Of a DNA stretch of 64,000 nt, positions 1 through 64,000 are shown one piece after another. A program made the translations under genes and the position numbers. Source of the DNA: Opitutia bacterium ISCC 52 (lineage in GTDB: Bacteria; Verrucomicrobiota; Verrucomicrobiia; Opitutales; UBA2995); the NCBI GenBank assembly GCA_014529675.2, contig CP076040.1, forward strand, positions 4,111,894-4,175,893, given 5' to 3'. The notes beneath the pieces were generated by a model. It did no database searches, was not told where the DNA came from, and saw nothing but the letters and a program-made list of their open reading frames with translations. Positions within the stretch are counted from its first letter, which is position 1. Every line of letters begins with the position of its first letter.

Positions 1-102
1 ATACGACATCCAAACGATCGCAATAGCTCCAATGAAGAGCAGGAGCAGGAACTTCTCCCGAGTGCTGGTCTTCTTGTAGAGTTTTCTTAAGTCGGCAATC
101 AT
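1..102 (-). CDS. gspM: Type II secretion protein GspM-like, N-terminal fragment
   Basis: Only the first 34 residues lie inside the window; the gene runs off the left edge. The start ATG (102-100) overlaps the stop of the preceding gspL-like gene as ATGA, so the two are translationally coupled. The visible part has a short basic stretch (residues 5-17, rich in K and R) followed by a hydrophobic segment (about residues 18-31), as expected for a bitopic inner-membrane protein with a short cytoplasmic tail. GspM proteins have this topology and follow gspL in gsp operons. The assignment rests mainly on position, because GspM sequences diverge strongly. Confidence 0.6.
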   Translation of the reverse strand, partial: MIADLRKLYKKTSTREKFLLLLFIGAIAIVWMSY

Positions 103-1334
103 GAGTCGGCCAGGAAGGATTGTGGCTGTAAGCTGCCGGGTTCAAATGTGACGGTCAGACGAAAGGTTCCACGTCCTTTATTGTCCCTAAAATTGCTAAT
201 TTCGACCAGGGAGAGTATTCCAGTATCTTTGAGTGTTTTCTCAAATCCATCGATTTCCGATGCATTGAGGGTCACTGCTTCGATCTGCAAAGAATTTCCC
301 CCGGCCGCGGAAATCCGCGTGAAGTAGATATTACTCGGTCGAACCATATTGATCGCATTCAACATCTCAAACGGTAAGAGCTGGTTCGTCGTGATCTGGT
401 TGATCTTGGCGAGAATGTCCATCTTCTGTTCAACATCTTCTGCCTTAGGTCGTGCTTCGGCAGCGATCGCCAACTCCTTCTGGTACCATTTGTTTAAAGC
501 AATGATTCCAAACTCAGATATGCCAAGGAGTAGAAATAGAAAGAGCACGATTACACTAGCTCCCCAAAACCAATTGGTCCATCCGTACCGCTTTTCGAGA
601 AGCTCTTTTTCTTCCGCCTTGCGGATATCCATAGCCCACAAGCTGCTACTGGTTGGGACTTCCACTCGCCAAGGATCCCCTCGCTCATCTCCATAGGGAA
701 CCAATTCAATGGCAGGTTTACCCTTGGCATCTTCCTGGTCCCAGTTCCTGTGGTAAATAGTTTTGCTTACTTCGACCAAATCGAAATTGCTAACTGGCTC
801 CGCGAGGTTTGATTCCTCTACTCGGCCCACCTGCGCTCTAATTCGTTGAATAATATGCTCCTTTGTGGTCTCCAAATCTTCGCGAGAGAACTCCACATCC
901 AGCGTAATTCCAACCACCGCCTGTGGAACAGAATCGTTAGCAGGAAGAAGAATCCCACTGAGCGTCGACTCGTGGATCAGGAAAATCAAGGTCGAGGAGT
1001 CAAATTTCAGGCCGAATGTTTGGGAGAAATCTGGGAAAGCATAGTCAAACAGTTCTGCCTCTGCTAAATCTTTCCGCAACTTCTGGTCAAAGGCGGTATA
1101 GGCGAAGGCACGATGGCTTTCCTCATCAAAATAGTAGCCCCAATTGAGCTGCTCCAGATTGAAAGGAGAGATTTCCTCCACACTCAACTCAGCAAACTCA
1201 TCGATTTCTTTAGCCTTCAGTTCTTCGGGTACGGCAAAGGCCCGCGTCACAAACCAGTTTCCAGGCACGAGTAACGGCTCGATCGATTCTTCCGATCCGG
1301 CGAGTTGTTGGATCCATTGCGGGAGCTTAGGCAT
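99..1334 (-). CDS. gspL: Type II secretion system protein GspL-like
   Basis: Predicted inner-membrane platform protein that would link the secretion ATPase GspE to GspM and the pseudopilus. The 411-residue product has a long cytoplasmic N-terminal part, one strong transmembrane segment at about residues 255-279 and a C-terminal periplasmic domain starting with a charged helix, which is the GspL arrangement. I chose the ATG at 1334; a TTG one codon upstream is possible. It sits between gspK and gspM in canonical operon order and its stop overlaps the gspM start by 4 bp. Sequence identity to well-studied GspL looks low, so the name depends on architecture plus synteny. A PilM/PilN-like fusion is the alternative. 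Confidence 0.7.
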   Translation of the reverse strand: MPKLPQWIQQLAGSEESIEPLLVPGNWFVTRAFAVPEELKAKEIDEFAELSVEEISPFNLEQLNWGYYFDEESHRAFAYTAFDQKLRKDLAEAELFDYAFPDFSQTFGLKFDSSTLIFLIHESTLSGILLPANDSVPQAVVGITLDVEFSREDLETTKEHIIQRIRAQVGRVEESNLAEPVSNFDLVEVSKTIYHRNWDQEDAKGKPAIELVPYGDERGDPWRVEVPTSSSLWAMDIRKAEEKELLEKRYGWTNWFWGASVIVLFLFLLLGISEFGIIALNKWYQKELAIAAEARPKAEDVEQKMDILAKINQITTNQLLPFEMLNAINMVRPSNIYFTRISAAGGNSLQIEAVTLNASEIDGFEKTLKDTGILSLVEISNFRDNKGRGTFRLTVTFEPGSLQPQSFLADS

Positions 1335-1374
1335 CAAAGGATATTAAAGCGAGGCTAAGGGCTTTTGTTGAGGG

Positions 1375-2478
1375 TTAAAGTACAATTTCATTTTCGTATA
1401 TTTGGACGACAGCAAAAGGATACTGCAGGTTTCCAATTTCAGTGCTAAGTTCAGTGTTGTCTTCCACAGAGAATACCTGCTCCTCTCGGTTAAAACGATC
1501 AAAGCTTGTATTTTGGTTACCCGGAAGTGAGCCGCCCATGGAAACAAGGGCCCTGAGCTCAAATACACTCAATCCTTGTTGAGCACGTACAATAATAGTG
1601 AGCCACTGAATTTCGCTGGAAACGGTGACTCCAGGGATACCATCTCGGATCGACACAGGAACCTGACTCGTATCTGTCAGATAGCGATCATCAGCAGTCC
1701 CACGCACTTCGTCTTCTCCAGCGAGGTATTCCCAAAAAGAATCCTGCTCAAAGTTAATGCCTTCTTCACCCAAGGTAAATAAAGACGCATCAGCGCTGTT
1801 AATATTAACATTCCCATCGTTTACCGGCGAAAAAAGAGATTCCAATCTATCGTGTAACTCATTTGGCCGGCCATAGATGTCGAAAAATGTTTCCTGGAAT
1901 CCGCCAATCAGGGCCAATTCCTTCAAGGAGCTGATAGGCGCATTGGCTGGCTCATAGGGGATAGGTGCATCCAGATAATAGTCGTTCTCGGCTCCATCAG
2001 GACGCTCCAAATCATCTTCATCCACCCAATCTTGAAATTTATCCACCAACTCGGTAGCCGTGTAGTCATCAAATCCCAGATCACTTAAAATGATCGTGAA
2101 CATAATGTCGTCATTGTAGAGACTTGAGAAAGGCAGCTTACCCGATTCGTCTTGAAATTCCACCGTGACGGTTGCTTCTGGGAAGGCGATTCCAGCAAAT
2201 TCCAGCGGATCCTGCCAACCTTGGGTGGGCGCATACATGGCACTATCATATTCGGCATATTCGGACATGACAGCCAAAGTCACTTCCAAGCTCGAATAGG
2301 CCACACGACGTAGATCGCTCTCCGCGTTCTTCATCGCGTTCATCTGGATGTGAGGGAGAATTTGCTCCATGAACTGCACCATCAGAATACTCAGCAGAAA
2401 GATCATGCCCATGACGAAGATAATGATGCTACCTCGCCGGGATGATTTGGACTTAAACTGGATCTTAGATTTTGACAT
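1375..2478 (-). CDS. gspK: Type II secretion minor pseudopilin GspK
   Basis: GspK caps the pseudopilus tip together with GspI and GspJ. The 367-residue protein begins with a basic leader, a likely prepilin-peptidase site after Gly16 and a hydrophobic helix (about 17-38). The conserved Glu5 of other pseudopilins is absent, which is normal for GspK. Its large size and a helical region rich in D and E (an EDDLERPDG-type stretch near residues 150-165) fit the GspK alpha domain. It lies downstream of gspJ after an 86-base gap, the largest spacer in the operon, and upstream of gspL. Confidence 0.88.
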   Translation of the reverse strand: MSKSKIQFKSKSSRRGSIIIFVMGMIFLLSILMVQFMEQILPHIQMNAMKNAESDLRRVAYSSLEVTLAVMSEYAEYDSAMYAPTQGWQDPLEFAGIAFPEATVTVEFQDESGKLPFSSLYNDDIMFTIILSDLGFDDYTATELVDKFQDWVDEDDLERPDGAENDYYLDAPIPYEPANAPISSLKELALIGGFQETFFDIYGRPNELHDRLESLFSPVNDGNVNINSADASLFTLGEEGINFEQDSFWEYLAGEDEVRGTADDRYLTDTSQVPVSIRDGIPGVTVSSEIQWLTIIVRAQQGLSVFELRALVSMGGSLPGNQNTSFDRFNREEQVFSVEDNTELSTEIGNLQYPFAVVQIYENEIVL

Positions 2479-2564
2479 TATACCCTCATTGGAAACGTTT
2501 CAAAACGAACGATTTAGTTTTGCTCCCTCATGTTCCGCAATTAACTGATTTTTGAAATCCATGA

Positions 2565-3227
2565 TCAAAAAACGGGAAACCCTTCATTTGCGCTGGGTAG
2601 GTTAATCATAAACGTCATGGCATCTTCATCTTCGATATCGGATTCGAAGGTTACCTTTATACGATTGGGGATATCATAGAGCCGGTCCGTATTGCGGCGG
2701 GGTTCCGGTTCCTGTTCCCACAACTCACGCTCAACATCATAATAGTGATACTCTATTCCAGTCACATATTTGGATAACAGTGTTTGCCTGGGCACATACT
2801 CTTCGAAGTCTACCTCGAGTCTCGATTGCCAATAGAGAACCAAGCCTACGTCCTTAACGACTTCCAACTGGTAAATTACGTAGGGTAGCTGCTGATGCTC
2901 CCAGGGAAGAATCCCATCACTGTCTTGCACCTCCCACGTCAGCAAAGGAGTTCCAGAAGTCGTAAAATCGCCCGATGTATGATCGAGGAAAACATAAGCT
3001 AATCCGCCGGAGTCAACAGGCATGGCCCGCTGAAATCCACGCTTCAGAAAATCGACTACCTGACGGCTATGCACTTCCATGTTACGGACGGGAGTCGTTC
3101 CACGCCAGAGGTCACCCAAGCTGACAGTCAATAAAAGCACAGAAGTCATGATCCCGCTGGCCAGAAGAATGGCCAGTAGGACCTCTAAGAGCGTAAAGCC
3201 GTTCAACTTCTGATTCCGTGGGTTCAT
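2565..3227 (-). CDS. gspJ: Type II secretion minor pseudopilin GspJ
   Basis: Minor pseudopilin of the type II secretion tip complex. The 220-residue product carries the type IV prepilin motif GFTLLEVLL, with predicted cleavage after Gly10, methylated Phe11 and the conserved Glu15 (Glu5 of the mature chain). It is followed by a hydrophobic helix and a globular C-terminal domain. Its size fits GspJ rather than the shorter GspH/GspI. The start overlaps the gspI stop by 4 bp, indicating translational coupling. Confidence 0.88.
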   Translation of the reverse strand: MNPRNQKLNGFTLLEVLLAILLASGIMTSVLLLTVSLGDLWRGTTPVRNMEVHSRQVVDFLKRGFQRAMPVDSGGLAYVFLDHTSGDFTTSGTPLLTWEVQDSDGILPWEHQQLPYVIYQLEVVKDVGLVLYWQSRLEVDFEEYVPRQTLLSKYVTGIEYHYYDVERELWEQEPEPRRNTDRLYDIPNRIKVTFESDIEDEDAMTFMINLPSANEGFPVF

Positions 3228-3700
3228 ATTCCTTTAAAGTCCCACCCAAATTGTTGATCGTCTCGGAAATCCTGCATGCGTTCCTGCAAATCTTGCCGGG
3301 CACGCTCCACTTCATCGAGCTCGCTCCAAGAAGGTCGCAGCAGGTAAAAGAGTTGAGTTAATTCCATTCTTTCACCCTCCGCATCCACCATATCGACAAA
3401 CATATTTACCGCAAAGAGATTGGGGATCTCAGTCATCTCGATCTCTGAGTACCAGTTTCCGGTCACTCCATTTCCCATATCAAACTCATCTCCATCCATG
3501 GCTTCCTCGATATCGCTGATGAGTTGCAGGTCGGCTCTTACGTATGCGAGCTCTTCCTCAAAATTGGTCTTGATGCGGCTGGCTTCAAAATTGCTCAGAA
3601 TGTTTATGTAAGAGGCAACCAGGACCGTGGCTGCCCCGGCAAAGATCACCACAGCAACCAAGACTTCCAGAATAGTGAACCCCTGTTGATTAGTCTTCAT
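3224..3700 (-). CDS. gspI: Type II secretion minor pseudopilin GspI
   Basis: Minor pseudopilin predicted to start tip assembly with GspJ and GspK. The 158-residue chain has a very short leader and a GFTILEVLVAVV prepilin motif (cleavage after Gly7, conserved Glu12). The acidic C-terminal domain lacks a recognisable enzymatic motif, as expected. Both neighbours overlap it by 4 bp: its ATG overlaps the gspH stop and its stop overlaps the gspJ start. The assignment uses motif, size and operon position. Confidence 0.85.
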   Translation of the reverse strand: MKTNQQGFTILEVLVAVVIFAGAATVLVASYINILSNFEASRIKTNFEEELAYVRADLQLISDIEEAMDGDEFDMGNGVTGNWYSEIEMTEIPNLFAVNMFVDMVDAEGERMELTQLFYLLRPSWSELDEVERARQDLQERMQDFRDDQQFGWDFKGI

Positions 3701-4203
3701 CCGTTTCGCTCACTAAAAAAACCAGTGAATGGTTCTACAACGAGTTCCCGTTCGCGATCTCCAGCCACAAGCTGAACTTTGAAAGCAGCCGAGGTCGCAT
3801 CAGGATACAGGATGACACTTTCAGCGACAAACCAATCCGGGTTCTCAAAGCTCTCGCCTTTGTAACGAGGCTGTTGGAAGAAAAAGCTTACTTCCATATC
3901 CGGTCCTTCATCCACGTCTTCAAATCCATCAACTTCGTAAGTCGCGACCACCTCACTGCGGAGCAGCACAAATCGCCTGGCTTTCTCGTCCCAAGTTAAC
4001 TCAATAGACTCGCGATCCTCGAAGGCCATCATGCGCCCTTCCGTTTGCGCCAATACAAAGGAGCTCTCCAGCTCCGCAAGTGGATCCTTATCGAGCAAGG
4101 ACTCCATGTTGACCGCAAAAATGACCCAAGCAGTTCCCACCAACACGATTGCAAGTAGAACCTCAAGCAGAGTAAATCCTCGCTTGTTCATAGTGTGGGA
4201 CAT
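3697..4203 (-). CDS. gspH: Type II secretion minor pseudopilin GspH
   Basis: Predicted minor pseudopilin of 168 residues that joins the tip complex to the GspG fibre. It has a short leader and the prepilin motif GFTLLEVLL (cleavage after Gly9, Glu14 conserved). The rest is a beta-rich soluble domain. Met1 (4203) and Met5 (4191) are both possible starts. It begins 8 bases after the gspG stop. GspH is the least conserved pseudopilin, so the name relies on its place between gspG and gspI. Confidence 0.82.
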   Translation of the reverse strand: MSHTMNKRGFTLLEVLLAIVLVGTAWVIFAVNMESLLDKDPLAELESSFVLAQTEGRMMAFEDRESIELTWDEKARRFVLLRSEVVATYEVDGFEDVDEGPDMEVSFFFQQPRYKGESFENPDWFVAESVILYPDATSAAFKVQLVAGDRERELVVEPFTGFFSERNG

Positions 4204-4211
4204 GGCGGGGA

Positions 4212-4667
4212 CTATTGCCAGTTACCTATGTCGTCAGCGCTTTCTACGCCATCTTTGCCAAAGGAGTAAATATCGTAGCTATCCGGATTGTTCTTTCCGG
4301 GCATGCGGTATTGGTACTCGGAACCCCAAGGATCACTTGGAATCTCATCCATGTATGGCCCCTTCCAGTTCTTTGCATTACTAGGAGCTGTAACGAGTGC
4401 TTGAATACCTTCTTCCGAATTTGGATAGCGGCCATTGTCGATCCGGTATCTAAAAAGCGAAGCTTTCATCGTATCGTTCACAAAAATGCGAACCGTGTCC
4501 TCCTGGCCTCCACCAAGAATTTTATCGACGTTCATCAATCCCAAGACCACAAGCCCACCAAGTAAGGCCATGACCAAAAGAATTTCCATCAAGGTGAAAC
4601 CGCTTTTGCGACGGTTGGATTTCTGAGAATTAGGAGAGCTTGTCTTATGCGTCTTAACGTTGTTCAT
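4212..4667 (-). CDS. gspG: Type II secretion major pseudopilin GspG
   Basis: Major subunit of the periplasmic pseudopilus that pushes folded substrates through the GspD secretin. The 151-residue product has a basic leader of 23 residues, the motif GFTLMEILLVM with the invariant Glu at residue 28, and the strongly conserved C-terminal calcium-site region (YSFGKDG ... ADDIGNW, about residues 133-150). The PWG motif and the ALVTAP segment are also family hallmarks. It is the first gene of the visible gsp cluster; gspC, D, E and F are not in the window. The 202 bases upstream hold no gene and separate it from the divergent pntAA. Confidence 0.95.
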   Translation of the reverse strand: MNNVKTHKTSSPNSQKSNRRKSGFTLMEILLVMALLGGLVVLGLMNVDKILGGGQEDTVRIFVNDTMKASLFRYRIDNGRYPNSEEGIQALVTAPSNAKNWKGPYMDEIPSDPWGSEYQYRMPGKNNPDSYDIYSFGKDGVESADDIGNWQ

Positions 4668-4869
4668 AGTTTCATATAAGCTGTTGTTTAAACGTTAGTT
4701 CCAGTCAATAGGGTTACGGTTCCCCTTTCGAGAAAATTTCTTACCCAAATCAGCTGGGGAAAAGCCTATTTTACAGTTTAGTGAAGATTCCTGCTTTTCA
4801 TTTCATCCTAAGCAAACCATATTCCAAGACTTCAGACCGCTTTCTTCTCAACACTAAGCTCACGAGACT

Positions 4870-6009
4870 ATGGATGGTTTCATACCGAAATCTAAAATCA
4901 ATGGCGAGAACCGCACCGCACTCACACCGGACTCTGCTGGCAAACTCATCTCTTTGGGCCTCTCCCTGAACGCGGAACCAGGCATCGGTATCAAGAGTGG
5001 ATATAAAGACAATGACTATGTAGCCGCTGGCGTGGCCATAGCATCTGATGATTCAACTCTCGGCTCAGCAGACCTCGTTCTAGGCTTGGACCTGCCGACA
5101 CCCGAGCTCATTTCGCAAATGAAAGAAGGTAGCCTCTTCGTCGGTTACCTGGATCCCTTTTTCAATCTGGAACTTCTCAAGGCTTTTGCGACGGCTAAAG
5201 TAAATGCCATTTCTATGGAAATGATTCCGAGAACTACTTTGGCGCAAAAGATGGACGTGCTGAGCTCTCAAATGAATATCGCTGGATACTTCGCTGTGAT
5301 TAAAGGGGCCGAACGCCTCAATAAGGTGCTCCCGATGATGATGACCCCTGCGGGCACCATTTCGCCCTGCAGAGTTTTTGTAATCGGCGTCGGCGTGGCC
5401 GGCTTGCAGGCCATAGCGACGGCCAAACGACTCGGCGCCAGAGTAGAAGCGTTTGATACCCGCCCCGTCGTAGAAGAGCAGGTGAAATCCCTCGGAGCCA
5501 AATTTGTGAAGATCGATCTCGGAGAGACCGGGCAAACGGATCAGGGGTACGCCAAGGCCCTCACGCCAGAGCAAATCGAAATGCAACAACAGGGAATGGC
5601 CAAAATCTGTGCTCAGTCGGACATCGTCATCACCACTGCCAAGTTGTTTGGACGCAAAGCCCCTACCCTCGTTACCAAAACCATGATCGAAGGGATGAAG
5701 CCTGGCTCCGTAATCGTCGACCTCGCAGCCGCTGGAGGTGGAAACGTCGAAGGCACTGTGCTCAACGAAGAAGCCATCACTGACAACGGTGTCATTATAG
5801 TCGGAGACGGTTGCTTGGAAGGGCAGGCCGCCTACCACGCCTCTCAAGTCTATGCATCCAATATCGCGAATCTGCTCGAACACTTTTGGGATCCAGAAAG
5901 CAAAAGTCTGAAGCTCAACCTCGATGACGAGATCATGCAGGGCTGCCTGCTCACGCACAATGGCGAGGTCCGCCATCCAACTTTCATTGAGAAACTAAAG
6001 GAGGCATAA
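4870..6009 (+). CDS. pntAA: NAD(P) transhydrogenase subunit alpha, NAD-binding part (PntAA)
   Basis: Soluble NAD(H)-binding domain I of proton-translocating transhydrogenase, which drives hydride transfer from NADH to NADP+ with the proton-motive force. The 379-residue product has the alanine dehydrogenase/PNT N-terminal signature (ENRTALTP near residues 13-20), the MIPRT motif (118-122) and a GxGxxG Rossmann motif at 173-178. It is a separate protein rather than fused to the membrane segment, giving the three-gene form of the enzyme. pntAB and pntB follow directly. No Shine-Dalgarno is visible before the ATG. Confidence 0.95.
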   Translation: MDGFIPKSKINGENRTALTPDSAGKLISLGLSLNAEPGIGIKSGYKDNDYVAAGVAIASDDSTLGSADLVLGLDLPTPELISQMKEGSLFVGYLDPFFNLELLKAFATAKVNAISMEMIPRTTLAQKMDVLSSQMNIAGYFAVIKGAERLNKVLPMMMTPAGTISPCRVFVIGVGVAGLQAIATAKRLGARVEAFDTRPVVEEQVKSLGAKFVKIDLGETGQTDQGYAKALTPEQIEMQQQGMAKICAQSDIVITTAKLFGRKAPTLVTKTMIEGMKPGSVIVDLAAAGGGNVEGTVLNEEAITDNGVIIVGDGCLEGQAAYHASQVYASNIANLLEHFWDPESKSLKLNLDDEIMQGCLLTHNGEVRHPTFIEKLKEA

Positions 6010-6020
6010 ACAACAGAACT

Positions 6021-6308
6021 ATGACTATCATTCTTCTTCTCTTTATCTTTACTTTGGCAGCGTTCCTGGGATTCGAGCTGATTGCTAAAGTGCCCTCCCA
6101 GTTGCACACGCCTCTCATGTCGGGTTCGAACGCGATATCCGGCATCACCATCGTCGGGGCCATCTTGGCGACCATGCATAATCCGCAAGGAACGATGGCC
6201 ATGGTTCTCGGCTTAGCCGCGTTGGTGCTGGCCACCATCAATGTGGTGGGCGGTTACTTGGTCACCGACCGGATGCTGAGCATGTTTAAAAAGAAAGGGG
6301 GCAAGTAA
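6021..6308 (+). CDS. pntAB: NAD(P) transhydrogenase subunit alpha, membrane part (PntAB)
   Basis: Small membrane subunit of the transhydrogenase. It supplies the transmembrane helices that sit at the C-terminus of PntA in enzymes with a fused alpha subunit. The 95-residue protein has three to four hydrophobic helices and the family segment around SGSNAISGI (about residues 34-42). It starts 11 bases after the pntAA stop and ends just before pntB, so the three genes form one transcription unit. Confidence 0.95.
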   Translation: MTIILLLFIFTLAAFLGFELIAKVPSQLHTPLMSGSNAISGITIVGAILATMHNPQGTMAMVLGLAALVLATINVVGGYLVTDRMLSMFKKKGGK

Positions 6309-6310
6309 GC

Positions 6311-7732
6311 ATGGAAGCCTCAAGCCTCATTAATTTCTTTTATATCGTTTCTGCGATTTTGTTCATTCTCGGCATCAAGATGCTGGGATCAGCCGACACA
6401 GCACGCCGAGGCAATGGGCTCTCATCGATCGGCATGCTCATCGCGGTAATCGTCACACTCATAGATAAGCAAGTCTTCGACAGCTGGGTCTGGATTGCCG
6501 GTGGTATCGGGGCAGGTGCAGTCATAGGATTTGTAGCAGCCAAGAAAGTCCAAATGACCTCCATGCCCGAATTGGTTGCCCTATTTAATGGATTTGGTGG
6601 ATTGGCTAGTTTGTTCGTAGGGTGGGCAGAGTATCAGAAAATCAAAGACGCCAACGGCGGACTGGTAGGTAACCTGCTAAACCCCAGTCTCGATCACTTC
6701 ACTGCATCGGTCGTATTTCTGGCTGTGTTTATCGGTGGCATCACTTTCACAGGTAGTATCTATGCCTGGGGCAAACTCTCCGGCAAAATTGGCGGTCAGG
6801 CCAAAGTCTTTAGTGGGCAGAAAGCCTTCAACATGATGCTCATGCTAGGGGTGCTTGTTTGTGGTGTTCTTTACGCAGCCGCACCCAATGGGGAAAATGC
6901 TTACGGACTATTTTTGGCGATCGTGGGGCTATCTCTCCTGGTCGGTATTTTTGGTGTCATGCCTATCGGCGGTGGCGACATGCCCGTGGTCATCTCATTG
7001 CTCAATAGTTGCTCGGGGCTTGCGGCCTGCGCCGCGGGTTTTGTGATTCAAAACAACGTATTGATTGTCGCTGGCTGTCTAGTCGGAGCCAGTGGCCTCA
7101 TCCTGACCATCATCATGTGCAAGGCTATGAACCGGACACTGGCCAATGTTCTTTTTAGCGGCTTCGGCGCCAGCGCACAAAAGACCGGTGGCAAGCAAGA
7201 GGGTGAAATGAAAGCCATCAGCGGAGAGGATGCCTATTACGTATTGGAAGCGGCTAGCAGCGTGGTGTTTGTTCCCGGATACGGCATGGCTGTTGCTCAA
7301 GCTCAACATGCAGTAAAAGAACTCGGCGAAATTCTTGAAGAGAATGGGGCCGAAGTGCGCTACGCCATCCACCCGGTTGCTGGTCGCATGCCGGGTCACA
7401 TGAATGTACTCTTAGCTGAGGCCGACGTGCCTTATGAACAACTTTCCGAGATGGACGACGTGAACCCTATCATGTCGACCGTCGACGTAGCCATTGTGAT
7501 TGGAGCCAACGACGTGGTGAACCCGGCGGCAGGAGAAGATCCAAGCAGCCCGATCTACGGCATGCCCATTATCAATGTCTTCGAAGCCAAAACTGTGTTT
7601 GCCCTGAAACGCGGCCAGGGAGCTGGCTTCTCAGGTTTGGTGAACCAACTCTTCTTCCGAGAAAATACGAGAATGCTCTACGGAGATGCGAAAGCCACGG
7701 TCACTGACTTGGTGGGACAGTTTAAGGACTAG
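6311..7732 (+). CDS. pntB: NAD(P) transhydrogenase subunit beta (PntB)
   Basis: Beta subunit with the membrane proton channel and the NADP(H)-binding domain III. The 473-residue product has about nine hydrophobic helices over the first 280 residues, then a soluble Rossmann-like domain with VPGYGMAVAQAQHAV, GRMPGHMNVLLAEA and GANDVVNPAA, the NADP-binding hallmarks of the family. Length is normal. It starts two bases after the pntAB stop. The complete set should form a functional NADPH-generating enzyme. Confidence 0.96.
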   Translation: MEASSLINFFYIVSAILFILGIKMLGSADTARRGNGLSSIGMLIAVIVTLIDKQVFDSWVWIAGGIGAGAVIGFVAAKKVQMTSMPELVALFNGFGGLASLFVGWAEYQKIKDANGGLVGNLLNPSLDHFTASVVFLAVFIGGITFTGSIYAWGKLSGKIGGQAKVFSGQKAFNMMLMLGVLVCGVLYAAAPNGENAYGLFLAIVGLSLLVGIFGVMPIGGGDMPVVISLLNSCSGLAACAAGFVIQNNVLIVAGCLVGASGLILTIIMCKAMNRTLANVLFSGFGASAQKTGGKQEGEMKAISGEDAYYVLEAASSVVFVPGYGMAVAQAQHAVKELGEILEENGAEVRYAIHPVAGRMPGHMNVLLAEADVPYEQLSEMDDVNPIMSTVDVAIVIGANDVVNPAAGEDPSSPIYGMPIINVFEAKTVFALKRGQGAGFSGLVNQLFFRENTRMLYGDAKATVTDLVGQFKD

Positions 7733-7739
7733 CGCAGAT

Positions 7740-9443
7740 CTAAGAATCTTCAGACCCGGTAGGACTGATCTTCAGGTCCTTGATCGAATCCCATTCGTCA
7801 TCCTCTGAGACATGGGTAACATCCCGTCGCAACAAGTAATAGAGTAATCCGATTATCACCAAACAGACCCACAGGAACCAATTACCATATACCACATAGA
7901 ATGTGAGATTTCGGTAGGTTTTAGGATTATAGGTTACTTCAAAGATTTTGCTTCCACCATAATAAATGGACCCGTCAGGTGACTTCATAACTCGCTCGGG
8001 CTGTCGGACATTGTTCTCATCAATCCACTCTCCCCATCCACCAAATTCGTCGATCCATCCGCTCCACCCATTGTTGCCTACACGCACAACAGGGCGCGCA
8101 GTCTCCACAGCTCGAAGAACAGAGTGAGCAGCATGCTGATAGGCTGCGCCTTCTTCCCCGTACCAAGCGTCGTTTGTAACCACGAATAGTGCCCGCGCAC
8201 CATTTAGGACAGTTTTGCGTGCCAAAGACGGAAAAATATCCTCATAACAGATAAGCGCACCGACGGGAAGTTCACCCGACTCCAGTTGAAGACGAAGCGG
8301 AGAAGAAGATTTACCTGGAAAAATATCGCCACCAATAGGCACAAATTTTTCCAAGAAAAACAAAAAGTTTCTGAAAGGAATGTATTCCCCAAAAGGGACC
8401 CGTTTACGTTTCTTATAATAGGGTCGATCCAAGCCACTCTCCGGATAAAGGGCCATAAAACAATTGTACCAGGGATCGTCACTCAAGGTCGCTCCTTCAG
8501 CGGCTAAAGCTCCCATCAATAACGGCCCACCAAAGTCATTCGTCAACTCCTCCGCCCAGTTTTGCATAGCAGGGTCACCAATAATGGCGTAAGGTAAAAC
8601 CGCTTCAGGTAGGACGGCAATATCGGCTCCGATTCGTTTTTGATAAAGCAGCTGGTCCCGAATATTGTTCATAATATCTGCCGCTTTGGATGAATCCCAC
8701 TTTTCATTTTGGGGAACGTTGGGTTGAATAAGCGCAGCCTTAAAAAATGTTTCCCGTACTCCACGTTCGAAGCGCATTTGAAATAAGCCCAAGGTGAAAA
8801 ATATCCACACAGCCATACCGACCAGGAATTCCGGACATAGATGAATCCAACCCTTCCGTTTCCCTTTGAAGAGATGCCGTAGGTAAAAAGCAATGGTCAT
8901 GCCTACAAACAACAAGAGGAATGAGACGCCATATGAACCTGTGAGCGAGGCAAGCTGCAGAGTCAATGGACGGTCCCATTGGGAAGCAGCCAATGGCAAC
9001 CATGGGAATCCACTAAGAAATATACTGCGAACAAACTCCAACAACGACCAGACACTACATACTCCGAGCATACCGAGTATCCGCATAAATGCGGAGCCAT
9101 CCTTAAAGCGGGGCACAGCCCACCAAACAGCCATTGCCCAAACCCAGGGAAACAACGCGAGAATGGTCGACAGGAAAAACCAGCCTACCCAAGTCACATG
9201 ACGTAACCAAATAATCAATACAAGCCAACTCAACCAAAATGCTGCACCCACGACTCGGGTGAGTTGCTTGCGGCTTGGCTGCTGATAAAATAACCAGAGA
9301 AAGGCGGGGACCGGAACCAGGTAGGCCAGTTCAGGAATGTCAAACGGCGCGAAAGAAAAGGTATGAAAACAAAAGGTACAAAGAAATGCACCTAAGGCCC
9401 AATACTTGGTAACCGGTTTGTTCTGCGATATGCTTTTGCTCAT
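7740..9443 (-). CDS. lnt: Apolipoprotein N-acyltransferase
   Basis: Inner-membrane enzyme that adds the third acyl chain to the N-terminal cysteine of lipoproteins, using phospholipid as donor. The 567-residue product has six or more N-terminal transmembrane helices, a periplasmic nitrilase-like domain and a C-terminal helix near residues 530-550. The catalytic triad is visible as Glu280 (VLPEAVLP), Lys345 (in KKRKRVPFGEY) and Cys399 (ALICYED). It is slightly longer than the E. coli enzyme because of a charged C-terminal tail. It lies 34 bases downstream of secA and converges with pntB. Confidence 0.93.
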   Translation of the reverse strand: MSKSISQNKPVTKYWALGAFLCTFCFHTFSFAPFDIPELAYLVPVPAFLWLFYQQPSRKQLTRVVGAAFWLSWLVLIIWLRHVTWVGWFFLSTILALFPWVWAMAVWWAVPRFKDGSAFMRILGMLGVCSVWSLLEFVRSIFLSGFPWLPLAASQWDRPLTLQLASLTGSYGVSFLLLFVGMTIAFYLRHLFKGKRKGWIHLCPEFLVGMAVWIFFTLGLFQMRFERGVRETFFKAALIQPNVPQNEKWDSSKAADIMNNIRDQLLYQKRIGADIAVLPEAVLPYAIIGDPAMQNWAEELTNDFGGPLLMGALAAEGATLSDDPWYNCFMALYPESGLDRPYYKKRKRVPFGEYIPFRNFLFFLEKFVPIGGDIFPGKSSSPLRLQLESGELPVGALICYEDIFPSLARKTVLNGARALFVVTNDAWYGEEGAAYQHAAHSVLRAVETARPVVRVGNNGWSGWIDEFGGWGEWIDENNVRQPERVMKSPDGSIYYGGSKIFEVTYNPKTYRNLTFYVVYGNWFLWVCLVIIGLLYYLLRRDVTHVSEDDEWDSIKDLKISPTGSEDS

Positions 9444-9477
9444 TCGATTTACCGCAACGGGTAACCCGACTTAAACA

Positions 9478-12468
9478 TCAGGAGCCGTGACAGTGCTTAT
9501 ATTTTTTACCACTTCCGCAAGGGCAGGGTTCGTTGCGCCCAACCTTAGGCATCTCGCGTTTAATCGGTTCTGCCTTCTGCTTTGCAGCAGGGTTCATCTG
9601 CGGCTGAGGTCCGCGTTGAAGTTGCGGAGGCAAATTCTGCTGCTGACCACCTTCGGCAGGAGGCGGAGCTTGAGCAACACTCAAACTTGGCTGCGTAGCC
9701 TGAGCTTTATTCATCCGATCCTGGAGCGCTTCGATGATATTCTTCTCTAACATAACTGCAGAGCGGAAGAGCGAAGTCGCAATCTGGGTACGAATACTGG
9801 CTTCCATTAGCTCAAAATAGTCGAAGGCTTCTTTCTGATACTCGTGAAGTGGGTTCTTTTGCCCAATGGCGCGGATTCCTACACTGCGTCGCAGATCTTC
9901 CATCTCAGTAAGGTGATCTTGCCAATGACGGTCGATCGCTGAAATAACGATCCAACGCTCGAGTTTCTTAAAAGCGTCTGGCTGTTGCAGGTCTTCCTTC
10001 TTGTCGTAGGCCTCGGAAATCTTCCCAAAGATGGATGTATGAGCCGTTTCTTGATTCGTCCAATCGACATCATCTTCCTGAATGGCAATTGGGAAGTGAG
10101 TATTCACCCAGCGCAAGAGTCCGCTGATAGTTTCGTCATTTGCATCGGACACGTAGAGCGAGTCATCATCCAGGCGTTCATCGAGCTCTTCTTTGATCAT
10201 ATCATAGATGATCATCTTCGGCTTTTCGTCGTGAAGGGCGCTGTTGCGCATTCCATAAATGACTTCACGCTGGGTATTGAGAACGTCATCATATTGGAGC
10301 AAACGCTTCCGAATCGCGTAGTTTTGCTGCTCCACTTTCTTCTGCGCACTTTCGATGGAACGATTCAATAAAGGGTGAGCTAACTCATCTTCCTCACTAA
10401 AGGATTTCTCCATGATATTGGCAATGGGGCCCGGTTGGGCAAACAAGCGCATTAAATTATCTTCAAGAGAAATGAAGAACTTCGAAGCACCCTTATCCCC
10501 TTGACGAGCACAACGACCGCGAAGCTGTCGATCGATACGGCGAGACTCGTGACGCTCAGTTCCCAGAACCAAAAGTCCACCCAGCTCTTCAACGCCGTCA
10601 CCGAGCTTAATGTCGGTTCCACGACCAGCCATGTTGGTAGCGATCGTTACGGCGCCGCGTTGACCTGCACGGGCGACAATTTCAGCCTCCTTACCGTGCT
10701 GCTTCGCATTCAATACCGTGTGCGGTATATTACCCCGCTTCAGCATGCGGCTTAACAACTCCGATGCTTCTACAGACGCAGTACCAACGAGTACCGGTTG
10801 CCCTTGGTTGTGAGCTTCCTGGATATCGGCGATGGCCGCGCTGTATTTTGCCCGGCGCGTTTTATAAATCACATCGTTGAGATCAGATCTTTGATTCGGC
10901 TTGTTGGTCGGTACGACCATGACCTCCATGCTGTAAATATCGAAGAACTCGGCCGCCTCGGTTTCTGCTGTTCCAGTCATACCAGACAGCTTCTCATATT
11001 GGCGGAAGTAATTCTGAATCGTAACGGTCGCGTAGGTCTTGGTTTCCTTTTCGATCGTAACGCCTTCTTTAGCCTCCACTGCTTGGTGCAGACCTTCACT
11101 CCATCGACGACCTGGCATTAAACGGCCGGTATTTTCGTCAACGATTTGAACCTTGTTGTCCTGCACGACATACTCGTTGTCTTTTTCGTAAAGCGAGTAA
11201 GCGCGTAAAAGCTGACTAATGGTGTGAATTTCCTCACTGGCCTTCTCAAATGCTTCTTGATGGATCGCCTTCTGCTCTTCCCGTTCGCGTTCATCCATCG
11301 ATTCGTATTTGTCCAGATCGCTAAAGATACTGGGCAGATCGGGCAGCATAAATGCATCTTTGTCGTTGGGTCGGAGAAAATCTCGGCCTTTTTCCGTCAA
11401 GTCGGCCTGATGCTGCTTCTCGTCGATCACGAAGTAGAGCTCTTCCTTCAATTCAAAGAGCTCTTGCTTGCGAAAGTCGTTATGCATTTCCAGGTCAGCC
11501 TTCTCAATCATCTTTCGGCTCGGACCCTCTTCCATCATGCGGGTGAGTTGCTTGTTCTTGGGCATTCCCATGCGCACCTGAAGTAACTGCATACTCGTAG
11601 CAAATTCGTCTTCCAGCTCGCCCTTCTCCATCTCAGCCTTTGCCTTGGCCACCATGTCGTTACAAAAACGATTCTGCTGACGCACCAAGCGTTCGATGAC
11701 AGGTTTGAATTCGTTGAACGGAAGCTCTCGGGTAATCTGAACCGGGCCCGATATGATCAGCGGCGTTCTCGCTTCGTCGACCAGAATGGAATCCACTTCA
11801 TCCACAATACAGAAGAAGTGATCCCGTTGAACCTGGGCGTCAGAAACCATGGCCATGCCGTTGTCGCGCAAGTAATCAAAGCCAAACTCAGAAGCCGTTC
11901 CATAGGTGATATCGGCCTGATACATCTCCTTCTTCTGCGGGAGAGGCATGGAGTTCTGGATACATCCGACGGTCAATCCCAGGAATTTGAATAGATAACC
12001 CATCCATTCACTGTCTCGATTGGCCAAATAGTCGTTCACCGTAACACAGTGACATCCACGAGCAGGTAGGGCATTCAGATACAGGGGCAAAGTGGCCACA
12101 AGGGTTTTACCTTCACCGGTCGCCATTTCCGCAATCTTGCCACTATGAAGAGCTAAGCCACCAAGTAGCTGCACATCATAGTGAACCATATTCCACTCGA
12201 GTGGATGGCCATTTACTTGGTGAGTCTGGCCACACATACGGCGCGCGGCGTTTTTTACAGTGGCAAAAGCTTCTGGCAGAATGTCTTCCAGCGTTTCTCC
12301 AGCCTCAAGGCGCTCACGAAATAATTCGGTATTATGACGCAGTTCAGCATCACTTAGCCGTTGGTATTTCTCTTCCAGCTCATTGATTCGGTCGATGATC
12401 GGCTGAGACTTCTTAATGAATTTCTTGTAGGGCCGATCAGCAAATCGTTTAAAGATAAAGGACAGCAT
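9478..12468 (-). CDS. secA: Preprotein translocase ATPase SecA
   Basis: ATP-driven motor that pushes unfolded preproteins through SecYEG. The 996-residue protein has Walker A (MATGEGKT, about residues 115-122), a DEVD Walker B-type motif, the conserved [10 protein letters not shown] motif of the second nucleotide-binding fold, and the [10 protein letters not shown] segment. A C-terminal SEC-C zinc motif ([13 protein letters not shown]) would bind SecB or ribosomes. A TTG seven codons upstream (12489) also opens the frame, but the ATG at 12468 starts with the family-typical MLSFIFKRF. There are insertions near residues 300-400 compared with the E. coli protein. Confidence 0.96.
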
Positions 12469-12591
12469 GGTGCGATAAAAACGGGGCAATGTAGGTAGTT
12501 ACCTACTAGGAAGCAACCGCAGAGTTGCATCTCTTATGGGCCTCTTTTAGTCCTTAGGAAACGTCCTTGGTTCCTCGATCAAATGGAGCTT

Positions 12592-12846
12592 TTACTGGAA
12601 AACGACCACAGCCCCTCGATCTGGGGATTCTCCATCCACCAAGTCGCAATAGGCTACCTTCTCTGAGACTCGGCTCACGGTAATGGTCGCAGTAATTTCT
12701 CCCTCTTCCATATCGAGGATTTCACCCGTTGAAGGATCAATGAGTACTTCACCTTCCTCCCGCACAACAAAGGTCTGCCCTGGGGCGATGCCATAGTTGG
12801 AACCACGGTTAATAATAACCTGCCCCTTCTTACTTACGGTCACCAC
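12592..12846 (-). pseudogene. C-terminal part of the CsgG-family gene, separated by an in-frame TAG
   Basis: This segment is in exactly the same frame as the CsgG-like gene upstream (12862-13614) and is separated from it only by a TAG codon and five sense codons. It encodes a small beta-rich domain (INRGSNYGIAPGQTFVV, then LIDPSTGEIL) of the type that normally ends CsgG/HfaB-like outer-membrane proteins. A GTG at 12846 could in principle start an 84-residue protein, but it has no signal peptide or ribosome-binding site. The simplest reading is one gene interrupted by a nonsense mutation or a base-call error; stop-codon readthrough is less likely. Confidence 0.65.
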
Positions 12847-12861
12847 GCTTCCTTCTAGTTC

Positions 12862-13614
12862 CTAGTCCTCCATTTCCAGAGCGATGAATTGGGTTGCCTG
12901 GTCGATTGCGTCTTGAGCGGCTTCTCCCATTGGAGTCTTAGCAAAACCACCCAATTGGGTTCCAAAACCACGCTCAGAATATCCGATCGTTAATCCAGAT
13001 TTACCAGCTTCTCCGCGGATACGTTCACTGGCAACTACCTCACCGGTTGTAGAGTCAATGAGTTTCACCACGGCTACAATCTCCGCTTTGTCAGATTTGC
13101 CTCCGATATTGAAGCCTTTGATTCGTAATCCGCCATTGTTTCCGGAGGTATTATAGCTAGCTTCTGTAATGGCTCCGGTAGCCAGGTATTTTGCACTACG
13201 GATCTTGCCCGTACCGGCCACTTGAGAGGCTTGGGCAGTTCGCCCACTGTTCTGCAAATCCTGCTCTGCCATGACTGCCCCGAGCTCAGCACGCTCAACT
13301 ATCACAAATCGACCCGTGTCATAAAGACTGGACTCAAGCATCAGACCTAGGTTGTCGCCTAAATTCCACTCGCTGACAAATCCAGCCTCGTTGTCAAAAC
13401 TGATCACACCGAGCGCATGTTTCACGCCTGTGTACTCCGGCAACTTGTTTTCGGCCGTATCATCTTTGGTTTTAGTTTTGGTGCTCGGCTTAACAATTTT
13501 ATCTAAAAGCGCAAAACCGGGCGTACTAATGAATAATGATGAAAGGAGAACTGCGGAGAAATGGATAGTTTTGTTTTCATAACGGACTAAAATTTTTAGT
13601 TTCAGAAGACCCAA
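12862..13614 (-). CDS. CsgG-family outer-membrane/curli-assembly-like protein, N-terminal part
   Basis: CsgG-family proteins form outer-membrane or periplasm-facing assemblies for export or surface organisation; the specific role here is unknown. The product has a signal-like hydrophobic stretch ending in PGFA and a CsgG core with ALGVISFDN, VIVERAELGAVMAEQDL and YLATGAITE. The frame only opens at a TTG (13614). An ATG at 13580, one base out of frame, would give a better signal peptide (MKNKTIHFSAVLL) if the adjacent A-run were one base longer. Together with the TAG at 12864-12862 this suggests a decayed gene or sequence errors. The gene precedes secA on the same strand. Confidence 0.72.
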   Translation of the reverse strand: MGLLKLKILVRYENKTIHFSAVLLSSLFISTPGFALLDKIVKPSTKTKTKDDTAENKLPEYTGVKHALGVISFDNEAGFVSEWNLGDNLGLMLESSLYDTGRFVIVERAELGAVMAEQDLQNSGRTAQASQVAGTGKIRSAKYLATGAITEASYNTSGNNGGLRIKGFNIGGKSDKAEIVAVVKLIDSTTGEVVASERIRGEAGKSGLTIGYSERGFGTQLGGFAKTPMGEAAQDAIDQATQFIALEMED

Positions 13615-13648
13615 TCTGTCAAAGGAATTGAGATGCTGAGTCAGAAGC

Positions 13649-13678
13649 CAAAAAAGGGCTCCCGAATGGAAGCCCTTT
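13649..13678 (-). terminator. Rho-independent terminator after metY
   Basis: On the minus strand an 8-bp GC-rich stem (GGGCTTCC paired with GGGAGCCC, one G-U pair, 4-nt loop) is followed by six T residues. It lies 22 bases past the metY stop codon. Confidence 0.85.
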
Positions 13679-13700
13679 GAAAAAGTATAGGATTGTATCC

Positions 13701-14984
13701 TTATTCAACCGCTTTGGCGATGGCTTGATCAATATCGGCAACGAGGTCATCGATATGTTCGATACCTACTGCTAGTCGTACAAGCTCCGGAGTAATCCCG
13801 CCTGCAGCCTGCTGTTCTTCGGTAAGCTGGCTATGCGTGGTGGTGGCAGGGTGAATCGCAAGACTCTTGGCGTCACCCACGTTAGCGAGATGGCTAAATA
13901 GCTCGAGAGAATCGATGAACTTAGAACCCGCTTCAGCTCCGCCTTTGATTCCAAAGACCACCATGGCACCCCCCTTACCGGAAAGATACTTGTCGATCTT
14001 ACCATGCTCAGGATCGTCTTCCAATCCAGGATAGCGGACCCATTCCACTTGATCCAGGCCTTGCAAGTGCTTGGCCACTGCCAATGCATTGTCGCAGTGA
14101 CGTTCCATGCGGAGCGGTAAGGTTTCGATTCCTTGAAGGAAGATCCAAGCATTGTCGGGCGAAATACAGGCGCCCAAATTCCGGAGAGGAACTGTGCGCA
14201 TTCTCAAAATGTAAGCCAGTGGAGCCAACGGCTCAGGCAAATCGTGCCCCCAGCGTAAACCGTGATAAGATGAATCCGGATTATCATAGAGAGGGAACTT
14301 TCCATTCGCCCAGTTGAATTTTCCGGAATCGACAACGATACCACCAATACCTGCACCGTGCCCACCGAACCATTTGGTTAAGGAGTGAACAACGATGTCT
14401 GCGCCATGGTCGATCGGACGCGTGAGCGCTGGGGTTGAGAAGGTGGCGTCGACGATCAGAGGGATCCCGTTGTCGTGTGCGACATTGGCAATGGCTTCCA
14501 AATCGGCAATTTGGCCCGCTGGGTTGCCAACGGTTTCACAGAATACCGCACGGGTATTCTCATCAATTGCTGACGCAAAGTTTTGAGGATCCGATGGATC
14601 TACAAACTTCACATTGATACCCATCGCAGGGAGGATATCATTAAACTGCGTGTAGGATCCTCCATAAAGGTTGTTTGCCGAAACGATATTATCGCCCGCT
14701 TGAGCAAGATTAATGATGGAGTAAAAGATTGCACTCGTTCCGGAGGAGACAGCCAGTGCAGCTGCACCCCCATCGAGTTGCGCCACCCGCTGCTCAAGGA
14801 CATCCTGAGTGGGATTCATGATCCGGGAGTAGATGTTCCCCAATTCTTTCAGTGCGAATAGATTCGCAGCATGCTCCGTGTTATCGAACACGTAAGCGGT
14901 CGTGCGGTACACGGGTACGGCACGGGCGTTAGTAGTGGGGTCTGGCACTTGGCCAGCATGGAGGCATTGTGTTTCTAACTTCAT
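13701..14984 (-). CDS. metY: O-acetylhomoserine aminocarboxypropyltransferase (MetY)
   Basis: PLP enzyme that makes homocysteine from O-acetylhomoserine and sulfide, or methionine from methanethiol, in the cytoplasm. The 427-residue product shows the Cys/Met-metabolism PLP fold, with the Schiff-base lysine at Lys204 in HSLTKWFGGHG, the substrate-loop YSRIMNPTQ and SSGTSAI. The frame is open 34 codons further upstream, but MKLETQCLHAG at 14984 is the standard family start. A strong terminator follows. The upstream non-coding stretch contains two mutually exclusive small hairpins (separate entry). Confidence 0.94.
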   Translation of the reverse strand: MKLETQCLHAGQVPDPTTNARAVPVYRTTAYVFDNTEHAANLFALKELGNIYSRIMNPTQDVLEQRVAQLDGGAAALAVSSGTSAIFYSIINLAQAGDNIVSANNLYGGSYTQFNDILPAMGINVKFVDPSDPQNFASAIDENTRAVFCETVGNPAGQIADLEAIANVAHDNGIPLIVDATFSTPALTRPIDHGADIVVHSLTKWFGGHGAGIGGIVVDSGKFNWANGKFPLYDNPDSSYHGLRWGHDLPEPLAPLAYILRMRTVPLRNLGACISPDNAWIFLQGIETLPLRMERHCDNALAVAKHLQGLDQVEWVRYPGLEDDPEHGKIDKYLSGKGGAMVVFGIKGGAEAGSKFIDSLELFSHLANVGDAKSLAIHPATTTHSQLTEEQQAAGGITPELVRLAVGIEHIDDLVADIDQAIAKAVE

Positions 14985-15009
14985 GAAAGTAATCCGATTG
15001 AATGGATCG

Positions 15010-15050
15010 TCGAAAATGAACAAGCCGCCTAGTCTTGTCGAGGGCGGATT
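15010..15050 (-). promoter_or_regulatory. Possible structured leader of metY
   Basis: Upstream of metY the minus strand can form hairpin A (CCGCC with GGCGG) or hairpin B (ACAAG with CTTGT). Each uses the other's loop, so they exclude one another. Such pairs occur in regulatory leaders, but no known SAM, SAH or cobalamin riboswitch core is recognisable and the stems are short. Confidence 0.2.
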
Positions 15051-15165
15051 AAAATCAGTGTTTTCCGGCCCGAATCTGTGGTGCACAAGTCACATGCAAT
15101 AGGGCAAAGGATAGCGGCTGTCATAAGGATTGCTCATCTGTGGATCGTCTTTGATAATGAAGATC

Positions 15166-16032
15166 ATGGCGGATAAAAGGAACGTCTTCATCACAGGTAG
15201 TAGTTCAGGGATTGGACGGAGACTCTTGGATGAATTTTGCAGAGATGAGTTCCGGGTATTTGCCACGGTGAGGCAGCCCAGGCTGAAGGCCTTCCAAGAA
15301 TCACTCAAAGGCAAGTACTCGAATGTAATTCCCTTTGTTCTAGACGTAACAAACCTCGATGAAGGCACCGAAGTAATCAGAACCGTTGAAAACAAATATG
15401 GACCCATCGATATCCTAATAAATAACGCCGGAATATCCTACCGGACCGTCGTTGAAGAAATGTCAGAACCTGATGAGGCGATTCAAATGGCGACCAACTA
15501 TTTAGGTCCCATGCATTTGGTGCGCATGGTATTGCCTGGCATGCGGCAGAAAAAGAGTGGACATATAATAAACATCTCTTCTGTAGGAGGCATGATGGCC
15601 ATGTCAGCCTATTCTGCTTCCAAATTTGCGCTGGAAGGAGCATCTGAATCTTTGTGGTATGAAGTTCGTCCTTTCGGCATCCATGTCACCTTGGTTCGGC
15701 CCGGATTCATCAATTCCGATTCATTCAGGAAAGTAAAGTATGGAGAAGGGACAGACCCACAAGATAGCTCAAGCATCTATTATCATCACTACCACAATAT
15801 GTCGGGGTTCATAGAAAAGCTCATGACCAGAACACCATGCACTCCTGAAAGTGCGGCCCGGATGATTTACAAGATCAGTTGCATGAAAAATCCCCCTCTC
15901 CGCGTTGCCGGGACCCCCGATGCGAGGTTCTTCTCCATCCTTCGGCGCATTCTCCCTCGTCGCTTTTATCATTGGCTGCTGTATCGCTCATTGCCGGGAA
16001 TCAAATCCTGGGGAAAGGCTGCACATGAGTAA
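15166..16032 (+). CDS. Short-chain dehydrogenase/reductase
   Basis: Classical SDR of 288 residues with the cofactor motif TGSSSGIG (about residues 10-17), NNAG (86-89), the catalytic Ser near 138 and YSASK (Tyr149, Lys153). An in-frame ATG three codons upstream (15157) is also possible. The long C-terminal tail ends with a basic, aromatic segment (RRILPRRFYHWLLYRS) that may touch the membrane, as in retinol-dehydrogenase-like SDRs. The substrate cannot be told from sequence. Its last 8 bases overlap the start of a DoxX-like gene, so the two are probably co-expressed. Confidence 0.85.
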   Translation: MADKRNVFITGSSSGIGRRLLDEFCRDEFRVFATVRQPRLKAFQESLKGKYSNVIPFVLDVTNLDEGTEVIRTVENKYGPIDILINNAGISYRTVVEEMSEPDEAIQMATNYLGPMHLVRMVLPGMRQKKSGHIINISSVGGMMAMSAYSASKFALEGASESLWYEVRPFGIHVTLVRPGFINSDSFRKVKYGEGTDPQDSSSIYYHHYHNMSGFIEKLMTRTPCTPESAARMIYKISCMKNPPLRVAGTPDARFFSILRRILPRRFYHWLLYRSLPGIKSWGKAAHE

Positions 16033-16465
16033 GGATACTTGCGATCTCCTGTTCCGAGTTCTTTTTAGCCTCATATTCCTCGCATTGGGAAGTGAGCACA
16101 TACTAAGTGACGACCTACTTCAGCGATTGATGCCTACCTGGATGCCCGCCCCAATCATAGTCTCTATTTTGGTGGGCATCGTATTATCGGTCGGGGGAAT
16201 TTGCATCGTATTGGGCTGGCAACTACGATTTGCGGCGGTGCTGCTTGGCAGCTTCGTCTTGGTGGCCACCTTGGCAGTTCATGTCCCTGCCGTCATTATG
16301 AAGCCGGAGTTTGTCACAGAATCAAACATGTGGCTTTGGGACATTCTCCAACGAAGCAACCTGGCAAAGAATCTGCGCTTGCTGGGTGTCTGCATTTTCC
16401 TTTGGCATCACAAGCCAGGGAAATGGAGTGTAGAAAGCTACTTGAATAAAAACAGCTCTAATTAA
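16025..16465 (+). CDS. DoxX-like small membrane protein
   Basis: A 146-residue protein with four predicted transmembrane helices, in DoxX/DoxD-like arrangement. The first helix has LIFLALGSEHIL and the second helix GIVLSVGGICIVLG. The start ATG lies inside the end of the preceding SDR gene (8-base overlap), arguing for translational coupling. DoxX-type proteins are often partners of redox systems, but no catalytic residues are evident and the function is unknown. The gene converges with the UDP-glucuronate decarboxylase gene. Confidence 0.7.
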   Translation: MSKDTCDLLFRVLFSLIFLALGSEHILSDDLLQRLMPTWMPAPIIVSILVGIVLSVGGICIVLGWQLRFAAVLLGSFVLVATLAVHVPAVIMKPEFVTESNMWLWDILQRSNLAKNLRLLGVCIFLWHHKPGKWSVESYLNKNSSN

Positions 16466-16475
16466 ACCAAGAGCT
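16446..16475 (-). terminator. Probable terminator after the UDP-glucuronate decarboxylase gene
   Basis: On the minus strand AGCTCT pairs with AGAGCT across a 10-nt loop and is followed by a T-rich tail (GTTTTTATT). It starts at the stop codon of the gene and lies in the convergent gap with the DoxX-like gene. Confidence 0.5.
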
Positions 16476-17421
16476 ACCTCTTTATGCCAAGTGTTTGGGC
16501 AAAGTACTCAATGGTCTTTTCCAATCCTTCGCGCAGTGGAACCTGAGGCTCCCAATCATTCAAATATTTCTTAGCCAAAGTAATATCTGGCTTCCTTTGT
16601 TTGGGATCATCGGCAGGAAGATCCTCATGAACGATTTTCGAGGAGGTGCCAGTTAGATCGATAACGTTTTCTGCTAACTCCAACATGGTAAATTCACCTG
16701 GATTGCCAATGTTGATCGGACCCGTGGTTTCGTCCTGATTCATGAGCCGTACGAAACCTTCGATCAAATCGTCGACATAGCAAAAAGAGCGAGTCTGATT
16801 TCCATCTCCATAGATGGTGATATTTTCCCCCTTAAGCGCCTGGACGATAAAATTGGAAACTACCCGGCCATCATTAGGGTGCATGCGTGGGCCATAGGTG
16901 TTGAAGATGCGAACAATTCGGATATCCACACCGTTCTGGCGATGGTAGTCGAAACAAAGTGTTTCCGCACAACGTTTGCCTTCGTCGTAACAAGAGCGAA
17001 TACCGATCGGATTCACATGGCCCCAATAATCTTCCGTCTGAGGATGTACCTCAGGGTCCCCATAAACCTCCGAAGTTGAGGCCTGAAAAACACGGACATT
17101 GAGCCGTTTGGCTAAGCCCAGGCAGTTGATCATTCCCATGACCGAAGTCTTGATGGTCTTGATTGCGTTGTACTGGTAATGGGGAGGCGAGGCCGGACAA
17201 GCCAAATTGTATATCTGGTCAACCTCCACCTTAAATGGATCCACGACATCGTGGCGGACAAATTCGAACTTTGGGTTTTGCAGAAGATGCTCAATGTTCA
17301 CCTTCCGTCCAGTAAAGAGGTTATCCATACAGGTAACTTCGTGCCCTTCTGCTAGCAGTCGGTCACACAAATTACTTCCTAGAAATCCGGCTCCACCGGT
17401 AATAAGAATTCGTAAGCTCAT
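16474..17421 (-). CDS. UDP-glucuronate decarboxylase (UDP-xylose synthase)
   Basis: NAD-dependent extended SDR that converts UDP-glucuronate to UDP-xylose for exopolysaccharide or LPS. The 315-residue protein has GGAGFLG (residues 9-15), the TSEVYGDP motif (Ser117, Glu118), the active-site Tyr145 and Lys149 in RSCYDEGKR, and [10 protein letters not shown]. These match UXS enzymes rather than UDP-glucose 4-epimerases. Length is normal for the cytoplasmic bacterial form. The gene stands alone, with a hairpin terminator at its end. Confidence 0.92.
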
Positions 17422-17541
17422 GAGATAGGATGATGTAGGTAGATTGCTAGGCTATGTCTCAAAACAATGAAAGCCAATTATCCTGGCAGCTTACAGCAAT
17501 TTTACGCGATTTGAGTTCTTATTCACAATCTTGCAACTCGC

Positions 17542-17570
17542 TTGACGCTCTCCGCCGAAATCCCTTAATC
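17542..17570 (+). promoter_or_regulatory. Possible sigma-70 promoter for nrdR
   Basis: TTGACG and TTAATC are separated by 17 bases, close to the -35/-10 consensus, about 50 bases upstream of the nrdR ATG. There is no experimental support, and a match this loose can occur by chance. Confidence 0.35.
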
Positions 17571-17622
17571 CATTCGGGCAAATGAACGCCTAGCGTTCGT
17601 TTCTCCCAACTCCTAAATCCTT

Positions 17623-18072
17623 ATGAAATGCCCACGCTGTTCGTCCACCGACATCAAGGTGATCGACTCCCGGGTTGCCAAAGAAGGCAACTCCATACGT
17701 CGGCGTCGGGAGTGCATCCAATGCGGCCACCGTTTTAATACGATCGAAGAAATCCTTCACGAGGGGTTGATGGTATTAAAAAGTGATGGGCGAAGCGAAG
17801 AATTTGACAGGACCAAGATTTTTAACGGGATTCGTCGTGCAACCGAAAAGCTCCCCGTCGACATCGAGCAGATCAACCTGCTGGTGAACGATGTGATTGA
17901 AGAGCTGATGGAGGAATACGACTACGAGATTCCCAGCCGAGCGATTGGTGAGAACATCATGTTTCGACTCAAGAAGATTGACCAGATTGCCTACGTCCGC
18001 TTCGCCTGCGTCTACAAAGACTTTCGCGATATCAACGAGCTCATGCAGGACATTTCCAACTTAAACACCTGA
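17623..18072 (+). CDS. nrdR: Transcriptional repressor NrdR
   Basis: ATP/dATP-sensing repressor of ribonucleotide reductase genes. The 149-residue product has an N-terminal zinc ribbon (Cys3, Cys6, Cys31, Cys34) and an ATP-cone domain from about residue 49. SRVAKEGNSIRRRRECIQCGHRF-like residues 16-38 are the family signature, given here only as a position range with key residues C31 and C34. Length is typical. No ribonucleotide reductase gene lies nearby, so it would act in trans. An unknown gene follows after 5 bases. Confidence 0.95.
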   Translation: MKCPRCSSTDIKVIDSRVAKEGNSIRRRRECIQCGHRFNTIEEILHEGLMVLKSDGRSEEFDRTKIFNGIRRATEKLPVDIEQINLLVNDVIEELMEEYDYEIPSRAIGENIMFRLKKIDQIAYVRFACVYKDFRDINELMQDISNLNT

Positions 18073-18077
18073 CACGC

Positions 18078-18560
18078 GTGAAGGCTGATCAAAGGGACCA
18101 AATCACCCGCCTCCATCTACTCAACACGCTTTTCCCGTTGTTGACTGGGGAAGACCTTTACCTGGCCAAACAAATAGAGCACACCATTAACTTCGCCGCT
18201 ACTGGAAATCCCGAACAAGCCGGAGACACGGAAGACTTCAACGACGCCCTGATTCAACTTCTGGAGAAGTATTTAACCCAGGACCAAAATTTCGGTTTCT
18301 TTCACTGGGAAGCCGCCACCCAAGATTGCGGCTGGGATCCGCTTTGGGCGCGGGAAGAAATTATCACAGGCCTCAAACAAGTAGCTGGTTTTAAGAAAGC
18401 CATGTTCTTTGGCACCGGGCTGAGAGCCGCGATACAAGGTCAGCAGCTCAGCTGGACCCCCAAGCTGGATCAGGAATACGAAGAGGCGGTAGCATTTGTA
18501 AGGGACCTTGCCGCATACTGGTCGACCAAAAACTCGCAGCTCACAGTCGTATTATTTTAG
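18078..18560 (+). CDS. Uncharacterised protein downstream of nrdR
   Basis: I do not recognise this 160-residue protein. It starts with GTG five bases after the nrdR stop, which suggests co-transcription. It is soluble-looking, mildly acidic, mainly helical, with no signal peptide, membrane helix or cysteine pair. Its tryptophan-rich middle (FHWEAATQDCGWDPLWAREE, about residues 75-95) is distinctive. Tight linkage to nrdR suggests but does not prove a link to nucleotide metabolism. The left inverted repeat of the GxxExxY unit begins 6 bases after its stop. Confidence 0.6.
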   Translation: MKADQRDQITRLHLLNTLFPLLTGEDLYLAKQIEHTINFAATGNPEQAGDTEDFNDALIQLLEKYLTQDQNFGFFHWEAATQDCGWDPLWAREEIITGLKQVAGFKKAMFFGTGLRAAIQGQQLSWTPKLDQEYEEAVAFVRDLAAYWSTKNSQLTVVLF

Positions 18561-18566
18561 GAAGAA

Positions 18567-18596
18567 AACCGCAGATGGACACAGATGAACACAAAT
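18567..18596 (+). repeat. Left 30-bp inverted repeat of the GxxExxY unit
   Basis: This 30-bp sequence matches the reverse complement of 18966-18995 at 27 of 30 positions. It contains the start of the GxxExxY reading frame, so the repeat itself encodes the N-terminal MDTDEHK. Confidence 0.85.
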
Positions 18597-18966
18597 CTGA
18601 TGATCTGCTTCGTGATGAATCTTACCAGTTGATTGGCTTCGCAATGAAGTTACTAAATGAGATTGGGAGCGGATTTCACGAAAAAGTTTATGAGAATGGG
18701 TTGGTTGTAGACATGAAGAAAAATTCCATTCCCTACGATCAACAGACAAACTATCCCATCGTGTACGAGGAAGTGGAATAGGACGATTCATCCCAGATTT
18801 AGTGGTATTCAATCAGATAATTATTGATACAAAAACTATAGATCGAATTACTGATAGGGAAAGAGGCCAGATGCTGAACTACTTAAAAGTGACTGGCCTC
18901 AACCTCGGCCTAATAATCAATTTCAAGCATGCAAAACTCGAATTTGAAAGAATTGTTCGTTCTTAA
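18575..18966 (+). pseudogene. GxxExxY-family protein (PDDEXK_3-like), frameshifted
   Basis: The first 68 codons give a GxxExxY-type N-terminus: ESYQLIGFAMKLLNEIGSGF, then the name motif in GSGFHEKVYENGL. The frame stops at TAG (18779-18781), but the next frame continues the family without a gap from GRFIPDLVV (18781 on) through LNYLKVTGLNLGLIINF to a TAA at 18966. A net -1 shift near 18778 therefore breaks the gene. The family is related to PD-(D/E)XK nucleases and its role is unknown. The whole gene is bounded by 30-bp inverted repeats, unlike its housekeeping neighbours. Confidence 0.85.
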
Positions 18967-18995
18967 TTTGCGTTTATCTGTGTTCATCTGCGGTT
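18966..18995 (-). repeat. Right 30-bp inverted repeat of the GxxExxY unit
   Basis: Starts at the last base of the GxxExxY stop codon. Its reverse complement matches the left copy at 27 of 30 positions (core CCGCAGATG.ACACAGAT.AAC). The two copies bound a unit of 429 bp. Confidence 0.85.
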
Positions 18996-19015
18996 AAAAT
19001 CTTTTTACTTACCTC

Positions 19016-19360
19016 ATGCCAGAACCAACCCTATTCACTAAAATCATCAATGGAGATATCCCGGGTAACTTCGAGCACGAGGACGATCTCTGCGTTGCCA
19101 TTCGAGATATCGATCCTCAAGCCCCGGTCCATATCCTTGTGATTCCTAAAAAGCCGATTGTTCGCACGGCCCTGGCCGAAGACGAAGACCAAGCCGTACT
19201 TGGGCATTTGCTTCTGACCGCTAGAGACGTGGCCAAGAAGGTCGGATTGGAGGATGGCTTTCGTATCGTAATCAACAATGGCCGCCATGGAGGTGAAGCC
19301 GTGCCCCATCTACATGTTCATCTTCTGGGTGGACGCCAAATGAGTTGGCCTCCAGGTTGA
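19016..19360 (+). CDS. HIT-family (HINT-type) nucleotide-binding hydrolase
   Basis: Small histidine-triad protein of 114 residues that would hydrolyse purine nucleoside phosphoramidates. It has the N-terminal FTKIINGDIP typical of the HINT branch, an HILVIPKKP strand and the triad HLHVHLL (His98, His100, His102). The C-terminus GGRQMSWPPG is also typical of bacterial HINT proteins. The ATG lies 21 bases after the right repeat of the GxxExxY unit, so any native promoter must lie within or beyond that unit. A symporter gene follows after 6 bases. Confidence 0.93.
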   Translation: MPEPTLFTKIINGDIPGNFEHEDDLCVAIRDIDPQAPVHILVIPKKPIVRTALAEDEDQAVLGHLLLTARDVAKKVGLEDGFRIVINNGRHGGEAVPHLHVHLLGGRQMSWPPG

Positions 19361-19366
19361 TAGGCC

Positions 19367-20782
19367 ATGTTGGAAATAGCGGGGTTCATATTTTTCCTGG
19401 CCGTGTTCGCTGGAATTGGACTCTGGTCCAATAAGAAGCGAACTTCGGCAGGCAACGATTACTTGTTGGCCGGCCAGACGGTAAATCCACTACTCACTGC
19501 ACTCTCGGCCGCTGCCACAAAATACAGTGGCTACATGTTTATTGGCCTTATCGGCTATATTTATACCTATGGCATCTCCGCTATCTGGCTTATCTGCGGC
19601 TTTCTATTTGGAGATGTCATTGCCTACAGCTTCGTGCATCGACACCTGAGACAGGCGACCGAAGACACGAAGGCCTCGACCTTTGCTGAATTATTGAGCC
19701 GATGGCACTCGGGTAGCTATCGATACCTCAGAATGGCTGTTGGATTACTTACCTTAATCTTCTTGTGCACCTATGCTGGAGCTCAGCTAAACGCCGGAGG
19801 AAAAGCACTGTATGCGATATTCGGTTGGCCAACCGTTTCAGGTGCCCTGATCGGCGCAGGTCTAATTCTCGTTTATTGTCTCTTTGGTGGTCTACGAGCC
19901 TCCATTTGGACAGATGCGGCCCAGTCAATCCTCATGATGACAGCTATTTTGCTTCTGCTGATTTCGGCCGTCGTCCATATAGGGGGAGTCACGGTGTTTG
20001 TGGAGCAACTGAAACTGGTTGAACCCGGTTATCTCGATCCGGGAGTGACTCGGTTCGGATCCATCCAAGCGACTCTACTGTTTGCCTTCGGATGGTTGTT
20101 TAATGGCATAGGAGTCGCCGGGCAGCCTCAGGTCATGATTCGTTTCATGGCTCTGGATAAAACCGAACACATAAAGAAGACAGGATTCCTATACTTTCTT
20201 TGGAGTGGTAGTTTTCTTTTGGCCATTTTGGGAGTAGGCTTGGCCACTCGACTCTACATCACGCAAGCGAGCGGCTTTGATCCAGAACTTGCACTCCCCG
20301 AATTGTCTCAGATCTTAATGCCAGGTCTGGCGGTCGGTGTGATTCTTGGAGGGGTCTTTGCAGCGAGTATGTCCACTACAGATTCTCAAGTACTTAGTTG
20401 CTCGGCTGTGCTCAGCGAAGACTTTAATCTCTGGAAAGGAGCGAACGGGAAACGTATTTCCACTCTCATCATCACCATTGGCTCCTTGGCTATCGCCTTA
20501 TTTGCCACCGCCAGTGTATTCAACTTGGTCATATTTGCATGGACCGCGCTTGCCTGCTCCATAGGTCCACTCGTCATCATCCATGCACTCGGTGCTCGTC
20601 CACGCGAGTGGCTCTGCTTTCTCATGATGCTGGTGGGAATGACAGTGGCCTTTACATGGAGAGCATCAGGACTTGGGCAACAATTCTACGAAGGCGCACC
20701 TGGAATATTGTCGGCGCTGGCCACATTTGGAATCCTAAGGCTGATTCTAAAAGACAAGGCTGTTAACGCCGCTAAAGATTGA
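19367..20782 (+). CDS. Sodium:solute symporter family transporter
   Basis: Inner-membrane sodium-coupled symporter of the SSS family. The 471-residue protein has about 12-13 predicted helices, an early SAAATKYSGYMFIGLIGY segment (TM2 sodium-site region) and ASMSTTDSQVLSCSAVLSED near residues 330-350. The latter resembles PutP-type sodium/proline transporters, so an amino acid or related organic solute is plausible but not certain. It starts 6 bases after the HIT gene. Its 3' end overlaps the end of the convergent dprA remnant by 11 bp. Confidence 0.9.
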   Translation: MLEIAGFIFFLAVFAGIGLWSNKKRTSAGNDYLLAGQTVNPLLTALSAAATKYSGYMFIGLIGYIYTYGISAIWLICGFLFGDVIAYSFVHRHLRQATEDTKASTFAELLSRWHSGSYRYLRMAVGLLTLIFLCTYAGAQLNAGGKALYAIFGWPTVSGALIGAGLILVYCLFGGLRASIWTDAAQSILMMTAILLLLISAVVHIGGVTVFVEQLKLVEPGYLDPGVTRFGSIQATLLFAFGWLFNGIGVAGQPQVMIRFMALDKTEHIKKTGFLYFLWSGSFLLAILGVGLATRLYITQASGFDPELALPELSQILMPGLAVGVILGGVFAASMSTTDSQVLSCSAVLSEDFNLWKGANGKRISTLIITIGSLAIALFATASVFNLVIFAWTALACSIGPLVIIHALGARPREWLCFLMMLVGMTVAFTWRASGLGQQFYEGAPGILSALATFGILRLILKDKAVNAAKD

Positions 20783-21398
20783 GACTCGCCTCAAACGTAC
20801 CGTCGAAGCGTTTCACAATCAAATGCTTGAGCTCGAGTAGCATCAAGGCCGATGCCAACTCGGGTGAAGATTTTCCCGTTCGATCAATCAGGCGATCCAT
20901 ATCGAGTACTTCCCCGCCTTCAAATTGCTTCATGATCAGCTGCTCCTCATCCGACAATTGAAATGATTGGGTGACGGTTTCTGCCGGTTCATCGGTCGAC
21001 TTGTCGATCAGCAAATAGCCAAGCTCTTCTACCACGTCCTCGGGCTTGGCTAATAAGCTGGCACCTTCACGAATCAATTGATGGCAGCCACGACTGGTCG
21101 ATTGGTCCATACGCCCAGGCACCGCAAATACAGTTCTCCCCTGCTCGGCCGCAAATCGAGCGGAGATCATGCTTCCCCCATAAAGATCTGACTCTACCAC
21201 AATCAAACCCTGACACATGCCGCTAACAATGCGGTTACGCATGGGGAATGTCTGCCGATCAGCTCGTCGCCCAAACGGAAACTCACTTACTACTGCCCCA
21301 GTCTTGGCAATTTGATTAAACAATTCAAAATTCTCTGCGGGATAGACGATATCCATGCCACATCCCATCACGGCAATGGTTTTCCCATCTACCTCCAA
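20772..21398 (-). pseudogene. dprA: DprA, C-terminal part after an in-frame stop
   Basis: C-terminal two thirds of the DNA-processing protein, in the same frame as 21414-21887. The first codons after the TAA read AHKGALEVDGKTIAVMGCG, continuing the Rossmann fold without loss of sequence, followed by ESDLYGGSMISARFAAEQGR and FAVPGR motifs and a winged-helix-like C-terminal domain. Coding sequence continues up to the TAA at 21414-21416; 21398 is just the first possible TTG restart (LEVDG). Without the N-terminal half it is unlikely to bind ssDNA and RecA normally. Confidence 0.85.
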
Positions 21399-21413
21399 GG
21401 CTCCTTTGTGAGC

Positions 21414-21887
21414 TTAGGTATCCACACCACGGGCGCCGCCACTCACAATGCAAAATCCACAACGCGCCAGCTCACGCCCCAACTTACGTGCTACTTGCCT
21501 ACCATAAACCGAAGTCTTCCGGCTGCCGACAATGGCGACAGCAGGTCGGTCCAGGTCATATTCACCTTTCCAATACAATCCGATAGGGGGATCGTAGATC
21601 TCCTTCAACAAGGCGGGGTATTCCTCCGATTCGGTAATCACAAATCGAATACCCGATTGCTCCATTTGCCTGAGCTGTTTTTCGAGATCAAGATGAGTTT
21701 GCCAAGAACGTAAGGTATTAACAATGGCGTCACCGACACCTTTGACATTCTTCAGTTGGCTGGAGCTAGCATTAAAAATCGAAACCGGATCTCCGTGAAA
21801 TGCATCCAACAACCGCCGAAGAGTGATCGGCCCAATATTCGGCAAACCATTTAGAACGATGAAGGCGTTATAACGATTGAGTTCCAT
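21414..21887 (-). pseudogene. dprA: DprA, N-terminal part ending at an in-frame TAA
   Basis: DprA loads RecA onto incoming single-stranded DNA during natural transformation. This part has the helix-hairpin-helix-like N-terminal domain and the start of the Rossmann fold: AIVGSRKTSVYGRQVARKLG, then SGGARGVDT, at which point a TAA replaces one residue before the expected AHKGAL. The two pieces together give about 371 codons, the normal size of DprA. It is the last gene of the long rnhC-to-dprA operon, 43 bases after nnr. A real nonsense mutation, or a sequencing error, are both possible. Confidence 0.88.
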
Positions 21888-21930
21888 TGAGAATCAGGAG
21901 GGTTAATAACTATCCTGCCTCATTCCCGCC

Positions 21931-23499
21931 TTAAAGAAAACTCAAAATATCGGTAGCCTTCGCAGCCACCTGCCCTTGCCGTTGGGCCATGGCATCTGCC
22001 GCGGCACCCTGCCAGGCTACCCCTTCAGCGACTGATACCAATAAATCGCTATTCGGTATGGCAATACGCCCTCCTACGAGACCCGACAAAATATCGCCGC
22101 TACCGCCCCGTGCCAAAACCGGACCACCGGCGCACGAGTAAACAGCAAGTCCCTCGCCTGCGATTAAAGTAGGGGATCCTTTCATGATGACAACGCAACC
22201 GGTATCACTCGCTAACTTCAAAACATCCATCTCGGAAACAGGCGTATTCAACTCGCGATCTAACAACCGATTAAACTCTCCGACGTGAGGACTGACCACG
22301 CAAGATCGGCCCTGCCAATCAAGAGAAACGATGCCCAGGCGCAACCCATCCGCATCGAGCAATACAGGTGCATCACTCAGTGCAAGCACCTCTTCGATCA
22401 AGGTTGCTGTCTCCTCATGTGTGCCCATTCCGGGACCGATGATCCAACCACTTGCTCTTTTGGCATGCTGGCGAATCAGACCTAATCCCTCCAAGGCCAA
22501 TCCCCCATGTTCTGGGATCTCGGGCAACCCAACCCACATCGCTTCAGGAATCTTTCCCGCAGCTTCGGCAACGATACTTTCCGGAACGAAACAGGTTACC
22601 AGGCCCACTCCACTTTTAAGTGCAGATTGTGTCGCCATCAGAATGGCTCCAGGCATGGTGGTTGAACCGCCCACTAAAAAGACATGACCATACGTTTTCT
22701 TGTGGGTCTGCGACAAACGCAGGCTTCTTTGAAAGCTCAGGATAGCTTTGGACAATACGTAACGATCGGCCTCTAAGGATTGATCGAAAAATCCGATGTC
22801 CAGATAGCGAATGCGCCCTACCTTTGATCGATTGGCAGAAGCAAACAAAGCCGACTTGGCAATTCCAGTAGCATATGAGAAGTCTGCTCGAAAGGCATCT
22901 TGATCGGCTTCGTCCCCTAGCCCACTAGGAAGATCGACCGCAATTCGACAGGCGATTCCTTCGTGGCTATGGGTCCATCGTAGAAGCTCCAAGGCTGGCG
23001 TGCGCAGAGGAGGTCTAAATTGCATCCCCAGAATTCCATCCACACAAAGATCGAAATCTTCGTCTCCCAGAAATATACTCAACTGTCTTTCAATGGTGCC
23101 CTGGTCTCCAGCTCTCAAAGAAAGGTAACGAAGCCTATTTCCACCTGCGACCTGTAACTGGTCCAAACATCGCCTGACTAGAGGTCGCAGATGCCCTAGT
23201 CCGTAGGGGAAAACCAAGTCTGCCTGTGCCTCGGTATTTGAAGCAAGGATATGACGAGTTGCAATCAATGCATCACCTCCATTGTGTCCTTTGCCAACGA
23301 GTATGAGTGCCCGACGAATCGGTCTCCTTCCTAATACCTCCTGAACATCCAGCTGTGCTTGGGAAGCGATGGCCGCGCCGGCACAATTCATTGCCTTCCA
23401 CTCTTCTGCTTCATCGCCTTTGAAGTAGTCTTTTTCAAAAGCTTGAGACTCGGCACAATCAAGCACTGGATGCAAGTAGCCGGAATCTCGAAGAGTCAT
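21931..23499 (-). CDS. nnr: Bifunctional NAD(P)H-hydrate epimerase/dehydratase
   Basis: Metabolite-repair enzyme that restores damaged NADHX/NADPHX. The 522-residue protein has an N-terminal YjeF_N epimerase domain (GKGHNGGDALIATRHI near residues 69-84) and a C-terminal ribokinase-like, ADP-dependent dehydratase domain with GPGMGTHEET, LLDADGL, SPHVGEFNRLL, MKGSPTLIA and GGSGDILSGLVGG. Domain order and length are standard. It starts one base after the acpS stop, inside the long minus-strand operon. Confidence 0.94.
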   Translation of the reverse strand: MTLRDSGYLHPVLDCAESQAFEKDYFKGDEAEEWKAMNCAGAAIASQAQLDVQEVLGRRPIRRALILVGKGHNGGDALIATRHILASNTEAQADLVFPYGLGHLRPLVRRCLDQLQVAGGNRLRYLSLRAGDQGTIERQLSIFLGDEDFDLCVDGILGMQFRPPLRTPALELLRWTHSHEGIACRIAVDLPSGLGDEADQDAFRADFSYATGIAKSALFASANRSKVGRIRYLDIGFFDQSLEADRYVLSKAILSFQRSLRLSQTHKKTYGHVFLVGGSTTMPGAILMATQSALKSGVGLVTCFVPESIVAEAAGKIPEAMWVGLPEIPEHGGLALEGLGLIRQHAKRASGWIIGPGMGTHEETATLIEEVLALSDAPVLLDADGLRLGIVSLDWQGRSCVVSPHVGEFNRLLDRELNTPVSEMDVLKLASDTGCVVIMKGSPTLIAGEGLAVYSCAGGPVLARGGSGDILSGLVGGRIAIPNSDLLVSVAEGVAWQGAAADAMAQRQGQVAAKATDILSFL

Positions 23500-23500
23500 C

Positions 23501-23950
23501 TTATTCGCCTTTAGTTTCGTTTACTAAAACTGCAACAGCAACCGCTGTAGTGCTTGTATGGGATAAGGTGATACGAACATCCGTAGCTCCTAAAGTTTTC
23601 AACAAAGCTTTGCTCAGATCGTCGAAACGGACAAGCGGCTCCATTCGCGAGCCATGGTAGATGGAACAAGAGGTCCAACTAAAGAGTTTTCCGATTCCGG
23701 TAGAAAAGCTTTTTGAGACGGCTTCCTTTGCAGCAAATCGTACCGCTAGATGGGGAAACGGATTCGATTTGCTCATACAGTAATCTTGTTCCTCCTGGGT
23801 AAATACACGTTTGAGGAAACGATCTTTCTGTCGTTCATAGACCTCTCGCACACGCTCGACTTCGATCACATCAACGCCCACATTGAGAAAGGTAGCTCCA
23901 GTTGGAAAGGTCGCGGCTAACTCAGCCAAGCTGGGTTCCTCATAGGACAT
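23501..23950 (-). CDS. acpS: Holo-[acyl-carrier-protein] synthase
   Basis: Transfers phosphopantetheine from CoA to acyl carrier protein. The 149-residue product has the magnesium-binding Asp27 (GVDVIEVERV) and Glu76 (RFAAKEAVSKS), plus the C-terminal SHTSTTAVAVAV strand. It carries about 20 extra N-terminal residues compared with the E. coli enzyme. Its start overlaps the pdxJ stop by 11 bases; the pdxJ-acpS order is conserved in many bacteria, including E. coli. Confidence 0.95.
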   Translation of the reverse strand: MSYEEPSLAELAATFPTGATFLNVGVDVIEVERVREVYERQKDRFLKRVFTQEEQDYCMSKSNPFPHLAVRFAAKEAVSKSFSTGIGKLFSWTSCSIYHGSRMEPLVRFDDLSKALLKTLGATDVRITLSHTSTTAVAVAVLVNETKGE

Positions 23951-24698
23951 TCATCAACCTCCTCATTTCACGCACCGATTCTTGAACACCCGTAAATAAT
24001 GAACGGCTAACGAGACTATGCCCGATGTTCAATTCATGTAAGTGCGGAAGCGTACGAACTTCGCTCACGTTCACGTAGTTGATGCCATGGCCTGCATTAA
24101 TCTGTAATCCACAACCATGTCCCAATTCCGCGCCGGATTTGAGTCGTAAGAATTCATTATCACGTTCCGGAGTATAATAAGCATTCGAGTAGGCCCCAGT
24201 ATGAAGCTCCACTGCAGTCGCTCCTAAATCAGCTGAAGCCTGGATATGTGCCGGCACTGGATCGATAAATAGACTTACAATGACGCCGGCCTCATTCAGC
24301 CCATTCACGACCTTGGCAACTCGGTCTTTGAACTGGATGACATCAAGCCCCCCTTCGGTTGTAATCTCCTCCCGGCTTTCGGGAACGATGCAGGCGTAGT
24401 CCGGTTTCAACTCCAAGGCAAAGTCCAGCATCGCGTCGGTAGCCGCCATTTCCAAATTCAAGGGAATCCGAAGACACTCACGAAGTCGCTCCACGTCGCG
24501 CTGTTGCATATGGCGCCGATCTTCACGCAAGTGAACGGTTATACTATCAGCTCCGGCAATCTCACATTGCTGGGCATAAAATACAGGATCCGGCTCGACA
24601 ATTCCGCCCGTCGTTTCAGCGGATTCACGATACCGGGCTTGTCTGACCGTTGCGCAGTGGTCGATGTTAACACCGAGTAATAGCTCTTGTTGGCTCAT
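23940..24698 (-). CDS. pdxJ: Pyridoxine 5'-phosphate synthase
   Basis: Condenses 1-deoxyxylulose 5-phosphate with 3-amino-2-oxopropyl phosphate to give PNP, the ring-closing step of DXP-dependent vitamin B6 synthesis. The 252-residue TIM-barrel protein has LLGVNIDHCATVRQAR, SITVHLREDRRHM, NLEMAA and NAGHGINYVNV. The frame is open 12 codons upstream, but MSQQELLLGVNIDH at 24698 is the family start. It overlaps acpS by 11 bases. Confidence 0.96.
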   Translation of the reverse strand: MSQQELLLGVNIDHCATVRQARYRESAETTGGIVEPDPVFYAQQCEIAGADSITVHLREDRRHMQQRDVERLRECLRIPLNLEMAATDAMLDFALELKPDYACIVPESREEITTEGGLDVIQFKDRVAKVVNGLNEAGVIVSLFIDPVPAHIQASADLGATAVELHTGAYSNAYYTPERDNEFLRLKSGAELGHGCGLQINAGHGINYVNVSEVRTLPHLHELNIGHSLVSRSLFTGVQESVREMRRLMNVL

Positions 24699-24768
24699 AA
24701 TAAAATTCAAGGAGGGGCACCGTAGAGCCTCCAATCAGGTCGTTCCAGACAATAAAGCTCAAACTGTT

Positions 24769-25206
24769 TTAGGATAACGCAGCCTTCACTTGGGCCGAGG
24801 CGATCTTCATATCCAATGCAGCTCCGTGCTCTTTCTTTAGCTGCCCCATCACGAGTCCCATTTCTTTCATGCTACTTGCACCCGTCGCTTCAATTGCTGT
24901 GGCAACTAATTCGGGATAGGCACTTTCTTCAAGCTTGGCCGGGAGTAGTGCTGTCAGTAATTCAACGCATTGATTGAGCTCACCCGCCTTGTCATCGCGA
25001 CCTGCCTTGGCAAATGCCTCGGCCGACTCTTTGAATTTACCAGCCTCCTTCTGCACCACTTGGATCTGCTGAGCCTCATCAAAGTCCTTATTGGCTCGGA
25101 CTTCGCCTTCTTGAATAGCGGCTAAGGCCGCGCCATAGGCCTCAGTGGCGATGGGATCACGCGCCAAGCGCGCCTTCTGGTGGAGTTGTTTTAGATTATC
25201 CTTCAT
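24769..25206 (-). CDS. GatB/YqeY domain-containing protein
   Basis: A 145-residue helical protein of the YqeY family, related to the C-terminal tRNA-binding tail of GatB. It has the opening LHQKARLARDPIATEAYGA-like helix and the closing SMKEMGLVMGQLKKEHGAALD segment. Function is unsettled; in other bacteria it is often linked to tRNA-dependent amidation or to rpsU. Its ATG overlaps the glpD stop by 4 bp. rpsU itself lies about 5.6 kb away on the same strand, not adjacent. Confidence 0.9.
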   Translation of the reverse strand: MKDNLKQLHQKARLARDPIATEAYGAALAAIQEGEVRANKDFDEAQQIQVVQKEAGKFKESAEAFAKAGRDDKAGELNQCVELLTALLPAKLEESAYPELVATAIEATGASSMKEMGLVMGQLKKEHGAALDMKIASAQVKAALS

Positions 25207-26771
25207 GATATTGGTAAATAGTTCTTTGCGATTTCCAGAAATGAATCAACGGAAGATTGAACCCACGCTTCATCACGATCCATTTTCTTAGCCATGAACC
25301 GGGCGACCTCTAGAGCTGCTTCAATAGCCGCCTGCGCATCGAGTAATAAAGAACGTGTTCGGCGTGATAAAACATCTTCTACCGATTCTACGAGTTCGTT
25401 CTCAATGGCCCACATGACCTCCGCCCAACAATAGGGCAATCGCTCATGGATGGCTTCGTCCCATTTCGGCTTCCAGGAAATCATCGTCTTCAAATGCCTG
25501 GCATCGATCCCATATTGACCAAACCGTGTCGGCTCCTTGGGAAGATCTTCGTCGTAAGCAGAGTAACGAGTGGCCATGGAACGAGAGGCTCGTTCCGCGA
25601 GTTGCCCCACTTCGATAGCCTTATCTATGGCATCCTCTCCCATCTTCCGAAAGGTTGTCCATTTACCTCCGGCGATGGTTATCAAACCTGAAGGACTCAC
25701 TTCGATGACATGATTCCGGGAAAGGGCGGATGTATCTCCCTGCTTTCTCGGATCCATAACAAGCGGACGAAGACCTGAATACACGCTGCGGATATCTTTC
25801 TTCTCAATGGGGCGAGTCAGATAGGGCGCTGCATTCTCCAACATGAATGCTATTTCCTCTTCAGTTGGCTTTGGTTCCAGGCAGAGATCGTCATCGGGTA
25901 CATCGGTCGTTCCAACAATTACTTTCCCCAACCAGGGGACTAGAAACAACAAGCGCCCGTCGGACGTTTTCGGGACCATGATGGCGTTTCCGTTTGGAAG
26001 AAAATCTCCGTCTACAACCAGGTGGCTTCCTCGACTAGAACGAATGATCGGCTTCACATTTGGAGTGTCTTCATTTCGAATGGCATCGGAAAATATCCCG
26101 GTGGCTTGAATAACTACACGGGCCTTGATCGAGATCGTTTCATGGCTAACCGTATCAAGAGCTTCAATACCCGTAACTCTACCTGCCTCTTTGTTGAGTC
26201 GGGTCACTTTCATGTAGTTGAGAGCCACATGACCCCGTCTCCAAATCGTTTTCACAGTCTGCATGCACAAGCGGGCATCATCGAATTGACCATCCCAATA
26301 AACCACACCACCAGCCAGGGTATCCGGTTTTAAAGTAGGAACTCGCGCAAGCGCCTGCTCTTTGTTGCAGCGCTTGGAGGAATGAATGCGTAGACTCCCT
26401 GCCAAGCGATCATACATCCATAGCCCCATGCGATAGTACCAAGTTTCAGCCCAGGAGTAGGTGGGAATAAGAAAGGGTTGCGGCGTAACCAGGTAAGGCA
26501 CGTGGTTTAAAAGCCACCCACGTTCAGCCAGGGATTCTTTAACCAAAGATACGTTTCCTTGTCGCAAGTATCGAACTCCTCCATGGATCAGCTTGGTACT
26601 GCGACTCGATGTACCGTTGGCGAAGTCCGCCTCTTCCAGAAGCAATGTTCGGTAGCCCCTAGAGACAGAATCCAACGCACACCCCAACCCGGTAGCTCCC
26701 CCTCCGATGATGACCACATCCCAGGGAAGAGATTCCGATTTGATACGTTCGATACCTCGTGCGCGATTCAT
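25203..26771 (-). CDS. glpD: Glycerol-3-phosphate dehydrogenase (FAD-dependent)
   Basis: Membrane-associated flavoenzyme oxidising sn-glycerol 3-phosphate to DHAP and passing electrons to quinone. The 522-residue protein has the FAD motif VVIIGGGATGLGCALD near residues 19-34, TSSRSTKLIHGGVRYL, TDVPDDD and GGKWTTFRKM near the end of the FAD domain, and a C-terminal helical cap. All are family hallmarks. No glpK or glpF is nearby, so here it sits in a mixed housekeeping operon, one base downstream of rnhB. Confidence 0.94.
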   Translation of the reverse strand: MNRARGIERIKSESLPWDVVIIGGGATGLGCALDSVSRGYRTLLLEEADFANGTSSRSTKLIHGGVRYLRQGNVSLVKESLAERGWLLNHVPYLVTPQPFLIPTYSWAETWYYRMGLWMYDRLAGSLRIHSSKRCNKEQALARVPTLKPDTLAGGVVYWDGQFDDARLCMQTVKTIWRRGHVALNYMKVTRLNKEAGRVTGIEALDTVSHETISIKARVVIQATGIFSDAIRNEDTPNVKPIIRSSRGSHLVVDGDFLPNGNAIMVPKTSDGRLLFLVPWLGKVIVGTTDVPDDDLCLEPKPTEEEIAFMLENAAPYLTRPIEKKDIRSVYSGLRPLVMDPRKQGDTSALSRNHVIEVSPSGLITIAGGKWTTFRKMGEDAIDKAIEVGQLAERASRSMATRYSAYDEDLPKEPTRFGQYGIDARHLKTMISWKPKWDEAIHERLPYCWAEVMWAIENELVESVEDVLSRRTRSLLLDAQAAIEAALEVARFMAKKMDRDEAWVQSSVDSFLEIAKNYLPIS

Positions 26772-26772
26772 G

Positions 26773-27474
26773 CTAGGTAGATAGAATGTTGTTTAGGAAG
26801 CTGGGTCGATGAATTTTACAAGGACCATGCGCCTTTAACGCTTCGATGTGTTTCTTGGTGCCATAGCCTTTATTGGAGGTAAATCCATAGGCGGGATAGT
26901 GCTCGGCTTGCTTCTGCATGTAGCGATCTCGTGTAACCTTGGCGATGATGGAGGCCATGGCAATAGACAGGGACTTGCCGTCACCCTTCACAATCGCGGT
27001 ATGAACGAATGGGAATGGCTTTAGCGGTTTTCCATCGACCAAGATGCGAGCCACCGATGATCCCTCCGTTTCACGAAATAACCAATCGTTCCCTTCGTCT
27101 GGCACCTGGAAAGGACAATCGTCCAGGGATTGAAGTTGTTGAACACAGTTGGCCATCGCTTTCCGGGTCGCTCCAAGGATGTTGAGTGACTCAATATCAT
27201 TGATGTAGGCCATGAAACTGGCGAAATGGATCAACCCTGGTTCTGCCTGGAGAATGGCTTCGAACAAATGCTCACGTGTTTTCTCAGCCAGCTGCTTTGA
27301 GTCATTGATCTTCGCCGCATGCTTCGCAGCCCAGTCTGATTGATAAAAGTCTTTAGTTAAATAGACAGCCGCCGCACTGACAGGTCCAGCTAGAGGTCCC
27401 CTTCCCGCTTCGTCTACTCCAATGACTGCAGGAACGTCCTCCAGATATTGCAGATCAAAGTCGAGGAGCCGCAT
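26773..27474 (-). CDS. rnhB: Ribonuclease HII
   Basis: Cleaves RNA in RNA-DNA hybrids and initiates ribonucleotide excision repair. The 233-residue protein has the catalytic DEAGRGPLAGP (Asp21, Glu22), a later VDGKPL aspartate, AKVTRDR and the C-terminal GYGTKKH ... GPCKIHRPSF. Length is normal apart from a small insertion near residues 100-120. It begins four bases after the rnhC stop, so both type 2 RNases H are in one operon. Confidence 0.95.
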   Translation of the reverse strand: MRLLDFDLQYLEDVPAVIGVDEAGRGPLAGPVSAAAVYLTKDFYQSDWAAKHAAKINDSKQLAEKTREHLFEAILQAEPGLIHFASFMAYINDIESLNILGATRKAMANCVQQLQSLDDCPFQVPDEGNDWLFRETEGSSVARILVDGKPLKPFPFVHTAIVKGDGKSLSIAMASIIAKVTRDRYMQKQAEHYPAYGFTSNKGYGTKKHIEALKAHGPCKIHRPSFLNNILST

Positions 27475-27478
27475 AAGC

Positions 27479-28453
27479 CTATCTCTTCACCCAAGCCGTT
27501 TTCTGAGGAACTGGAAGTCCAAGGATTTCGTAACTGGTTTTGAAATGCATTTTGGCAAATTCACCCAAGCGATCGGGGCCAAGCTTTTCGACCAGCTTCA
27601 CACCCTGAGCTTTGGTTGCAGCACCCGCCCCCTTCAGTAACTCCTCACCAAATCCGGTGGAGATTTTCCTCAACTGTCGAAGGAACTCCGCACGAGCGAT
27701 GATAGAGGCCGCTGCCACGACCGGATCAGACTCTGCCTTGGTTTCCATCTTTAATTCAAAGTCTTTCCGCTTAAGCTGCTTCTGCACCAATGGCTGTTTG
27801 CTAAACTGATCCAGCATTCCCCAGGGAACATGTTTTTTATCAAGGGCTGATTCGAGCGCCTTGGCATGCAGCCAGGCGATGAGCTTATTTAAGTTGGCCT
27901 TGGGTCGACCCATCAGCTCGTTATACTTAGTCATTCCACAAAAGGATTTCTCAACGACCACTCCTTTGGTTTTTAAGATAACCTTTTCGAGCCGGAGGAT
28001 CTGAGGATCAGCAATCTTTTTACTGTCTTTGATGCCAGCATCCATCCATTTACGAACCATATCTCCATCGGCGATGACCGTGGCGCAGATCACAGGGCCA
28101 AATAAATCGCCCTTTCCTGATTCGTCCATGCCTGCGTGAGGCTCGTACCATTCAGGATGAAGCACCTCGTCGTAACCCAACTCTGCGACCTTGATGATTT
28201 CCGGCTCAATGACATCCTGCACAAAGTCTTGGGTCATTTTGCCCTGAATCACCAACTTGCCGCTCGTATACATGACCAAGTTTATTTTCGGCCCCTTGAA
28301 GGCAAAACGGGCATAGGCTACTTCGTTTTCACCCCAACCACGTCCTTTACACCAATTCTCTAGCTGGTCGGCCTCGTCGTCCGACAGCTTTCGCGTATAC
28401 ATGGTGATCTTCTTTTCTTCCTCGACCTCAAAGTCTTTATAATTTCGGCTCAT
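27479..28453 (-). CDS. rnhC: Ribonuclease HIII
   Basis: Type 2 RNase H of the HIII branch. The 324-residue protein has an N-terminal TBP-like substrate-binding domain and a catalytic domain opening with GMDESGKGDLFGP, where the DESGKGD motif separates it from RNase HII (DEAGRG). The segment VVAAASIIARAEFL near the C-terminus is also typical. I chose the ATG at 28453 over an in-frame upstream start because the upstream segment overlaps the mutY leader. It heads the long minus-strand operon. Confidence 0.93.
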   Translation of the reverse strand: MSRNYKDFEVEEEKKITMYTRKLSDDEADQLENWCKGRGWGENEVAYARFAFKGPKINLVMYTSGKLVIQGKMTQDFVQDVIEPEIIKVAELGYDEVLHPEWYEPHAGMDESGKGDLFGPVICATVIADGDMVRKWMDAGIKDSKKIADPQILRLEKVILKTKGVVVEKSFCGMTKYNELMGRPKANLNKLIAWLHAKALESALDKKHVPWGMLDQFSKQPLVQKQLKRKDFELKMETKAESDPVVAAASIIARAEFLRQLRKISTGFGEELLKGAGAATKAQGVKLVEKLGPDRLGEFAKMHFKTSYEILGLPVPQKTAWVKR

Positions 28454-28512
28454 AAAACAGCTATCTTCAGCGACCTTTGCCCAAGAATACAACAGTTTCC
28501 TACTTGAATAAA

Positions 28513-29538
28513 ATGGCTCCCAAGCTGAGGAGCTCGCTTTCCGAGTGGTTTAAGAAAAATAAACGCGCCCTTCCCTGGCGACGACTGGCCTCCCTCTACC
28601 CGACCGTAGTCTCGGAGTTCATGCTACAGCAGACCCAGGTGAAAACGGTTCTTCCCTATTATGATAAATGGCTAAAGCGTTTTCCTGACTTCGAGACATT
28701 GGCGAAGGCGAAAGAAACAACGGTCCTCAAACATTGGGAAGGATTGGGATATTACTCACGGGCGCGCAATTTGCACCAACTGGCCAAGGACATCTCGAAG
28801 CTGGAAAGCATCCCCGAAGCCCCTGAAGAATGGCAACAGTTCAAAGGCATTGGAGCTTACACGGCGGCAGCCATCACTAGCATTACCTACAAACACCCAG
28901 TTGCCTGCGTAGATGGTAACGTCATCCGCATTCTTTGCCGCCTTACCGCCGACAAAACCATTTACAAAGACAATACTCAGGCGATGAAGGCGTTCACACC
29001 TCTTGCGAACGCACTTCTCGATCAAGCTGAGCCAGGCAGACACAACGAAGCAATGATGGAACTGGGGGCTACTTTGTGCACCAAGGCAAATCCACAATGC
29101 CAGGTGTGCCCATTGGCGCTTGGTTGCCTTGCCAAAGATAACAAACCGGAATCTCTGCCCAAAAAAGTCGCCAAAAAAGTGAAGCTCGAAACGATTGACC
29201 GAGCCTGGGTATTAACTGACAAACAACTTTTACTACACAAAGCAAACGGGGCCAGCCACAGACTTTCAGGTATTCTGGAACTGCCATCTCTGGAAATGCT
29301 TGGGACTTCGAACCGGGCTCTTAAGAAGCAAGGTCAGTCACCTTTTTTGACCAAGAAGCGTGGAATTAGTAATTCTCAAATCACAGAACCGATTTGGCAG
29401 CTTACGGAGGTCAGTATCGTAGATAATCCAGATCTTGTTTGGATTGATCGTGATCAATTGGGTGCTGCTACGCTATCGGGTCCCCACAAACGGTGGATCC
29501 AGGAAATCCTGCAGAAGGATCAGCTCGAACTGCTTTAA
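28513..29538 (+). CDS. mutY: A/G-specific adenine DNA glycosylase
   Basis: Removes adenine mispaired with 8-oxoguanine. The 341-residue protein has the helix-hairpin-helix with FKGIGAYTAAAI, catalytic Glu in SEFMLQQTQV, catalytic Asp in CVDGNVIRIL and the 4Fe-4S loop C-X6-C-X2-C-X5-C (CTKANPQCQVCPLALGC). A Nudix-like C-terminal domain follows. A TTG 12 codons upstream (28477) is possible, but the ATG at 28513 precedes the conserved region. It diverges from rnhC with about 60 bases between the starts. Confidence 0.94.
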   Translation: MAPKLRSSLSEWFKKNKRALPWRRLASLYPTVVSEFMLQQTQVKTVLPYYDKWLKRFPDFETLAKAKETTVLKHWEGLGYYSRARNLHQLAKDISKLESIPEAPEEWQQFKGIGAYTAAAITSITYKHPVACVDGNVIRILCRLTADKTIYKDNTQAMKAFTPLANALLDQAEPGRHNEAMMELGATLCTKANPQCQVCPLALGCLAKDNKPESLPKKVAKKVKLETIDRAWVLTDKQLLLHKANGASHRLSGILELPSLEMLGTSNRALKKQGQSPFLTKKRGISNSQITEPIWQLTEVSIVDNPDLVWIDRDQLGAATLSGPHKRWIQEILQKDQLELL

Positions 29539-29751
29539 CCTGATTTCTCACGGAGTTGAGATGTTGAGGATGAAGACCGAAAAGTGAAGGAGCGCACTCT
29601 TGTGCGTAACTGAACTAGAAGGAAGGAACACTCGACATGTCGGACAGAGAATCTTCTCAAAATAACGGTTAAAGTGTTTGGTCAGCTTGTAGGTCTATCG
29701 TTATTCATTCTCTAACACTCACCCTTTGGGAAGATTTGATGAGAATTCAGG

Positions 29752-30699
29752 TTAACCGTTCCGCAGCTTCTCTTCCAAGTAGTCCTTGGAACGAAGTATG
29801 CCTTCTGGAGAAGCACTCGGACTCAATTCAAGTATGCAAGGTGACTCTGGCTTTAAATACTGAAAGATAGGATCAAAATCGATGAGACCATCTCCTAGTG
29901 CTCGGTGACCTTTCCCTTCTTCTGTATAATCCTGAAAATGGACTCCTTTCATGAATGGGCCATTTTGCTCAAGTGTTTGTTCAGGAGTCAGAACGCCATA
30001 GTCATTTTTCTCCTGCGAATGTCCCGGGTCATACCAAAATCCTACATTTTGATAGGCTGAGTACTCGTCGAGCAAAGGGGGCATATCTTCATCCAAGGGC
30101 AATTCCTCGAGATCTTCACGATTTTCAAACCCAAGAGTGACACCCTTTTCTTCAGCATAGGGAACCAAGGCATCTAAAGAATCGTGGAGTAGCTCCATGT
30201 GCTTCTCCTTCTTTTGACGAAGCTTTTCCTGGGCCTTACCCAGCATTTCTTGGTACCGATCATCGGAAAAGGGATCTGCCGGCTTCTTGTTATCCAAGTA
30301 TTTGGTGAGCTTATCTACCACCCCTCGCCAAAAGAAGTGAACAGAGCCGAGATGAATCACCATGTATTCAGCCCCCACTTCAGAAGCAAAATCAACCGTA
30401 CGGCAGGAGTACTTCAACCATTGGGTTCTCTCACGTTCGTCCAATGAAGAAGGTTCGTAGAGATTCGGAGCTGCATGCTGTGTCCCATGCGGGAGCGGAC
30501 AGAAATTGTGAACCGAGATCACTTTAATAATCCCGTCTTGGATGGCTTTGTGAATGCCAGGAACCAGGGTTATTCGCACACCATGGCTTAATTCCGTCCA
30601 CTCAAATCCAAGATCCGCAATTTCTTCGAGCATATCGTACCCGTTCTTGTGGCGGTGCGAATTCCAGCAAGTTGAGAGAGCAATAGGATTTGAGATCAT
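29752..30699 (-). CDS. Sugar phosphate isomerase/epimerase-like TIM-barrel protein
   Basis: A 315-residue protein of the xylose isomerase-like TIM-barrel superfamily. Metal-ligand candidates are visible in YMVIHLGS, LGFENREDLEELP, WYDPGHSQ and KGVHFQDYTEEGKGHRALGDG, with the E/D/H/E pattern of these enzymes. Substrate is unknown; relatives act on sugars, inositols or hydroxypyruvate. It is monocistronic. The 213 bases between it and mutY contain no gene that I can see, only a 10-bp palindrome (CGACATGTCG at 29633-29642). Confidence 0.8.
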   Translation of the reverse strand: MISNPIALSTCWNSHRHKNGYDMLEEIADLGFEWTELSHGVRITLVPGIHKAIQDGIIKVISVHNFCPLPHGTQHAAPNLYEPSSLDERERTQWLKYSCRTVDFASEVGAEYMVIHLGSVHFFWRGVVDKLTKYLDNKKPADPFSDDRYQEMLGKAQEKLRQKKEKHMELLHDSLDALVPYAEEKGVTLGFENREDLEELPLDEDMPPLLDEYSAYQNVGFWYDPGHSQEKNDYGVLTPEQTLEQNGPFMKGVHFQDYTEEGKGHRALGDGLIDFDPIFQYLKPESPCILELSPSASPEGILRSKDYLEEKLRNG

Positions 30700-30736
30700 G
30701 ATGAGAGGTGCAACTAAACGCCTAGGTTAGGTACGC

Positions 30737-30768
30737 AAAAAGAGATCCACACAAGCGGCGGATCTCTC
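30737..30768 (-). terminator. Rho-independent terminator after rpsU
   Basis: On the minus strand AGAGATCC pairs perfectly with GGATCTCT around an 11-nt loop and is followed by TTTTT. It lies about 30 bases past the rpsU stop. Confidence 0.85.
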
Positions 30769-30796
30769 AAGCTTAAAAAAAATGCTTACGGTTGCT

Positions 30797-30994
30797 TTAC
30801 GACATATAACGCCGACGGAGCATATCTGTAAAAGCCATGACTTTCTTCTTACGACGGCGAACCTCGCAAGGTTTCTCGAAATAGCGTTTGGCACGCACAT
30901 CGCGGATTACACCCTCGCGATCGAGTTTTTTCTTGAGACGGCGTAGTGCCCGTTCGGTGGGCTCGCCTTTGCGTATTTGTACTTCTAAAGCCAT
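30797..30994 (-). CDS. rpsU: 30S ribosomal protein bS21
   Basis: Small basic ribosomal protein of 65 residues that sits near the anti-Shine-Dalgarno end of 16S rRNA. Hallmarks are the start MALEVQIRKGEPTERALRRL and a basic central and C-terminal helix with RRRKKKVMAF. The frame is open upstream to 31045, but the 17 extra residues do not belong to the family. No Shine-Dalgarno precedes the ATG. It is followed by a strong terminator and preceded by purE on the same strand. Confidence 0.95.
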   Translation of the reverse strand: MALEVQIRKGEPTERALRRLKKKLDREGVIRDVRAKRYFEKPCEVRRRKKKVMAFTDMLRRRYMS

Positions 30995-31074
30995 ATGAAA
31001 TTGGAGAAAGGGCGCTACTAAGAGCCTTTCCGACACCCAGGTCAACTGAAATTTCCGAGGAAATCCAAGGTATC

Positions 31075-31569
31075 TTAAGAGGATCCAAATCCCTCTAATT
31101 TACTCATCACCACGTCCTTGAGCCCCTCTTTGTATTCCTGGTAGCGTTCACGAAGACTCGGATCGGCACACCCCAGCATCTGGACTGCAAGCAATCCCGC
31201 ATTTTTTGATCCATCGAGGGCCACCGTGGCCACTGGCACCCCGCCCGGCATTTGCAGGATGGAAAGAACCGAATCCCAGCCGTCGATGGAGTTTGAGGAT
31301 TTGACCGGCACCCCAATCACAGGCAAAGGGGACAAAGCAGCAGCCATGCCCGGCAAATGGGCGGCTCCGCCGGCTCCCGCAATGATCACCTGAATGCCGC
31401 GTTCGTGAGCGGATCGACAAAATTTGAAGAGGCGGTCTGGAGTGCGGTGAGCGGATACGATAGTGACCTCGTGCGGCACAGAAAATTCTTCCAGGATATC
31501 AGCAGCCGCTTGCATAACCGGAAGATCGGAATCTGATCCCATAATAATACTAACCAGAGGTGTTTTCAT
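31075..31569 (-). CDS. purE: N5-carboxyaminoimidazole ribonucleotide mutase
   Basis: Class I PurE, which converts N5-CAIR to CAIR in purine synthesis. The 164-residue protein has [21 protein letters not shown] (active-site His), [11 protein letters not shown] and [15 protein letters not shown]. Presence of purK directly upstream fits the class I, two-enzyme route. The purE ATG overlaps the purK stop by 4 bp. Confidence 0.97.
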
Positions 31570-32723
31570 GAGGTAACTACGCGAAGTTGTTTCTTTATAA
31601 GTTCTGCTTTCGCCCTCGCCTGGTCAACCGTGGATGCAAGGATCGTGACGTGGCCCATCTTACGAAACGGTCGGGTCGTTGTTTTTCCATATAGATGGAT
31701 CTTCACTCCTTCTTCCCTCATGCATTCATTCATACCTTCGTAGCGCACAGGGCCTTCCATCTCCGGTTCTCCCAGCAAATTGATCATGGCCGAAGGAAGC
31801 TTGATACGCGTGCTACCGAGTGGGAAATCGAATATAGCGCGCAGTTGCTGCTCATATTGGGACGTGACCATACTTTCGATGGTATGGTGTCCACTGTTGT
31901 GTGGGCGAGGAGCCACTTCGTTGACCCATATCTCACCGGATTTGTCGACGAACATTTCAATGGCCAACAAGCCGACCAGTTTAAAAGCCTCAATAACTTG
32001 CTCGCCAATAGAAACAGCCAAGTCCTGTAATTTTGGATCGATAGAAGATGGACAAATGAGTAACTCCACCAAATTCGCCTCCGCATTGAATTCCATCTCT
32101 GAAACCGGAAAACACTTGATTTCGCCAGAGGGATTGCGCGCCGCAATGACGGATATTTCCGCCTCCAAATCGACTAGATCCTCTACCAGCGAAGGCCCAG
32201 GCAAAAGTAACGGCAAGTCGGCCAAGGATCGAATCAATGCCACTCCTCGTCCATCGTAGCCACCGCGCCTAAGTTTTTGAACAAAGGGAAATTCCAGATT
32301 TCCGCCAGTCACAGCCTCTCGAATGGCCTGGTCATCTTCAAAAAGTCGGTAGGCCGGCGAAGGAATTCCGTGTTCTGAGTAAAACTCTTTTTGCAGGCCT
32401 TTGTCCTGAATGATCGCAAGGCTCTCTGGATCCGGGTGCACAGGGATACCCTCTGCCTTGAGCTGTCGAAGTGCATCCACGTTGATGGCCTCCATCTCAT
32501 AGGTAATCATATCCACCTGACGACCCAGGGTGATGATGTCATCGTAGGACATCGGATCTCCCTGAACAAACGCGGTGCAGCAAGAGGAAGCGGGACAGTG
32601 CGGGTCATTGTCCAAGATGTACGTTTTTACGTCCCAATTACTAGCAGCGAGGGCTAGCAATTTACCAAGTTGCCCACCTGCAATAATACCTAATTTGAAT
32701 TGCGATGTAACCAGTTTTTCCAT
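31566..32723 (-). CDS. purK: N5-carboxyaminoimidazole ribonucleotide synthase
   Basis: ATP-grasp enzyme that carboxylates AIR with bicarbonate. The 385-residue product has [17 protein letters not shown] at the N-terminus, ATP-grasp motifs with [12 protein letters not shown], and [16 protein letters not shown] with the metal-binding residues. The frame is open to 32825, but [13 protein letters not shown] at 32723 is the family-like start. It is translationally coupled to purE by a 4-bp overlap. Confidence 0.96.
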
Positions 32724-32890
32724 GAGCGAAGTGTAACTGTCAGCTTTCATCAGAACTGAAGCTTCTAAAAGCCACGGACTCTGCGTGCCATCAATGCAAT
32801 GTCCACCTCTTTTTAAACTTACCATTGAAACGGTTTCACAATTTTAAAGGTAGATCTACCGAACGAATTCTCCTACATTTCCCGTCTTAT

Positions 32891-34348
32891 ATGTCACCCA
32901 GATCATCTTCTCTACTCCACATTTGCTTAAAGATCGTCGCCTTATTGATTCTGTGTACCGGCCTTGGTGCACAAAATAACGTAATCAGCACGATCAGCGA
33001 CTCACACAAGGCCGACCAGCCAAACATCGTATTTATCATTGCCGATGATCTGACCTTTAGGGATGTCAGCTGCTACGGTGGAAAGAATGTGCAGACGCCA
33101 CATATTGATTCGATTGCAGACGAGGGGATGCGATTCGAACGATGTTTTCAGGCTTCGGCCATGTGCTCACCGACCCGCCACAACATCTATACAGGATTAT
33201 ATCCTGTTAAGTCGGGTGCCTACCCCAATTCTACATTGGCCTACGAAGGAACCAAAAGCGTGGCACACTACTTGGGCGACGCCGGTTATAGGGTAGGAAT
33301 AACCGGCAAACTCCATATATGGCCGGAAACCGTATTCCCCTTTGACTACTTAAACCGGAATGCCGGTACAGACGCCAATGAGAACGAACCAAATCTGGAA
33401 GCTGTTGAGGCATTTCTTACCCGCGATAAAGATCAGCCCAGTTGCACCTTTATCTGCTACAATGAACCCCACACTCCTTGGACGCGCGGGGACGCTTCTC
33501 AATTTGATCCGGACAAATTAGTACTGCCACCCTACTTCGTCGATACTCCAACTACACGAAAACACCTGGTCGACTATTACGCTGAGGTGAAACATCTCGA
33601 TGATTCAGTTGGTGACGTGATTGCCCTGATTGATCGATTAAGAATGAAAGACAATACCCTTCTGATATTTGTAAGCGAACAAGGTATTGCGATGCCGTTT
33701 GCCAAATGGACCTGCTACGACCAGGGACTCCAAGCCGCATTTGTAGCTCGTTGGCCTGGAAAAATCGCACCTGGCTCGGTCAGCAACGCAATGATAGAGT
33801 ACGTGGATATTCTTCCAACGTTTATCGAAGCCGCAAGAGCCACCCAACCATCCATCCTGGACGGACAGAGTTTCCTTCCGGTTCTCCTCGGAACTCGTGA
33901 TCACCATAAAGATTATGCTTATGGGATACAGACCACACGCGGTATAACCAACGGATCCGATCACTACGGCATTCGATCCATAAGATCTCACAAATTCAAA
34001 TTGCTCATCAATCTAACGCCGGATGTTCCGTTCCAAAACAACCTCACCGAAAACAAAGGTGGTTGGACGGAGTTTTGGCCCACCTGGGTCGATGCTGCTA
34101 AATCCAATGATTTTGCGAAAGAGACGACCCAGCGCTACCAATGGCGACCCGAAGAGGAACTCTATGACATCGAAAATGATCCCTACGAATTGAAGAACCT
34201 CGCAGGTGATAAAAAATACCAAGCGACACAAAAAGATCTTCGCATCCGCCTGCTTCGGTGGATGGACGAGCAAGGCGACCTGGGAGCCGAAACGGAGATG
34301 ACCGCTTTGAATCGTACATTTAAAAAGGGCGGCACGGCAGCACGGTAA
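32891..34348 (+). CDS. Secreted sulfatase (formylglycine-dependent)
   Basis: Exported type I sulfatase of 485 residues, probably acting on sulfated polysaccharide. A signal peptide covers about residues 1-27 (LLHICLKIVALLILCTGLGA). The metal-binding pair Asp52-Asp53 (FIIADDLTF) and the CSPTR motif (Cys92, to be converted to formylglycine) are intact. The usual SDNG/SDHG metal motif reads SEQG, followed by PFAKWTCYDQGL, resembling N-sulfoglucosamine sulfohydrolase-type subfamilies. A TTG at 32825 also opens the frame, but the ATG at 32891 gives the better signal peptide. No sulfatase-maturating enzyme gene is nearby. Confidence 0.9.
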   Translation: MSPRSSSLLHICLKIVALLILCTGLGAQNNVISTISDSHKADQPNIVFIIADDLTFRDVSCYGGKNVQTPHIDSIADEGMRFERCFQASAMCSPTRHNIYTGLYPVKSGAYPNSTLAYEGTKSVAHYLGDAGYRVGITGKLHIWPETVFPFDYLNRNAGTDANENEPNLEAVEAFLTRDKDQPSCTFICYNEPHTPWTRGDASQFDPDKLVLPPYFVDTPTTRKHLVDYYAEVKHLDDSVGDVIALIDRLRMKDNTLLIFVSEQGIAMPFAKWTCYDQGLQAAFVARWPGKIAPGSVSNAMIEYVDILPTFIEAARATQPSILDGQSFLPVLLGTRDHHKDYAYGIQTTRGITNGSDHYGIRSIRSHKFKLLINLTPDVPFQNNLTENKGGWTEFWPTWVDAAKSNDFAKETTQRYQWRPEEELYDIENDPYELKNLAGDKKYQATQKDLRIRLLRWMDEQGDLGAETEMTALNRTFKKGGTAAR

Positions 34349-34391
34349 ACGAGTTTCGAAAAACTCCTTGTTTATAAGTAGGTTAGTAGAT

Positions 34392-34400
34392 TGTGGATAA
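34392..34400 (-). promoter_or_regulatory. Consensus DnaA box upstream of dnaE
   Basis: The minus strand reads TTATCCACA, an exact match to the DnaA-box consensus, 81 bases before the dnaE ATG. It is isolated: no cluster of boxes or AT-rich unwinding region is visible here, so it is a possible regulatory site rather than an origin. Confidence 0.35.
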
Positions 34401-34480
34401 ATCAGTCTTGCGACTGGTCGCTCGTGACCAACAGTAAGGCCTACTAAGCGAGCTCCCAACCTCGCTCGTTTATCCGCTCT

Positions 34481-37400
34481 ATGTCCGACTCCAGCCAAGA
34501 TTTCGCCCACCTGCATTTGCACACCGACTACAGCCTGCTTGATGGGGCTTGTAGGATCGATCGGCTTGCAGCACGCGCGAAGGAGCTCGGCATGTCCTCG
34601 GTAGCCATGACCGACCATGGCAATTTGTTCGGTACTATTGATTTCTACCGAAAAATGAAGAATGCGGATATCAACCCGATCATCGGCTGTGAAATCTACT
34701 TGGTGCACGATCACACCATGTTTGAGAAGCCGCGGCGCGAGCGGAAACGCACGGACGACATCGGAGACCTTCCAGAGGATCACCAACTCCAGCCAGAAGA
34801 TTTTCCGAAATACCAGATTCATCATAAAACGATCCTGGCGAAGGATTATGAGGGTTATATGAATCTCTCGAAGCTGGTGTCCAAAGCTCATACTGAAGGG
34901 GTGTATTATCGACCTCGAGTTGATGTCGAACACCTCGCTCAATATAGTAAAGGGCTCATTGGTCTCAGTGGCTGTATCAACGGCGTAGCCTCACAGCATT
35001 TGCTCTATAACAACTATGATATGGCCCGTAAGGCGACGGCCGACTTCATCGACATTTTTGGAAAGGAAAACTATTTTATAGAAGTCCAGGATCACGGACT
35101 CTCCTTTCAGAAAAAGATCATTCCTGGGCAACTCCAGCTGGCCAAAGAATTCGACCTCAAAGTGGTCGCCGCAAACGACGTTCACTATGTAAAAAAGGGC
35201 GACTGGGAGCCACATGATGCGCTACTCTGCATCCAGACTGGTCGAAAAATCATCGACGAGAATCGGATGAAATACCCGTCTCAGGAGTTCTACCTGAAGA
35301 GCCGGGAGGAGATGCTCGAGGTATTCAAAGAAATACCCGAATCTCTCGATAATACGCTGCACGTGGCCGAAATGTGCAATATAGACATTCCTTTTGGTGA
35401 GAACCACTATCCCATTTTCGAGAAACCAATTGAGATCTCCTATAAAAAAGATCCTGACAACTTCGATCGCATTCTCGACGTGTACGTGTCTGAGAAGGAG
35501 CGAGTCAACAAACAGAATGGTGTCGATGAACCAGCGACCATCGATAAAAAGACCCGTCAGGAATACCGCAGCAATGGCTTGTTTCTATTTGAACTTTGCA
35601 AGACCGGCCTGAAGGAACGCTACGGAATCGATTACGGCGAAATCCGCAACGGTGATAAAGATGCTCCCACCACCGCGGATGAAGGTAAAGGCACTCCGCC
35701 CGAACCAGGTTCCGAGGAGTACAACAAATTCCTGTGCTCAAAACTTGAATACGAATTGGCCATTATCATGGGCACCGGATTCATTGACTACTTCCTCATC
35801 GTTTGGGACTTCATCGACTGGGCGCGAAAGGAAATGATTCCAGTAGGCCCGGGACGTGGTTCTGGTGCGGGTTGCCTGGTCGCCTACGTGCTAAAGATCA
35901 CTGATATCGAACCGCTTCGATTTGGTCTTCTCTTCGAACGGATGCTGAATTTGGAACGGGTATCACCGCCTGACTTCGACGTAGATTTTTGCATGCGCCG
36001 CCGGGACAAGGTCGTAAACTATGTGCGCGACAAATACGGGGCCGACGCGGTTGCGAACATTATTACCTTTGGAAAGTTTGGTGCAAAGATGGTCGTTCGC
36101 GACCTCGCTAGGGTGAATGATGTCCCCTACGCTGAAGCCGACCGTGTAGCAAAAATGATTCCCGATGAGTTGAACATCTCTCTGGAAGACTCCATTGCAA
36201 AATCGGGTGAATTGCAGAGCGAGATTCGCGGCAATCCCGTTGCTGGCAAGATTGTCGAACATGGACTCATCATCGAAGGGATGGTGCGCAATACCGGTAA
36301 GCATGCGTGCGGTGTCATCATTGGAGACCAGCCCATCAAGGACTTGGTACCTGTCACTCTACAGGAAGGAGATTTGACGACCCAGTTTCCAAAGGGCCCG
36401 GTGGAAGACCTTGGTCTACTTAAAATGGATTTTCTTGGTCTAAAGACCCTGACCGTCATCTCAGATGCTCAGGATAATGTGCAAAAAACGCGCAATCTTT
36501 CGGACTTTGACATTGAGAAAGTTGCACTAGACGACGGCAAAACCTTTGACCTACTCAATAGTGGTAAGACGACCGGTGTGTTCCAGCTGGAATCCGGTGG
36601 CATGCAATCACTATGCCGACAAATTGGCTTGAGCTCATTTGAAGAAATCATCGCGTTGATTGCGCTCTATCGGCCTGGACCCATGCAGTTCATACCTCAG
36701 TTCATTGAAGGTAAGAAAGATCCCACAACCGTGAAGGTGCCCCACCCTCTACTGGAGGAACTGGTAGGAGAAACATACGGCGTTCTCGTTTATCAGGAGC
36801 AGGTCATGGAGGCCGCCAGAATCATTGCTGGCTACACCCTGGGTGGTGCGGATATTCTTCGCCGTGCCATGGGTAAGAAGATCGCATCGGTGATGGACGC
36901 CCAAAAGGAAATCTTTGTCGACGGTGCTCTGGAACATAACCAGATCTCAAAGAAAAAAGCGCTCGATGTATTCGGGATTCTAGAAAAGTTTGCTCAATAC
37001 GGATTTAACAAGTCTCACTCCGCGGCTTATGCGATGCTGAGTTATCGGACAGCCTATTTGAAGGCGAACTATCCGGTCGAATTTATGGCGGCCATTCTCT
37101 CCAACGAATTAGGGAACTCCGACAAGGTCGCGCACTTCGTCAATGAGTGCTCGGCCATGAAGATTTCAGTCTTGGGTCCGGATGTGAATATTTCACGAGA
37201 GAACTTTACTCCTGTCATAGATCTCGAAACAGGCAAAGAAGACATACGCTTTGGTATGGCTGCCATTAAGGGAGTGGGAGACGCAGCTTCGCAAAAAATT
37301 ATTGAAGAGCGTGAAGAGAATGGATCCTTTGAAGATTTTGAGGATTTCATCACCCGCGTAGATGCCAAGACGGTGAATCGTCGAGTGATGGAGTGCTTGA

Positions 37401-38305
37401 TCAAGTCGGGCGGCTTTGATTCTACAGGCGAAAGCCGAAAGGAGCTCCTGGATGGACTGGATGCAGCGATCAGCTCCGCAGCTGAAAGGCAAAGAGACCT
37501 GGAGCGCGGACAGGAATCGTTCATGGATATGTTGGCGGAACCCACGGCTAAAGAGAAAAAGCCGGGGGATAGCCTAAAAAGAAAATCATCGGGGGAGGCC
37601 ATGCCACTCGCCGAAAAGCTGCAGTATGAAAACGAACTGCTAGGATTCTATATATCGGGCCATCCGATGAACGAGTTCAATGGACTGGCACAGGCTATCA
37701 CCAATTTTGATCCAGACAAGGCCGACGAATTACCGGATCGCAACCCATTTCGTTTTTGTGGTGTCGCCAGCAATGTTACTAAAAAGCTATCGCGAAGAGA
37801 CAATCGGCCCTGGGCCTTTTTCAATGTAGCGACCAAGACTCATAGCTTCCAGATGAACATGTATTCGGAAGCATTCGAAGACTATGGTCATATTCTCGAA
37901 GACGGAAAAACGGTCATGATTTCTGGAACGGTCATGAATCGCAAAGATGATGATCTTCGCTTCAGCGTGCGTGAAGTTTCTCACCTTCGCGGAGCCATTC
38001 CTCGCATGATCAAGGAGGTCCACTGGGTTCTCGACCCGAACAACCAGGCCGAAGATTTTCTTTCAATCCTTCGAGCAGACTTAGACAAACACCAAAGCGG
38101 TTCAACTCGTGTGCAACTTGGAATGCTGGTGGAGGATAATAAAGTGCTCTGGGGAGAGATAGCCTCCTCCTTGATCTGGCAGATCGAGCCCGCCACATTT
38201 TCCAAACTTAAAAACCACCCATCGGTGGTAACCGTATTTATCCAAACTGCGCCCGTTCAGGAATTTGAACAATTGAAGCCCTGGATGAAGAAGAAAGAAT
38301 TTTAG
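34481..38305 (+). CDS. dnaE: DNA polymerase III subunit alpha
   Basis: Replicative polymerase of the DnaE class. The 1274-residue protein begins with a PHP domain ([23 protein letters not shown]), followed by the polymerase core with the catalytic aspartates in [29 protein letters not shown], the [18 protein letters not shown] region, helix-hairpin-helix motifs and a C-terminal OB fold. It is about 100 residues longer than the E. coli protein. Much of the excess is a charged insertion near residues 330-420 ahead of the catalytic domain. It is monocistronic. Confidence 0.97.
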
Positions 38306-38374
38306 ACATAGGGAGTCTTTCAAAGGAGGGTAAGATAAGTAGCTTAGCGTCTCACAACTCAACCTGTTAGGTCC

Positions 38375-38944
38375 TCAACCAGTAAACGCATGGCATAGTG
38401 CCACGCCTGCAGCATCCGCTTCATCGAAGGCAAGAGCTTCTTCTAAAACTAACATTTGCTTAACCGTTTGCGCAACTTGTTGTTTGCTAGCGCGACCATA
38501 ACCAACCACGGCCTGCTTTATTCGAAGTGGCGGATATTCAAAAACCGGTTTTTCCAATACTGCAGCGGCTGCAATCGCAGCTCCACGAGCCGCACCCAGG
38601 ATTTGAGCAGTTTGAAAGTTCTGAACATAAATGGTCTGCTCGAGCGCGACGATCGATACATCACAATCTTCAATCAAACTACTTACTGCTTTATAAATTT
38701 CAGCTAAGCACTGGGGCATGGTGGCCTTGGCCTTCATACGAACGGTTTTGCTTGTTAGCAACTGACGTCTGTCTCCTTGGACTTGCAGAACAGCCAAGCC
38801 CGTTCCCCTTAGACTGGGATCCACACCCAGGATGACTCCTTCAATCTTTTTTCTACCAACTTGTGGCAACTGCGCAGATGAAGAGGCAGGTAGATTCCCT
38901 GCCAATTTCATCGCCCACAATTTACGAGCCGAGGTTTTAGCCAT
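38375..38944 (-). CDS. ruvC: Crossover junction endodeoxyribonuclease RuvC
   Basis: Holliday-junction resolvase of the RNase H fold. The 189-residue protein has acidic catalytic residues in GVDPSLRGTG (Asp about 42), VALEQTIYVQN (Glu) and EADAAGVALCH near the C-terminus. There is an extra N-terminal stretch of about 34 basic/polar residues ahead of the first strand; a later start is possible but no good ATG lies closer to it. ruvA and ruvB are not in the window. Confidence 0.93.
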   Translation of the reverse strand: MAKTSARKLWAMKLAGNLPASSSAQLPQVGRKKIEGVILGVDPSLRGTGLAVLQVQGDRRQLLTSKTVRMKAKATMPQCLAEIYKAVSSLIEDCDVSIVALEQTIYVQNFQTAQILGAARGAAIAAAAVLEKPVFEYPPLRIKQAVVGYGRASKQQVAQTVKQMLVLEEALAFDEADAAGVALCHAFTG

Positions 38945-39011
38945 CAGATTTCAGGATATATGTTAGGATAAGGATGGCTTCATCCTAGGGAATCTTTCGT
39001 GATTTGGATAG

Positions 39012-39764
39012 CTAAAAAATCAATCGCAAGCTGGCGATAATCGTAACTGCCAACGCAAAAATTTCGAAGCCTTTTTGAGGGATCTTTAGCACTACGTAAC
39101 GGCCAAGGATCACACCCAAAATCACAACTGGTGCCAGCTTCAGATCGAGAACCACGGTCTCCCAGGTAATTAAATCAATAGACCAATAAAAAGGGATTTT
39201 AAACAGGTTAAGAAACATGAAGAACCAGGCACCAGTACCTAAGAATTCGAGCTTGGGTAAACCGACTGCCAAAAAGAAGAGCAACATGATGGGTGCTGCA
39301 GCATTGGCTACGGTCGATGTGAAGCCGGCTAAGAAGCCGACAAGGCCTATAAACCACCAGGTATGCGGAACTTTCCACTCCTTATCCTCAGCTTTAAATA
39401 CATATCTTCGAGTGATGTGCAGAGCCATCAATACCAACAGACAAGAGCCAATTAAACGGCCAGCTTGTTCTCCATCCATACGATCCAATAGCAGCCACCC
39501 GATGATAACACCTGCAATGGCCCACGGGATAGTAGGGATCAGGAATTTCCAAACAGCATGCCTACGGTAGAAATAGAACGCTCCCCAATCCCCTACAATC
39601 AAGAGCAGCAGAATGATACCGATTGAAAGCTTTGGAGGAAAGATAAGAGCGAAAAGAGCAATGGTGATGTTGTTCACTCCCATGATCCCCCCTTTCGAGA
39701 GTCCAAGGACAAAAGCCCCAAAGATGGCCAACAACCACAACTGAGGATCCATGGGTTCCATCAC
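39012..39764 (-). CDS. TSUP-family (TauE/SafE-like) membrane permease
   Basis: Inner-membrane protein of 250 residues with about eight hydrophobic helices and the duplicated TSUP motif (GLSKGGIMGVNNI near residue 22-34; GFLAGFTSTVANAAAP in the second half). The family exports sulfite or other small organosulfur anions; the substrate here is unknown. Its ATG overlaps the recF stop as ATGA, so it is coupled to recF and lies in the same operon as a cysteine desulfurase. A link to sulfur handling is possible but speculative. Confidence 0.85.
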   Translation of the reverse strand: MMEPMDPQLWLLAIFGAFVLGLSKGGIMGVNNITIALFALIFPPKLSIGIILLLLIVGDWGAFYFYRRHAVWKFLIPTIPWAIAGVIIGWLLLDRMDGEQAGRLIGSCLLVLMALHITRRYVFKAEDKEWKVPHTWWFIGLVGFLAGFTSTVANAAAPIMLLFFLAVGLPKLEFLGTGAWFFMFLNLFKIPFYWSIDLITWETVVLDLKLAPVVILGVILGRYVVLKIPQKGFEIFALAVTIIASLRLIF

Positions 39765-40846
39765 TTGGGTTCTTGGATTGAGAATTTTCCATTCTCTACT
39801 TCAAAAACCTGCCATTCGCTCCGGTTATCCTTTTCAGGGACTTCAGTACCCGTTGCGATGACTTGGACGTCAGAACCCACAGCGTTCCAGAAATTCGTTT
39901 TTCTCTGATGATCGAGTTCACTCAATACATCATCTGCGAGTAGAACAGGAATCACACCCGATGCGCGACGGAGATATCTCAATTGAGCGATTTTCAAACT
40001 AATAATCAAACTGCGTTGCTGACCCTCAGATGCATAATCTCGGGCTTTTCTAGATTGGAGTCGAATCAGCAAATCATCACGGTGGGGGCCTTGTTGGGTA
40101 GATTTTAGCATGCGGTCTCGCTCACGATTTCTCAGCAAACTATCTTGAAATTCCTCTTCAGAAGCCGCCTCACTGTCCGGCTTATAAATAAGCTCAGGGT
40201 CTTCTTCGTTCGGAGAAACTACTTGGTAAACTTCTTGAAGAAGTTCATTCAATTTCTCTACTTCAACAAGGCGACTCGCTCTCACCCGTGCCGACTTTGA
40301 CGCCAGCATTTTTTCAAATACATCCAACTCCGAAGAGGAAGCATTGCGCTTGAGCAGAGAGTTTCGTTCCTGAAGCAATTTATGGAAATCTTTCAAATCA
40401 TCGTAGTGAGATGAACTGGCAGAGGAGAGTGCCAAGTTGAGCCACTGGCGACGAATTCCGGGAGATCCACGAAGCAGCTGAATGTCTTGCGAGCTTAAGA
40501 TCACCACAGGGAACCGGCCGATGAAGTCGCGGAAGCGTGTTATCTTTTCTCCATCAACTTCAACTTCTTTTCCTTTCCGTTTCAAAGTCATCCATACTTC
40601 GGTTTCTCCCCTCTCATCGTCCACAAGGTTGAATCCAAGCTTAGCCTCCGGGGTTCCTTGCATGAGAAGCGTATTTAGATCATGGGTACGAAAAGATCGG
40701 AGAGCAGACAGAAGCCCAACCGATTCAAGAAGATTCGTTTTCCCCTGGGCATTTTCGCCAACAAAAAAATGAGTAAGCCCATGAAGAGACAGATCGACCA
40801 AGGGTATATTTCGGTAATTTTGTAACCTGATCTGAGATACCTGCAT
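39761..40846 (-). CDS. recF: DNA replication and repair protein RecF
   Basis: SMC-like ATPase that helps RecOR load RecA at gaps. The 361-residue product has Walker A GENAQGKTNLL (about residues 30-40), the ABC signature SEGQQRSL and Walker B VLLADDVLSELD. The frame is open to 40942, but MQVSQIRLQNYRNI at 40846 is the family start. It lies between a cysteine desulfurase gene and a TSUP permease instead of the common dnaA-dnaN-recF-gyrB cluster, although gyrB is about 10 kb away. Confidence 0.95.
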   Translation of the reverse strand: MQVSQIRLQNYRNIPLVDLSLHGLTHFFVGENAQGKTNLLESVGLLSALRSFRTHDLNTLLMQGTPEAKLGFNLVDDERGETEVWMTLKRKGKEVEVDGEKITRFRDFIGRFPVVILSSQDIQLLRGSPGIRRQWLNLALSSASSSHYDDLKDFHKLLQERNSLLKRNASSSELDVFEKMLASKSARVRASRLVEVEKLNELLQEVYQVVSPNEEDPELIYKPDSEAASEEEFQDSLLRNRERDRMLKSTQQGPHRDDLLIRLQSRKARDYASEGQQRSLIISLKIAQLRYLRRASGVIPVLLADDVLSELDHQRKTNFWNAVGSDVQVIATGTEVPEKDNRSEWQVFEVENGKFSIQEPK

Positions 40847-40851
40847 CAAGA

Positions 40852-42009
40852 CTATATTGAAATCACTTCTGTATTGCCTGAGTTGCCGGAGCTCAATAGC
40901 TCCTCCCAGACCTCTTGGAACGCACTTGATAAAGCCTGCCAATCAGAGCCTAAGGTTTTAGGACCAGAACTCACACGAATAGTACGCCGCCCAGCATCAT
41001 CAGGAAAACCAAGCGCCTCTAATAAAGGAGAGGAGTGCGTGGAACCAGTTGAACAAGCAGATCCTGTAGACACCTGAAATCCTCTCAGATCCAGTTTCCT
41101 TACCCAACGCACATTTTCAAACCTGGGCATCACCAGGAAGGATGTATTGGGAGCACGCGTAGCTGTATTTCCGATACAGACTAATTCGGGAATGTTAGTT
41201 TTCACACTGTCTTCAAACTCATTCCGATAGGATGATTGCTGACCCATCTCCTGCAACCAGGACTCTGCTTCATTCATTGCAGCCACCATGGAAAGTATCG
41301 AGGGAACATTTTCAGTGCCTCCTCGCCTTCCGGACTCCTGACCACCCCCCAACTGAGATCTAAATCCATGGCTGTTACTTGAAAGAGTGGCAAATCCTAC
41401 ACCTTTGGGTCCACAAAACTTATGCGCACAACCGACTACAAAGTCACAATCTGAAAAGTCACCCCCTTCGAACTTCCCGAACCATTGAGATGCATCGCAA
41501 TGCATCAAGATACCGGCCTCTCGGCAAAGTTGAGATACCTCATGCCAGGGCTGAACAACACCCGATTCGTTGTTAACCGCCATTAGAGAACAAGCTCCGA
41601 TATTTTCCGAATTGAATGCTTGAATGAGGTTCTCCATATCGATGCGCCCATCCTTCAGCGCCTTTAATCGACGTACCCTTCCATCTAATGAAGCATCTGC
41701 AGCTTCTGAAACTGAAGGATGCTCAAACGGAGATATCAGGAGTTCGGAATCAGCTGGAATCTGTCGTGCAATGTATCGAATAATTGCATTGTTCGCCTCG
41801 GTAGCACCTCCTGTGAATACCAGCTCGCTTGGCGACTTCTGGAATCGTTCAGCAAGTGATAGCCGAGACTTTTCAAGCACATTATGAACTTGGGCGGAAT
41901 CACGATAAGGGCTCGAAGGATTTACCCAATTTGACTCCAGCCCTTCCAGCAACGCCTGTTTGCCAGCCGAGCTAAGAGGGGTGGTGGCATTGTAGTCAAA
42001 GTAGGCCAT
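40852..42009 (-). CDS. Cysteine desulfurase (NifS/IscS-like)
   Basis: PLP enzyme mobilising sulfur from cysteine for Fe-S clusters or thio-modified tRNA. The 385-residue protein opens with the IscS/NifS-type FDYNATTPLS, has CAHKFCGPKGVGF with the PLP lysine, GGGQESGRRGGTENV and the catalytic Cys in STGSACSTGS. No iscU, nifU or sufBCD lies beside it, so its sulfur acceptor is unknown. It begins 6 bases after the LysM lipoprotein gene and ends 5 bases before recF. Confidence 0.93.
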   Translation of the reverse strand: MAYFDYNATTPLSSAGKQALLEGLESNWVNPSSPYRDSAQVHNVLEKSRLSLAERFQKSPSELVFTGGATEANNAIIRYIARQIPADSELLISPFEHPSVSEAADASLDGRVRRLKALKDGRIDMENLIQAFNSENIGACSLMAVNNESGVVQPWHEVSQLCREAGILMHCDASQWFGKFEGGDFSDCDFVVGCAHKFCGPKGVGFATLSSNSHGFRSQLGGGQESGRRGGTENVPSILSMVAAMNEAESWLQEMGQQSSYRNEFEDSVKTNIPELVCIGNTATRAPNTSFLVMPRFENVRWVRKLDLRGFQVSTGSACSTGSTHSSPLLEALGFPDDAGRRTIRVSSGPKTLGSDWQALSSAFQEVWEELLSSGNSGNTEVISI

Positions 42010-42015
42010 ACACTA

Positions 42016-42843
42016 CTAATCTGGAAGTTTTAGACTCTGCCCTTCCGAGATGGTATTTACATTTGGAATGATGTCTCGGTTCGCTTCGTATATATCAACA
42101 ACTCTGCTGGCATCTCCGTAGTACTGCCGACTAATCTTGGCCAGATTATCTCCGGGCTGTACAACGTGAACGCGTACGTTTCCTGGAGCTGTAGTTGGGG
42201 CAGCTGTTTGACCTCCAAGTAGATTACTCCGAGGTAATGGCTGAACTCGGCGTTGTTGTTGTGTGACTACCGGAGCTTCAGGCGCAGTGTATGAAGGTGC
42301 TCTCGACTGCATTTTCTGTAACCGCAGATTTAGGGAATTTTGCTCAGCCTGCAAACGGGCTAATTCCTTTTTTAAAGATAGGATCTCCGCATCTTTCTGT
42401 TCAATTACAGCGAGCATATCCATACGCTCAAGCTCGGCGTTGAACAGGTCCGCCGGGAAAGTCCGCGCAAACTCCTTTTTGGCGGTATTTATAAGCTCAC
42501 GTACCATGGGTGCCTGCCGTGAGGTCGGGTTGAACTTTAAGTATTGTCCAAAATGGTAAATCGCCAGAACTGGATCTTTGGTATGCTCGAGATACAGTTG
42601 CCCTAAGTAGAGATGCGATTCAGGAGCAATGGGTGTCGTTTCTACCACTTTAAGAAAAGCAGCCAATGCCTGATCGTGGCGCCCTTGGCTGAGATAACTC
42701 TCGCCCGTTCTGAAACTAGAGATGTCTTGCTCTGATAATTCTTCACCCTTGGGCTGGACACATCCGATCATTACCACGAGAGATGCAACCAGGATTCCAG
42801 AAACTGGTCGAAAATTGAGAATTAACTTTAGAAATGCAGGCAT
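42016..42843 (-). CDS. Lipoprotein with TPR-like repeats, coiled coil and LysM
   Basis: Predicted outer-membrane or periplasmic lipoprotein of 275 residues. A lipobox VVMIGC places the lipidated cysteine at residue 28. It is followed by TPR-like helices (about 45-115), a coiled coil (about 140-185, EILSLKKELARLQAEQ), a Pro/Gln-rich linker and a C-terminal LysM domain with VVQPGDNLAKISRQYYGD (about 228-273), which would bind peptidoglycan. The layout suggests a scaffold that tethers the outer membrane or a complex to the wall. It is the first gene of the LysM-desulfurase-recF-TSUP operon. Confidence 0.85.
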   Translation of the reverse strand: MPAFLKLILNFRPVSGILVASLVVMIGCVQPKGEELSEQDISSFRTGESYLSQGRHDQALAAFLKVVETTPIAPESHLYLGQLYLEHTKDPVLAIYHFGQYLKFNPTSRQAPMVRELINTAKKEFARTFPADLFNAELERMDMLAVIEQKDAEILSLKKELARLQAEQNSLNLRLQKMQSRAPSYTAPEAPVVTQQQRRVQPLPRSNLLGGQTAAPTTAPGNVRVHVVQPGDNLAKISRQYYGDASRVVDIYEANRDIIPNVNTISEGQSLKLPD

Positions 42844-42920
42844 TAGTGAAAGGTATTGAATACCAAAAACAGGAAAATAGTGTGGGGGAAGTTAGATCAA
42901 ACTAACAATAGTATTTTAAC

Positions 42921-43901
42921 GTGGATTCTAAATCAATACTTCAACGGGCAAGACAGTTTATGCAAGTCGAGTCCCAGGCGATCCTCGATACGGCTGATGC
43001 CTTAGATGAATCATTTGCCCAAGTCGTGGAATCCATCCAAGCGGTGGTGGATAAAGAGGGAAAGCTCATACTTGCAGGTTTGGGAAAAAATTCAGGCATC
43101 TGCCAGAAGCTTGTCGGAACGTTCAACAGCATTGGCGTTTCATCGTCCTTTCTAGATCCAGTGCAAGCGGTCCATGGTGACTTAGGGATGTGCCAAGCTG
43201 AAGATCTAGCTATTGTTTTCAGCAATAGTGGAGAGACAAGGGAAGTTATAGAACTGATCCCTCTACTTCGCCGTTTGGGTGTCCAAACAGTCGCCGTTAC
43301 CAGTGAAAAAACGAGCAGTCTGGGGACTGTCTGTGATTTGGTGTTGAGCTATGTAGCCAACGAAGAGGCTTGCCCTCTCAATTTAGCACCCACAGCAAGC
43401 ACAACGGCTTCGTTAGCTTTAATCGATGCTGTGGCCATGGTATTCTTGGATCAGGGACACTTTAGTAAAGAGGACTTTGCGAAATTCCATCCCTCCGGAT
43501 CCCTGGGTGCCAGTCTTCTTCTGAAGGTGGACGAGATCATGCGATCCGGCGAACGCTTTGCCAGTATCCCAGTTGGAAGCACCGTCCAAGAAACTATTGT
43601 TGAGATGACCCGAGCTAAGGCCGGTTCAATTTCTATTCTTGAGAAATCAGGCCAACTAGCCGGAATTTTTACGGATGCCGACTTGAGACGTGCCATCCTC
43701 AAAGACACCGAAGTATTTCCAAAATTGATAGATGATTACATGACTCGGCAACCCATTGTAATATCGTCGGGCGCGCTCGTAGCCGATGCCTTAAAGGCCT
43801 TTGAGGAAAACAAAATCGATGACCTTCTTGTTGTAGATAGGAACAACAAGCCTGTCGGAGTCATCGACGGTCAGGATCTACCAAAACTTCGGATCGTTTG
43901 A
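42921..43901 (+). CDS. kdsD: D-arabinose 5-phosphate isomerase (KdsD/KpsF family)
   Basis: Converts ribulose 5-phosphate to arabinose 5-phosphate, the first step of Kdo synthesis for LPS. The 326-residue protein has an SIS domain (GLGKNSGICQKLVGTFNS, FSNSGETREVIEL, FHPSGSLGASLL) followed by two CBS domains (about residues 205-325). Start is GTG; an in-frame ATG at 42960 would remove 13 residues. Length and order are standard. It diverges from the LysM lipoprotein gene. Confidence 0.93.
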   Translation: MDSKSILQRARQFMQVESQAILDTADALDESFAQVVESIQAVVDKEGKLILAGLGKNSGICQKLVGTFNSIGVSSSFLDPVQAVHGDLGMCQAEDLAIVFSNSGETREVIELIPLLRRLGVQTVAVTSEKTSSLGTVCDLVLSYVANEEACPLNLAPTASTTASLALIDAVAMVFLDQGHFSKEDFAKFHPSGSLGASLLLKVDEIMRSGERFASIPVGSTVQETIVEMTRAKAGSISILEKSGQLAGIFTDADLRRAILKDTEVFPKLIDDYMTRQPIVISSGALVADALKAFEENKIDDLLVVDRNNKPVGVIDGQDLPKLRIV

Positions 43902-43904
43902 TCT

Positions 43905-44324
43905 TCAGTCTCCTACCACAGTGATGGTTAGCTTCCTTTGGTGAGGACGGCTTCGATGCTCCCACAAAAATAAACCCTGCCATGTTCCTAAAAGAGGGTG
44001 CCCTCCAGAAAAGGGAATCGTTTCGGAAGACCGTGTAAGAGCCATTTTTATATGGCTGGGCATGTCATCGGGGCCTTCGTAAGTATGTGTAAAATGTGGA
44101 TCGTTTTCAGGAACCATGCGCTCCATCCAATCCTCTAAATCTCGCCGTGCAGAGGGATCCGCATTTTCCATGAGAACCAAGCTACAACTGGTGTGATGAC
44201 AAAACACCGAAATGGTTCCAACCTCGCAGCCAGCCTCCAAAATTCTGTCGCGAAGCAGATCAGTTATTTCCTGGGTCCCTTTACCATGGGTACCGATTGA
44301 AACAGTAGTCTGAGAAACTGACAT
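43905..44324 (-). CDS. YjbQ/UPF0047-family protein
   Basis: Small protein of 139 residues with the YjbQ fold. It has the family motifs SVFCHHTSCSLVLMENADPSA, HTYEGPDDMPSHIK, LLGTWQGLFLWEHR and RPHQRKL, including the cluster of histidines and acidic residues that form the putative active site. Some members have thiamine phosphate synthase activity in vitro; the physiological role is uncertain. The frame is open 72 codons upstream into the neighbouring gene, but MSVSQTTVSI at 44324 is the family start. It starts 16 bases after the HtrA-like gene. Confidence 0.9.
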   Translation of the reverse strand: MSVSQTTVSIGTHGKGTQEITDLLRDRILEAGCEVGTISVFCHHTSCSLVLMENADPSARRDLEDWMERMVPENDPHFTHTYEGPDDMPSHIKMALTRSSETIPFSGGHPLLGTWQGLFLWEHRSRPHQRKLTITVVGD

Positions 44325-44340
44325 GGGATATGAGCGACAC

Positions 44341-45498
44341 TCAGGAAGGTTTCTCTTCCTCTCCCTCTTCTTCAGGACTAGCAGGGCTTTCTTCAGCAGG
44401 ATTAGTAACTTCCGCTGGTTCAGGAGCTGATGGCTGATCTTCAGGGCGCTCAACCACTTTGACAGTGAAGTCCTGCAAAACACCATCGCGAAATACTTGA
44501 ACATCCAAAAATTGACCAGCTCGAGCAAAAAACATGGCATTTCTCACATCGGAAAATGAGTGGATTCCAAAATCCCCCAAACGAACCAACACATCACCTT
44601 GCATCAGACCAGCTTCAGCAGCAGGTGAGCCTTCAACAATGCCCGCCAGAAATATCTGCAATCCATCACGAATGGTGGAACGGCTCTTAATATCAATTCC
44701 TATCCAACCATGAATAAATTTCCCGGCAAACAGGAGATCATCACGCACTCGGAGAACAGACCGGGCTGGTAATACATAGCCTGATTCGATTTCCGGCACT
44801 GACCAGGCAAGAATACCCAAAAACCGTCCATTCAAGTCGATTACAGGGGAGCCACCTTCACCATCTCGAACTCGTTTGTTTATTCTTAGTTGAGTCGTTG
44901 GGAACTCTCGTGCCCCAAATTTAGATTCGGCCCCAGCGACCATGGTCAAGGAAGGGGATGGCGCGAGGTTCAATGGGCAAGAAATAATAACCGCTAATGA
45001 ACCGACATCAGGCAAAGCCTGATTAGCTTCGGGAATGAAAAATGTAAAATCTTCAGGCAGGTTGTTCGCCTTCAAGAGAGCCAGGTTAATAGACCTTTCA
45101 ACTCCAATCAGCTCGGAAGAGTAAGTGACCCCTTCATATTCAAACCAAGTTCTGTTCGAATTCGATACTACGGAGGCGGCTGCCAGGATGTGCCCTTCTC
45201 GACTAATAAAGCATCCAGAACCTATTTGGACTCCTTCTTGTAAATCTCCCCGTTCATCAAAGGTGGAATGAGCAGCAAACACTCGAATTACGCCAGTCGC
45301 ATTGTCATCGTAAATGCCCGTCACGCGGCGTTGTAGCGCATTGAATTCACTCTGGGCCTGAGCCAACAGATCTCCCGATGATATTCCCAGAACAAGCAAA
45401 ACTAGAATGAACCCAGTCTTTTTGGTGAAGGATGTTCCGAAATGAGTATGCAGATTGTACCCAGATAGAATACCTACATGCTTCAACCCTACTTTCAT
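44341..45498 (-). CDS. HtrA/DegP-like PDZ protein with a degenerate protease triad
   Basis: A 385-residue exported protein with an N-terminal hydrophobic signal or anchor (about 28-45), a trypsin-like domain (90-255), one PDZ domain (about 262-350) and an acidic Pro/Glu tail. The fold is clearly HtrA-like (IGSGCFIS, LALLKANN, VLVRLGDFGI), but all three catalytic positions are changed. The TNxHV histidine is Ser109 in AAASV, the DLALL aspartate is Asn138 in INLALL, and the GNSGG serine is Gly215 in GEGGSP. It should be proteolytically inactive. It is third in an operon with an ECF sigma factor and a probable anti-sigma factor, so it may sense or present misfolded envelope proteins. Confidence 0.85.
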   Translation of the reverse strand: MKVGLKHVGILSGYNLHTHFGTSFTKKTGFILVLLVLGISSGDLLAQAQSEFNALQRRVTGIYDDNATGVIRVFAAHSTFDERGDLQEGVQIGSGCFISREGHILAAASVVSNSNRTWFEYEGVTYSSELIGVERSINLALLKANNLPEDFTFFIPEANQALPDVGSLAVIISCPLNLAPSPSLTMVAGAESKFGAREFPTTQLRINKRVRDGEGGSPVIDLNGRFLGILAWSVPEIESGYVLPARSVLRVRDDLLFAGKFIHGWIGIDIKSRSTIRDGLQIFLAGIVEGSPAAEAGLMQGDVLVRLGDFGIHSFSDVRNAMFFARAGQFLDVQVFRDGVLQDFTVKVVERPEDQPSAPEPAEVTNPAEESPASPEEEGEEEKPS

Positions 45499-45511
45499 CA
45501 GAAGGATTCTC

Positions 45512-46093
45512 CTAGAATCCGATTGTCTGAGGCCGAGCAGAAAAACCAAATGACGGATTATCACGTGCAATGGTGTATGAAACCAAAGCGCCCACCGCCC
45601 GCTTTTCGGCTGGGATTGTGGAAGTTGGAAATGCGCGTGTGTAATTCAGAGGCTCAGGCTCTTCATTATGAATCGAATCCATCACAAAACTAGCAGCTGC
45701 AGGAAATAAATCTACCGGCGTTATTTGGACTTCTTCTAAAACGGGTGTAATGTTCGAAAGTTCCTGAGAGGCCTCCACTGCAGAAGGCTGGGAATCGGAC
45801 TGCACCAGGTCAGCCGCCTCAAAATACCCTTTATGCATTGGATCTTCTTCCTTGAAGCTTAGAGTCAACACAAAGAGCGCAATAGCGACGCCTGAAAATG
45901 GGACCAATAAGCTGGCACGTGCAAATAACATACGTACCGTCTGCTTCCATCCAGATTCCTTCTCAATCAAGGTCTGCAATTGGCGTTGGCGGAACTCCTT
46001 CTGAAATCCATCCCAAAAATCGTCAGCAGGCTTCTCAGCTCGTTTTAGGTCGAGCAGTTGGTCTAAATTTATATTGTTAGGATTTTTCGACAT
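45512..46093 (-). CDS. Single-pass membrane protein, candidate anti-sigma factor
   Basis: I do not recognise the sequence of this 193-residue protein by family. It has a charged N-terminal cytoplasmic part with FWDGFQKEFRQRQ (about 26-38), one transmembrane segment (about 59-80) and a periplasmic tail with no clear domain. It starts 9 bases after the ECF sigma factor stop and is followed by the HtrA-like gene, the usual place of a membrane anti-sigma factor (compare rpoE-rseA or algU-mucA). No zinc-binding HxxxCxxC motif is present. The assignment is by context and topology only. Confidence 0.55.
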   Translation of the reverse strand: MSKNPNNINLDQLLDLKRAEKPADDFWDGFQKEFRQRQLQTLIEKESGWKQTVRMLFARASLLVPFSGVAIALFVLTLSFKEEDPMHKGYFEAADLVQSDSQPSAVEASQELSNITPVLEEVQITPVDLFPAAASFVMDSIHNEEPEPLNYTRAFPTSTIPAEKRAVGALVSYTIARDNPSFGFSARPQTIGF

Positions 46094-46102
46094 AATCGAA
46101 AT

Positions 46103-46759
46103 TTAATCGAGCAGGTCTTGTAGTTCGGATTGAAGCTGTTTTTTGGCGTAGTGCAGCCGGGACCGGACGGTTCCGACTGAACAATTCATGATCTCGGCAA
46201 TTTCTTGGTGGGACAGGTTGTCAATTTCGAACAATACAAGGACCGTTCTATGCTTAACAGACAACGTTTGCAGCGCTTCGTTCAATTTATGCTGCAATTC
46301 TTTCAATAAAGTGGGCTTTTCAGTACTGGTCTTAGCTGCCAGGACCTCAATTATGTCACTTGTGCCTGTCTCCTCTGAGATATTCTCATAGCTCAAAAAC
46401 CTGCGATGGCGGTTCTTTTTAAGGAATGAGAGGGTCGTGTTAACAGAAATTCGGTAGAGCCAGGTAAAAAACGAAGATTTCCCCTTAAACCGGGCAATCG
46501 ACTGAAATGCCTTAATAAATGCCTCCTGGGAGAGGTCGAAAGAGTCTTCTTTATTGGAGGTGAGATTATAGATAACTGAATAAATTCGCTCTCTGTATTT
46601 AATGACCAATTCATCAAATGCAGCTACATCACCCGCCTGAACGCGCTGAACAACCAGCCAATCCGCATCTCTTTCAGACAATGCCTGATCAGACCCGGTA
46701 AATGGTTGAGTGATGGACTTTACAAAGCTCACGGAAGAAGACGCTAGGCTGGAACCCAT
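46103..46759 (-). CDS. ECF RNA polymerase sigma factor
   Basis: Sigma-70 family factor of the extracytoplasmic-function class, 218 residues. Region 2 is visible as YRERIYSVIYNLTSNKED and DLSQEAFIKAFQSIARF with FFTWLYRISVNT, and region 4 as LSHQEIAEIMNCSVGTVRSR, a helix-turn-helix. An extra N-terminal tail of about 25 residues is polar. MIFM three codons upstream is an alternative start. Its operon with a membrane protein and an HtrA-like protein suggests control of envelope stress genes. Its target promoters are unknown. Confidence 0.93.
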   Translation of the reverse strand: MGSSLASSSVSFVKSITQPFTGSDQALSERDADWLVVQRVQAGDVAAFDELVIKYRERIYSVIYNLTSNKEDSFDLSQEAFIKAFQSIARFKGKSSFFTWLYRISVNTTLSFLKKNRHRRFLSYENISEETGTSDIIEVLAAKTSTEKPTLLKELQHKLNEALQTLSVKHRTVLVLFEIDNLSHQEIAEIMNCSVGTVRSRLHYAKKQLQSELQDLLD

Positions 46760-46784
46760 GAAAATCAACCAAAAATCAGGTTTC

Positions 46785-47342
46785 CTAAGGGATCAATTGA
46801 AGATTGAACGAATTTGCTTTCCAAGTTAGGTAATCCATAAGGCCGCCCAAACAAGTGATCGTGCCGATCTCAATTGATCTGGGGTAAATACCCATTTCAA
46901 CTAAGGTCTCTTGCAGAGAAGAAAGCTCTGTTGTTTCGCCACCGCAGTATAAGAGGTGTTTACCGAAATTACTGTCGAGATCTACCTCAGTCCCCAAATT
47001 CGGACTAAGCAGGCGGACAGCATTGTTGGCTGGATCAATTTGAAACTCGGATTTCAGATTCTCGGATAAATAATCCGGATCTCGTAATTTCTTGGAGTCA
47101 ATGGCCGTACGGCAGAGAAAGCGTGAATCAGGATATACACTACAATTCCCCTGAATCATGCTGCGTTTACCTTTTCCACTACTCATGCCTTCAAGAATAG
47201 AACGCAGCTGTTGTTCTTCCGAAACCGGTAAGAGCATAAACTCTTGTACCGTTAAAGGAGGTTCAAACGCAGTGGCTGTAGCCCCGTAGTATGAGAACTC
47301 GGAGGCTTCAAAGAAGAAACCTTGTCTTTTTGAGGATAACAT
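46785..47342 (-). CDS. Uncharacterised protein, faintly PilM/GspL-like
   Basis: A 185-residue protein without signal peptide or membrane helix. The middle and end (KHLLYCGGETTELSSLQETL, then PRSIEIGTITCLGGLMDYL) recall the first subdomain of PilM/GspL actin-like proteins, where an analogous segment precedes the nucleotide-binding half. That second half is absent, so it could be a truncated relative. The resemblance is weak and I would not name it. A GTG 14 codons upstream (47384) is another possible start. It lies 25 bases upstream of the sigma factor gene on the same strand and may share its transcript. Confidence 0.5.
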   Translation of the reverse strand: MLSSKRQGFFFEASEFSYYGATATAFEPPLTVQEFMLLPVSEEQQLRSILEGMSSGKGKRSMIQGNCSVYPDSRFLCRTAIDSKKLRDPDYLSENLKSEFQIDPANNAVRLLSPNLGTEVDLDSNFGKHLLYCGGETTELSSLQETLVEMGIYPRSIEIGTITCLGGLMDYLTWKANSFNLQLIP

Positions 47343-47514
47343 GGAGGCAAGATTAGTAGAGTCATGATCAAAATGACGACCCACTCGGTGCTCTTTAAAG
47401 GTATTTAACAGTAATTTTTGCCTCCAAGAAACTGAATCCGATGCAAATACAAATTTTCAGTAAAATATGAAGATCCTCAAAATATCTAAATCAACCGTCC
47501 CATTCGTACAAAGT

Positions 47515-47552
47515 GAAAGAGCACTCCCTCACTGGAAGGGAGATGCTCTTTC
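47515..47552 (-). terminator. Strong hairpin after the COX24-like gene, probable terminator
   Basis: GAAAGAGCA pairs with TGCTCTTTC and CTCCCT with AGGGAG, giving a 15-bp stem with one bulged base and a 7-nt loop. No separate T-tract follows, but the outer stem itself is A/T rich. It lies 35 bases beyond the stop of the small basic gene. Confidence 0.5.
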
Positions 47553-47586
47553 GAAAAGGTTGAAACGGGTAGTTAAGAGCGGACTC

Positions 47587-47685
47587 TTAACCCCATGAAC
47601 GCTTCTTATGACGATTTGCGCGTGAACGCTTACGTCGCTTATGCTTAGCGATCTTTTTGCGGCGTTTCTTCTTAAGATTTCCCAT
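47587..47685 (-). CDS. AURKAIP1/COX24-domain small basic protein, possible ribosomal protein
   Basis: A 32-residue protein with 20 Lys/Arg residues and the pattern [20 protein letters not shown], then a short C-terminal tail ending in KRSWG. This is the AURKAIP1/COX24 domain, which in mitochondria is ribosomal protein mS38. Bacterial relatives are likely small-subunit components too, but that is inference. It is too short for standard ORF cut-offs. It has its own downstream hairpin and lies near rpsT and rnpB, in line with a role in translation. Confidence 0.8.
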
Positions 47686-47749
47686 AGAAATTAAAAATAA
47701 GGAGGGGAAAGTGGCTAATTTAAAAAGCCGAGTAAAGTCTTATTTTCAA

Positions 47750-48547
47750 TTATTCTGCGTGCCGGAAACCACATTTTCTCAACATTAAGGAAAAGGGCTT
47801 TGGGAATGTAGCCTTGAGTGCCACATTCTCATCGAAAGATCTGGTAAGATTCATGGATACTAGAATTAAGGCTAAGCCAGAAAATCGAGGCTTACGCACC
47901 TGATTACTTCTGCGATGAAATTTAGCGGGCTCCTCATCCTTTTGTTCGTCATACAAATCATCTCCCCAAATAGGTATTCCAAGTTCAGCAGCATGCAGAC
48001 GAACCTGGTGAATCCTAGGGTGCGACGTTGTGGCCTCCCAAAGCGCCCCATATTCGGATTCGTCCTGTTTTCGGAATTGAGTAGATGCTTTTTTGCCTAA
48101 TCGATGGGAGATAACAGCTCTATTTCTTTCTTTGTGGCGACCGATGGGGAGTTCACAAACCAACTCAGACTCCGATGTTCGATTTCGAGTCACACACCAA
48201 TACCGGAACTCTATTTGATCGGATCCATAAGCATTTTTCAGAAGATCAGCCCCCGCCTTGGTCTTCGCAAAGAGCGCCGGCCCAGATGACTCACATTCAG
48301 GACCACAGATATAGTAACAGTGGCTGATACCCAGTCGTTGAAGCTCTCCCTTACCCTCGTCGACTTGGTCGCGAATGGCTTGGGTCAGGTTGGGTTTGTC
48401 TTGATACCAAGGATGCGCTTGGGGCAAAAGCCCCGCGAATTTGTTGACTGCAAACCAATCGGGCTCGTTCTGCAAAACGGGCAAGCGAACCGGTTTTTCA
48501 CGTAATCGGTTCTCAGGAAAGCCAATGAAATCGCCGCTTTTAGCCAT
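47750..48547 (-). CDS. RluA-like protein with altered catalytic motif
   Basis: A 265-residue member of the RluA pseudouridine synthase superfamily, without an S4 domain. The fold is supported by WFAVNKFAGLLPQAHP, SSGPALFAKTKAGADLL and HPRIHQVRLHAAELGIPIWGDDLY. The key HRLDxxTSG motif instead reads YYICGPECESSG (about residues 78-89), so the catalytic Asp is Glu84 in an ungapped alignment and the HRL is lost. It is probably not an active pseudouridine synthase. It may keep RNA-binding ability. Its ATG follows directly on the T-tract of the rpsT terminator. Confidence 0.75.
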   Translation of the reverse strand: MAKSGDFIGFPENRLREKPVRLPVLQNEPDWFAVNKFAGLLPQAHPWYQDKPNLTQAIRDQVDEGKGELQRLGISHCYYICGPECESSGPALFAKTKAGADLLKNAYGSDQIEFRYWCVTRNRTSESELVCELPIGRHKERNRAVISHRLGKKASTQFRKQDESEYGALWEATTSHPRIHQVRLHAAELGIPIWGDDLYDEQKDEEPAKFHRRSNQVRKPRFSGLALILVSMNLTRSFDENVALKATFPKPFSLMLRKCGFRHAE

Positions 48548-48580
48548 AAAAAAACCCTGGCAAGCTAGTTACCAGGGTTG
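48548..48580 (-). terminator. Rho-independent terminator after rpsT
   Basis: On the minus strand AACCCTGG pairs with CCAGGGTT over an 11-nt loop and is followed by a run of T residues ending directly at the ATG of the RluA-like gene (48547). Confidence 0.85.
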
Positions 48581-48597
48581 AAATAAATAAGTCGCAC

Positions 48598-48855
48598 TTA
48601 CGCAAAGATATACTTGGCACAGCCAGACTTTAGGCGACGTGCTGCATTCTGATGAATAATTTTGGTCTTCGCTGCTTTATCCAAAGCAGAGACAAAGGCC
48701 ACAGCAGCTGCTTTGGCTGCTTCTTTGTCACCGGACTGAGCCGCCTCTGTGACTTTTTTGCTTAAAGTCTTCAAGCGGGTCTTGATACGGGTGTTACGCA
48801 CAGTTTGCGTAGCAGTTTTTCTAATGTTCTTAATTGCGGACTTCGTATTCGCCAT
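48598..48855 (-). CDS. rpsT: 30S ribosomal protein bS20
   Basis: Primary 16S rRNA-binding protein of 85 residues made of long basic helices. Hallmarks are MANTKSAIKNIRKTATQTVR at the start and AAKTKIIHQNAARRLKSGCA at the end. The frame is open to 48906, but the upstream 17 residues are not part of the family. No Shine-Dalgarno precedes the ATG. It is followed by a strong terminator and preceded by rnpB on the same strand. Confidence 0.95.
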   Translation of the reverse strand: MANTKSAIKNIRKTATQTVRNTRIKTRLKTLSKKVTEAAQSGDKEAAKAAAVAFVSALDKAAKTKIIHQNAARRLKSGCAKYIFA

Positions 48856-48919
48856 AGTCAAAAATTGTGGAACGCATGACCATGAAACCGGAAAGGCCAT
48901 TGTCAAGGGTTAATGGAGC

Positions 48920-49258
48920 TAGCTTTGGACTTCATAAGCCGGATTTTGTCACCCCGAGGGGCGGGTATTCATTTATCTAACAGACAAGTCTGTTCTCCAC
49001 AAGTGGAGCGCGACATACCCGGGATCATAGGACGGGCCGCCCGATCCCCTATTTCGTCTTGCACCAGAATGGGTTTATCATGCCGCCCCGGTTACCCGAA
49101 AGCGCGGTGGGCTCTTACCCCACCTTTTCACCCTTACCCTGAAAAAATTCAGGGCGGTATATTCTCTGTAACACTAGCCGTCACCTCGACTTGAATCGAA
49201 GCGCCCCCGTTTTCACGAGGAATCATACCCTACGGTGTCCGGACTTTCCTCTCAAATT
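48920..49258 (-). ncRNA. rnpB: RNase P RNA (bacterial type A)
   Basis: Catalytic RNA of RNase P, which trims 5' leaders of tRNA precursors. On the minus strand the conserved GAGGAAAGTCCGGAC core lies at about 49241-49255. It is followed by the ACAGAGAATATACCGCC region, GGTAAGGGTGAAAAGGTGGG, the GAGCCCACCGC loop, and near the 3' end ATAAATGA and ACAAAATCCGGCTTAT (48936-48951). These are the universal core segments in order at the right distances. The ends are approximate. An open frame across it on the plus strand is not a gene. Confidence 0.95.
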
Positions 49259-49292
49259 CTAAAGAACCAAAGCGAATACCTAAAATCCAAAG

Positions 49293-50000
49293 CTAACTCG
49301 CTAAGAAGACAATCCTTCCGCAATTGTCACAGGTCGTCAATTCTTCTCCTTTACGAGCTTGTTCCAATGTATCATTAGACACACGGAGGTGGCATCCTTG
49401 GCAGGTTTGCAGCTCAAGTGGCGTTACAACCGGAAGTTTTATACCTTCCGTGAGGCGATGGTACCGGTTAAAAATGATATCTTTCACCTGGCCTTTGGAC
49501 GCTTCAAAATTTGCTTCAGCCTCAACTAGCTGCTTCTCAGTTTCTACCTTTTTAGCCTCAAGAGTACTTATCGACTCCTTTATTTTAGCTACATCTTGAT
49601 CAAAGACGCCTTCACGCTTCTTAAACACCTCCATTTCCTCGTCAATATCAAGGAGCAGCCCAATCTCTTCTTCTTCCCAGTCAGAAATCTTCTTTTGCAA
49701 AAGCTCAATTTCGTGGGTTAAGGCCTGGAATTCTTCATTCTTCTTAACTTGGAGCTGCTGATTCTTATATTTTTTGATCTGCTCCTCTGCTGAACCGACC
49801 TGAATATCCAAGTTTTTTCGCTGAACTTCTAAGGACTGCAACTTGGATTTGGATTCTTCTAGAGCATCCGTTTCAGCCTGTATTTCCTTCTCATACTTTT
49901 TTATAGCGAGTGGAATTGCCTGGAGTTGATCTTTCAGACCTCTGACCACTTGGTCACGATCCTGTATAATTAGGAGATTTTCAATGTGTGGGCTCGCCAT
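49293..50000 (-). CDS. Coiled-coil protein with C-terminal C4 zinc ribbon
   Basis: A 235-residue cytoplasmic protein with a long coiled coil over residues 10-175 (heptads rich in E, K, Q, L) and a C-terminal zinc ribbon with CQGCHLRVS and CDNCGRIVF. This layout matches the DUF164/zf-RING_7 family (CT398-type), found in many bacteria including Chlamydiae and of uncertain role; a link to RNA or to secretion has been proposed for relatives. It lies 35 bases before rnpB in the same direction. Confidence 0.85.
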   Translation of the reverse strand: MASPHIENLLIIQDRDQVVRGLKDQLQAIPLAIKKYEKEIQAETDALEESKSKLQSLEVQRKNLDIQVGSAEEQIKKYKNQQLQVKKNEEFQALTHEIELLQKKISDWEEEEIGLLLDIDEEMEVFKKREGVFDQDVAKIKESISTLEAKKVETEKQLVEAEANFEASKGQVKDIIFNRYHRLTEGIKLPVVTPLELQTCQGCHLRVSNDTLEQARKGEELTTCDNCGRIVFLAS

Positions 50001-50013
50001 AGTCGTGCTAAGG

Positions 50014-50427
50014 CTAGATGTAATACATATCTTCGCTTTCTTCAGGCAAGAAGGATTCTAAAGAATAACCCAATGTTTTTTCTTTGAGAGATTCTACTAC
50101 CTCCAACCACACTTGTTGAACTCTTCCTCCAGAGTAACCAGTATCGCCCAAGTTTATCCCCAGGAGCTCACCATCTATCGCTGTAACTATTTCATATAAA
50201 GTGACTTCCGAGGGTGGCTTTGCAAGCGAGTAGCCCCCCTGCTTACCCCTCCGACTGTTAATCAAGCCGCCATTTCTTAGTTCATTAAGAATTTGTACCA
50301 AATAATTGGCTGGTATCTCCTCAGACTTAGCCAGCTCATCGATATGCGAGAATTTCTGGTTACCATAGGTCCGGCTCAATTGAGCTAAAACGCGACAGGC
50401 ATACTCGACTTTTAGGGATAGTTTCAC
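50014..50427 (-). CDS. Rrf2-family transcriptional regulator
   Basis: Winged-helix regulator of 137 residues. Family marks are KLSLKVEYACRVLAQL at the start, the HTH region IPANYLVQILNELRNGGLI and the wing SRRGKQGGYSLAKPP. The three cysteines that hold an Fe-S cluster in IscR (near 92, 98, 104) are absent, so it is not an IscR-type Fe-S sensor. I chose GTG at 50427 because MKLS(L/T)K is the usual family start; an ATG at 50490 is possible. It diverges from gyrB with about 120 bases between starts. Confidence 0.85.
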   Translation of the reverse strand: MKLSLKVEYACRVLAQLSRTYGNQKFSHIDELAKSEEIPANYLVQILNELRNGGLINSRRGKQGGYSLAKPPSEVTLYEIVTAIDGELLGINLGDTGYSGGRVQQVWLEVVESLKEKTLGYSLESFLPEESEDMYYI

Positions 50428-50469
50428 CCTGGAAACAAGATCCTCAGATATATCGCTTTGCAAACCTAA

Positions 50470-53070
<2,601 letters not shown>

Positions 53071-53101
53071 AAACGCCGAACTGATTTAAACATTTTAGTT
53101 A

Positions 53102-55600
53102 ATGAACTTGGAAAACGACAGATCCACTCCGACCAGTATTACTGAGATAATGCAAACGGCTTACATCGATTACTCGATGTCAGTCATTATCGCTCGCGCT
53201 CTACCCGATGCACGAGACGGTTTGAAACCCGTTCAGAGAAGAATTCTTTACGCAATGTTGCGTGAAGGGCTTTTGCATAATCGACCCTTTGACAAATGCG
53301 CAGGGGTAGTTGGTGAAGTACTTAAAAACTATCACCCACATGGTGATATTTCAGTTTACGACACTTTGGTCCGCATGGCCCAGCACTGGGTAATGCGCTA
53401 TCCATTGATTATTCCGCAAGGAAACTTCGGATCTATCGATGGCGATCCCCCTGCTGCTTATCGTTATACCGAATCAAAATTGCATCAGATCGCAGAAGAT
53501 TTGCTGGCTCAGATCGATGAAGATACCGTGGATTTTGTTCCTAACTATAAGGAAAGTACTACGGAACCATCTGTAGTTCCTGCTGCGCTGCCTAATCTGT
53601 TGATGAATGGTTCGACAGGTATCGCGGTTGGAATGACTACCAACATTCCTCCTCACAATTTGGGAGAGCTGATCGACGCAACCTGTGCGATCATCGATAA
53701 CCCACTCATTTCCCTGGATGATCTGCTCACCATAATACCAGGTCCTGATTTTCCTACCGGAGGAACGATAGCCGGGCGTGAAGGTATTGAGAAATATCTA
53801 AGAACCGGGCGTGGAATTGTCCGTATTAAAGGCACTGTTCAAACAGAAGAGCTGAGCAATCTAAAGGAGCAGCTCATCATTACCGAGATTCCGTACAATG
53901 TTAATCGGGCAACTCTGGTGACCAAAATTGCAGAGTTAATCTCAAACAAAGTACTGACTGAAATCAGTGACCTTCGAGACGAGTCTGATGAAAATACACG
54001 GGTAGTAATCGAACTTAAGCGGGGAGAATCTTCACGAGTCGTTATCAACAAGCTCTACAAGCATACACCGCTGGAATCTTCCTTCGGAGTCATTCTGCTC
54101 GCCCTGGTAAAACGTCGCCCTAAACAAATGAACATCAAGGAAGTCCTTGAAGTTTATATTGAGCATCGTCGCGAGGTAGTTGTCCGTAGAACTCAATTCC
54201 GTTTAAGAAAGGCCGAAGCGCGTGCTCATATTCTGGAAGGCTACAAGATCGCTTTGGATAACCTGGATGATTTTGTGAAGATCATCCGTGCGTCTAAAAA
54301 TCGTGAAGAGGCAAAGCAAAGCTTGATGGCTAAATATCCGCTCTCAGAGCGTCAGACCGATGCCATCCTCGATCTTCGCCTTTACCAACTCACTGGGTTG
54401 GAAAGAGAAAAAATTGAGGAAGAATACCTCAAACTGATGCAGCTTATAGAAGAGCTGAAACACATATTAGAGAACGAAGGGAAGCTACTTTCTGTGATCA
54501 AAGAAGAGTTGATCGTGATGAAAGAGAAATACCCTTCAGAAAGAAGAACTCAAATCATAGGCGCTGAAGGTGAATTCCGTATGGAAGACGTCATCGCCAA
54601 CGAGGGTTGCGTAATTTCTGTATCCCACAAGGGCTTTATCAAACGCACAGGCGTTAGCGAATACAGATCACAAAAACGCGGCGGTAAAGGTGTCAAAGGT
54701 TCCGGATCTTACGAGGAGGACTTTATTGAGCATGTGTTCACGGCCAGTACTCACGATAATATCATGTTCTTTATGAATAATGGTCGGGTGTATGTGGAAA
54801 AAGTCTACGAAATCGTGGAAGGCACACGCATTTCAAAAGGTCGCTCCCTCATCAACCTACTTCAGATGCAGAAGGATGAGAAAATTGCCGCGATGATTTG
54901 CGTTCCTGAATTTTCCGAAGATCTCCACCTGGTCAAAGTAACGAAGAACGGCATAACCAAGAAGACCAATCTTCAAGCCTACTCAAATTACCGCCGAGGC
55001 GGTCTAATCGGAATCAACATCGACAAAGGCGATCAGCTTATCGATGTGCTGCTGACCAAAGGAGAAGACGAAATTGTAATCGTTACTCACAATGGCATGT
55101 CCATTCGCTTTAAGGAAACGGATTTACGCGACCAAGGTCGTGCGACTCGAGGAGTAAAAGGGATCCGCTTGAAAAAGAAAGATGTCGTTAAAACCGCTGT
55201 GGTTGTGGATCACGAATCATCTCTCCTCATTGTAGGAGAGAACGGCTTGGGTAAACGAAGCGATTTTGAAGATTACCGCCTGCAAAGCCGTGGAGGAAGT
55301 GGCGTAATCGCCATGAAGACCGACGGAGTAGCAGGTGCACTCACGGTAACCGAAGACGATGAAATAATGATTCTCACTCTGAGTGGTCAGGCTATTCGCT
55401 CTCCAGTCAAAGATGTTCGGATAATCGGCAGAACTACTCAAGGTGTTCGCATGATGAACCTGAATGACGATGATAAGATCGTTGCTATTGCAGAAGTTGT
55501 TGAGACAGACGACATCGACGAAACAGAGGATGCGGAAGAGCAAGGTGAAGGTTCACCTGAACCAACCTCATCAACTGAAGCGACCGAGGGTTCAGAGTAA
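53102..55600 (+). CDS. gyrA: DNA gyrase subunit A
   Basis: Breakage-reunion subunit of gyrase, 832 residues. The catalytic Tyr122 lies in AYRYTESKL, and residue numbering in this region equals E. coli. The C-terminal beta-pinwheel contains the GyrA-box-like QKRGGKGVKGSGSYEED. Position 83, serine in E. coli, is isoleucine (HPHGDISVYD), while Asp87 is kept. The C-terminal tail is acidic (E/D-rich, about 40 residues). It forms an operon with gyrB; its 3' end overlaps the convergent exonuclease gene by 9 bp. Confidence 0.97.
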   Translation: MNLENDRSTPTSITEIMQTAYIDYSMSVIIARALPDARDGLKPVQRRILYAMLREGLLHNRPFDKCAGVVGEVLKNYHPHGDISVYDTLVRMAQHWVMRYPLIIPQGNFGSIDGDPPAAYRYTESKLHQIAEDLLAQIDEDTVDFVPNYKESTTEPSVVPAALPNLLMNGSTGIAVGMTTNIPPHNLGELIDATCAIIDNPLISLDDLLTIIPGPDFPTGGTIAGREGIEKYLRTGRGIVRIKGTVQTEELSNLKEQLIITEIPYNVNRATLVTKIAELISNKVLTEISDLRDESDENTRVVIELKRGESSRVVINKLYKHTPLESSFGVILLALVKRRPKQMNIKEVLEVYIEHRREVVVRRTQFRLRKAEARAHILEGYKIALDNLDDFVKIIRASKNREEAKQSLMAKYPLSERQTDAILDLRLYQLTGLEREKIEEEYLKLMQLIEELKHILENEGKLLSVIKEELIVMKEKYPSERRTQIIGAEGEFRMEDVIANEGCVISVSHKGFIKRTGVSEYRSQKRGGKGVKGSGSYEEDFIEHVFTASTHDNIMFFMNNGRVYVEKVYEIVEGTRISKGRSLINLLQMQKDEKIAAMICVPEFSEDLHLVKVTKNGITKKTNLQAYSNYRRGGLIGINIDKGDQLIDVLLTKGEDEIVIVTHNGMSIRFKETDLRDQGRATRGVKGIRLKKKDVVKTAVVVDHESSLLIVGENGLGKRSDFEDYRLQSRGGSGVIAMKTDGVAGALTVTEDDEIMILTLSGQAIRSPVKDVRIIGRTTQGVRMMNLNDDDKIVAIAEVVETDDIDETEDAEEQGEGSPEPTSSTEATEGSE

Positions 55601-56281
55601 CTCCAGTTGATCACCTAGGACCTGGGAAGTATTTCCAGGCTGACTCCATTGTAAAAGTTGTGGGAGTGTTAATTCCTTTAGCTCTTCGTATGCTTCAAGC
55701 TGAAGAACTAGTACTGCGGAAGCCAAAGCATCGTATCCTGCGCAATGGAAGGTGTTGCGCGTTTCTGGACAATGTTGAACGGCAAGTTGATTCAAGCGAT
55801 CCTCCAATCCAAAGGCCTGAATTAGGGCGGAGAGATTATAGCTCTCCAAATCTGGAAAAAGTGTCCTGTAAAGGGCACAAGTATCTAGCCAAGGGCCCCA
55901 ATCGACATCCTGCTCTCCAGTCAGGAAATTTAGGCAACGATTCGTATAAGGCCACACTGACTTAATAAGACCGTTCTCAACACCAGCATGATGTGCCCCA
56001 AAAGGACCCGTAGCCCGAAGGTCACGAAATAATTCCCAAGATTCAGATAATGGCGGTGAATCAACCACATCAGCATTCCTGATCTGGTGAGTAGCGGTTT
56101 CCATTTCAGGGATGACCCCAGTGCCTAGACACAAACGTGTTTCCAGCTCAACAACAGACAGGTCTTTGATCGTAACAAGCCCATACTCCAAAATACCGCT
56201 CCTCAGACTTCCTTCGAAATCTAAGAAGTGAATCGCATGCTGATGCCACAATGAGTGGGTATCTGTTAAGTCATCATTCAT
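55592..56281 (-). CDS. DEDD-type 3'-5' exonuclease
   Basis: A 229-residue protein of the DnaQ-like exonuclease superfamily. Motif I is FLDFEGS (Asp21, Glu23), motif II lies around GAHHAGVENGLI and motif III is HCAGYDALASA with the His and Asp of the DEDDh pattern. It is not fused to other domains and is shorter than the epsilon-like subunits with C-terminal tails. Its target is unknown. The frame is open 11 codons upstream of the ATG at 56281. It converges with gyrA. Confidence 0.8.
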   Translation of the reverse strand: MNDDLTDTHSLWHQHAIHFLDFEGSLRSGILEYGLVTIKDLSVVELETRLCLGTGVIPEMETATHQIRNADVVDSPPLSESWELFRDLRATGPFGAHHAGVENGLIKSVWPYTNRCLNFLTGEQDVDWGPWLDTCALYRTLFPDLESYNLSALIQAFGLEDRLNQLAVQHCPETRNTFHCAGYDALASAVLVLQLEAYEELKELTLPQLLQWSQPGNTSQVLGDQLELL

Positions 56282-56329
56282 TCTTTGCTTCCCAAGCAAT
56301 AAGAAACCCGCCATAAAGCCAACTCAAAG

Positions 56330-57094
56330 ATGGACGCCTCTACACTTAATTCATTTGTCAATGAGCTGCTTACTCAAAGTGGTGACATCATTAGACCTTA
56401 CTTTTTCAATCGCGATTACTCGATCGATAGAAAGTCGGATGAATCACCAGTAACACGGGCAGATAAAGAAGCAGAGGAGTGTATTCGTTCTCTGATACAG
56501 AGAGAGTTCCCTGACCATGGAATCATAGGTGAAGAATTTGGTGACGAAAATAAGGGAGCGGAATATACCTGGGTCATAGATCCTATCGATGGAACAAAAG
56601 CTTTTATAACAGGTAGTCCCCTATTCACGACTTTAGTTGGACTACTTCATAATGGAGAACCCATTTTGGGGGCCATCCATCAGCCCATTGTTGGCCTACG
56701 ATGTATTGGAGATAATAATGAAACGACCTTGAATGGCGAAGTCGTTACCTGCCGAGATACTGCTTCCATATCGCAGGCGACAATCCTTTCATCTAGCATT
56801 AAAACTGCAGATGAATATCAAAATGGAAGTCGATTTACCTCGTTAGTTAAAAGTGCACAGGTGTTTAGAACCTGGGGTGATGGCTACGGCTATCTGCTAG
56901 TTGCGACCGGACAAGCTGATGTAATGTTGGATCCAATCATGAACCCTTGGGATGTCCTTCCCGTAATACCAGTCATTCGAGGAGCAGGTGCAAGTATTGG
57001 AAATTGGCAGGGGAACACCAATCACTGGGAATCATGTGTCGCTGCAACTCCAGCCCTCTTCGATCCAGTCGTAGCAGAGCTCAACGACGCTTAA
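56330..57094 (+). CDS. hisN: Inositol-monophosphatase-family phosphatase, likely histidinol-phosphatase
   Basis: Metal-dependent phosphatase of 254 residues. The family motifs are IIGEEFGDE (Glu68/69), DPIDGTKAFITGSPLF (Asp84, Asp87) and DPIMNPWDVLP near the C-terminus. The GTKAFITG sequence and small size fit HisN-type histidinol-phosphatases better than inositol or CysQ enzymes, but activity cannot be proven from sequence. No other his gene is nearby. Its end overlaps the end of the convergent beta-helix protein gene by 14 bp. Confidence 0.8.
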   Translation: MDASTLNSFVNELLTQSGDIIRPYFFNRDYSIDRKSDESPVTRADKEAEECIRSLIQREFPDHGIIGEEFGDENKGAEYTWVIDPIDGTKAFITGSPLFTTLVGLLHNGEPILGAIHQPIVGLRCIGDNNETTLNGEVVTCRDTASISQATILSSSIKTADEYQNGSRFTSLVKSAQVFRTWGDGYGYLLVATGQADVMLDPIMNPWDVLPVIPVIRGAGASIGNWQGNTNHWESCVAATPALFDPVVAELNDA

Positions 57095-57764
57095 CAATTC
57101 TAGGTGATTGAGGCTGAGGAGCTACAATCGAGTCCTCCTCCAGGTATCCTCCAAATGCCATGGAAGGATAGACCAGAGATCGCTTACCTATAATCGTGCC
57201 CGGGTTTAAAACCGAATTGCAGCCCACTTCAGCGTCATCTCCGATTAGTGCGCCGAGTTTTTTCAACCCTGAGCTCTCAATCCCGTCTCTCAATTTCACA
57301 GGTACTTCCGCTTGGTCGAGGCGAAAGTTTGAGCAAATGACGCCTGCAGCGAGATGTGCACGATTACCTAGAATCGAATCCCCCACATAATTGAAGTGAG
57401 GGGCCTGGACATTCTCAAGCAACAGGCAATTTTTGAACTCACAAGAATTTCCCAATACGGAGCCCTCGCCCACGATTACGTTGCCTCGGATATACGCTCC
57501 GGGCCTAAGTACGACATTCGCTCCAATATAGGCTGGTCCCTGAATAAGCACATTGGGGCCGAGTTGAACGCTCGGATCTAAATATACATCCCCTTCGATG
57601 ACTGTTCCGGAAGGACGTACAGCACTATCGCTGTTTGTATTGAAGCTATTGGAAGAAAAAGCATTTTTGATTTTTGCCACCCATTCCCAAGGGCGATCTG
57701 CAGGTGAAAAAATGTCCTTAAAAGGAAAAGATGACGTGAGGGAAAATAGCTCTTCGGCTTTCAT
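57081..57764 (-). CDS. Left-handed beta-helix (hexapeptide repeat) transferase-like protein
   Basis: A 227-residue protein whose residues 50-215 form hexapeptide repeats (VIEGDVYLDPSVQLGPNV, YIGANVVLRPGAYIRGNV, IGDDAEVGCNSVLNPGTIIG). This resembles the C-terminal half of GlmU and related sugar-nucleotide acyltransferases. The N-terminal 45 residues are helical and no nucleotidyltransferase domain is present. It may be an acetyltransferase acting on a nucleotide sugar or a lone structural relative; a catalytic His is not obvious. Location upstream of the tRNA gives no functional clue. Confidence 0.75.
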   Translation of the reverse strand: MKAEELFSLTSSFPFKDIFSPADRPWEWVAKIKNAFSSNSFNTNSDSAVRPSGTVIEGDVYLDPSVQLGPNVLIQGPAYIGANVVLRPGAYIRGNVIVGEGSVLGNSCEFKNCLLLENVQAPHFNYVGDSILGNRAHLAAGVICSNFRLDQAEVPVKLRDGIESSGLKKLGALIGDDAEVGCNSVLNPGTIIGKRSLVYPSMAFGGYLEEDSIVAPQPQSPRIVKRR

Positions 57765-57865
57765 ACCAACAACAAAACGGGATCAAAGAACCAGATCAAT
57801 TGAATTACAATAGCCGTAACGCCCAGAAATGGCCGAGGCCCACCGGTTTTACCGATGAGCCTCGT

Positions 57866-57942
<77 letters not shown>

Positions 57943-58096
57943 ACATTAGAAAGAGGACGAATAGTTTTCAGATTCGCACTCGATTCAAGGCTTTTTTTCA
58001 GCAATTTAGACTTTTCGGCCTTAAACCCTAAAAATCACGCTTTATGCGGGCAAATACGCCTTGCTTTTCTTTTCCCAACCGGTAGCTTTTCCTACT

Positions 58097-58169
58097 TTTT
58101 CCGTAATCACGGAAAACAAACACTAAACCTAAAATTACTCGACAAGGAGCCCATCCAATAAGGGTTCCT
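58097..58169 (+). promoter_or_regulatory. Structured leader of rpsB (two hairpins)
   Basis: A perfect 8-bp inverted repeat (TTTTCCGT/ACGGAAAA, 4-nt loop, 58097-58116) is followed by a second stem (AGGAGCCC/GGGTTCCT with one G-U pair, 58145-58169). The second ends 9 bases before the rpsB ATG. The only Shine-Dalgarno-like sequence (AAGGAG) is inside this second stem. It could be a ribosomal-protein autoregulatory element. Confidence 0.35.
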
Positions 58170-58178
58170 GCAATTATC

Positions 58179-59033
58179 ATGAATATAACTGTTAGAGATC
58201 TATTCGACGCTGGCGTTCACTTTGGTCACCAAACCAAACGCTGGAACCCAAAATCCAAGCCTTATGTTTTCGATCACCGTCAAGGGATCAGCATTATGGA
58301 TCTAGGCAAAACTTTTGAATGCCTGGAAAATGCATCTTCTTTTATTGAAGATACGGTAGCAGGAGGAGGAAACATCCTTCTCGTTGGCACCAAAAAGCAA
58401 GCGCAAGAAGTTATGCGGGAAGCCGCAGTAGCTACTGAAATGCCCTTCTGTGTTAGTCGCTGGCTCGGAGGTACGCTGACCAATTTTTCAACTATCCTCA
58501 AGAGTATCGCAAAATACAAAAAATACTTGGCGATGGAAACCGACGGTTCTCTGGACAAACTTCCCAAAAAGGAACTGGCCGTAGTCCGTCGAGAAATGAG
58601 TCGGATGAACAGAAACTTCGAAGGACTTCTGGAAATGCCAGAATTGCCCGACGCCATCTTCATCATCGACATCAAGCGCGAAGACATCGCAGTTGCTGAA
58701 GCCCGCCGCTTGGGTATTCCAGTAATTGCGCTGGTGGATACAAATTCAGACCCAACTCTCGTCGCCTACCCGATCCCTGGCAATGATGACGCCGTTAAGT
58801 CCATACGTATTATTGTAGAAACCATTATGGAAGCTCTACAAAACGGAATGGCCAAGCGTGAGGCCAACAAGACAGCTCAGACGTTCGTTGCTGAACCAAC
58901 CATGGAATCCTACTCCGAGCAAGTTGCCGCGGAAGCAGAAGAGAACATGGAAGAAATCACAGTTACGATCGACCCAGAGTTAATGGTGGACCAAGAAGCC
59001 AAGCGTGAAAGTAGCGAGGAATCACAATCCTAA
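58179..59033 (+). CDS. rpsB: 30S ribosomal protein uS2
   Basis: Small-subunit protein needed for S1 binding and initiation. The 284-residue product has VRDLFDAGVHFGHQTKRWNP, LVGTKKQAQ, RWLGGTLTNF and IVALVDTNSDP-like IALVDTNSDP motifs. It carries an acidic C-terminal extension of about 50 residues beyond the core. Its ATG lacks a Shine-Dalgarno in the normal window and follows a hairpin. tsf follows after 21 bases, the conserved rpsB-tsf pair. Confidence 0.97.
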   Translation: MNITVRDLFDAGVHFGHQTKRWNPKSKPYVFDHRQGISIMDLGKTFECLENASSFIEDTVAGGGNILLVGTKKQAQEVMREAAVATEMPFCVSRWLGGTLTNFSTILKSIAKYKKYLAMETDGSLDKLPKKELAVVRREMSRMNRNFEGLLEMPELPDAIFIIDIKREDIAVAEARRLGIPVIALVDTNSDPTLVAYPIPGNDDAVKSIRIIVETIMEALQNGMAKREANKTAQTFVAEPTMESYSEQVAAEAEENMEEITVTIDPELMVDQEAKRESSEESQS

Positions 59034-59054
59034 ACATTTTAAACTTAGATCTAA

Positions 59055-59648
59055 ATGAGTGTACAAATAACCGCCTCTATGGTAAACGACCTGCGCCAGA
59101 AAACTGGTGTTGGATTAATGGACTGCAAGAAAGCGCTTGTCGAAGCTGACGGAGACATCGAAAAAGCAATCACTGCTCTACGCAAAAAAGGCGTATCAAC
59201 AGCAGCGAAAAAAGCAGGACGCACAACAAGTGAAGGACTCATCGAACAATACATTCACATGGGTGGAAAAGTAGGTGTTCTTCTGGAATTGAACTGCGAA
59301 ACTGATTTTGTTGCCAAAACGGACGACTTTAAGGCTCTTGCCAAAGACCTTTGTCTCCATGTTGCCGCAGCCAATCCATCCTACTTAAACCGGGAAGAAG
59401 TCCCGGAGGAAGAGGTGAGTAAAGAACGCGATGTTGCTACTGCCCAAGCTGAAGGCAAACCCCCACAAGCCATTCAAAAGATCGTGGATGGCAAACTGGA
59501 TAAGTTCTTTTCCCAAATCTGTTTTGTAGACCAACCTTTCGTTAAGGATCCATCCAAGGTAATCAAAGATTTGATTACCGAGAAGGTTACTCAACTCGGT
59601 GAAAATATAGTTATACGTCGTTTCTCTCGTTACCAACTCGGAGAGTAA
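59055..59648 (+). CDS. tsf: Elongation factor Ts, short form
   Basis: Guanine-nucleotide exchange factor for EF-Tu. The 197-residue product starts with the UBA-like domain (LRQKTGVGLMDCKKAL) followed by the core with ELNCETDFVAKTDDF. It is about 85 residues shorter than E. coli EF-Ts, having a single core subdomain as in Thermus, chloroplast-lineage and several other bacteria. No truncation is evident; the C-terminus is followed by a strong bidirectional terminator. Confidence 0.95.
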   Translation: MSVQITASMVNDLRQKTGVGLMDCKKALVEADGDIEKAITALRKKGVSTAAKKAGRTTSEGLIEQYIHMGGKVGVLLELNCETDFVAKTDDFKALAKDLCLHVAAANPSYLNREEVPEEEVSKERDVATAQAEGKPPQAIQKIVDGKLDKFFSQICFVDQPFVKDPSKVIKDLITEKVTQLGENIVIRRFSRYQLGE

Positions 59649-59675
59649 GCTTCTCTTACTTACTTCTTTAAATAA

Positions 59676-59706
59676 AAAACCTGCTCCAAATCGGAGCAGG
59701 TTTTTT
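59676..59706. terminator. Bidirectional rho-independent terminator between tsf and the TPR gene
   Basis: AACCTGCTCC and GGAGCAGGTT form a perfect 10-bp stem with a 5-nt loop, flanked by A-runs on the left and T-runs on the right. It can serve tsf on the plus strand and the tonB operon end on the minus strand. Confidence 0.92.
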
Positions 59707-59736
59707 GTTTAAAATGATAAAATGGATCTGTTACCT

Positions 59737-61128
59737 TTAGCGTCTTCCCAATCTTTGGCGGCGACATACACGATCTACCTGATCCATGAATTCCTCAACG
59801 GAACTAGAATATTTGATGTCCAACGCATCGCTCAGCATTGGCACAGCGTCACAGTACAATTTGTTCTGCACTAACATCTGAGCGTAATCAACAAGAGCCT
59901 GGTATTCATAATCTTCGAGCTCCATTGCTTGCTCATAGTACTTACGTGCTTCTTCAAAGTTCTTCTCACTACCGTGGAACTTTGCCAACAGGAGGAGTGT
60001 TTGCCCATCGTCCGGCTCAATCTCTAAAATCTGCTCAAGAAAACCAATGATAACAGTGGTTTCCTTTTGTTCCCCCATGGCTACCTGGGCTTCCAGACGG
60101 AGAAGGGTAAGGTGATGCTTTTCTTCAAGCCCACCAGCAAATATCTTACGGATGACATTAATTAATTCCTGTCCATTAGTCCAGAAACCACGACTAACCA
60201 TGACATTCGCAGAATTCACGGGAACGTCCTGGGCTTGCTCAGGATCAAGCTCGATGGACTCGATGTAGGCCTCAGTTGCAAGTTCCACTTGATTCTCATT
60301 CAGGTAAATATCACCTAATCGCCCCATGGAATCAGCATTTCCCATCTTCATCCGACGAACAATTTCATAATTGGCAGCCGCATTCAGAGTCTGATCTAGA
60401 GCAATAAATGAATTCGCTTGAAGAAGAAGAAAGTCTTTTTCGGCTTCAGCGTCAGGCGCGCGAGCAATCATTTCTTCAAATAAAGAAACCAACTCAAGGT
60501 GCTTTCCTTGGTTAATGAGCGTAGAAGCTAGGCCTTTATACCAGTCTAGTGTATCTGGGTCAGCTACGATGGCTTTCTTATAAGCACTTTCAGATTCCAA
60601 AATCTTTTCTTGGTTCAAGTAGATCATACCCAATAACCCGAATGTCCGCGCATCATCTTCTCCAAGTGCAGTCGCAGTGGAGAATGATTTTGCTGCGCCT
60701 ACCCAATCCTCGGTTTGGAGTGAGCAATATCCCAATAATTTATGGGCATTCTGGAAGGTCGGCCATTTATCAACTGATCTTTTGAAGAAGAGGGCCGCCT
60801 TCTTGATATCGTCAGAGCTGTAGTAATGCAGCCCCAATGTGAAATCTAAGGCAGAACTCGCTTGAGGAGTAATGACTCCAGCCAGGTAAGCCAACGCCTG
60901 TTTGTCATTGATTTCCTTAAGGTTAGAATACTGGGTCAGGATTTCTTGCTCATCTGACTTAATAGTGGGAATCTTTGATCCCACAGCATTTAAGTCTTTG
61001 TAGTAAGAATCAAAGTAGCCCGGTTTCTTCCAAAACTGCATGTCAATCTCAGCAGTCGCGGATGTAGAAAATCCAACAACAGTTACCAGGACTGTAGCAA
61101 TGCGTGCTATTTTCGAAATTGATTTCAT
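59737..61128 (-). CDS. Exported TPR-repeat protein of the tonB operon
   Basis: A 463-residue protein with a signal peptide (cleavage about residue 26, TSATA) and ten or so TPR-like helix pairs, with clear consensus in AHKLLGYCSLQTEDWVGAAK and ARKYYEQAMELEDYEYQALV. It is the last gene of the TtpC-ExbB-ExbD-TonB cluster, 7 bases downstream of tonB. In gamma-proteobacterial TonB2-type operons a TPR protein has the same place and is thought to help assembly of the transport complex. It is likely periplasmic and held by protein contacts. Confidence 0.85.
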   Translation of the reverse strand: MKSISKIARIATVLVTVVGFSTSATAEIDMQFWKKPGYFDSYYKDLNAVGSKIPTIKSDEQEILTQYSNLKEINDKQALAYLAGVITPQASSALDFTLGLHYYSSDDIKKAALFFKRSVDKWPTFQNAHKLLGYCSLQTEDWVGAAKSFSTATALGEDDARTFGLLGMIYLNQEKILESESAYKKAIVADPDTLDWYKGLASTLINQGKHLELVSLFEEMIARAPDAEAEKDFLLLQANSFIALDQTLNAAANYEIVRRMKMGNADSMGRLGDIYLNENQVELATEAYIESIELDPEQAQDVPVNSANVMVSRGFWTNGQELINVIRKIFAGGLEEKHHLTLLRLEAQVAMGEQKETTVIIGFLEQILEIEPDDGQTLLLLAKFHGSEKNFEEARKYYEQAMELEDYEYQALVDYAQMLVQNKLYCDAVPMLSDALDIKYSSSVEEFMDQVDRVCRRQRLGRR

Positions 61129-61135
61129 GAATGCC

Positions 61136-61792
61136 TTATCGACGAAGAGTGAATGCTAGTGGCAATCTTACTCGGGTTTTAACTTTCTTGTTATCTTTTT
61201 CGCCTGGTTCAAATTTCCACTGGCGAACTGCTTTAACCGCGTTTTCGTTAAACTCACGATTGGATGACTTTTCTATGCTGGGACGTTTCACATTACCAAG
61301 TTCATCTACGATAAAGACCACATTGACGGTTCCTTGAACACGATTCCGCTTAAGTTCCGGCGGATATACAGGTGCAATACGAACGAGAGGAACGGGAGCC
61401 TTATCAAGATCAGCGATCTCAAACACCATGTCATCGAAGTTATCCGCAATATCAAATACTTGAACTGAAACACCACTGGAAGACATTCCTCCATCTCCTG
61501 CGTTTAAAGCCATATTGATTTGATCAAGGGAAAGCTGCTGTTGTTCCTTCTTCATCTCAATGTCTTCCTCAACTTCTTCCTCTTCCGGTGGATCAGGAGT
61601 TTCCGGTGGAGGTGGTGGAGGAGGCTGAACTTGGACACGAGAATTCTTACTGTCGTCTGCGTCGTTGTTCAAATTCGATAGAATTTGTGTCAGTGGCAGA
61701 GCAACAAACAGAGCAACGGTAATAATTACTCCTAAGGGAATCGAAAATGGTAATGAACTACCCTGATAATTCGAAGAGAATACTTTTTTCAT
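61136..61792 (-). CDS. tonB: Energy transducer TonB
   Basis: Couples the proton-motive force to TonB-dependent outer-membrane receptors. The 218-residue protein has an N-terminal membrane anchor (about residues 17-38), a proline- and glutamate-rich periplasmic linker (residues 55-80, PPPPPPPETPDPPEEEE) and a C-terminal TonB domain with VYPPELKRNRVQGTVNVVFIV and AVRQWKFEPG. Length is short, as in TonB2-type proteins. It starts 30 bases after exbD. Confidence 0.93.
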   Translation of the reverse strand: MKKVFSSNYQGSSLPFSIPLGVIITVALFVALPLTQILSNLNNDADDSKNSRVQVQPPPPPPPETPDPPEEEEVEEDIEMKKEQQQLSLDQINMALNAGDGGMSSSGVSVQVFDIADNFDDMVFEIADLDKAPVPLVRIAPVYPPELKRNRVQGTVNVVFIVDELGNVKRPSIEKSSNREFNENAVKAVRQWKFEPGEKDNKKVKTRVRLPLAFTLRR

Positions 61793-61822
61793 TTAATTAT
61801 TGGTTGGGGTGGTCGGGTGGAC

Positions 61823-62227
61823 TTAGTTCACCTCCGAAGAGATGCTAATCTGGTTGGCTTGACCCAGTTTACATTCGTCAATCACTTGAATGACGATACC
61901 AGCGCTTGCATTTTGATCAACTTGCAGAATAACCGGCATTGAGCTTCTGGCATTCAGTCGTCGAACAATGGGACGAATCCCAGTAACTCCTACTTGATTA
62001 CCCCCGTATACAACCGCGTTGTTACCCGTGATTGCAATGAGGATAGAATTCTTCTCCAAACGTAGCGCGGTTTGGGTAATGGGTTTTTCAATGTCTACGC
62101 CTGGTTCTTCTACAAACACAGTCGTGACGATAAAGAAAATTAACAGGATGAATACCATATCAATCATCGGTGAGATGTTGATATCGTTAAGATCCTCTGC
62201 AGCGGCTATTGATTTACGTCCTTTCAT
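61823..62227 (-). CDS. exbD: Biopolymer transporter ExbD
   Basis: Proton-channel subunit of 134 residues with one N-terminal transmembrane helix (about 22-40) carrying the essential Asp23 (ISPMIDMVFILLIFF). The C-terminal periplasmic domain follows. It begins four bases after exbB, with AGGAGG inside the exbB tail at good distance, one of the few clear Shine-Dalgarno sequences in this window. Confidence 0.94.
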   Translation of the reverse strand: MKGRKSIAAAEDLNDINISPMIDMVFILLIFFIVTTVFVEEPGVDIEKPITQTALRLEKNSILIAITGNNAVVYGGNQVGVTGIRPIVRRLNARSSMPVILQVDQNASAGIVIQVIDECKLGQANQISISSEVN

Positions 62228-62231
62228 GGAA

Positions 62232-62870
62232 TTAGGCCTCCTGCGTTGATGGAGTTAAAGATCCGTTGGTTGTTTTTTGCGTTTTTTGCAGCATCAAACT
62301 CTCTAATCTTACGAGAAAAGCGGAATATTGGTTTCGTTTTTTCTGGATCATGGAAACTAACAAGTATCCAGGAATCGCGATGATCAATCCCGTCTGGGTA
62401 GTAATGAGAGCCTCTGAAATACCTTCAGCGACGAGATCAATGGTCTTACCGGATCCACTGGCGAGCCCCTTAAAGGTCGCCAACATACCAATAACAGTTC
62501 CCAGCAGCCCCATGAGTGGCGAGACAGTCACGAGGATGTTTAAAAACATAAGGCGGGCATCTACAACGGGGAGTGAAGCACTCGAAATTTCTAAAAATCG
62601 ATTCCGAATTTCGTCCGGGTCTCCTTGTCCCTCTTCTTTTACGTAGCTGATTACTTCTCCTACGTGGCCATGTCCTTGTTCAGGATCATCGATCCAAGTT
62701 TCATAGGTAGCTTCAGTAATTTTATTATGATTACCTCGCATGAAGAAGAGAATCAACTCCATGGCGGAGAAGAAAATGATAAAGGCCAAGAAAACAAGCG
62801 GAATCATGACCCAGCCACCGCTGAACCAGACTGCCGAAATTTCGTCAAATGTTACTCCGAGAACAAACAT
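62232..62870 (-). CDS. exbB: MotA/TolQ/ExbB-family proton channel protein
   Basis: Three-helix channel protein of 212 residues. The N-terminal helix (about 15-38) and the family core with LMGLLGTVIGMLATFKGL and ISEALITTQTGLIIAIPGYL are evident. It lies between the larger TtpC-like paralogue and exbD, so the operon encodes two different ExbB-type proteins, as in TonB2 systems. It starts 12 bases after its upstream neighbour. Confidence 0.94.
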   Translation of the reverse strand: MFVLGVTFDEISAVWFSGGWVMIPLVFLAFIIFFSAMELILFFMRGNHNKITEATYETWIDDPEQGHGHVGEVISYVKEEGQGDPDEIRNRFLEISSASLPVVDARLMFLNILVTVSPLMGLLGTVIGMLATFKGLASGSGKTIDLVAEGISEALITTQTGLIIAIPGYLLVSMIQKKRNQYSAFLVRLESLMLQKTQKTTNGSLTPSTQEA

Positions 62871-62882
62871 GTTTTATGCCGA

Positions 62883-64000
62883 TTAGTTTTTGTGTGGTAA
62901 GCCGTTCACAAGTCCAACGGCGGTGCGTTCCATACTCCCGAGAACACCCTTGGACATTCTGGAGAGAAGCGCATGAGCAATCAAAGTGGGTATCGCGATA
63001 ACCAAACCAAATTCGGTAGTGATCAAAGCTTCAGAAATACCCGATGAAAGTTGAGTCGCATCTCCAGTCCCGAAGATGGTGATCAACTTGAAAGTATTAA
63101 TCATACCCGTTACAGTTCCTAGCAGTCCAAGAAGCGGAGCGGTAGCAGCTGTAACAGCGATAAAAGGCAAGAAGCGCTCAAGTTTGGGCTGAGTGCTCAA
63201 CATTCTTTCGTAGAGAATCTCTTCAATAAGATCTTCATCTGAGTCAATGTGCTCCAAAGCAGCGACCAGCATATCACCAACAGGACCTTTAATGCCACGG
63301 GCATAGGCCAAAGCATCATCAGGGCGGTCGCTATTTAAATGCTCCAGGATAACCTCTAAATCTTTGATTTTGCCCTTCTTAACAGAAACAATCTCGAAGA
63401 CTTTGAAAATGGAGATTAAAAAGGCAGCCGCAGCAATGATGAGGATAGGCCACATGACCAAACCACCTTTTTTAATGTGCTCTGGAAGAGACTCCGTTAA
63501 GTTTCTAATGTCGAGTGCCTGGCCTAATTTGACATCCAAGAATAAGGTGCCTTGACCGGTTGTGGTTACATCCGCCATTTCCTTCTCAGGTGCAAAGGGC
63601 TTGGTAAGGATTTTTTCCAATTTTGCGCCGGCGATGTCATTACCAGCAGAGAGAGGGTTGATACTAACTAAACCAGAACTGCTTGCCGAATCGGAAAACA
63701 ATCCAATGGGACCTATAATAGCATAGTTTCCATCAATGATGGTTCCATCAGCCAGTTCGCATTTCCCTTGGAACTTGTATCCACCTACTGATTTAAACAA
63801 GCGATCAAACGAAGTATTAACAGCATCGATTTGAGCTTGGAAACGATCTAAAAGCGGAACTTCACGAACATCTTGAATCTCAATAGCACTGTCAGCCACT
63901 TCTTTATAAAGCTGAACTTCACCCACGTGAATATTCACTCCAATAAATTCCTTAATGTAGTTTCCGAGAGCAGTATGCAAGTAGTCGATCTGGGTCACTA
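62883..64000 (-). CDS. TtpC-like ExbB paralogue with long periplasmic extension, 5' end outside the window
   Basis: The 371 visible residues end with an ExbB core (PLLGLLGTVTGMINTFKLI, then SEALITTEFGLVIAIPTL) preceded by a transmembrane helix (VMWPILIIAAAAFLISIF). About 175 residues of predicted periplasmic domain lie before it. A GTG at 63998 could be read as start, but such proteins normally begin with a signal peptide and coiled coil, so the gene most likely continues beyond 64000. TtpC is required for TonB2-dependent transport in Vibrio. It heads the visible part of the operon. Confidence 0.85.
   Translation of the reverse strand, partial: VTQIDYLHTALGNYIKEFIGVNIHVGEVQLYKEVADSAIEIQDVREVPLLDRFQAQIDAVNTSFDRLFKSVGGYKFQGKCELADGTIIDGNYAIIGPIGLFSDSASSSGLVSINPLSAGNDIAGAKLEKILTKPFAPEKEMADVTTTGQGTLFLDVKLGQALDIRNLTESLPEHIKKGGLVMWPILIIAAAAFLISIFKVFEIVSVKKGKIKDLEVILEHLNSDRPDDALAYARGIKGPVGDMLVAALEHIDSDEDLIEEILYERMLSTQPKLERFLPFIAVTAATAPLLGLLGTVTGMINTFKLITIFGTGDATQLSSGISEALITTEFGLVIAIPTLIAHALLSRMSKGVLGSMERTAVGLVNGLPHKN

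Follow-up and report, generated by a model that had tools for sequence, protein, structure and literature searches.

An element type with a RecB/Cas4-like nuclease gene between inverted arms, probably forming a REPIN-RAYT-like system run by a different enzyme

The 64-kb stretch of DNA analysed here (the window) contains, between an nrdR-linked gene and a gene of the HIT family, a dead and decayed member of a widespread element type in which one GxxExxY gene lies between inverted terminal repeats (arms). As far as the papers searched go, this element type is of an undescribed kind, and it occurs in many bacterial phyla and some archaea. Our preferred explanation, to which we assign a probability of roughly 0.6, is a system that resembles REPIN-RAYT but is operated by a different enzyme, the binding, cutting and driving role of that enzyme being inferred without any experiment.

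The arms of the window unit, which the first-pass annotation had described as 30-bp inverted repeats matching at 27 of 30 positions, held up in an exact recount and a shuffle control: they lie at 18567-18596 and 18966-18995, are 90% complementary and are separated by 369 nt, and the arm 30-mer has no further site in the window at three or fewer mismatches (0 expected from dinucleotide shuffles). Three 10-bp units, AACCGCAGAT-GGACACAGAT-GAACACAAAT, can be read directly in each arm of the window unit. The unit and its neighbours are laid out as follows:

17623..18072, + strand: nrdR-like gene, a 149-aa ORF with a zinc-ribbon start (MKCPRCSS), which opens the host operon
18078..18560, + strand: upstream host gene, 160 aa, without a family match; orthologues in 8/8 genomes of the family
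18567..18596, + strand: left terminal repeat, three 10-bp units; holds the ATG of the gene
18575..18781, + strand: GxxExxY pseudogene, 5' part (TIGR04256 positions 2-54, 47 bits; PF13366); ends with TAG
18781..18966, + strand: GxxExxY pseudogene, 3' part (TIGR04256 positions 60-116, 65 bits; PF13366); in another frame
18966..18995, - strand: right terminal repeat, inverted, 27/30 identity to the left arm
19016..19360, + strand: downstream host gene of the HIT family (PF01230, E=2e-26)

Open reading frames and profile matches identify the nrdR-linked and HIT genes as the neighbours, just as they had originally been named; the left arm starts 6 bp past the stop of the upstream gene, and 20 bp lie between the right arm and the HIT gene. 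The ATG at 18575 falls within the left arm, in agreement with the earlier remark that this repeat encodes the first residues of the protein, and the assignment to GxxExxY/PDDEXK_3 is upheld by both halves of the gene, which exceed the family cut-offs for TIGR04256 (47 and 65 bits against 35) and PF13366 (43 and 58 bits against 22). The first-pass annotation was thus right to place a GxxExxY gene between the arms, but overlooked a TAG stop codon at 18779-18781 and a change of frame that break it. The PF13366/TIGR04256 gene is the only one in the window unit, in which we found neither a DDE transposase nor a Y1 (HUH) domain match, and a comparison with Rfam gave no match in this region.

All eight genomes of the family have the nrdR-linked gene. 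At the nrdR-HIT site one relative (G007) has an element with arms and a stop within the gene, another (G005) a remnant with arms and an internal deletion, and a third (G003) hardly more than the remains of the arms; in a genome of the sister genus (G002) the nrdR-linked and HIT genes are 2 bp apart and the element is absent, and the site is likewise empty in G006, which belongs to the genus of the window's genome. Comparison of this site among relatives therefore shows one insertion common to several species, each with a decaying version of it, and the window element is, as judged from these site states, an old insertion shared by several species of its genus. The presence of the gene at this locus in relatives without repeats would have spoken against a cassette, but the relatives have an armed element or remnant or else an empty site.

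Arms also accompany GxxExxY genes elsewhere. The window's genome has about 10 GxxExxY loci, most of them with flanking inverted repeats whose sequence is specific to the locus. When inverted repeats were sought in the 220-bp flanks of 74 loci of the phylum (Verrucomicrobiota in the wide sense), 81% of the loci reached a score of at least 30, compared to 2.3% when flanks of different loci were paired (mismatched flanks) and 0.7% in shifted windows. Flanking repeats were present at 61% of 75 named loci versus 0.2% of shifted windows in a sample drawn from many bacterial phyla (including Acidobacteria, Planctomycetes, Chloroflexi, Bacteroidota, Proteobacteria, Cyanobacteria and Nitrospirae) and from archaea such as Methanosarcinales. 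A gene-blind scan for inverted repeats over 790 kb yielded 77 pairs around a GxxExxY gene and only 16 other pairs spanning 250-800 bp, most of these with like arms. By this comparison, arms and GxxExxY gene form one unit. As most such genes are flanked, the reading of the window unit as a cassette with its own nuclease-like gene, which a lack of association between repeats and GxxExxY genes elsewhere would have refuted, is now supported over far more genomes; it needs the qualification that the window copy is broken and old, and that it is part of a larger system including gene-less hairpins.

The arms usually consist of about three 8-10-bp units, each locus having its own arm sequence, and an 8-10-bp period is detectable in 88 of 100 arms. 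They often begin with TTAACC, TTCACC or similar, end with (T)TMACC or similar and do not have a GTAG tag. At three loci (L047, L052 and L124) an identical insertion (for example CCGCTTCGCT) occurs in both arms of the same element, as if one arm were copied onto the other.

Arm similarity grows with protein identity (Mantel rho 0.46, permutation p 0.001), and the hemB-hemL junction of one genus allows this to be followed at a single site. Six species have an element with CACTAAT-type arms at this junction and others one with CGCTAAT-type arms, and further states of the site are an empty junction or an 85-bp mini version. Locus L210 (genome G129) and locus L232 (G161) have flanks that are 93% identical, whereas their proteins are only 64% identical and their arm types differ at both ends; conversely, between G129 and G166 the flanks are 88% and the proteins 92% identical and the arms are of one type. 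The like flanks and unlike arms and proteins of L210 and L232 therefore indicate that the arms were replaced together with the gene, in one block. Between species the left arm at this junction is 97.5% identical, compared to 85% for hemB, 84% for hemL and 73% for the element body, and the dN/dS of the GxxExxY gene is 0.12-0.14 for recent copies and 0.04 for orthologues; such comparison shows arms and protein alike to be under purifying selection. In G158 and G160 (loci L234 and L246) a gene with a RelE-like end takes the place of the element, and the hemB-hemL junction is therefore a hot spot for different inserts.

Traces of movement were found at several further loci. The copies L065 and L071 lie 2.3 kb apart and are 95% identical, L066 and L073 are 87% identical, and in both pairs the likeness stops at the arm edges. 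L014 and L078 occupy one site in two species but differ in the orientation of the element between its arms, which is inverted, the gatA-gatB site is empty or has 60-70-bp hairpins with other arm types, and at L241 (G082) a CACTGAT-armed element is nested in the reading frame of a CGCTAAT-armed one whose right part is lost. Orthologous sites are thus either empty or hairpin-only, or they hold an element that may be inverted, nested or replaced by one of another type, and it is this comparison, resting on sequence alone, that shows the unit to move as a block, to invert, to be lost and to be refilled. The absence of a target-site duplication claimed for the window unit extends to 59 elements, at whose outer ends there was no excess of 3-9-bp direct repeats. 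No empty junction could be obtained at base level: the gatA-gatB, yqgF-truA and lolD-lolC sites are clearly empty in some genomes, but their flanks are too diverged. The flank-joining test for insertion into reading frames met with very many open frames in GC-rich DNA. Within co-directional operons 54 elements are in sense and 8 in antisense orientation (p 2e-9), at a median distance of 6 bp from the upstream stop, a bias for which targeting and survival both remain possible. GxxExxY elements are nearly absent from plasmids and phages: tblastn gave 8 plasmid records and no match among phages, and viral contigs contributed a single locus. RAYTs likewise have been reported not to be seen on plasmids (PMC3116915, PMC8049555). 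In Chrysochromulina parva virus CpV-BQ1, a giant virus of algae, the genes annotated for replication and repair include one for a GxxExxY protein (PMC12085832).

Pairs of arms without a gene, about 60-125 bp long, share genomes with GxxExxY elements. Such hairpins occur in the window's genome (L010/L011 and L003, 102 and 170 bp) and at the gatA-gatB junction of G161, G167 and G169, and G125 and G063 have many of them, for which the folding energy ranges from -40 to -73 kcal/mol. Counted as exact matches, CACRGAG-type double units number 23.4 on average (median 9) in the 69 genomes that have a GxxExxY gene, compared to 0.95 (median 0) in the 76 that lack one (Mann-Whitney p 2e-14, for one arm type and uncorrected for shared ancestry); the means for a reversed control pattern are 2.4 and 0.45, respectively. 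Three genomes (G078, G118 and G127) have at least five CACRGAG-type repeats and no detected GxxExxY gene, for which gene loss or incomplete assembly is a reading that can be offered. Intrinsic terminators were considered and are disfavoured, as the outgoing strands end in A runs and not in T runs.

The GxxExxY protein has the residues G, E22, D62, E72-x-K74, Q86 and Y90 invariant across 29 relatives, an E, D, ExK, QxxxY layout, which is that of RecB/Cas4-type nucleases. Its predicted structure (pLDDT 95.8) has as top structural match 4ic1 (SSO0001, a Cas4-type nuclease; VIA Z 9.7, rmsd 3.4 over 97 residues), and lower-ranking matches include archaeal Hjc. Foldseek alone gave nothing under 0.001 with this model, and a PDB profile search by sequence gave no match. 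By predicted fold and residues GxxExxY is a minimal RecB/Cas4-like PD-(D/E)XK nuclease, its nuclease activity being inferred.

In the mechanism that we propose, an element of some 440-500 bp, in which terminal inverted repeats (TIRs) of tandem 8-10-bp units enclose a single small gene for a RecB/Cas4-like nuclease, would encode a low-copy nuclease that recognises its own arms and assists in copying or moving its own element as well as the hairpins. The cut would probably fall at the arms, perhaps when these are folded as single strands, and the joining step would be left to host repair or replication; the window copy is a dead member inserted between the nrdR-linked and the HIT gene. The mobility follows from comparison, whereas the role of the nuclease in it is inferred, as are its binding to the tandem units, its cutting of the arms, its driving of movement and the completion of the reaction by host functions. 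Several points weigh against our explanation: binding and cutting of the arms have no experiment behind them, neither a target-site duplication nor an empty junction exact to the base was obtained, three genomes have the repeats and no detected gene, and the repeat counts concern one arm type and are uncorrected for ancestry. In addition, a simple transposon would not usually be so scarce on plasmids and phages (RAYTs, however, are reported to show this too), and the strong selection in place could reflect a cellular function unrelated to movement.

An unlikely alternative is that arms and hairpins owe their movement to another enzyme encoded elsewhere, of the Y1/RAYT type or some other transposase, and that the GxxExxY gene is merely cargo. 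RAYT-like genes enclosed by TIRs (TIRtrons) have been published, as have families of TIR repeats (PMC3733652), and the window's genome does have Y1_Tnp genes, but these lie elsewhere and without this arm type; moreover, nearly all gene-sized units hold one gene family, and arm type tracks the GxxExxY protein, which is not expected of cargo. We give still less credit to the arms acting in RNA, as a long stem that they form around the ORF in the operon transcript, which undergoes processing, by RNase III for instance, or regulates the ORF and so makes insertion inside operons harmless, with movement being incidental. The co-directional placement in operons (54 versus 8) would suit such a role, as would the folding of an intact element with its arms paired (z = -5.3), except that every inverted repeat would fold so; tandem units, distant gene-less hairpins, block replacement at one site and the co-variation of arms and nuclease would all be left unexplained.

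It is improbable to a like degree that the unit serves selfish addiction or defence, the nuclease being toxic or directed against invaders, the arms being operator or protection sites, and the selection stemming from that role. The purifying selection in place, the small size of the nuclease, the RelE-type gene that one hot spot has in other species and the Cas4-like matches obtained with PADLOC can be cited in its favour, but these matches are only weak (E 0.01-0.04), the element has no partner gene, and mobile hairpins with matching arms are not predicted by such a role. That the arms are due to chance, or are ordinary intergenic repeats beside a housekeeping gene, has almost no probability left: nothing was found in support, and the shuffles (0 expected) and the mismatched-flank and shifted controls (0.2-2.3% against 61-81%) refute it, with empty and refilled sites also speaking against it.

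The preferred explanation, a REPIN-RAYT-like system with a different enzyme, takes its name from REP doublets, which fold into hairpins, and their REP-associated tyrosine transposases (PMC3116915, PMC8049555). In both systems the enzyme gene is of low copy number and lies close to its own repeats; both also have inverted doublets without a gene that form hairpins, enzyme and repeat types that change together, vertical inheritance with selection, near absence from plasmids and repeats that are more numerous where the gene is present. However, the RAYT is an HUH/Y1 tyrosine transposase, whereas GxxExxY is a PD-(D/E)XK nuclease without an HUH domain match; the arms are tandem 8-10-bp units rather than GTAG-tagged palindromes; and near-identical GxxExxY copies occur at different places, while RAYTs are reported not to be self-copying. 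TIRtrons/TIRYT (PMC3733652) similarly have one enzyme gene between TIRs that also form dispersed families, often as dimers, but their enzyme is unrelated and their shared TIR motif, GGGGWSAS, was not seen in GxxExxY arms. The fold and the catalytic E, D, ExK, QxxxY layout are shared with Cas4, RecB-type and lambda-exonuclease proteins (SSO0001, 4ic1), but unlike Cas4, GxxExxY is a single short domain without Fe-S cluster extensions and sits in a TIR unit, not in a CRISPR locus.

Insertion sequences and MITEs combine an autonomous TIR unit with short gene-less derivatives. The GxxExxY system likewise comprises a TIR unit with a gene and short derivatives lacking it, but has no DDE, Y1 or serine transposase and no detected target-site duplication, and it is under strong selection in place, at operon junctions. 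The gene itself is a member of known families (TIGR04256, GxxExxY; PF13366, PDDEXK_3), which only two papers in the literature searched name, without any repeat or element context; the arm sequences were not found in the bacterial papers searched, and there we found no description of PDDEXK elements with TIRs, the nearest being the REP/TIR papers (subscription journals and preprints were outside the scope). What is new, as far as these searches reach, is the enzyme-plus-arms system, whose layout is like that of known repeat systems but which fails defining features of each one tested.

We lean, by a little more than even odds, towards elements and hairpins forming a new class of bacterial and archaeal mobile system, in which a minimal Cas4/RecB-like nuclease, rather than any known transposase, recognises the tandem-unit arms and propagates both; this would explain ubiquitous orphan repeats such as ACCACAGAGRCACAGAG and ACAGGATTNACAGGAT in environmental genomes. 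For GxxExxY, a family of unknown function that about half of the genomes sampled from the phylum contain and that extends to many other phyla, there is now a testable role, the proposed one being the enzyme of a repeat system, and the short orphan repeats of environmental genomes, where they are common, acquire an origin. Should the nuclease move the arms, this would be DNA mobility by a RecB/Cas4-type nuclease, which bears on the relation of Cas4-like enzymes to mobile elements, and evolution in parallel with REPIN-RAYT via an unrelated enzyme would make the reason for the persistence of such hairpins directly testable.

Other repeats were seen near some of these loci. At L210:7900-8053 (G129:C1) a 150-bp repeat with ends GGGAGTGTTTTCAAACCC has inserted into, or directly beside, another GxxExxY gene, which is broken; it has at least 12 more copies in G129 (86-99% identity) and diverged copies in sister species, and looks like an unrelated, recently active MITE, as far as its copies can tell. 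Genome G000, which also has Y1_Tnp genes, contains palindromic doublets GTAGCACAGGCATCTTGCCTGTGT (L219:18463-18604 and L227:18828-18891) that look like GTAG-tagged REPs, a resemblance in sequence only, as well as a further inverted repeat family, AGGGCAAGAGCGTCCTCGCTCTGCC, at L221:19925-19995 and L217:13774-13985, which is unrelated to the GxxExxY arms.
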